The translations under genes were made by a program, and so were the position numbers. A DNA stretch of 25,541 nt, from IMG/VR virus record IMGVR_UViG_3300025872_000275, positions 1-25,541 of that record. The stretch is one strand, 5' to 3'. Below the pieces are notes generated by a model. That model was not told the origin of the DNA and did no database searches. It saw only the letters and a list, made by a program, of their open reading frames with translations. Each line of letters opens with the position of its first letter. The first letter of the stretch is position 1. The stretch comes from a virus. This document shows, piece after piece, positions 1 through 25,541 of the stretch.

Positions 1-25
1 GAACCCCAATTAGGAACATTTTCAT
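1..25 (-). CDS. Partial gene start at left edge (minus strand)
   Basis: An ATG at 25-23 on the minus strand opens a frame reading MKMFLIGV to the window edge with no stop. It starts four bases after the TAA stop of the upstream minus-strand gene (31-29), which fits the tight packing of this operon. Only eight codons are visible and no strong Shine-Dalgarno sequence lies next to the ATG, so this is an inference from position. No function can be given. Confidence 0.3.
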
Positions 26-28
26 GCT

Positions 29-517
29 TTAGACCAATCCCCTATATATTTCATATGCTTCAGATAATGGTAGCGAATTAAGGATAATAGAATCAGGCTC
101 AGATAATTGATAATTCTTGATATGAATCAATTTATCTGCCTGTTTGTCCAGTTTTGGGGATTGATAGACATTGCCATCCCGCACAATCAGGATTCTGGAT
201 TTCATTAGCCTTTTAACGTCCTGAAGTGCTATTTGATCTGCTACCAGTCCGTGACAGACTGTTTCGAGGGTAGGTTGATAGGAATAGTGATTACCTGCCC
301 TATCCACTTGGACGGAACCCAGGGTAGCGACATAGGCTAGCATTGCCCCATAGCAGGGCTGGATATCCGTAATGACATCCGGCTCCCCGTTCCCTGAATT
401 GGTCACGTAGCAGGCGCGACTGCCATCATAATAGACGGTAGCTTCGTAACAATACGATTGCCGCATTAGGGAACGGTGAACCGTTAAATGCTTGAGAGTA
501 ATCAACTGAGTACTCAC
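29..517 (-). CDS. Hypothetical protein, 162 aa
   Basis: The frame starts with GTG at 517, whose last two bases overlap the TGA stop (516-514) of the upstream micro-protein gene, so translation is probably coupled. The product is a soluble-looking 162-residue protein with no membrane segment or motif I recognise. It contains tyrosine-rich stretches (for example YCYEATVYYDG near residue 22) and a C-terminal half rich in Leu, Lys and Asp. As the last complete gene of the leftward operon it may belong to an early or host-takeover set, but only orientation and neighbourhood suggest that. The function is unknown. Confidence 0.6.
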   Translation of the reverse strand: MSTQLITLKHLTVHRSLMRQSYCYEATVYYDGSRACYVTNSGNGEPDVITDIQPCYGAMLAYVATLGSVQVDRAGNHYSYQPTLETVCHGLVADQIALQDVKRLMKSRILIVRDGNVYQSPKLDKQADKLIHIKNYQLSEPDSIILNSLPLSEAYEIYRGLV

Positions 518-627
518 AACAGGGTAGACACTAGCAGGACTACAGCCCCGCTAATGACCGCTATCACGCCCAGGATCACGACAATAGCGAGCAGGTACAC
601 TGTAGCGACACGGAATAGTTCGATCAT
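514..627 (-). CDS. Small membrane micro-protein, 37 aa
   Basis: This short gene reads MIELFRVATVYLLAIVVILG and continues hydrophobic to the stop. ATG 627-625 overlaps the TGA of the preceding gene (626-624), and its own TGA overlaps the GTG of the next gene (517). A strong Shine-Dalgarno GGAGGAG lies just before the ATG, which is good evidence that it is translated. The product is nearly all one or two transmembrane helices (residues about 8-37) with a short charged N-terminus. Phages commonly encode such micro-proteins as membrane effectors or lysis accessories; which applies here cannot be told. Confidence 0.6.
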   Translation of the reverse strand: MIELFRVATVYLLAIVVILGVIAVISGAVVLLVSTLL

Positions 628-749
628 AACTCCTCCGATAAACAGGCGCACACAAGCGCCAGGGAAAAGATCACAGCACCAGTGATAGGGCCGTACACAT
701 ATAGGCTGGTAAACGCTACGCCTACCAGTAAGCCAGAGAGAATGTTCAT
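624..749 (-). CDS. Small membrane protein, 41 aa
   Basis: The frame starts at ATG 749-747, one base after the TGA (753-751) of the upstream gene, and its TGA (626-624) overlaps the ATG of the next gene. I chose this start because the longer upstream frame lies wholly antisense to nothing and inside the upstream gene in another phase, while this Met sits exactly at the gene boundary. The product, beginning MNILSGLLVGVAF, has two hydrophobic segments (about residues 3-18 and 20-36) separated by a Gly-Pro turn and ends with SEEL, giving a helical hairpin. The start/stop spacing suggests translational coupling. The function is unknown. Confidence 0.5.
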   Translation of the reverse strand: MNILSGLLVGVAFTSLYVYGPITGAVIFSLALVCACLSEEL

Positions 750-750
750 A

Positions 751-1050
751 TCAGTGCTCGGAACAAATAAAGGATGTGTCATCGACTTCAATGACTTGGC
801 AACAATCGCGTATAGCGTCCAGATCATCATAATCCGAGCCATATTGCTCGTTATAGTCGGCAAGGTCTTTGTACTCTTGATACTCGCAGCACAGCGCGAT
901 GACATCCAGCTCCAATTCCTCCCCAATATCTGCCTCTAGTTCTTCGAGGTAATCAAACAGGGCGCGTAGACCATCATACGTGAATTGCTCCTCCCGACCA
1001 TGTGCACGGAAAGCATCGCGGAAAGCATGGAAATTAACTGATTGTTTCAT
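751..1050 (-). CDS. Acidic phage hypothetical protein, 99 aa
   Basis: ATG 1050-1048 is preceded by TTGGGAGTCTA, the same leader found before the next upstream gene, which decides this start over the longer frame beginning at 1098. The product begins MKQSVNFHAFRDAF and is strongly acidic with clusters such as YLEELEADIGEELELD (residues about 34-49) and SDYDDLDAIRD near residue 72. It also has a CCEYQEY segment. I recognise this as a type of small conserved protein found in many lytic phages, with no role I can name. Its acidity would fit a DNA-mimic or inhibitor, but that is speculation. Confidence 0.65.
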   Translation of the reverse strand: MKQSVNFHAFRDAFRAHGREEQFTYDGLRALFDYLEELEADIGEELELDVIALCCEYQEYKDLADYNEQYGSDYDDLDAIRDCCQVIEVDDTSFICSEH

Positions 1051-1082
1051 TGTATAGACTCCCAATAGTTGATAGCAAGACG

Positions 1083-1115
1083 CTACCCCAAAGCGCACTA
1101 ATCAGTGCGCGGTAG
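1083..1115. other. Stable intergenic hairpin in leftward operon
   Basis: The perfect inverted repeat GCGCACT (1093-1099) / AGTGCGC (1104-1110) has a four-base loop. An outer stem CTACC (1083-1087) / GGTAG (1111-1115) is offset by a five-base bulge. It sits in the 73-base gap between two minus-strand genes. No T-run follows on the minus strand, so it is not a standard terminator; an RNA processing or stability element is more likely. Confidence 0.45.
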
Positions 1116-1123
1116 GCTAGTGA

Positions 1124-1351
1124 CTAGCGGTAGTAAGCCATCTCACTAGCAAGCTCCCACTTATTACTGATAGGGCGAGCTACACCGTCAACAATGACAA
1201 AGTACGGCGCGCCAATACAGTCACAGTATGAGGGCGCAAATTCAGAGGTAACGAATAACATACGCGGCGCTATCAGTGTTTGACCCAAACGATTAGCTTC
1301 CTCAAAAGCTAATTCAGCTCGCTCAATGTTTCTATAAGTAGATTTGTACAT
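1124..1351 (-). CDS. Hypothetical protein, 75 aa
   Basis: This is the first gene of the leftward operon. ATG 1351-1349 is preceded by TTTGGGAGTCTAGGTT, which shares the TTGGGAGTCTA leader with the next gene, so both were probably tuned to the same translation signal. The 75-residue product starts MYKSTYRNIERAELAFEEA with an amphipathic helix, followed by a more beta-like part containing YCDCIGAPYFVIVDG (residues about 42-56). No family is recognised. It lies downstream of the repeat-rich control region and is probably transcribed first, which suggests an early gene. Confidence 0.6.
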   Translation of the reverse strand: MYKSTYRNIERAELAFEEANRLGQTLIAPRMLFVTSEFAPSYCDCIGAPYFVIVDGVARPISNKWELASEMAYYR

Positions 1352-1469
1352 AACCTAGACTCCCAAACAAGGAAAGCAAAGCGCCTCCCAACACCTACAG
1401 AATAGACACCAAACAACAGGAAATCCAATGATATATAACTACTAGACAAGGCAAGCAGATAGCCAATAA

Positions 1470-1495
1470 CTATGAAGGGATTCTATGAAGGGATT
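1470..1495. repeat. Tandem repeat, 13 bp x2
   Basis: Two exact head-to-tail copies of CTATGAAGGGATT occupy 1470-1482 and 1483-1495. They lie upstream of the leftward operon and close to the 11-base repeat cluster. Confidence 0.8.
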
Positions 1496-1538
1496 CTCAA
1501 CAACCAGCGAAAGGAAAGGCCCTCAAAAAAGATACGAA

Positions 1539-1571
1539 TGGAATAAAAATGGAATAAAAATGGAATAAAAG
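1539..1571. repeat. Tandem repeat, 11 bp x3 (iteron-like)
   Basis: Three head-to-tail copies of TGGAATAAAAA (the last ends in G) occupy 1539-1571. The 11-base period places each copy on nearly the same face of the helix, as expected for protein-binding iterons. The AT-rich sequence GGATTAATATTTATTCAC follows immediately. Confidence 0.8.
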
Positions 1572-1904
1572 GATTAATATTTATTCACTTATTAACTATA
1601 GGTTATTCAGTGGTAGATAGTCGCTATCATGGGTAGATGATGCACTGAGTTGGTGACAGGGAGCTAGTGTTGCGACCCTAGCAGCTCCACCCTATCCACC
1701 CCATGCACTTGTACCACGTCCACCCCGCTGGTCAAGGTTAGCTATGACTAGCAACTAGCCATCACTAGCTTAGCGAACACCCCCCGTGCGATCTTGAAGT
1801 AGGGGTGAGTAGGGGTACGGTCCTATGTGTCCATATTTTCTATTATTTTTTCTGGGCACAACAAATGTAATACGGCCTTAGAGTTGCAGTTCTCTACGGC
1901 TGGT

Positions 1905-1952
1905 GGGTTTCTAATAGGGTTTCTAATAGAGTTTCTAATAGGGTTTCTAAGA
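1905..1952. repeat. Tandem repeat, 12 bp x4
   Basis: Four contiguous 12-base units of the form GGGTTTCTAATA occupy 1905-1916, 1917-1928, 1929-1940 (GAG in place of GGG) and 1941-1952 (ending AAGA). The array is rightward of the 11-mers and about 140 bases upstream of the proposed rightward promoter. Confidence 0.85.
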
Positions 1953-2072
1953 CAGGGTATCGCCTTACAGAGGCTGTAATTGTTTGGATAATAAGTGGTT
2001 TAGTTCGAAAGAAGCGATGAGTAGCACAGGAGATTGAACCATCACACTTATGGCTTTGATGTTACACCCCTC

Positions 2073-2100
2073 TTGCCACTTGTCAACAATCTGTTATGAT
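2073..2100 (+). promoter_or_regulatory. Candidate sigma70-type promoter for rightward genes
   Basis: TTGCCA (2073-2078) and TATGAT (2095-2100) are separated by 16 bases, and the -10 box is preceded by TGT, an extended -10 feature. Transcription would start near 2107, about 110 bases upstream of the first rightward gene, and would run into the packaging genes. This is a pattern match by eye; no other promoter of comparable quality was found in the region. Confidence 0.45.
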
Positions 2101-2119
2101 TGTTTCATGCTTTGATGTG

Positions 2120-2186
2120 CTGCTTCGGCAGGCTCAACATATCATTGCTGTAGGGGGGCCGAGCCATCACACGCAATAGCCCCCTT
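2120..2186 (+). promoter_or_regulatory. Structured leader: UUCG hairpin plus GC-rich hairpin
   Basis: CTGC-TTCG-GCAG (2120-2131) forms a short stem closed by a C(UUCG)G tetraloop, an exceptionally stable loop type. Downstream, AGGGGGGC (2152-2159) can pair with GCCCCCTT (2179-2186) across a 19-base loop, and CTTTT follows at 2190-2195. The second hairpin could be a weak terminator or attenuator before the gene at 2219; the long loop and short T-run argue against a strong one. Confidence 0.35.
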
Positions 2187-2218
2187 GCTCCTTTTATCCT
2201 TTGTGAGCGGGGATAGGT

Positions 2219-2560
2219 ATGCCAAAGTCACGTTTTGGGTTATTGTCAGACGAAAGATTGAATTGCCACGAAGTCCTGAAGGTTGAGGGCTATTCCTTAT
2301 TAAGACCTCCCCCTGAAGATCACTTTGCCCACCCCTACTATCTACGGGCTATTGAACTTAAAGTCATACCCCGCAAGAACCCTGTTGAACGAACACCCGA
2401 ACACACCGCTTTTCTGAAGGATAGGCGCAAGAGACACCGTAGCCGTAAGGCTGAGAAAGAGCGTGTCAAAAGGGCCTACTCGGAAGTTGACCTAATGACC
2501 AGGGCTAAGGCTACTGGAAAGACCGTTGCCCAACTCATTATCGAACAATGGGCCGATTGA
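2219..2560 (+). CDS. Small basic protein upstream of terminase, 113 aa
   Basis: ATG 2219 follows GAGCGGGGATAGGT, a modest ribosome site. The product has a proline-containing N-terminal half (LLRPPPEDHFAHPYY around residues 28-42) and a highly basic middle (DRRKRHRSRKAEKERVKR, about residues 68-85) that would form a charged helix able to bind nucleic acid. The C-terminal part (VDLMTRAKATGKTVAQLIIEQWAD) looks helical. It is the first gene of the rightward block, next to the terminase small subunit, so a DNA-binding role in packaging or late control is possible. No family is recognised. Confidence 0.55.
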   Translation: MPKSRFGLLSDERLNCHEVLKVEGYSLLRPPPEDHFAHPYYLRAIELKVIPRKNPVERTPEHTAFLKDRRKRHRSRKAEKERVKRAYSEVDLMTRAKATGKTVAQLIIEQWAD

Positions 2561-2616
2561 CTCCCCCCCAAAACTGTCCTAGTATCACTATAAGCTAGTT
2601 CTCACTAGGTTTTACT

Positions 2617-3009
2617 ATGGCTCGTCTATCTCCCGCGCAGAAGGCAGCTTACGAGCAGGCTAAGGCTGAGCATGGCAAGGTCGTTAAGCTCAAGAAAGAG
2701 AAAGTCTTACTTCCTGTAGTCCCTCCTGAACCTGAAGTCATCCTGACTAACGAGGAACGGATTGTTCCTGTCCTGTCTGACCAACACCCCATAGCCGGTC
2801 TAATAGGGGAGGTCTTTATGGACCTGGGGGGAAAAGACTTTATGAGGTCGTGGGCCGAAGAGAACCCCAGTCGGTTCATGCAGATGGTGGTTAAACAACA
2901 ACCTGCCTTCAACCCGATTACCGAGAAGTCCTCCACGATTACCATCAAGATTGAAAACTCCTTGGGTAGAACTGCCTTGGATGATGATAATGTTGTTAGT
3001 TATCAGTAG
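2617..3009 (+). CDS. Terminase small subunit (putative)
   Basis: This 130-residue protein precedes the large terminase, the usual place for the DNA-recognition subunit of the packaging motor. The N-terminus is basic and helical (MARLSPAQKAAYEQAKAEHG). The central segment DLGGKDFMRSWAEENPSRF (residues about 70-88) resembles the LGG..F..WA..NP..F pattern I associate with small terminase-type proteins of many podovirus-like phages. The C-terminus is acidic. No clear helix-turn-helix can be picked out by eye, so the call rests on this motif and gene order. The TAG stop at 3007-3009 overlaps the Shine-Dalgarno sequence of the next gene. Confidence 0.6.
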   Translation: MARLSPAQKAAYEQAKAEHGKVVKLKKEKVLLPVVPPEPEVILTNEERIVPVLSDQHPIAGLIGEVFMDLGGKDFMRSWAEENPSRFMQMVVKQQPAFNPITEKSSTITIKIENSLGRTALDDDNVVSYQ

Positions 3010-3018
3010 GAGAGTATA

Positions 3019-3594
3019 ATGTCGGGAACTGGCAGCGTTAACTACCAGCCCCTAATCCAGACAGCCGTAGGAGGCCAAATGGACATGACGCAAGAATACC
3101 TCAAGTCAATTCTTCACTACAACCCATTCACGGGTGTGTTTACGTGGAAGCCTCGTCCTGAGTCTATGTTCAACTCACTCAGAAACTGCAACGCATGGAA
3201 CGCCAGATATGCAAATGTAGTGGCTGGAACAAGAACAAAAAGAAACTACATAACTATTCAAATAAAACCAAAAGCGATTAAACAAGCCCACCGCTTGGCC
3301 TTTTTGTACATGATCGGAAGATGCCCAGATATTACCGACCATATCAACGGCGATAGCTCTGACAACAGATGGGCTAACCTGAGAGAAGCAACAATATCGG
3401 ATAATAGAAGAAATGCAGCAAAACATAAACATAATACATCCGGACACACAAATATAAGACAAGTATCTGGGAAGTGGCAGGTGGTCGTCTGTGAAAAATG
3501 GTTTGGCAGCTATAAGAATATCAACGATGCCATTATTGCTAGAGACCACGCCCGTGCTACTATCGGGGGGTTTACTAAGAGACATGGTATCTAA
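3019..3594 (+). CDS. HNH homing endonuclease between terminase subunits
   Basis: This 191-residue protein carries an HNH_3-type nuclease core (AHRLAFLYMIG, then DHINGDSSDNRWANLREAT, about residues 91-124). The core is followed by an AP2-like DNA-binding segment (TSGHTNIRQVSGKWQVVV, then SYKNINDAIIARDHARA). These proteins are site-specific nucleases that spread their own genes. Family members usually begin like MTQEYLKSILHYNP, which here starts at 3085. The ATG at 3079 has an ideal AGGAGG site, while ATG 3019 (also with AGGAGA) adds about 20 unrelated residues, so the start is uncertain. The TAATG at 3591-3595 joins its stop to the start of TerL. The gene is more A-rich than its neighbours, a sign of separate origin. 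Confidence 0.85.
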   Translation: MSGTGSVNYQPLIQTAVGGQMDMTQEYLKSILHYNPFTGVFTWKPRPESMFNSLRNCNAWNARYANVVAGTRTKRNYITIQIKPKAIKQAHRLAFLYMIGRCPDITDHINGDSSDNRWANLREATISDNRRNAAKHKHNTSGHTNIRQVSGKWQVVVCEKWFGSYKNINDAIIARDHARATIGGFTKRHGI

Positions 3595-4994
3595 TGGCAG
3601 AAGTTGTTTTCAATTACAAGCCACGAGCTTGGTGCATACCGTTTCACCAAAGGTCGCAGAGATACGCCCTCATGGTATGTCACCGCAGAAGCGGAAAAAC
3701 TGTGGCCTGCGTCAATGAACTCGTACTTCGTGGACTCTATACTAAAAAGAAAAATAGTCGCTACGCCTATGTTGCTCCATATCGACAACAAGCTAAGGAA
3801 ATCGCCTGGACCTACCTCAAGGAGGCGACTAAAGATATCCGAGTGGAACCTCCTAGAGAGTCTGAGTTGCGCGTCAAACTACCTAACGATGTATGGATCA
3901 CCCTGTATGGTGCAGATAACCCAGATTCCCTTCGAGGACTGTACTTTGACGGTATCATCCTTGACGAATTCGGAGACATGAAGCCCAGTCTAATGGGCGA
4001 GGTCATCACTCCCTGTCTTGCTGACCGGGAAGGCTGGCTGGCGATTATCGGTACGGCCAAGGGTCGAAACCAGTTCTACGAGTATAGAAGGAAGGCACAG
4101 AACTCTGAGGAATGGCACTACACCATGCTCAAGGCCAGTGAGTCGGGGATTATTCCGAAGAAGGAACTGGTCAACCTGAAGGAGATTATGTCCGAAAGCC
4201 AGTACGAACAGGAAATGGAATGTAGCTTCGAGGCGGCACTACTGGGGACGTATTATGCCGAGACAATGAACGGTCTAAAAACAAAGGGGAGGATTATGAA
4301 TGAAACCCTCTATGAACCCGACCAGAAAGTTCATGTGGCAGCCGATGTTGGACTCCGAGACACGACAGCCTGGTGGTTCTGGCAACCCAGACCGGATGGG
4401 GTTGCGATTATCGACTGTCACGAAGCGTCTGGAAAACACGTTGAGTACTATCTCGAAATGCTTCATAACAAAGGCTATGACTATCACCAGATTTGGCTAC
4501 CCCACGACGCAAAGGCTAAAACGCTTGCAACGCGACGAAGCACGGTTGAGCAGTTTGCTACACCAAGTATTAGCCGACCTGATCTCTATTCAGAAGAAGA
4601 TCGACTCCCTATCCGAATCGTCCCAAAACTCGGTATCCAGCACGGTATCGACGCCGCCCGACTATTCCTCCAGAACTGCTACTTTGACCAAAAGAAATGT
4701 GATTTGGGTATCGACGCTCTCAGATCGTATCGTAGACAGTTCCATGAGCATACGGGGGCATTTTCTGACACTCCGCTACATGATTGGGCTAGTAATTTCG
4801 CGGATGCGTTCCGGTATATGGCTCTTGTGGCTGGTAAGTCAGTCGCGATGCCCACGGAAAAACCCCGAATGACAACCCTGCCAAATGCGAGTAATCTTGG
4901 TCAAAGAATAACCAACGGGTCAGGCTATTGCCTGGATGACCTATGGAAGCAGAGAGATAACGAGAGAAGAAATCTGAGGCCACTAAGAATATGA
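3594..4994 (+). CDS. terL: Terminase large subunit (packaging ATPase/nuclease)
   Basis: This 466-residue motor protein pumps DNA into the prohead and cuts concatemers. The N-terminal ATPase has Walker A HRRSGKT (residues 30-36), Walker B IILDEF with the catalytic Glu at 125, and a coupling motif GTAKG (153-157). The C-terminal RNase H-like nuclease shows acidic positions in AADVGLRDTTAW (Asp251, Asp256), LPHDAKAKT (Asp305) and HDWASNFADAFRY (Asp397, Asp404). The length is normal and all motifs are intact, so the neighbouring endonuclease has not broken it. ATG 3594 overlaps the upstream stop, and the TGA overlaps the next start at 4991. The motif order makes this one of the surest calls in the window. 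Confidence 0.95.
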   Translation: MAEVVFNYKPRAWCIPFHQRSQRYALMVCHRRSGKTVACVNELVLRGLYTKKKNSRYAYVAPYRQQAKEIAWTYLKEATKDIRVEPPRESELRVKLPNDVWITLYGADNPDSLRGLYFDGIILDEFGDMKPSLMGEVITPCLADREGWLAIIGTAKGRNQFYEYRRKAQNSEEWHYTMLKASESGIIPKKELVNLKEIMSESQYEQEMECSFEAALLGTYYAETMNGLKTKGRIMNETLYEPDQKVHVAADVGLRDTTAWWFWQPRPDGVAIIDCHEASGKHVEYYLEMLHNKGYDYHQIWLPHDAKAKTLATRRSTVEQFATPSISRPDLYSEEDRLPIRIVPKLGIQHGIDAARLFLQNCYFDQKKCDLGIDALRSYRRQFHEHTGAFSDTPLHDWASNFADAFRYMALVAGKSVAMPTEKPRMTTLPNASNLGQRITNGSGYCLDDLWKQRDNERRNLRPLRI

Positions 4995-5662
4995 GCAGAC
5001 TAATAGACAAGATTGTTATCCACTGTTCCGACTCCCCACAAGGACGAGGCGATAATGCCTCCACTATCCATAACTGGCACAAAGAGCGTGGATTCGATGG
5101 GCGAGCCTATGTATTCCCGACATGCAAGGTATGCGCTGTAGTTTATAGCCAGCAAAAGCGATTATATAACAAGGCGATACATAAGGACTTGTGCAAGGAA
5201 CACAGAAGAGCAAACCCATTAAACCCTGTTGATAAGCCTGTTAATTGTGTTGATTGCGGGGTAAGTGTTTGTCGTGGTCACGAACGATGTAAGCCATGCC
5301 ACGGAAAGCACAAAGCAAATCCTGTCAGGCTGTGTGAATGCGGAGCAGTATTAAGCCATAAGGCCAAGAAAAGTTGTTTAGCCTGTTGGAATAAAGAACA
5401 AGATAAAGGCTTAAGCAAAGAGAGGGTTAAATTTCAAAATTCGCATGAATGGACTTTGGCACGAAACGAGTGTTTCGAAAGAGACAACCACACATGCCAG
5501 CATTGTGATTCAAGAGGCGGGTACTTGGAAGCACACCACATCAAAGAGTGGGTGAATTATCCTAGCCTTAGATTAGAGATTTCAAATCTGTTAACACTCT
5601 GCCGCCCTTGTCATAGGGCTTATCACAAGCAATATGGGAGGCCAGCACGATGGGCCGCATAG
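4991..5662 (+). CDS. Amidase N-terminus fused to zinc-finger HNH endonuclease
   Basis: Residues 1-37 (MSRLIDKIVIHCSDSPQGRG through FDG) are the start of a T7-lysozyme-type amidase, including the first zinc ligand (His11). From residue 38 the protein becomes an endonuclease: treble or ribbon-like Cys clusters (C45/C48/C68/H71, C86/C89/C100/C103, C115/C117/C129/C132), then a canonical HNH domain (CQHC 169-172, AHHI 181-184, N199, CRPCH 204-208). The break comes just before the GYHYVI segment of the amidase. There is no Met or in-frame GTG after residue 1, so the nuclease is apparently made only as this fusion. Its last bases overlap the intact amidase at 5650. The insert is A/T-richer than its surroundings. 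It lacks intein end residues and leaves no room for an intron. Confidence 0.85.
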   Translation: MSRLIDKIVIHCSDSPQGRGDNASTIHNWHKERGFDGRAYVFPTCKVCAVVYSQQKRLYNKAIHKDLCKEHRRANPLNPVDKPVNCVDCGVSVCRGHERCKPCHGKHKANPVRLCECGAVLSHKAKKSCLACWNKEQDKGLSKERVKFQNSHEWTLARNECFERDNHTCQHCDSRGGYLEAHHIKEWVNYPSLRLEISNLLTLCRPCHRAYHKQYGRPARWAA

Positions 5663-6060
5663 CAAGGAAAATTGATAAAATCATCATCCATTGCTCGGAT
5701 TCACCTCAAGGTCGCGGGGATGATGCTAGTACAATACATGATTGGCATGTTAACGGAAACGGATGGGTAGGTATTGGTTATCACTACGTTATCCTCGAAA
5801 ACGGCAAAAGACAGGCAGGACGACCAGAATACTGGATAGGCTCCCACGTCAAAGACCATAACGCAGACTCCATTGGTATATGCCTGATTGGTAGGGACTC
5901 TTTCACCGACGAACAGAACGGTGAACTGGTAATTCTCATCAGGGAACTATTAACCCGATACCCCGCTGCAAACATACTCGGTCATTATGAACTCGATTCT
6001 GGCAAGACCTGCCCTAATTTCAACGTCCCGGCGTGGCGAGCGGAGCATGGATTGCTATGA
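5650..6060 (+). CDS. N-acetylmuramoyl-L-alanine amidase (T7 lysozyme-like endolysin)
   Basis: This 136-residue enzyme cuts the amide bond between muramic acid and the peptide in peptidoglycan to release progeny. The T7-lysozyme (amidase_2) pattern is complete: zinc ligands His14 (IIIHCSDSP), His112 (ILGHYELD) and Cys121 (KTCPNF), catalytic Tyr44 (GIGYHYVI) and Lys119. SHVKDHNADSIGICLIG (65-81) is typical of the family. It lacks a signal peptide, so release needs a holin. Its start lies inside the fusion gene, with GGGAGG upstream as ribosome site. Its N-terminal 30 residues repeat the fragment at 4991 at protein level but with mostly different codons. T7-type members can also inhibit phage RNA polymerase; nothing here shows that. 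Confidence 0.9.
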   Translation: MGRIARKIDKIIIHCSDSPQGRGDDASTIHDWHVNGNGWVGIGYHYVILENGKRQAGRPEYWIGSHVKDHNADSIGICLIGRDSFTDEQNGELVILIRELLTRYPAANILGHYELDSGKTCPNFNVPAWRAEHGLL

Positions 6061-6257
6061 ACGGGGAACACACTTACCAAGACGGTCTTATTGAAGGCGA
6101 GCTGAAGCTACTACAGCATGACATGACTGTTGTGAAAAACGATGTGCATGAACTGAAGGCAGACACAAAGAATCAGGCAAAACTACAGAATATGTTACTG
6201 GGTGCCATCTTTCTGGCGCAGTTTATCATTCCAATCATCGCAAAAGCGTGGAAATGA
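6057..6257 (+). CDS. XhlA/holin-like small membrane protein, 66 aa
   Basis: The ATG at 6057 overlaps the amidase TGA, which decides it over the longer upstream frame. The product has a heptad-rich N-terminal helix (ELKLLQHDMTVVKNDVHELK, residues about 14-33) followed by one C-terminal transmembrane segment (MLLGAIFLAQFIIPIIA, about 46-62) and a KAWK tail. This layout matches the haemolysin XhlA-like family, whose members act with phage lysis enzymes. Its position right behind the endolysin supports a lysis role. It could instead be a spanin or antiholin component; the family call is moderate. Confidence 0.6.
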   Translation: MNGEHTYQDGLIEGELKLLQHDMTVVKNDVHELKADTKNQAKLQNMLLGAIFLAQFIIPIIAKAWK

Positions 6258-6487
6258 GAAGGCTATTGGAGAAACCTACTAACACTGCAATAGCTGCACT
6301 CATTCTAGTGCTGGCAATCATTATCTATGCCATATCCTTTATCCGTCAGAACGAACATATGGCAAGAATGGATGCATTCATGGCGAAAGGCGACAGATTC
6401 ACAGGGCAGGACGGCAGGGATATGGCAGAGAGAATAGACCTGCTAGAAGAGCGCATCATGCTGCTAGAGGCCAATACCGGCCATTAA
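6254..6487 (+). CDS. Membrane-anchored coiled-coil lysis-module protein, 77 aa
   Basis: ATG 6254 overlaps the TGA of the preceding gene; a GTG two codons upstream is less likely. The protein has an N-terminal transmembrane helix (TAIAALILVLAIIIYAISFI, residues about 11-30) and a charged helical C-terminal region ending in a coiled coil (MAERIDLLEERIMLLEAN, about 56-73). One anchor plus a coiled-coil ectodomain is the layout of an inner-membrane spanin, although it is short for that. No lipoprotein outer spanin was found overlapping it, so the role remains open. Confidence 0.5.
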   Translation: MRRLLEKPTNTAIAALILVLAIIIYAISFIRQNEHMARMDAFMAKGDRFTGQDGRDMAERIDLLEERIMLLEANTGH

Positions 6488-6499
6488 GAGGAATTAGCG

Positions 6500-7465
6500 A
6501 TGAGATATTTACTACTTGTATTAGCAATCATGGCAGGCACGGCAAACGCCCAACTTGCCCCCAATATCTTGACTTATAGTGGGTGGGAGACTGGCAAGCT
6601 GCAACCCCAAAGCAGTCCTGTAGACGGCTGGAGCTTCCAAACGGTCTCAGGGTACAGCGCACAAGCCGCAACTGTGGTATCTGATGTAAAACGTGCGGGT
6701 ACAAAGTCCATGCGTATCTACTACAGTTCCTCTTGGCCCCTATTCAATTCAAAGATTCGGGCAGAACTGCTGACTCCGGGTGGCTTTATGCTCGAAGAAG
6801 GGCAAGAGTACTGGATTGGGTTCTCTATTCTCCTGAAAGACACTGCTAACAACCGCAATGTGATTAACAGTCCGGGGGCCGACCTAATCAACAACCATGC
6901 AATGCAGTGGAAGGCTACACCTCAAACGGATACCAGCACCTCCGGTATCAATATGAAAAACGGCTTGTGGCAGGTCAGTTTTGGTAAGTTGGGCGAACAG
7001 TCACTTACCACCAAGCCTATACAACTGGGTGTGTGGACAGATTTTGTGGTCAACGTGAAAGTATCTAAAGACCCCGCGATTGGATTCTTCAAGATGTGGG
7101 TAAACGGAAAACCTACTGATCCACCATTAGTGGACAAGAAAGGCGTCACATCAAACGGGAACGCGGTAAGTCAGAAGATGGGCATCTACCGTGGTGAACC
7201 GTGGACACTGAACCAGACTACTTATGGTGAAATCTATTACGACGAGTACCGGCTTGGTAACGCAAAATCAGGGTTTGCGGCAGTAGCCCCAGGTGGAGTA
7301 GTAGCACCTCCTCCGCCCCCGCCGCCTCCACCGCCGCCAGTGACTTGCTCAGTACCGATAACAGGAGGACTCCTTGTGATATCTCCCGCTACGGCGAAGT
7401 GTTCAGCGGTAGTTGGTGGGGTAACAACGACTGTTGACTGCACGACAATGAAGGCTGTCAATTAA
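6500..7465 (+). CDS. Secreted polysaccharide lyase-like protein with signal peptide
   Basis: This 321-residue protein starts with a clear signal peptide (MRYLLLVLAIMAGTANA, cut likely after residue 17), unusual for a phage late gene. The main domain (about 20-262) resembles a heparin-lyase/alginate-lyase-type jelly roll (Polysacc_lyase family): EYWIGFSI, NGLWQVSFG, GVWTDFVVNV, FFKMWVNGKP and YYDEYRLG are its beta-strand landmarks. A run of eleven prolines (about 273-283) links it to a small Cys-containing tail (CSVPITGG, AKCSAVVG, VDCTT). The same fold appears at the end of the tail fibre at 15258. It may degrade capsule or exopolysaccharide around the host during or after lysis. Shine-Dalgarno AGAGGAATT precedes the ATG. 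Substrate and activity are inferred. Confidence 0.65.
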   Translation: MRYLLLVLAIMAGTANAQLAPNILTYSGWETGKLQPQSSPVDGWSFQTVSGYSAQAATVVSDVKRAGTKSMRIYYSSSWPLFNSKIRAELLTPGGFMLEEGQEYWIGFSILLKDTANNRNVINSPGADLINNHAMQWKATPQTDTSTSGINMKNGLWQVSFGKLGEQSLTTKPIQLGVWTDFVVNVKVSKDPAIGFFKMWVNGKPTDPPLVDKKGVTSNGNAVSQKMGIYRGEPWTLNQTTYGEIYYDEYRLGNAKSGFAAVAPGGVVAPPPPPPPPPPPVTCSVPITGGLLVISPATAKCSAVVGGVTTTVDCTTMKAVN

Positions 7466-7489
7466 AATGAAGATCGACTGGAGATTACT

Positions 7490-7792
7490 ATGACGAAAAA
7501 GAATTTGAGTGTAGAAGCAACCTACCGTGTATTGGGAAGGGAATTAACCCACAGCGAGGCATTGGAATTGCACAAAGCACTTGGCTCTGTGTTGAACATA
7601 CAGCCTGCTTATCAGTATTGGCCGTACTATACATACCCAAGAACGTACTATGGCGGAATGACAACTACATCGAATTCAGGATTCTACGGACAGGGTTCGG
7701 TGACAAATCTCGCCTCACTAACTACTGCAAGTGACAACCTGATGGAACAAGTCGCTTTCAAGAGTGACATGGTAGAAGTCATTGAACATTGA
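7490..7792 (+). CDS. Unknown aromatic-rich protein, 100 aa
   Basis: ATG 7490 has a good ribosome site (CTGGAG, seven bases upstream). The N-terminal half looks helical (LSVEATYRVLGRELTHSEALELHKAL, given here only as a region, residues 5-30). The middle is rich in Tyr, Trp and Pro (YQYWPYYTYPRTYYGG, about 41-56), followed by a Ser/Thr/Gly-rich stretch. No family is recognised. It lies between the secreted lyase and the holin, whose start it overlaps (7782). The eight-codon frame just before it (MKIDWRLL) resembles the holin N-terminus, so this gene may have been inserted there. Confidence 0.55.
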   Translation: MTKKNLSVEATYRVLGRELTHSEALELHKALGSVLNIQPAYQYWPYYTYPRTYYGGMTTTSNSGFYGQGSVTNLASLTTASDNLMEQVAFKSDMVEVIEH

Positions 7793-8306
7793 CTGGAAAA
7801 AAACTCTAGGAACAGTAGCCCCGGCTATCGCAACAGCTTTGGGTGGCCCTTTAGCTGGAGTGGCTGTGGGGATGGCCGCGAAAGCATTGGGCCTGGGGGA
7901 AGGGGCGACAGAAGAAGATTTGCAGGTAGCGGTACTCGGAAGTACCCCTGAAACCCTGTTGAAGCTCAAGGAATGTGATAATAACTTCAAGCTGGAAATG
8001 GAGCGTCTCGGTGTTGATATTGAGCGAATCAATGCAGGGGACAGGGACTCAGCACGTAAGTTAGGTATAGCACAAGGCACACAGGTACAAGCAATCCTGT
8101 CAATAGGATACAACCTAGCCTTCATTGTCCTGACATGGGCTGTATTTGGTGGTGTTGAAGTGCCCACTACTATGCGTGAGCCTGCTATGTATCTACTAGG
8201 CATACTCAGTGGCGTACTGGTACAGGTCAACACCTATTGGTTTGGAAGTTCGCTAGGCTCAGCAAGAAAGACAGACACTATTGCTAACCTCAAGGGGCAA
8301 GAATGA
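7782..8306 (+). CDS. 3TM-type holin-like membrane protein, 174 aa
   Basis: The likely start is TTG at 7782, overlapping the previous stop; no ATG is available near the conserved N-terminus NIDWKKTLGTVAPAIATAL. The protein has a Gly/Ala-rich hydrophobic N-terminal segment (about 9-36), a charged soluble middle (LLKLKECDNNFKLEMERLGV and following) and two C-terminal transmembrane helices (about 104-122 and 135-153). This matches the 3TM holin family (gene-transfer-agent/phage holin), which forms membrane lesions that let the endolysin out. The intact amidase upstream supports a lysis role. The odd start codon is discussed in the findings. Confidence 0.7.
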   Translation: MNIDWKKTLGTVAPAIATALGGPLAGVAVGMAAKALGLGEGATEEDLQVAVLGSTPETLLKLKECDNNFKLEMERLGVDIERINAGDRDSARKLGIAQGTQVQAILSIGYNLAFIVLTWAVFGGVEVPTTMREPAMYLLGILSGVLVQVNTYWFGSSLGSARKTDTIANLKGQE

Positions 8307-8536
8307 ACAATAAGGAAGATGTGGAGAAGAATCTTGAGGTAGTCTCAAAGGAACTGCATAGTTACTGGTTTGTCCTCCAGACAACGTGGGACAGACTCAA
8401 GACAACTAACCGCAAGTTCCATGTCGCTGCTGGAATATTACCTGATACATTCCGTACACTACCGCGCACATTGTCATATATAGTCTACCTCTCACTGATA
8501 GCAGTCGCTTTCGTAGCGATTGGGAGCATGGTGTAA
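8303..8536 (+). CDS. Small C-tail-anchored membrane protein, 77 aa
   Basis: ATG 8303 overlaps the holin TGA, and the TAA at 8534-8536 overlaps the portal ATG, so all three are probably co-translated. The first 50 residues are charged and helical (NKEDVEKNLEVVSKELHSYW); the last about 22 (LSYIVYLSLIAVAFVAIGSM) form one membrane segment. It may be an antiholin or an accessory to the holin, as judged only from place and topology. No family is recognised. Confidence 0.55.
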   Translation: MNNKEDVEKNLEVVSKELHSYWFVLQTTWDRLKTTNRKFHVAAGILPDTFRTLPRTLSYIVYLSLIAVAFVAIGSMV

Positions 8537-10704
8537 TGGAACTCGACACACGACCCAAAGAAAAGACACCATCAGGGTGGGCGAAGCACTGGCAGGTACA
8601 AATGTCAGCCGCCGAGAAGCGATTACGCCGCTTCACCAAGCAAGGAAACACTATCAACAATCGTTTCCTCGCCAATACCGCAGGTGGGCAGTCAGATGAT
8701 CTAGTGGCCGATGACGCTTACGGCCCCAAGTTGATGAAACTCAACTTCTTTCACAACAATATCAAGACCTTATGCGCCCAACTTTATGGTGCTGTGCCAA
8801 AGATTGATGTATCACGGGAGTTTAATGACCCTGATGATGACGTAGCACGAATCTCTGCCCTCCTATTTGAGCGAATCCTTCAATCTGAAGTAGAAGATTC
8901 CGACGAAGCCTTCCCCACAGCCATCCGAAGTGCCTTGTTAGACCGTCTGTTGCCCGGACTAGGCGTGTGTCGTGTTCGTTACGACATGCAGACCACGACT
9001 CAAGAAGTCCTGAATCCCATGACGATGGAGATGGAAGAGGTGGAAACACTGGCTTCCGAGTCTGCTCCTGCGGATTATGTCCACTGGCAGGACTTCCGGT
9101 GGGGCTGGTGTCGAACATGGACGGAAATGCCGTGGTGTGCCTTTAGGTCTTATCTCGACAAGGAAGCCTGTATTGAGAGATTTGGTGAAGAAATCGCCAA
9201 TGAACTGGAGTATTCCGACCAATCACCCTCTGGAATGAGTGAAAAAGACAGTTACACGGACAAGGATCAGGAAAACAACATCCAAACCGCCCAGATATGG
9301 GAAATCTGGAACAAACGGGATAAGAAGGTCTATTGGTGGAGTGCAGGTTACGACAAAACCCTTGATATTGTTGACGATCCTCTGAAACTCAACAACTTCT
9401 GGCCCATGCCCCGACCTTTGATGGCGAATCTCACGACCAGTCTGATGCTACCCAAGGCGGATTACACCTTTGCTCAAGACCTCTACACGGAAATCGACAT
9501 ATTGGGTACGAGAATTGCCAACATCACCCAAGCCTGTAAAGTCGTTGGGGTCTACGATTCGAGTTCAGGCGACTCTGTGGGCAGGATGCTAGAGGAAGGC
9601 ACGGAAAACACCATGATTCCGGTGGAGAACTGGGCTGTTCTCGGAGAAAAGGGTGGATTGAAGGGCGTTATTGACTGGTTCCCGGTAGAAACCATCGCCA
9701 GTGTCCTCCAATTACTCAATCAGCAGCTTGAGGCAACAAAATCCCTGTTGTATGAGGTCACAGGCTTGTCGGATATCGTGTCAGGAGGCAAAACCGATGA
9801 ATACACCTCCGATGGCACCAACAAACTCAAGGCCAAGTTCGGATCAATCAAGATTCAGTCTTTTCAGGACGAGTTCGCACGTTTCGCCTCCGATCTGGAA
9901 GCTATTAAGGCTGAAGTTATCTCCAAGCACTACGCCCATGCCACCATCTTCAAGCAATCTGCCGCCCAATACCTGAACAAGTCCGACCAGGAACTTATCC
10001 AACCGGCCATTGAACTGATGAAGTCGCCTGAAGTGAAGTGGAGGGTGAAGATCAAGCCAGAGAGTATCTCATTACTGGATTATGCGGAACTGAAGTCGGA
10101 ACGGGTCGATTACATGACCGCCGTAGCGACCTATCTCCAGTCTGCGGGTCCAATCCTCGAAGCAGAGCCTTCAAGCAAGCCGTTATTGCTGGAAATCCTG
10201 AAATTCGGCCTGAGTGCCTTCAAAGGCGGTGATTACATGGAGGGTATCTTCGATAAGATGATAGATGCCTCACTCGCACAGCAGGAAGAGCCACAACCTG
10301 ACCCCGCACTTGCTGCGGCTGAAGCACAGAGGAAAGGCGACCTCGAAAAGATTCAGGCCAAGTCTCAGGCTGACCAAGCCCTTGTATCCCAGAAGTCTCA
10401 GGCTGAACTAGAGAAGATTCGAGTCGATAACCAAGCGGATATCGCTTCCATTGAAGCTAAAGCCCGTGCCGACAGTCAGGCACAGATGGAGGAGTTGATG
10501 GCTGACCTGAAAGTGATTATGGCGAAGCTCAATGCTGATGTTCGCGTGGAAGAATCCCAATCACAGATGGCAATAGCCGAGAAGCAAATTGAGCAGGGTC
10601 ACGCACTTGATCTTGCGGCTACTGAACATTCCTATGCAATGGCACAACAGGAAGCCGCTGCTGAGGCCGCTGAAGAAGCTAGTGAACCGGAGAATGATGA
10701 ATGA
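8536..10704 (+). CDS. Portal protein (P22-like, 722 aa)
   Basis: The portal forms the dodecameric ring at the capsid vertex through which terminase pumps DNA. The length (722) matches P22-type portals. The body (about 40-580) has typical features: KLNFFHNNIKTLCAQLYG near residue 68, a tryptophan-rich DFRWGWCRTWTEMPWCAF segment (about 187-204), and LYEVTGLSDIVSGG followed by TSDGTNKLKAKFG (about 408-435). From about 590 the chain is a long Ala/Gln/Glu-rich coiled coil, as expected for the P22-style barrel that reaches into the capsid, ending in an acidic tail. ATG 8536 overlaps the upstream stop; the TGA overlaps the next ATG (10701). The gene is intact. Confidence 0.85.
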   Translation: MELDTRPKEKTPSGWAKHWQVQMSAAEKRLRRFTKQGNTINNRFLANTAGGQSDDLVADDAYGPKLMKLNFFHNNIKTLCAQLYGAVPKIDVSREFNDPDDDVARISALLFERILQSEVEDSDEAFPTAIRSALLDRLLPGLGVCRVRYDMQTTTQEVLNPMTMEMEEVETLASESAPADYVHWQDFRWGWCRTWTEMPWCAFRSYLDKEACIERFGEEIANELEYSDQSPSGMSEKDSYTDKDQENNIQTAQIWEIWNKRDKKVYWWSAGYDKTLDIVDDPLKLNNFWPMPRPLMANLTTSLMLPKADYTFAQDLYTEIDILGTRIANITQACKVVGVYDSSSGDSVGRMLEEGTENTMIPVENWAVLGEKGGLKGVIDWFPVETIASVLQLLNQQLEATKSLLYEVTGLSDIVSGGKTDEYTSDGTNKLKAKFGSIKIQSFQDEFARFASDLEAIKAEVISKHYAHATIFKQSAAQYLNKSDQELIQPAIELMKSPEVKWRVKIKPESISLLDYAELKSERVDYMTAVATYLQSAGPILEAEPSSKPLLLEILKFGLSAFKGGDYMEGIFDKMIDASLAQQEEPQPDPALAAAEAQRKGDLEKIQAKSQADQALVSQKSQAELEKIRVDNQADIASIEAKARADSQAQMEELMADLKVIMAKLNADVRVEESQSQMAIAEKQIEQGHALDLAATEHSYAMAQQEAAAEAAEEASEPENDE

Positions 10705-11024
10705 GTCGGTGGATACAAAATCCAGAACCTCCATACCAACTGATTGAGAGAGATTTGTATGTCGAACCCGAAAAGAAGGTGGGGTGCTTTATACAAGGAG
10801 ATATCGAGAGCTTTGTATCTCCAATTGATGGGAAGGTCATATCCGATCGTAAACAGTACCGAGAACACTGCCAACGACACGGAGTTGTCAACGCAGCCGA
10901 GTTCTCCCCCGAATACTATGCCCGTAAAGCGAAAGAGCGTCAGGAAGCCCTCTACAGCAAAGAAGAAAGGTTCAAAACCAAAAGGATGATGAACGAGTTG
11001 TTTAATAAATACGAAAGAATGTGA
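10701..11024 (+). CDS. Conserved small protein after portal, 107 aa
   Basis: ATG 10701 overlaps the portal TGA. The product contains GDIESFVSPIDGKVISDRKQ (about 33-52), then EHCQRHGVVNAAEFSPEYYARKAKERQ, and ends in a basic helix (KTKRMMNELFNKYERM). I associate the FVSPIDGKVIS...HGVV pattern with small proteins of unknown role beside phage portal genes. No catalytic motif is visible. The coupling suggests it is made with the portal and may help assembly. Confidence 0.65.
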   Translation: MSRWIQNPEPPYQLIERDLYVEPEKKVGCFIQGDIESFVSPIDGKVISDRKQYREHCQRHGVVNAAEFSPEYYARKAKERQEALYSKEERFKTKRMMNELFNKYERM

Positions 11025-11056
11025 ACCAATAGAGCCTAAAGGCCAAGGAATGTACC

Positions 11057-12064
11057 ATGAGCAAAAAAGCAGCGGTAATCGAAGAAAACGAAGGAGAAGT
11101 TGTCTATGACGACCCCTCCCCCACAGCAGACCTTAATGCCGCCTGGGATGCAGCAGAGTCCAGTGAGCCAGAGCCTGACGCCGGAGGAGAGGGAGAGGCT
11201 GATACTCCACTTGAGCCTGAGCCTGAACCTATCGTCGCCGAAGAAGGCACCGAACCCCAGGAGGACGTTAAGGAGCCTGAACCTGTTGAGGACAAAATCC
11301 CCGCAGGACTGACCCCTGCCTTACGGGAGGAGTGGAAGAAAACCCCCAAAGCCCTCCAAGAGTGGGCGACCAAGCGGGAAAAGGACTATGCGATAGGGCT
11401 ACAGAAACACGCTGAAAACGCCAATCGTGCTACCCAGATGGACAGGGTACTCGCACCCTTCTTACCTTATATGCAGATGAACGGTGGACTCAAAGCCGTC
11501 CCTGAAACCCTCCAAACCGCTATGACCCTCCAAATGGGCAGTCCCAGACAGAGGGCTGAGGCCGCAGCAGCCATTATCCAGCAGTACGGCGTGGATATTA
11601 ACATGCTTGATAGCCTGCTATCAGGACAAACAGTACAAGAACAGGCCCCTCAGCTATCAGAGCGTGAACAGCGGATTGAGCAGTTCCTCCAACAACAGGA
11701 ACAGCAACAGAAATGGCAGGCAGAGCAAGCCCAGTTACAGGTAAACAGCGGGGTCCAAGCCTTTATCAACAACCCAAAGAACGAGTTTGCCAATGACGTT
11801 CGGGACGATATGGCCGATTTGCTGGAAATGGCGAGCCGAAGAAATATCCCCATGACCCTGGATCAGGCGTATGACCGTGCCTGTAGGATGAACCCTGAAA
11901 TCTCACGGATACTCCAGACCCGAAGTGGGCAGAAGCACGTCCAAACCAACCGTAGGGCAGCTTCCAGTATCCACGGTAGCCCTAGTGGCTCGGTTATGTC
12001 CAACAGTACTGATGACATATCAAAACTGTTAAATGATGCATGGGATAGGGCTGGACAAGTGTAA
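11057..12064 (+). CDS. Scaffolding (capsid assembly) protein, 335 aa
   Basis: Between portal and major capsid genes, this protein has the composition of an internal scaffold. It has a very acidic, Pro/Glu-rich N-terminus (about 1-90, with EPEPEPIVAEEGTEP), a short conserved-looking LTPALREEWKKTPKALQEWATKREKD region (about 94-120, described by position only), a helical Gln-rich coiled coil (EQRIEQFLQQQEQQQKWQ, about 204-221) and a basic, likely coat-binding C-terminal part with TRSGQKHVQTNRRAASS. Such proteins direct capsid shell growth and leave before DNA fills the head. ATG 11057 follows CCAAGGAATGTACC. Its stop codon lies inside a small hairpin. Confidence 0.75.
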   Translation: MSKKAAVIEENEGEVVYDDPSPTADLNAAWDAAESSEPEPDAGGEGEADTPLEPEPEPIVAEEGTEPQEDVKEPEPVEDKIPAGLTPALREEWKKTPKALQEWATKREKDYAIGLQKHAENANRATQMDRVLAPFLPYMQMNGGLKAVPETLQTAMTLQMGSPRQRAEAAAAIIQQYGVDINMLDSLLSGQTVQEQAPQLSEREQRIEQFLQQQEQQQKWQAEQAQLQVNSGVQAFINNPKNEFANDVRDDMADLLEMASRRNIPMTLDQAYDRACRMNPEISRILQTRSGQKHVQTNRRAASSIHGSPSGSVMSNSTDDISKLLNDAWDRAGQV

Positions 12065-12075
12065 AAAAACACTTG
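12056..12075 (+). other. Hairpin across scaffold stop codon
   Basis: CAAGTGT (12056-12062) pairs perfectly with ACACTTG (12069-12075) around an A6 loop, with the TAA stop (12062-12064) inside. There is no following T-run on the plus strand, so it is not a classic rightward terminator. It may protect or process the mRNA between scaffold and capsid. Confidence 0.4.
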
Positions 12076-12097
12076 CACAATAGAAAAAAGGGCGTAA

Positions 12098-12111
12098 AGT
12101 TAATATTAACT
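12098..12111. promoter_or_regulatory. 14-bp perfect palindrome before capsid gene
   Basis: AGTTAATATTAACT is a perfect 14-base palindrome in the 152-base leader of the major capsid gene. It may be a binding site for a dimeric regulator. No standard -35/-10 pair was found at the right distance, so a promoter claim is not made. Confidence 0.3.
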
Positions 12112-12216
12112 AAGTTCTCCCCAGTCTCCGACAGGCGAATGAGTTAAAGGGAAGGTTGTTTAGCCCCATCCCGTGGATGCAGGTAAATCAATTAAACTTT
12201 AGCTTAAGGAGGCCAC

Positions 12217-13906
12217 ATGGCATTCGCTAACGCAAATTACTCAGATATTTTGGCAACGACTATAGAATCTCGTAGTCGTAAAGTTGCTGACAACGTTTAA
12301 TTTGAGGACGTTATAAAACTTTGTGAAATCGGTGAACGCTGAGATGCCAATACCGAGCCAAGCCGTAAAAGTGATGAGTTACGGAAGGTGTAACGACTAG
12401 GAGGACGCGAAAGCCGACTCCCACGAGCGCAAAGAACCACTATCACCCACAGAGGAGTATTCCGAATGGTGACAATCTACAAACTATATTGCATCGACAC
12501 CCAACAAGCGTATATCGGGTGTACTAAAGGCAAGCTAGGCAAAAGGATGCGTGAGCACCGATGCCTGCTTAACGGCAATAAGCATACTGCGAGAACTATG
12601 CAGGAGCTTTGGAACATATTGGGTTCCAGTGCGTTCAGGTTAGAAAGCATTGAAACATTGCCAAAAGATGCCACCACCATAGACAAACGGAAACGTGAAA
12701 TCTTCTGGATGGAGCATTTTGAAAAGCAGGGATTACTGCTGAATGATAGTAAAATATCGTTTCAGCCACCGCACGAAGCACCGGCCAAAGCAGCAGCCGC
12801 AAGAGTAGCAAACGGGTATCGACCGTCTGCTGATAGCAATGAAAAGCGTAGATTGGCGCAGGTTGGTATCCCGAAAGGGCATGGCGCAAAGATAAGCGCA
12901 ACCAAGCAAGCGAAAAAGTGGTTATGAGATAGTCTGCTCTGCATCGAATTGAAGATGCAGGAGCCTCGGATAAAGAGCCGAGGACGTAAACAGAAGGACA
13001 AAGAACAACGCAATCCTGACCAAACTCTCCCAGAGGGGCAAGATCAAGCCTTTCAGCGGTGGTTCTCAGATTATCCAGGAACTGTCCTTTGCTGAGAACA
13101 GCAACGGCGGATGGTATTCTGGTTACGACATTCTGCCGGTGGGTGTATCTGATGTTATCAGTGCGGCTAATTTCAGCATCAAGCAATTGGCCGTTCCTGT
13201 CATCATCTCCGGTCTGGAAATGCTCCAGAACGCTGGTCGTGAGCGCATGATTGACCTGATGGAATCTCGCCTGTCTGTAGCCGAGTCCACTATGTCAAAT
13301 CTGCTCTGCGATGGTCTGTACTCAAACGGTTCAGGCTCAGGCGGTAAGGAAATTGATGGTCTGGATGCGGCAGTCCCCGTGGCTAACACTGCTGGTACAT
13401 ACGGTGGTATTACCCGTGCAGCCTCTGGCATTACTGCGTTCTGGTCTAACCAAGTGAGCGATCAAACCTCTGCAAACGGCTTGGACGCTACCAAAATCCA
13501 AGGTTACTGGAACGCACTGTGGGCCAAGTGTACCCGTGGTACTGACCGTGTTGACCTGATTATGGCTGATAGCACTGTTTGGGCTGCTTACATGGCTTCA
13601 CTGCAAGCCCTCCAGCGGTTTGCACAGCCTGAAGTCGGCAACCTGGGCTTTCCAAGCCTGAAGTTCATGGATGCTGATGTATGTCTGGACGGTGGAATCG
13701 GTGGTTCCTGCCCCGCAGGTACAGCGTTCTTCCTGAACACCAACTACATCCACTTCCGTCCTCATGCCTCACGCAACATGGTGCCTTTGGCTCCTAACAA
13801 GCGTTATGCAACCAACCAGGATGCTGAAGTGCAGATATTGGGATGGGCAGGAAACCTGACGTGTTCCAATGCGAGCTTGCAGGGTCGCTTTGACGCTAAC
13901 GGCTAA
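12217..13906 (+). CDS. Major capsid protein, split by group I intron (exons 12217-12297, 12998-13906)
   Basis: Exon 1 (12217-12297) encodes 27 residues beginning MAFANANYSDILATTIESRS and ending VADNV; an in-frame TAA follows at once in the intron. Exon 2 (12998-13906) resumes in frame with TKNNAILTKLSQRGKIKPFSG. The joined 329-residue product has the landmarks of a podovirus-type coat protein: GGSQIIQELSFAEN, GWYSGYDILPV, SDVISAANFSIKQ, SGLEMLQNAGRERMIDLMES, QGYWNALWAKCTRG, MADVCL-like GFPSLKFMDADVCLDGGIGG, and NQDAEVQILGWAGN near the end. It is presumed to have the HK97 fold and to build the shell. AAGGAGG sits six bases before ATG 12217. Without splicing only 27 residues would be made, so expression depends on the intron. 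Confidence 0.88.
12298..12997 (+). ncRNA. Group I self-splicing intron in capsid gene
   Basis: The 700-base intron has group I hallmarks. P1: exon AACGTT (12292-12297) pairs with GACGTT (12307-12312), putting the last exon U opposite G12307, the required U-G wobble at the 5' splice site. P7: GACTA (12395-12399) with TAGTC (12930-12934), in core-like contexts (GGTGTAACGACTAGG and ATGAGATAGTCTGC). The upstream GAGATGCCAATACCGAGCC resembles the core P-region of phage introns. Near the 3' end are hairpins TGCATC/GATGCA (12940-12959) and CCTCGG/CCGAGG (12964-12983). The intron ends in G12997, and CAAA at the start of exon 2 can pair with TTTG (12301-12304) as P10. The ORF lies between the P7 strands. 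Confidence 0.88.
12466..12927 (+). CDS. GIY-YIG homing endonuclease encoded in the intron
   Basis: This 153-residue protein begins MVTIYKLYCIDTQQAYIGCT, a GIY-YIG catalytic start (IYKLYC...YIGCT) followed by KRMREHRCLL with the expected Arg and His. The C-terminal part is basic and includes a repeat-like DNA-binding region (SADSNEKRRLAQVGIPKGHG, about 121-140) as in NUMOD-type nuclease modules. It would cut intronless copies of the capsid gene and so spread the intron. GAGGAG lies about eight bases before the ATG. The TGA stop sits directly before the P7 3' strand, showing close packing of ORF and ribozyme. Confidence 0.88.
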   Translation: MVTIYKLYCIDTQQAYIGCTKGKLGKRMREHRCLLNGNKHTARTMQELWNILGSSAFRLESIETLPKDATTIDKRKREIFWMEHFEKQGLLLNDSKISFQPPHEAPAKAAAARVANGYRPSADSNEKRRLAQVGIPKGHGAKISATKQAKKWL

Positions 13907-13967
13907 TCCATCAATCTGAGACAATCGGGGAGGATAACCTCCCCAAACAAAGTTTAGGAGAATTAGT

Positions 13968-14447
13968 ATGATTAACGCAATTGGAATCGACCTGACAGCA
14001 AACGATGCTACTCCCAAGTTTAAGTTGGGAACGATGAGCGGCACTATCGGTACTGAGGGTCCGTCAAAAATCTACAAGTATGTGAAGTATCTGAAGGGTG
14101 CAGGTAGTGTTGCAGCAGGCGCAGGCAAGGTAGCTTACTACCCGACTGTGACTGTTGCTGGCACAAACACCCTCGGCACTGTTGTCACTTGTGACCTGTC
14201 TGACAGCGATGAAGTGGGCGCTGGTGTTATGCAAGCGACTGTGACGGACACTTACTGTGGCTGGATTCAGGTTCACGGTATAGCTACTCTTGCCGCAGCA
14301 TTGACTGCTGGCGCTGATGGCGACCCGCTGACCCCAACCGGCTCCAGCGATGGTACTCTTGACCTGGCAACAGCTATCACGGATAACATCTGTGCAACAG
14401 CAATTGATGCCTCCGAGAAAATTGTTATGTGTAACTTCACATACTGA
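13968..14447 (+). CDS. Head decoration/stabilisation protein (putative), 159 aa
   Basis: TTTAGGAGAATTAGT gives a strong ribosome site for ATG 13968, directly downstream of the capsid gene. The product is Gly/Ala/Thr-rich and beta-like (KVAYYPTVTVAGTNTLGTVV, QATVTDTYCGWIQVHGIATL), with the residue character of head decoration or cement proteins. Three late positions (LTPTGSSDGTLDLATAI, about 121-137) match the pattern I associate with such proteins. The next feature is a terminator, so capsid and decoration proteins likely share a transcript and are highly expressed. The function is inferred mainly from position. Confidence 0.6.
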   Translation: MINAIGIDLTANDATPKFKLGTMSGTIGTEGPSKIYKYVKYLKGAGSVAAGAGKVAYYPTVTVAGTNTLGTVVTCDLSDSDEVGAGVMQATVTDTYCGWIQVHGIATLAAALTAGADGDPLTPTGSSDGTLDLATAITDNICATAIDASEKIVMCNFTY

Positions 14448-14452
14448 GTTTC

Positions 14453-14507
14453 CATAGCAATCCGCTGCTATGATTGGGGGGCGGTAGCAGTACCGTCCTC
14501 CTTTTTT
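14453..14507 (+). terminator. Rho-independent terminator (double hairpin)
   Basis: A strong stem of GGGGGGCGGTA (14476-14486) and TACCGTCCTCC (14491-14501), 11 pairs with two G-U wobbles and loop GCAG, is followed by six T (14502-14507). Just upstream, CATAGCA (14453-14459) and TGCTATG (14466-14472) form a second perfect hairpin. It ends the capsid/decoration transcript before the fibre genes. Confidence 0.85.
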
Positions 14508-14526
14508 GGCATGACAAGGAGTAGAA

Positions 14527-15258
14527 ATGTCGGCACTATTACAGGTGGCTGCAAGGTTTCCAGGTGTAGCCCTTCCTGTTGATGTTGGCACGACTGCCCC
14601 TGACAAGACGATGGGCGGCATACCCTATAAAAACGGGGTGCTTGCCGTTGATGTTGTAGGCGCTATTGTTGGGCATCACCAAGGGCTTCCCTTTGCAGAT
14701 AGTGGTCGATTAGCGGCCTCTGATGCTGACCCTGTAGATTTCAACTCAGGCGCTGAACCACTGGATTCCAACGGTCGATTGGCAATGTCCAACGACGCTA
14801 TTACTTCGTGGAGTTCCGGTATCCCCTATGTGAGTACAGGGGGTGTAGCGGCTGATGGTCTGGGGACTTTCCAGGGTGTTCGGTTCACTGTACAGCCTAC
14901 CAGCCAGTCAGTTGCTGAGGATGGGTCTGCATCATTTACCCTGACAGCGACCTCTGGAAATGCCTCTCCTATCACCTACCAGTGGCAACAGTTCATTGGT
15001 GGTGTGTGGACAGACTTATCGAATGGCGGCTCTATATCGGGAGCAACGACGAACACGCTGACGATTAATCCTGCATCTTTGGTTTACTCTGATGAGTTGT
15101 TCAGGTGCCTTGCCAGTAACAGTGTGGATACAGACCGTGCATCCAATACTGTGCTCTTGACTGTCGTGGCGTTAATAACATTTAATATCCTTACCGAAGC
15201 GGGTGAGAAAATGATTACCGAAGCGGGTGATTACATGGTTACTCAGGCGGCAGCGTAA
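14527..15258 (+). CDS. Structural protein with Ig-like domain, 243 aa
   Basis: ATG 14527 follows ACAAGGAGTAGAA. Residues about 1-115 hold a Gly/Asp-rich region with recurring short motifs (GRLAASDADPVDFNSG, GRLAMSNDA). Residues about 118-213 form an Ig-like domain: FTVQPTSQSVAEDGSASFTL, then ITYQWQQ, and the final strand ELFRCLASNSVDTDRAS with the Y/F.C pattern. The last 30 residues repeat ITEAGDYM-like units (LTEAGEKM, ITEAGDYM). Ig domains on phage virions often decorate heads or fibres and bind host-surface carbohydrates weakly. The TAATG at 15255-15259 couples it to the fibre gene. Head fibre or tail adaptor are both possible. Confidence 0.6.
   Translation: MSALLQVAARFPGVALPVDVGTTAPDKTMGGIPYKNGVLAVDVVGAIVGHHQGLPFADSGRLAASDADPVDFNSGAEPLDSNGRLAMSNDAITSWSSGIPYVSTGGVAADGLGTFQGVRFTVQPTSQSVAEDGSASFTLTATSGNASPITYQWQQFIGGVWTDLSNGGSISGATTNTLTINPASLVYSDELFRCLASNSVDTDRASNTVLLTVVALITFNILTEAGEKMITEAGDYMVTQAAA
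15191..15230 (+). repeat. Short direct repeat, 16 bp x2
   Basis: TTACCGAAGCGGGTGA occurs exactly at 15191-15206 and 15215-15230, encoding the repeated TEAGD/E motif at the C-terminus of the Ig-domain protein. Unlike the fibre repeat, this one is kept identical at DNA level. Confidence 0.8.
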
Positions 15259-18161
15259 TGGCAGATAAAAAATTCTCAGACTTCACCTCTACACCAATTC
15301 CTGACCAGACGGATTTGGTAGCTGGCGTTAATGCCGCAGGCAATGACAATCTCAAGATTCCGGTCAGTGCCTTTGCTACGGGTGCTGAAGGTGATCTGGC
15401 AACAACCGCTGTACAAGTGGTTTCTGGGACAGCTCCTGTTGTCTCCACACCTTCTGGCACTACCCGCACAATCTCTATGGCTGCTGCCACTGCTGCTGTA
15501 GATGGTTATATGACAGCTACTGCTTTCTCCCGACTGGAGAACACGTCAGGCACGAACACGGGTGACAGTGCTGTAAACAGTACATCAAATACCTATGCCG
15601 ATGCCAAGGTAGCCGATGCGATCAACAATGGCACAACGACGATTGCCCCTAGTCAGAATGCGGTGTTCGATGCCCTAGCTCTCAAGGCTCCCTTACTTTC
15701 ACCTTCATTTACCACACCGAGTCTGGGCGATGCCACGGCACTCTCTATCAACGGGGGTACGCTGACAGGCAACAACTCTGGGGATAATGCGACTAACACC
15801 TCAGCACAATCCTACGCTGATGCAAAAGTCGCTGATGCCATTAACAACGGAACGACAACCATTGCTCCCAGTCAGAACGCAGTATTTGATGCACTGGCCC
15901 TGAAAGAGAATGGTCTTGGTAATCCAGGTACTGACGGTCATGTTCTAGCCTCTACCACAGGGGGTGTAAGGTCTTGGGTGGCTCCGGGTGGTGCGGGTGG
16001 TAGTGCTCATATCATCGCTGATGATGGCGTAGCTAAAACTGACCGAGCAACACTCAACTTCATTGAAGATTTCGATGTTGTTGATAACAACCCTACAACA
16101 GATGTTAAGCTAAATGTCGCTAACAAGGCTTCTCTTGACCTTGCCGACACTGCTTTACAGACAGAATCACCTAATGATGGATTGGCATATCTTAGAACCA
16201 ATACCAGTGGTACTGAGGGATGGGTAAGACCCACTCATGCCGACTTGGGTGATGTAGAGAATGACAACGCACACCCTATTGGCGCAATAACAGGGCTTAG
16301 TACTCAATTAACCGCTATTGCCCAGTGGGAGGCCGATCACCTAGCCGCTGAAAACCCCCACAACATGGCAACTAATGAAGAGTATCTGATAGTAACGGGT
16401 GCTCCCACCGGATTGCCGGGAGTTGTCCCACAGAAAGCCCACGATACCCAAACAGGCGATATTTACCGCTATGTCGGGGGTGCAGGCGGTGGTTCTGCTG
16501 GTTATGTATTCAATGGTACACGGACAGCAACGCTTCTCAATGATTGGGAGTCTCTCGGAGATAACACGGTCTATGCTGATGTGCAGTATCAAGGAAATGC
16601 AGGACTGGTTCCTACACTCCCTATTGATTACTCACTAGGTACGGGGTATTCAGGGACAGTTTCCAATCTCTATCTAACAGACAGCGCACCGATTCAGGGA
16701 GTCACGGTTTGTTACGGCAACAATGCCCGTTATTTTGATTTGGATCAATACATCGAATTGACAGGTACGTTTGACATTTCTTTTAACTGGATACGGGAAG
16801 ATGCAGTTAGTACCCAGACAACAGTCATGGGGAATATGGATTCACTTACTACCAGTTCTATCCATCTAACCAATGCAGCTACTAACGATATTATCTTAGA
16901 AATAGGCGCGGGTACTATTACGTTTTCAGATGTGTTAGTGGGCAAGGATGTAGGCAAGCAAGTCGCCATTAGAATATACCGCGACGAAGATGACCTTATC
17001 TCATGCGAAGTCGATGGGTTTCCAGCGGGAACTGCACAAACGCTCGCTGGAACATTGACGATTAACTCTTTCGGAAAGGGTGCAACAAACCAACTCTTAA
17101 ATACAGATTCAGCACTTCACGGCGTAGAGATTACGGATAGCTCTGGCAGGCTGTGGGACTTCCCGCTAGACGAAGGGACAGGAACCACTATAGGCAACTA
17201 CGACATAGTCACTAACAAACTGGCGTGGTTCACCAACTCACAGATTTACAGTAACAATATAGAAGATGGCATATCTCCGCCTCCGCCTCCAGAGCGTGTT
17301 GGAATCTTTTACTCTTCTGGTGGTGAAAAAGGAGGTCCTGCTTCTAACACTGTTGTTCTCTCTGGAATAGACACAGGCTATTACACTACCAATAATAATG
17401 CCGATCCAGAAGATGTGTGGAAATTCAGTTGGACACCAACAACTGCTGAATACGCTAAGTCAAACCTGATTAGACTAGCAACTGACGCAACGTATTGCTC
17501 TTCTACTCACGCTGGTACTCGCGCTAGTGATGGCGGGGCATTTTATGCCCTGTCAGGAAGTTATGTCCATAGGTCTTTCTGGGATAATTCTTGGACTCCG
17601 GTAGGCACTCTTAACGATAAGAAACGTTCAGAGATGAATACTCCGAACGGATACTTCATCCCCTATAACCAAGAGATTTGGATAGGCTTTGCGGTATGGG
17701 TTCCGAACACTGCCGTAATGATTGCACAATGCGAAGGATTCTCTAACACCAGTGGCAATAACTTTATCTGCCAGCTTCATCCTGGCGACCCCGGACCATT
17801 CAATGGTATCAAGATAGTAAATGATCAGTGGCACCTTTCTTATGGGGACTATTCCTATGGAACTAATGCCTTTTGTGGTGCTGTTGAAAAGGGCAAATGG
17901 ACTAAGTTTGTAATTCATACAAATATGTCTACTGGCTCTGATAACTATTGTGATATTTGGATAGACCAAACGAGTGGAGACACTCCTATTTTTAGAAAGT
18001 CTGGAATAGGTTATCCGATAAATGATTCAGGCCATATGAACTTCAAATTTGGAGTCTATGTGGGCGCTACCTTTTCTAGCCACGTTTGCTACTTCTACGA
18101 TGAGTTCCGCTTTGGCGACTCTACCTCCAACTTTAATTCTGTCCTGCCGGGAGGCGTGTAG
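15258..18161 (+). CDS. Tail fibre with C-terminal polysaccharide lyase-like domain, 967 aa
   Basis: The N-terminus (KKFSDFTSTPIPDQTDLVAG) is typical of the virion-binding end of phage fibres. Residues about 109-143 and 181-216 are two copies of a fibre repeat (core YADAKVADAINNG...FDALALK). A glycine-rich shaft follows, then a concanavalin-like domain (about 430-660). A short proline hinge (PPPPPER, about 672-678) leads to a lyase-like domain (about 680-967) with EIWIGFAVWVP, DQWHLSYGDY, GKWTKFVIH and CYFYDEFRFGD, the same landmarks as the secreted protein at 6500. This suggests a host-recognition fibre that also degrades surface polysaccharide. Enzyme activity is inferred from fold similarity. 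Confidence 0.75.
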   Translation: MADKKFSDFTSTPIPDQTDLVAGVNAAGNDNLKIPVSAFATGAEGDLATTAVQVVSGTAPVVSTPSGTTRTISMAAATAAVDGYMTATAFSRLENTSGTNTGDSAVNSTSNTYADAKVADAINNGTTTIAPSQNAVFDALALKAPLLSPSFTTPSLGDATALSINGGTLTGNNSGDNATNTSAQSYADAKVADAINNGTTTIAPSQNAVFDALALKENGLGNPGTDGHVLASTTGGVRSWVAPGGAGGSAHIIADDGVAKTDRATLNFIEDFDVVDNNPTTDVKLNVANKASLDLADTALQTESPNDGLAYLRTNTSGTEGWVRPTHADLGDVENDNAHPIGAITGLSTQLTAIAQWEADHLAAENPHNMATNEEYLIVTGAPTGLPGVVPQKAHDTQTGDIYRYVGGAGGGSAGYVFNGTRTATLLNDWESLGDNTVYADVQYQGNAGLVPTLPIDYSLGTGYSGTVSNLYLTDSAPIQGVTVCYGNNARYFDLDQYIELTGTFDISFNWIREDAVSTQTTVMGNMDSLTTSSIHLTNAATNDIILEIGAGTITFSDVLVGKDVGKQVAIRIYRDEDDLISCEVDGFPAGTAQTLAGTLTINSFGKGATNQLLNTDSALHGVEITDSSGRLWDFPLDEGTGTTIGNYDIVTNKLAWFTNSQIYSNNIEDGISPPPPPERVGIFYSSGGEKGGPASNTVVLSGIDTGYYTTNNNADPEDVWKFSWTPTTAEYAKSNLIRLATDATYCSSTHAGTRASDGGAFYALSGSYVHRSFWDNSWTPVGTLNDKKRSEMNTPNGYFIPYNQEIWIGFAVWVPNTAVMIAQCEGFSNTSGNNFICQLHPGDPGPFNGIKIVNDQWHLSYGDYSYGTNAFCGAVEKGKWTKFVIHTNMSTGSDNYCDIWIDQTSGDTPIFRKSGIGYPINDSGHMNFKFGVYVGATFSSHVCYFYDEFRFGDSTSNFNSVLPGGV
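15582..15905 (+). repeat. Recoded internal fibre repeat (15582-15686 and 15798-15905)
   Basis: The two copies share a 31-residue stretch, from YADAKV to LALK, that is identical in protein, yet 24 of the 31 codons differ between them. Only GAT, GAT, AAC, ATT, AGT, CAG and GAT codons are the same. Confidence 0.85.
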
Positions 18162-18163
18162 TC

Positions 18164-21100
18164 ATGGCATATGTACAAGGATGGCAGAGAGAAACAGCAT
18201 CAACAGATTGGTGGAAAACAACTGCTACTTCTGGAACTGTTACTGTAGGAACACCCTCAGCAACTTCTGGCAATTTGCTCATAGGGGTATTTGTCCTTAG
18301 GGCTGGTTCAGTATATACGTTCGATGCTGCCCCTGCTGGATGGACAGAAGTTCAGCGGTTAAAGACAAACGTCAATGTAATAGTCTGCTCTAGGGAAGCG
18401 TCTGGTACTTCAGCAGACAACTTCACAATGGCATGGACCAATGACGGGACGGGTGCAGATACCCGCCTATGGTACGGTGCTGTTGCTGAATTCACTGGTG
18501 TAAATATAGTTGCAGGTGTTCCAGAGCTACACCGGATTGGCACCAACTCTGCGAATGCTGCGTCAACCAATACGAACAAAAGCGGCGGATCGTGTAGCGC
18601 AAGCATTGTAACGGCTGCTGGACAGGCTATTTCTATTCTCGCAGTGGCTGATGAGATAACGGCTGGAATTTCTGTTTCTGCTGGCTTTACCTCCAAATAC
18701 ATGACGGACTTTTCTGCCATTGGTCTTGGCACGGAGTATTTTCCGCAAGTTGGTTTTGCAACGCTTGATAATGATGGTAACGGGACTGGCGCTCAGACAA
18801 ACGAATGGACTTGGACAGACAACACGCCCGCAACGAATGGAGCAGTTTCTGTTCTGCTCACCTACGGCAATACGGGTGGCACTGTTCCAGACTGGTCATA
18901 CGATGGCACAGGTGCGAACGGACTTGATGCAGCAGGCTTGGGTGGCCCTGCTGGTAGCAGTGGGGCTGCTAGTACGGTAACAGCAGACTCTTCTGGCGGG
19001 ACGTATGAGTTAATTGGAACCGCTGTCACTGCTGCTTCTGCTGAACACACTACCCGTTGGTTCCTGAAGAAAGGCTCACCCTTCGTAGGAAGTGTTGACA
19101 TCACGCTAGATTATGATGGAACCCCAACATGGAACACAGTGGCAAATGGGAGTATTGGAACCAACTCATTCACTCAGCACATATTCTCTAAAACAGTAGC
19201 CAATCCCCGCATTGCTCTCAGGTTTAGTAATGCCAATGACAAGATTATCGTGGGTAATGCTGAGTTACACCTTAACACAGCAGCCGCTGATCTTCAGGGC
19301 GCATCACATATCTATACAGTAGAGAGTGCTGTCACTGCACAACTCTCAACTGACTACACATATGGTGCTGTAGTCACGCCTGATGTGACATCGGCATGGA
19401 CAGCCATTCCTGATAACTCTCGTTACTACCCAATGACCGAGGGCGGCACTAGCACTGTAATGACACAGACTGGTCCCTCTGCTGAAGGGGACGGCGAGTA
19501 CTCAACGGGTACTGGAGGTGCTTGGGGTGCTTCAGCAGGATGGGAGCTTGCTGCTCCTGGTGTGGTTGATAATGTCGTTACCCTAGAAAGCGCAGTCTCT
19601 ACGCTATCAACTCGCTCTCTCGTAGCAGGAGAACCCACGGGTATTGACCCTGCCACTGCAACGACCATGAGCTTTGTCTATGGTGCGGGAGCGACAGGAA
19701 CATTCACCCTGACTCCTGTAGGGGCCACGGTTGATATCTGGATTGCAGGGGTTAAATACCCTCTGTCAGGCGCACAGGTCGTAGCTGTCACAAAGACTAC
19801 CGGACTGTGGTTTATCTACTATTCTGCTCCCGGTGGAGTAGGTCAGTGGAATTGCTCACAAACCCCGTGGACGATTGGCTCCACTCAGGCACCTGTTGCA
19901 GCGGTCTATATCAACACCACTCTCGGAGCGGGACTGCTGTGTGATGAGCGTCATGGCATTTCGATGGATTGGGCTACCCATGCCAGACTCCATGCTGTTG
20001 ACGGATCACAAATATCCTCTGGTGGCACACTGGCGGGATTTGTTGTATCAGGTACAGCAGCAAACTCAGACCCTGCTGCGTCTGACGTACAGGTCACTGT
20101 AGCTCAGACCACTCTCAGGGATGAGGATATTGTCCTGTCCTTGAGCGCACTGACAGCAGGTTCCTATTTCGTTCCTAATAGAACCGGAACGGGGTCAACG
20201 TGGACATGGGGAACGAAAACAGTACCCTATCTGGCAAGTGATCTCACGGTATCGCCTGGAACCAACATTGGTTTCATTCAGTACAACCGGCTGAATGGTT
20301 CAACGTGGGAACTGACCAACCTTGCAACGGGCCAATTCGTCAACTACTACGTCTTTGCGACTGACATTGTTGACCCTGTATTAGCACGGTTCATCTTTGT
20401 CCCAGGACAGGCTGTTCATGCCGATCTGACGAGCGCACAGGCGGAATCGGTACTGAGTCTGAACCTGAGTGGCTTCCCGACAGGAGAGTTTGCTCCTCTC
20501 TACCAGATAACTTATCGCTGCTCTACCAACGCCAACTACAATGACATGATTGGACGCTGTGCAATTGCCTCTAATCCGGTACGTCTGGTTGGCTTTACAA
20601 GTTCAGTATCGTCTACGGTATCACCAAGCTCTCACAATGCCCTAAGCAATAGGTCAGATGCCGATAGTCATCCTGCTACTGCGGTATCCTTTACTCCAGC
20701 AGGAAACATTGCAGCGACGACAGTACAGGCGGCGATTGCTGAACTGGATACTGAAAAAGCCCCTCTTACTCTTGTTGATTCCGGCGATCTGTACACAGCC
20801 ACTACGGTAGAAGGTGCGCTGGCTGAAGTTATGGCGGACGTTAATGCTATAACCCCAATTACCGACATTGACTCTCTGAGTGCAGCAAGTACCCCAACAG
20901 GAGTAGAGAAACTAGTAGGGCTTCAGTCAAGTACTGCTGTGACTGCAACTGTTCAGCAAGTTGCTGGCTCACCCGCCACTGATATGATGGCCCATGCAAA
21001 AGATAGAGTCAGGTTTTTCTCTCATCTAATGCAAACACCTAAAGACTACGATAACACGACCACAGGTACTCTTTTTGGAATTGAGCCATTTGAATGCTTT

Positions 21101-21709
21101 AATGGTGGAACAACAGGCGCTAAGGTGTCGCAAGAATCTGATTCCATACTTAGATACGGCGTGGCATCCTTAGCAACAGGCACAAATAGTGCAGGTTACG
21201 CAGCGTTAATTAGTACAGTATCCCCCATATATTTTGTAACAGCGGGTAGCAGTTTCGACATAAGGTTTCTGGTATTGGTATCAGCTTTACCAGATGGAAC
21301 AAATACGTTTACAGTAGAAATTGGCTTGGTTACTGCACCAACCGCAGTGGCAACCACAGGGATATTTTTCAGGCTTACTAGCGCGTCTGGCAACTGGCAT
21401 ATGGTGACTAAGGCAAGCGCGGGTTCAGAAACGTCAACAACGACAAGTACGGCTGCTACTGTTGGCAGTATATTTGGCACATACCAGACGTTGAGAATTA
21501 CGTACACCTCCGCTGGTGCTAATTTTTATATAAACAATACACTTATCAACGGATCGCCTATCACCGCCACACTTCCACCGAACAACACCGCTCTTTTTTG
21601 TGGTGCCGTTATCCGCAAATCTGCCAGCACAACAAGCAGATCGCTGTACGTCGATGCTATTAGTCTGGATTTCAACACAACTGATGGCGCGGGGACATAC
21701 TTTGCTTAG
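18164..21709 (+). CDS. Large fibre/adhesin-like virion protein, 1181 aa
   Basis: ATG 18164 follows GGGAGGCGTGTAGTC. The protein is Thr/Ser/Gly/Ala-rich and beta-like throughout. The N-terminal domain (about 1-235; SGNLLIGVFVLRAGSVYTF, DNFTMAWTNDGTGADTRLWY, NEWTWTDN) resembles a repeated fibre module, with later regions containing SHIYTVESAVTAQLSTDYTY. A helical trimer-forming section of the type seen in fibres appears near 830-930 (NIAATTVQAAIAELDTEKAP, YTATTVEGALAEVMADVNAI). The C-terminal about 200 residues look like a concanavalin-type sandwich ending DAISLDFNTTDGAGTYFA. It is probably a second receptor-binding fibre acting with its neighbours. No enzyme motif is recognised. Confidence 0.65.
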   Translation: MAYVQGWQRETASTDWWKTTATSGTVTVGTPSATSGNLLIGVFVLRAGSVYTFDAAPAGWTEVQRLKTNVNVIVCSREASGTSADNFTMAWTNDGTGADTRLWYGAVAEFTGVNIVAGVPELHRIGTNSANAASTNTNKSGGSCSASIVTAAGQAISILAVADEITAGISVSAGFTSKYMTDFSAIGLGTEYFPQVGFATLDNDGNGTGAQTNEWTWTDNTPATNGAVSVLLTYGNTGGTVPDWSYDGTGANGLDAAGLGGPAGSSGAASTVTADSSGGTYELIGTAVTAASAEHTTRWFLKKGSPFVGSVDITLDYDGTPTWNTVANGSIGTNSFTQHIFSKTVANPRIALRFSNANDKIIVGNAELHLNTAAADLQGASHIYTVESAVTAQLSTDYTYGAVVTPDVTSAWTAIPDNSRYYPMTEGGTSTVMTQTGPSAEGDGEYSTGTGGAWGASAGWELAAPGVVDNVVTLESAVSTLSTRSLVAGEPTGIDPATATTMSFVYGAGATGTFTLTPVGATVDIWIAGVKYPLSGAQVVAVTKTTGLWFIYYSAPGGVGQWNCSQTPWTIGSTQAPVAAVYINTTLGAGLLCDERHGISMDWATHARLHAVDGSQISSGGTLAGFVVSGTAANSDPAASDVQVTVAQTTLRDEDIVLSLSALTAGSYFVPNRTGTGSTWTWGTKTVPYLASDLTVSPGTNIGFIQYNRLNGSTWELTNLATGQFVNYYVFATDIVDPVLARFIFVPGQAVHADLTSAQAESVLSLNLSGFPTGEFAPLYQITYRCSTNANYNDMIGRCAIASNPVRLVGFTSSVSSTVSPSSHNALSNRSDADSHPATAVSFTPAGNIAATTVQAAIAELDTEKAPLTLVDSGDLYTATTVEGALAEVMADVNAITPITDIDSLSAASTPTGVEKLVGLQSSTAVTATVQQVAGSPATDMMAHAKDRVRFFSHLMQTPKDYDNTTTGTLFGIEPFECFNGGTTGAKVSQESDSILRYGVASLATGTNSAGYAALISTVSPIYFVTAGSSFDIRFLVLVSALPDGTNTFTVEIGLVTAPTAVATTGIFFRLTSASGNWHMVTKASAGSETSTTTSTAATVGSIFGTYQTLRITYTSAGANFYINNTLINGSPITATLPPNNTALFCGAVIRKSASTTSRSLYVDAISLDFNTTDGAGTYFA

Positions 21710-22358
21710 TTCATCAGCAGTTATCTCTACTAGCGGAACGAGACTTGGTCGATCAGGTATAAAGCTGGCAGTTCCTGCATGGAAACAAGCCTATCAGCTA
21801 TCTGGGGCATCGAATTGGTGGAACAGGGCAGGGATTGTAACAATATCGTCTGTTGACTACTTTACCAACAGTGACCCAGACCAAGGTGCAATAGGACAAG
21901 CGAATATTCCCGGTGGAAGGGCCTGTTTATACCAAGATATTGGAACAGTTAATTACGAGATCAGTGTCACATGGACAGGGGATGAGCTTTTACCCTGTGG
22001 GCCAACTGTATGTATAACACCAGCAGATACGGCGTTTGGCCTGAATTTCTGTTACGAGGACACAATTACGGCATATGTCTTATGGAAGATTGGACGGCAA
22101 CCCAGTGACGTTGCTGTGCTGGCAACAAGCGCATCAACAGCACACACAGACGGAGTGGATGTTGTGCTGAAGATGGTTGTTTCCAATGGGTTTGTAACGT
22201 GCTATGCAGATGGGGTTGAGAAAATAGCAGCAACGGCTATTCCTTCTGGACTTGTGGCATCTACTATTGTAGGTGTAAACATGGATGTAAACCCATCCGT
22301 AGGACGACCAGCAAACCAAGCATGCTTAGTGTCACCAGCAACTATTGTGAGAAGGTAA
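21684..22358 (+). CDS. Fibre-associated beta-rich protein, about 224 aa
   Basis: The start is uncertain. ATG 21684 lies inside the end of the upstream fibre gene but lacks a Shine-Dalgarno sequence; TTG 21702 has GGGGA at good spacing and overlaps the upstream TAG. The product contains SGASNWWNRAGIVTISSVDY, then INYEIS-like NYEISVTWTGDELLP, and VVLKMVVSNGFVTCYADGVE, a beta-sandwich pattern close to LamG/concanavalin folds. It may be a third receptor-binding subunit, a fibre tip or a chaperone. The overlap suggests expression coupled to the 1181-residue protein. Confidence 0.55.
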   Translation: MARGHTLLSSSAVISTSGTRLGRSGIKLAVPAWKQAYQLSGASNWWNRAGIVTISSVDYFTNSDPDQGAIGQANIPGGRACLYQDIGTVNYEISVTWTGDELLPCGPTVCITPADTAFGLNFCYEDTITAYVLWKIGRQPSDVAVLATSASTAHTDGVDVVLKMVVSNGFVTCYADGVEKIAATAIPSGLVASTIVGVNMDVNPSVGRPANQACLVSPATIVRR

Positions 22359-22408
22359 ACGGGCAATAAGCCTATAACAGGCCAAAGAGCCTAAAGGAGT
22401 GCAGCGGA

Positions 22409-23107
22409 ATGTTAGAAGCAACGTATGAGGAATCACGGATGGCATTGGGGAGAGGGCAGAGCAACGGGGATGAATTCCTTGCTGTGCGCTTTTACATGGA
22501 TGCCAAGTTGAACACCCAAAAGACGGAGTTGGAAGGTCGCCCTATTTACGACGATGTGCCGTGGATTGAGATCATGCAGCCTGGGAACAAGAACACAGTG
22601 GTGGTTCGTCCCGCTAATGAGAGGGACAAACAACGGTTCCCTACCCACTGGAGACTGTGGAAGGAAAGGACTTCTGAGGAAGAAGTTATCTCTGGTACTC
22701 GTTTGACAGATTGGCCGGGAGTTACCCGTGGTCAGGTAGAGGAACTGTCCTTTTTCAACATCAAGACCGTGGAACAGTTGGCGAATATGGCTGACTCCAA
22801 CACAGGTGCTATGATGGGCCTTGTAACACTGAAGGAAAAGGCTAAGAAGTACCTCGGAGTTGCCAAGGAAGCAGCAACGGCTGATGCACTGGAAGCCGCT
22901 AACCGCCGTATTGACGAACTGATGGCGCTGGTTCAGGATAAAGGGGCTGTTGTGGATAACCCTGTGGATAATGTTCCACGTGGCGTGTCAGAAGTAGACC
23001 CTGTGGAACAGGTATTGGCCCATATTGCGGAAGGAAACCCCAATCCTCCACCGAAGAAGAAGCGCCATCGACGCACCAAGGCAGAAATAGAGGCCGCAAA
23101 AGGCTGA
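22409..23107 (+). CDS. Phage structural-type protein with basic tail, 232 aa
   Basis: AAAGGAGTGCAGCGGA precedes ATG 22409. The N-terminal part contains FLAVRFYMDAKLNTQKTELE and VPWIEIMQPGNKNTVVVRPA (about 23-69), then ERDKQRFPTHWRLWKE. A helix-hairpin-helix-like stretch follows (WPGVTRGQVEELSFFNIKTV, about 102-121), then a coiled coil and a lysine/arginine-rich tail (PPPKKKRHRRTKAEIEAAKG). I recognise this layout from unnamed proteins near head-tail genes of podovirus-like phages. The HhH-like and basic parts suggest contact with DNA or neck parts. The function is not established. Confidence 0.6.
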   Translation: MLEATYEESRMALGRGQSNGDEFLAVRFYMDAKLNTQKTELEGRPIYDDVPWIEIMQPGNKNTVVVRPANERDKQRFPTHWRLWKERTSEEEVISGTRLTDWPGVTRGQVEELSFFNIKTVEQLANMADSNTGAMMGLVTLKEKAKKYLGVAKEAATADALEAANRRIDELMALVQDKGAVVDNPVDNVPRGVSEVDPVEQVLAHIAEGNPNPPPKKKRHRRTKAEIEAAKG

Positions 23108-23119
23108 TAGGAGTATGAA

Positions 23120-23842
23120 ATGGCTCGACAGGAAACAGCTTCTACCATAATCAACGATACGGCTATTGAAGTCGGGCTTATTCCTGTCATAGACCCTTAT
23201 TCCTCCCAAGATGCTGCGTTTCAACAACTTGCTGGCCTGCTCAATGCGGCGGGTCGTGAGTTGGTGGATATGTACCCTTGGGAGACCATGCAAAGACAGC
23301 ATACTATCGTCACGGCCCCAGGGGATACAGGTAGTTACGCTCTCCCCACTGACTTTCACCACATGATCGGGCAGACTGGTTGGAATCAGTCGGCTAGGAT
23401 GCCTATAGGGGGTCCGTTGTCCTCCCAGATGTGGGCATATGCCAATGCACTGGATTTGGGGGCTACTACCCTGCAAGTCTCCTTCATCCTTAACGAAAAC
23501 AAGTTTGTGGTCTATCCTTCCCCTCCTCCCGAAGGTATCACCATCAGCTTCTCCTATATCAGCCGTAACTGGGTGAAACAGACAGATAATACCTATACAG
23601 ACAGGGCTTCAACGGGTACGGATACCATCCTGTTCGAGCCGATACTGGTGGTGAAGTTCTTAAAGGTAAAGTTTCTTGCTGCGAAGGGTTTCGACATTGC
23701 TGTAGCTGCAAGAGACTTTGATCTCTGCTACTCTAGTTGGACAGGGTACGATAAAGGCGCTCCTATCCTGTCTCTAAACGGCAGAAGCGGATTTCGTTAT
23801 CTAACCGGCAATTCAGTGCCAGAAAGTGGATTCGGCTTATGA
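23120..23842 (+). CDS. Head-tail adaptor (P22 gp4/T7 gp11-like), 240 aa
   Basis: ATG 23120 follows ATAGGAGTATGAA. The N-terminal helical part (TASTIINDTAIEVGLIPVID, QQLAGLLNAAGRELVDMYPW) and the beta-rich remainder (SYALPTDFHHMIGQTGWNQS, NKFVVYPSPPPEGITISFSY, then ISRNWVK) match the pattern of adaptor/tail-tubular proteins that sit under the portal and seal packaged DNA. It precedes a nozzle-like gene, the usual order for short-tailed phages. Its TGA (23840-23842) overlaps the ATG of that gene at 23839. The antisense endonuclease frame runs into its 3' end. Confidence 0.65.
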   Translation: MARQETASTIINDTAIEVGLIPVIDPYSSQDAAFQQLAGLLNAAGRELVDMYPWETMQRQHTIVTAPGDTGSYALPTDFHHMIGQTGWNQSARMPIGGPLSSQMWAYANALDLGATTLQVSFILNENKFVVYPSPPPEGITISFSYISRNWVKQTDNTYTDRASTGTDTILFEPILVVKFLKVKFLAAKGFDIAVAARDFDLCYSSWTGYDKGAPILSLNGRSGFRYLTGNSVPESGFGL

Positions 23843-24489
23843 GCACGTACTTTAACAGGCGTGGTAATAATTTTAGGGTCATCCCACCCAATGGCTCTGC
23901 GGCGGTAGAGTATACTTCTATTAAGCCCAAGCTTTATGGCCCACTGAGTCGCGGTCAGAGTTTCTCCATCATAGGTAAAATATCTAGAGTTCTTTCTCAA
24001 TCTTCTATTATTAGCCTGCTCTTTTTTAGTGGCCCATCGACAGTTCTCTTTGCTGTAGTTTCCGTCGTTGTCGATACGGTCAATGGTCATTCCTTCGGGG
24101 GCTTCTCCCATGTCGGCAAGGAAATTCTCAAATACAGCCCAACGCGGGTCGTATGTGATGCCTCTAGCCCCGTAATCGTCGTAAGCCGCATCTTTCGGAT
24201 TATCACATCTCTGTCTAAGGTGCTTCCATACACTATGAATAGTTGTTCTGCTTTTGCCGTGCGTAGTAAACCGCGTTTTCGCAGTAGCTCTGCTACTCTT
24301 ACATCCACAGCTAATGGAGCCTCTATTTATATTAGTTCGAGCCACTTCTTTACGAGTTCCACACTCACATTCGCACAGGTCGTAAGGATGCCGTCCCCTA
24401 CTTTTAGCTGGCTCAATGATTTTCCACATAGCGCTATTACCATATTGATGTCTAATAGGAGTATAGCTCATTCGCTTTAGAAATGCCAT
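23797..24489 (-). CDS. HNH homing endonuclease, antisense, inserted in tail gene
   Basis: On the minus strand, this 230-residue frame (or 224 from the second Met at 24471, MSYTPIRHQYGNS) has a Cys cluster (CECECG...SISCGC, about 39-63). It is followed by an HNH core of the GIY/NUMOD-associated phage type: SVWKHLRQRCDNPKDAAYDD, YGARGITYDPRW, MTIDRIDNDGNYSKENCRWA and ATKKEQANNRR. A helix-turn-helix-like end follows (TATQWAIKLGLNRSILYRRR) and then GWDDPKIITTPV, the usual end of this family. The remaining residues read into the antisense of the tail gene start and the adaptor gene. No strong Shine-Dalgarno sequence is seen and the promoter is unknown. It is oriented against all its neighbours. 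Confidence 0.85.
   Translation of the reverse strand: MAFLKRMSYTPIRHQYGNSAMWKIIEPAKSRGRHPYDLCECECGTRKEVARTNINRGSISCGCKSSRATAKTRFTTHGKSRTTIHSVWKHLRQRCDNPKDAAYDDYGARGITYDPRWAVFENFLADMGEAPEGMTIDRIDNDGNYSKENCRWATKKEQANNRRLRKNSRYFTYDGETLTATQWAIKLGLNRSILYRRRAIGWDDPKIITTPVKVRAHKPNPLSGTELPVR
23839..23876 (+). pseudogene. Displaced 5' end of the nozzle gene
   Basis: ATG 23839 overlaps the adaptor stop in the usual coupled way and reads MSTYFNRRGNNFR before entering the antisense endonuclease. The 3' fragment resumes in frame after 24475 at TTT AGA AAT GCC. TTTAG occurs at 23872-23876 and 24476-24480, and CTTTA at 23850-23854 and 24475-24479. Joining at either repeat restores one frame. So this fragment is probably the original start, separated by about 600-625 bases of insert. 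Confidence 0.6.
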
Positions 24490-25541
24490 TACTAAGGGTG
24501 GGCGTTATCAACAAAGTGCGCCCTACCAACAAAGCTATACAGTTCCAGCAAGCGTTGGCGGTATCAATGCGCTAGATTCATTAAGCGCAATGGAACCTAC
24601 CGATTGTATTGTCGCGCAAAATTTAATACCCAGTGAATATGGGTTAAGACTCCGCAAGGGCTACAGGAACTGGGCAACGGGCATGACAGGTGGGGCTGTG
24701 AACACGGTTATCGCCTTCACAGGACAGAAAGACGCTGCAACAGGCAAGAAGCTGTGGGCAGTCACTCCAGGGGGCATATTTGACTGTACAACTGATGGTG
24801 TGACCTCTCCAACCAAGGTCGTAACCTTTGTAGGCGTGGGTACAGGGGCTGGATTTGGGGTCTACACGGAGATCACCAATGATGCCGGTGGGAGATACCT
24901 GTTCTATGCCGATGAAGTCAATGGACTTCATATGTACACAGAAGCCTCAGCAACGTGGAGTATCCCCTCAATTACGGTGGCTACCCCTGCCAATGTCGCC
25001 TATTGCATGGTGTGGAAGGGCAGGCTGTGGATGATCCTGAAGGACTCAGGGGACGCCTACTACCTTGATGTAGGGGCCATATCGGGTGCGGCTACCCTGT
25101 TCAACTTTGGGGCCAAGCTCAGTCACGGGGGTTCGCTGAAGGCCATGTTCAACTGGACTATCGACGGCGGAGCAGGGGTGGATGACTACCTCATCGCTGT
25201 GGGTGGTGGTGGGGATGTATTGATCTACCAAGGCACTGACCCTACCCAGGCAGATAGTTTTGGCCTTGTGGGTAGTTGGTTTATCGGCTCCTGTCCTGCT
25301 TCGAGGCGTATTGGACTGGCTTACGGGGGGGAAATGTACCTCCTGTCTACCTATGGGGTTATCAGTGTCCGTCAGTTAATGGAGGGTATTCAGGTAGCCG
25401 ACCCCGCCAATGGACCTAGCGCCAAAATCAACCGCTTCCTCCGTGAGGCGGTACAGGAGGGTATCACATCCCATGTCTGGTCTATGGCTATCTACCCTGG
25501 CGATGGGTTCATGCAGATCATTGCTCCCTTTGACTCTGCCA
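24467..25541 (+). CDS. Tail nozzle/packaged-DNA stabilisation-like protein, 5' disrupted, 3' beyond window
   Basis: The frame is open from 24467 to the window end. It reads NAITKGGRYQQSAPYQQSYT, then VPASVGGINALDSLSAMEPT, the typical beginning of nozzle/stabilisation proteins (P22 gp10/T7 gp12-like), and RLRKGYRNWATG. The rest is rich in Gly and aromatic blade-like repeats (KLWAVTPGGIFDCTTDG, RYLFYADEVNGLHMYTE, RLWMILKDSGDAYYLD), consistent with a beta-propeller-like nozzle. No ATG/GTG/TTG precedes the conserved start: the first Met is at 24590, inside it. AGGAG (24456-24460) lies eight bases upstream of an ATT at 24470. The real 5' end is probably at 23839, separated by the inserted endonuclease. 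Confidence 0.7.

Follow-up and report, generated by a model that had tools for sequence, protein, structure and literature searches.

The right end of the viral contig analyzed here (the window, 25,541 bases in full) carries a tail adaptor gene, a minus-strand HNH frame and the 5′ part of a nozzle gene, and it raises the question of how the last of these could be translated. The nozzle frame, which is preceded by a TAG, is open from 24467 to 25541, and the first ATG, GTG or TTG encountered within it is ATG 24590. An earlier note on this DNA had recognized the absence of a canonical start codon near the nozzle N-terminus and the presence of an intact HNH gene lying antisense between the adaptor and nozzle genes (minus-strand ORF 23797-24489), and both observations hold. 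It had also read the nozzle gene as split into two exons, and this part of its account does not withstand comparison with relatives. The features of the region are as follows.

23120..23842, plus strand: tail adaptor (gp11-like) gene, matching Pfam SU10_adaptor (2e-10) and phrog_6013 (1.8e-37) and ending ..GFGL TGA.
23797..24471, minus strand: HNH homing endonuclease gene, matching phrog_374 (3.9e-58) and phrog_3377 (2.9e-50), its start placed by means of the homologue L036.
23839..24480, plus strand: 213-codon ORF "MSTYF..", which runs antisense along the conserved HNH frame and is not itself a gene.
23843..24472, no strand assigned: presumed inserted segment of ~620-630 bp, absent in L002, L003, L087-L097 and Mx8/Mx9, its limits following those of HNH homology.
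24457..24461, plus strand: AGGAG, Shine-Dalgarno-like, 8 nt before ATT 24470.
24470..24472, plus strand: ATT, the presumed nozzle start codon, occupying the position of the relatives' ATG.
24470..25541, plus strand: nozzle (gp12-like, tail tube B) gene, matching phrog_5107 (2e-56), free of stops and cut on its 3′ side by the contig end.

Relatives for comparison came from a protein scan of viral contigs, which yielded L002 (75-77% identity) and L003 (61%), and from a profile scan, which contributed L087 (52%) plus ten contigs less closely related, among them that of Myxococcus phage Mx8. No HNH gene lies at the adaptor/nozzle junction in any relative in which this junction is readable; in L002, L003, L087 and others the two genes abut, and in most relatives the adaptor stop and the nozzle ATG after it either overlap (TAATG, TGATG, ATGA) or are a few bases apart. 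In L002, L003 and L087 this ATG is positioned exactly 25 residues upstream of a conserved PAS motif, and the same distance in the window leads to ATT 24470, one of only two ATT, ATC or ATA codons ahead of the motif in the nozzle frame (the other is ATT 24488). The N-termini of the window, L002 and L003 align without gaps (IRFRNAITKGGRYQQSAP, MRYRSTQTKGGRHVQSAP and MRYNSQTTRGGRF, respectively). The codons that follow ATT 24470, CGC TTT, specify R-F where the relatives have R-Y (N-termini MRYRS.. and MRYN..), and at the DNA level the start of the window gene (ATTCGCTTTA) is identical to that of L003 (ATGCGCTATA) at 8 of 10 bases (binomial p 0.0004). Because the relatives' start aligns gaplessly with ATT 24470, the nozzle gene is unsplit, with an intact N-terminus. 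The two-exon interpretation thus fails at its own proposed point of comparison, since HNH-free relatives begin the nozzle protein at the equivalent of 24470 and possess no separate MSTYF-like piece. Nor is there any nozzle coding sequence to the left of the insert, as would be found in a gene divided by a homing endonuclease gene. A start at ATG 24590 was rejected, as it would forfeit the conserved PASVGGIN stretch. A search of viral contigs for another record of the genome or the site came back empty, as did a genome-collection scan for nozzle relatives. The nozzle family bears the name "amidase" in phrog_5107 and in several records, a label that looks like an error carried between annotations.

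The element separating the two tail genes can be delimited from its own homologues. The HNH protein is of the phrog_374/phrog_3377 type and is 43% identical to L036 over 216 residues, with homology spanning the full gene. The N-terminus of L036, MSRTNPIGQHFG..WTVIEPA, pairs one to one with MSYTPIRHQYGNSAMWKIIEPA in the window, and since the L036 start is in register, the HNH start is placed at ATG 24471; judged by the same homologue, ATG 24489 is the less likely choice. At the other end, homologues terminate in ..TTPVR or ..TTPI, for which the window equivalent is K213 (23851-23853), and homology fades at about residue 211-215. The HNH codons past ~23850 continue into the adaptor gene, the original stop of the HNH gene having apparently been lost. 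The adaptor C-terminus, GFG(L/Q) plus stop, is the same in L002 and Mx8, and the TGA constitutes the final native bases on the left of the insert. The edges of the insert are approximate, probably falling within 23843-23854 on the left and 24469-24472 on the right, and the HNH gene occupies nearly all of it (~23850-24471), with at most ~10 unassigned bases at the left edge. Terminator and promoter signals within the insert do not rise above those in shuffled sequences. By family membership and absence from relatives, the HNH gene is a free-standing homing endonuclease gene, its homing being a prediction.

The antisense placement of such a nuclease had been considered rare, a view that its own family contradicts. 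Under a crude ORF rule, approximately 13 of the 80 HNH relatives fetched have ORFs of opposite orientation on both sides, and several lie beside virion genes; among nine loci listed, six (L011, L015, L055, L062, L063 and L075) have the HNH gene tightly packed between large opposite ORFs. A neighbor gave a PHROG match at five antisense loci, four of these being virion or DNA-ejection families: DNA ejection (L062), major head (L015), lytic tail or transglycosylase (L055) and, weakly, tail protein (L063); the neighbor in L011 belongs to a large unknown family. Antisense HNH genes beside virion genes are therefore recurrent in this family, and the tight packing may be a habit of it. Elsewhere in the contig, an HNH_3 gene (3019-3594) resides between the presumed small and large terminase genes, its TAA overlapping the terminase ATG (TAATG); coupling is kept there, unlike at the nozzle gene. 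Another HNH gene (4991-5662) precedes an amidase gene (5650-6060), and its first ~42 residues copy the amidase N-terminus (63% over 43 residues), as if the HNH gene had landed in the amidase gene and a full copy had been restored behind it.

AUU starts are very rare, and the case for one at 24470 draws on several features of its surroundings. A conserved N-terminus begins at the ATT, a Shine-Dalgarno sequence precedes it and no canonical in-frame start is nearby, a combination characteristic of AUU-initiated genes. Only seven of the 405 ATT triplets in the window (1.7%), ATT 24470 among them, have a Shine-Dalgarno 5-mer at a distance of 5-10 nt. Read on the opposite strand, the AGGAG at 24457-24461 falls in the HNH codons for Y-T-P-I, and the ATT shares 24470-24471 with the HNH start codon. 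The 10-mer ATAGGAGTAT occurs just twice in the window, at 23107 before the adaptor gene and at 24455 before the nozzle ATT. The energy of the Shine-Dalgarno duplex (-6.8) is middling for the contig, and RNA folding in the start region is unremarkable (z -0.06). Initiation behind AGGAG at ATT 24470 was among several options raised previously, and it is the one best supported by position and Shine-Dalgarno sequence, while the actual use of AUU is presumed. In Staphylococcus aureus, cvfC1 starts at AUU with a strong, extended Shine-Dalgarno sequence, and non-canonical starts there reach ~10% of AUG activity (PMC13009471); in a cell-free system, the AUU/CAU pairing is among those disfavored once IF3 is raised (PMC10158994). 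Our reading of the locus is that an HNH gene inserted in antisense at the adaptor stop and nozzle start and that the nozzle is most likely initiated at AUU; with both AUU use and the contig base taken as presumptions, we consider this account probable.

Two alternatives accept the insertion and differ on what became of the start codon. In the first, position 24472 is really a G, so that the nozzle gene has an ordinary ATG, and the ATT comes from a mistake in sequencing or assembly or from a minor variant. The ATG of relatives occupies exactly this position, CATG would provide a start codon on each strand and so serve both genes, and in the one contig available a single T-for-G change at 24472 would suffice; an error rate of ~1e-4 per base would also, by our estimate, give this alternative the same prior probability as natural initiation at AUU. 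No frame-breaking error, however, was seen in the ORFs examined, and we regard a miscalled base as unlikely, though deserving of real weight. In the second, the nozzle gene is not expressed at all, the contig deriving from a defective phage or prophage in which the HNH insertion disabled a tail gene. The missing canonical start and the vanished coupling to the adaptor would fit such an outcome, but the gene retains 357 codons without a stop or frameshift, its dN relative to L002 (0.22) is far below its dS (2.8), the Shine-Dalgarno sequence is in place and other virion genes are open. The nozzle region is evidently under purifying selection, as indicated by these substitution rates, a signal that is not datable relative to the insertion. 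We therefore think a dead gene distinctly unlikely. Base 24472 decides between AUU and AUG.

That the intervening sequence is removed from the RNA, so that MSTYF is joined to RNAITKGG, is far harder to sustain. CTTTA is present at 23850 and 24475, as is an ATGA overlap at 23839, and the CTTTA repeats do allow a frame-preserving join. The repeats previously taken to mark the two junctions (CTTTA/TTTAG) are thus real, but their significance is not, given that a 5-mer common to both junctions arises in 11% of shuffles with 15-nt windows and in 49% with 30-nt windows. The HNH coding sequence accounts for both ends of the insert. The MSTYF "exon" itself was rejected, because its letters are those of the adaptor-stop ATGA followed by the HNH 3′ end read in antisense, and no relative contains such an exon. 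Joining it would add two residues, MSTY replacing [M]R, and displace the conserved R-Y/R-F start, which is not the product expected of a group I intron; splicing at the repeats is likewise discounted by their chance-level occurrence and by the relatives' start at 24470. An Rfam search of 23700-24700 on both strands at E up to 5 matched no intron, which bears out the earlier doubt about an ordinary group I intron here. As a positive control, the same search finds the group I intron of the capsid gene in this contig (E 9.5e-6). We accordingly rate an unusual spliced element as very improbable. Scarcely credible, finally, is a +1 shift at CTT TAG A that would make the nozzle a fusion with the 213-codon antisense ORF: that reading frame (23839-24480) is open, but its openness is the shadow of the conserved HNH frame, the product would carry some 200 residues unlike any relative, and by eye no frameshift signal accompanies CTT TAG A.

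The group I intron of the capsid gene (12217-13906) contains a GIY-YIG gene. The RF00028 match (12254-12960, within a searched region of 12000-13250) scores 31 bits, below the curated cut-off. A join of 12217-12297 to 12998-13906 takes out 700 bases; the exon then ends in U and the intron in G, and the rebuilt MAFANANYSDILATTIESRSRKVADNVTKNNA.. agrees with L102, which lacks the intron.

Returning to AUU initiation after an antisense insertion, the following sequence of events can be envisaged. A free-standing HNH gene would have inserted in antisense exactly at the adaptor/nozzle stop/start junction, leaving the nozzle coding sequence untouched from its second codon onward. The stop/start overlap would have disappeared with the insertion, and with it the translational coupling that this overlap presumably provides in relatives, because the insertion parts the adaptor and nozzle genes by ~630 bases. 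An ATT would have been left in place of the ATG with AGGAG at a good distance; both the AGGAG and the AT of the ATT are complementary to the opening codons of the HNH gene. Translation would then most likely begin at AUU with formyl-methionine, at a reduced rate, on a late transcript running through the HNH region. The best reading is that nozzle initiation at AUU would be weak but real. More tentatively, the antisense of the homing gene's first codons may serve the displaced gene as a substitute ribosome-binding site and as most of its start codon, such that an essential virion protein is AUU-started, at a level that is reduced or coupled to IF3. The usual view is that free-standing homing genes persist by landing where harm is small. 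In this instance the landing point is a start codon, and the 5′ end of the nuclease gene, read backwards, seems to supply the signals that its neighbor lost; if true, this would clearly exemplify an element that softens the harm done by its own insertion, as well as a virion gene with a rare AUU start. In automatic gene calling, the nozzle gene here would come out truncated or split.

Comparison with known systems places each component of this arrangement. Among AUU-initiated genes is Escherichia coli infC. E. coli pcnB is another, according to work cited in PMC13009471, and S. aureus cvfC1 a third (PMC13009471). The window has in common with such genes an ATT with a Shine-Dalgarno sequence, no other start and a conserved N-terminus beginning at the ATT. 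Unlike these three, which are cellular genes with conserved or regulatory AUU use, the window offers a virion gene in a single phage contig.

The nuclear rDNA group I introns of protists can carry an antisense homing gene. The window shares with them an endonuclease frame opposite to that of the interrupted gene, but it contains no intron RNA, and the nuclease gene fills the insert.

Free-standing homing endonuclease genes of T4-like phages, located in gene junctions or intergenic sites, must fit the expression signals of their host (PMC2988022). Such genes can also truly split others, as do mobE in nrdA of Aeromonas phage Aeh1 and mobA in T4 gene 60/39 (PMC2988022). As in those two cases, the homing gene of the window adjoins an essential phage gene (PMC2988022), but there the host gene is made as two polypeptides, whereas the nozzle coding sequence is whole. 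The closer likeness is to mobE between nrdA and nrdB and to mobA-mobD, since here too an HNH gene occupies a junction in a compact operon and is absent from near relatives (PMC2988022). The window HNH gene differs from these in being antisense and in touching the downstream start codon, and its cleavage and homing are predicted. The window case is thus of the T4-like junction kind, in antisense orientation and with a start-codon twist added.
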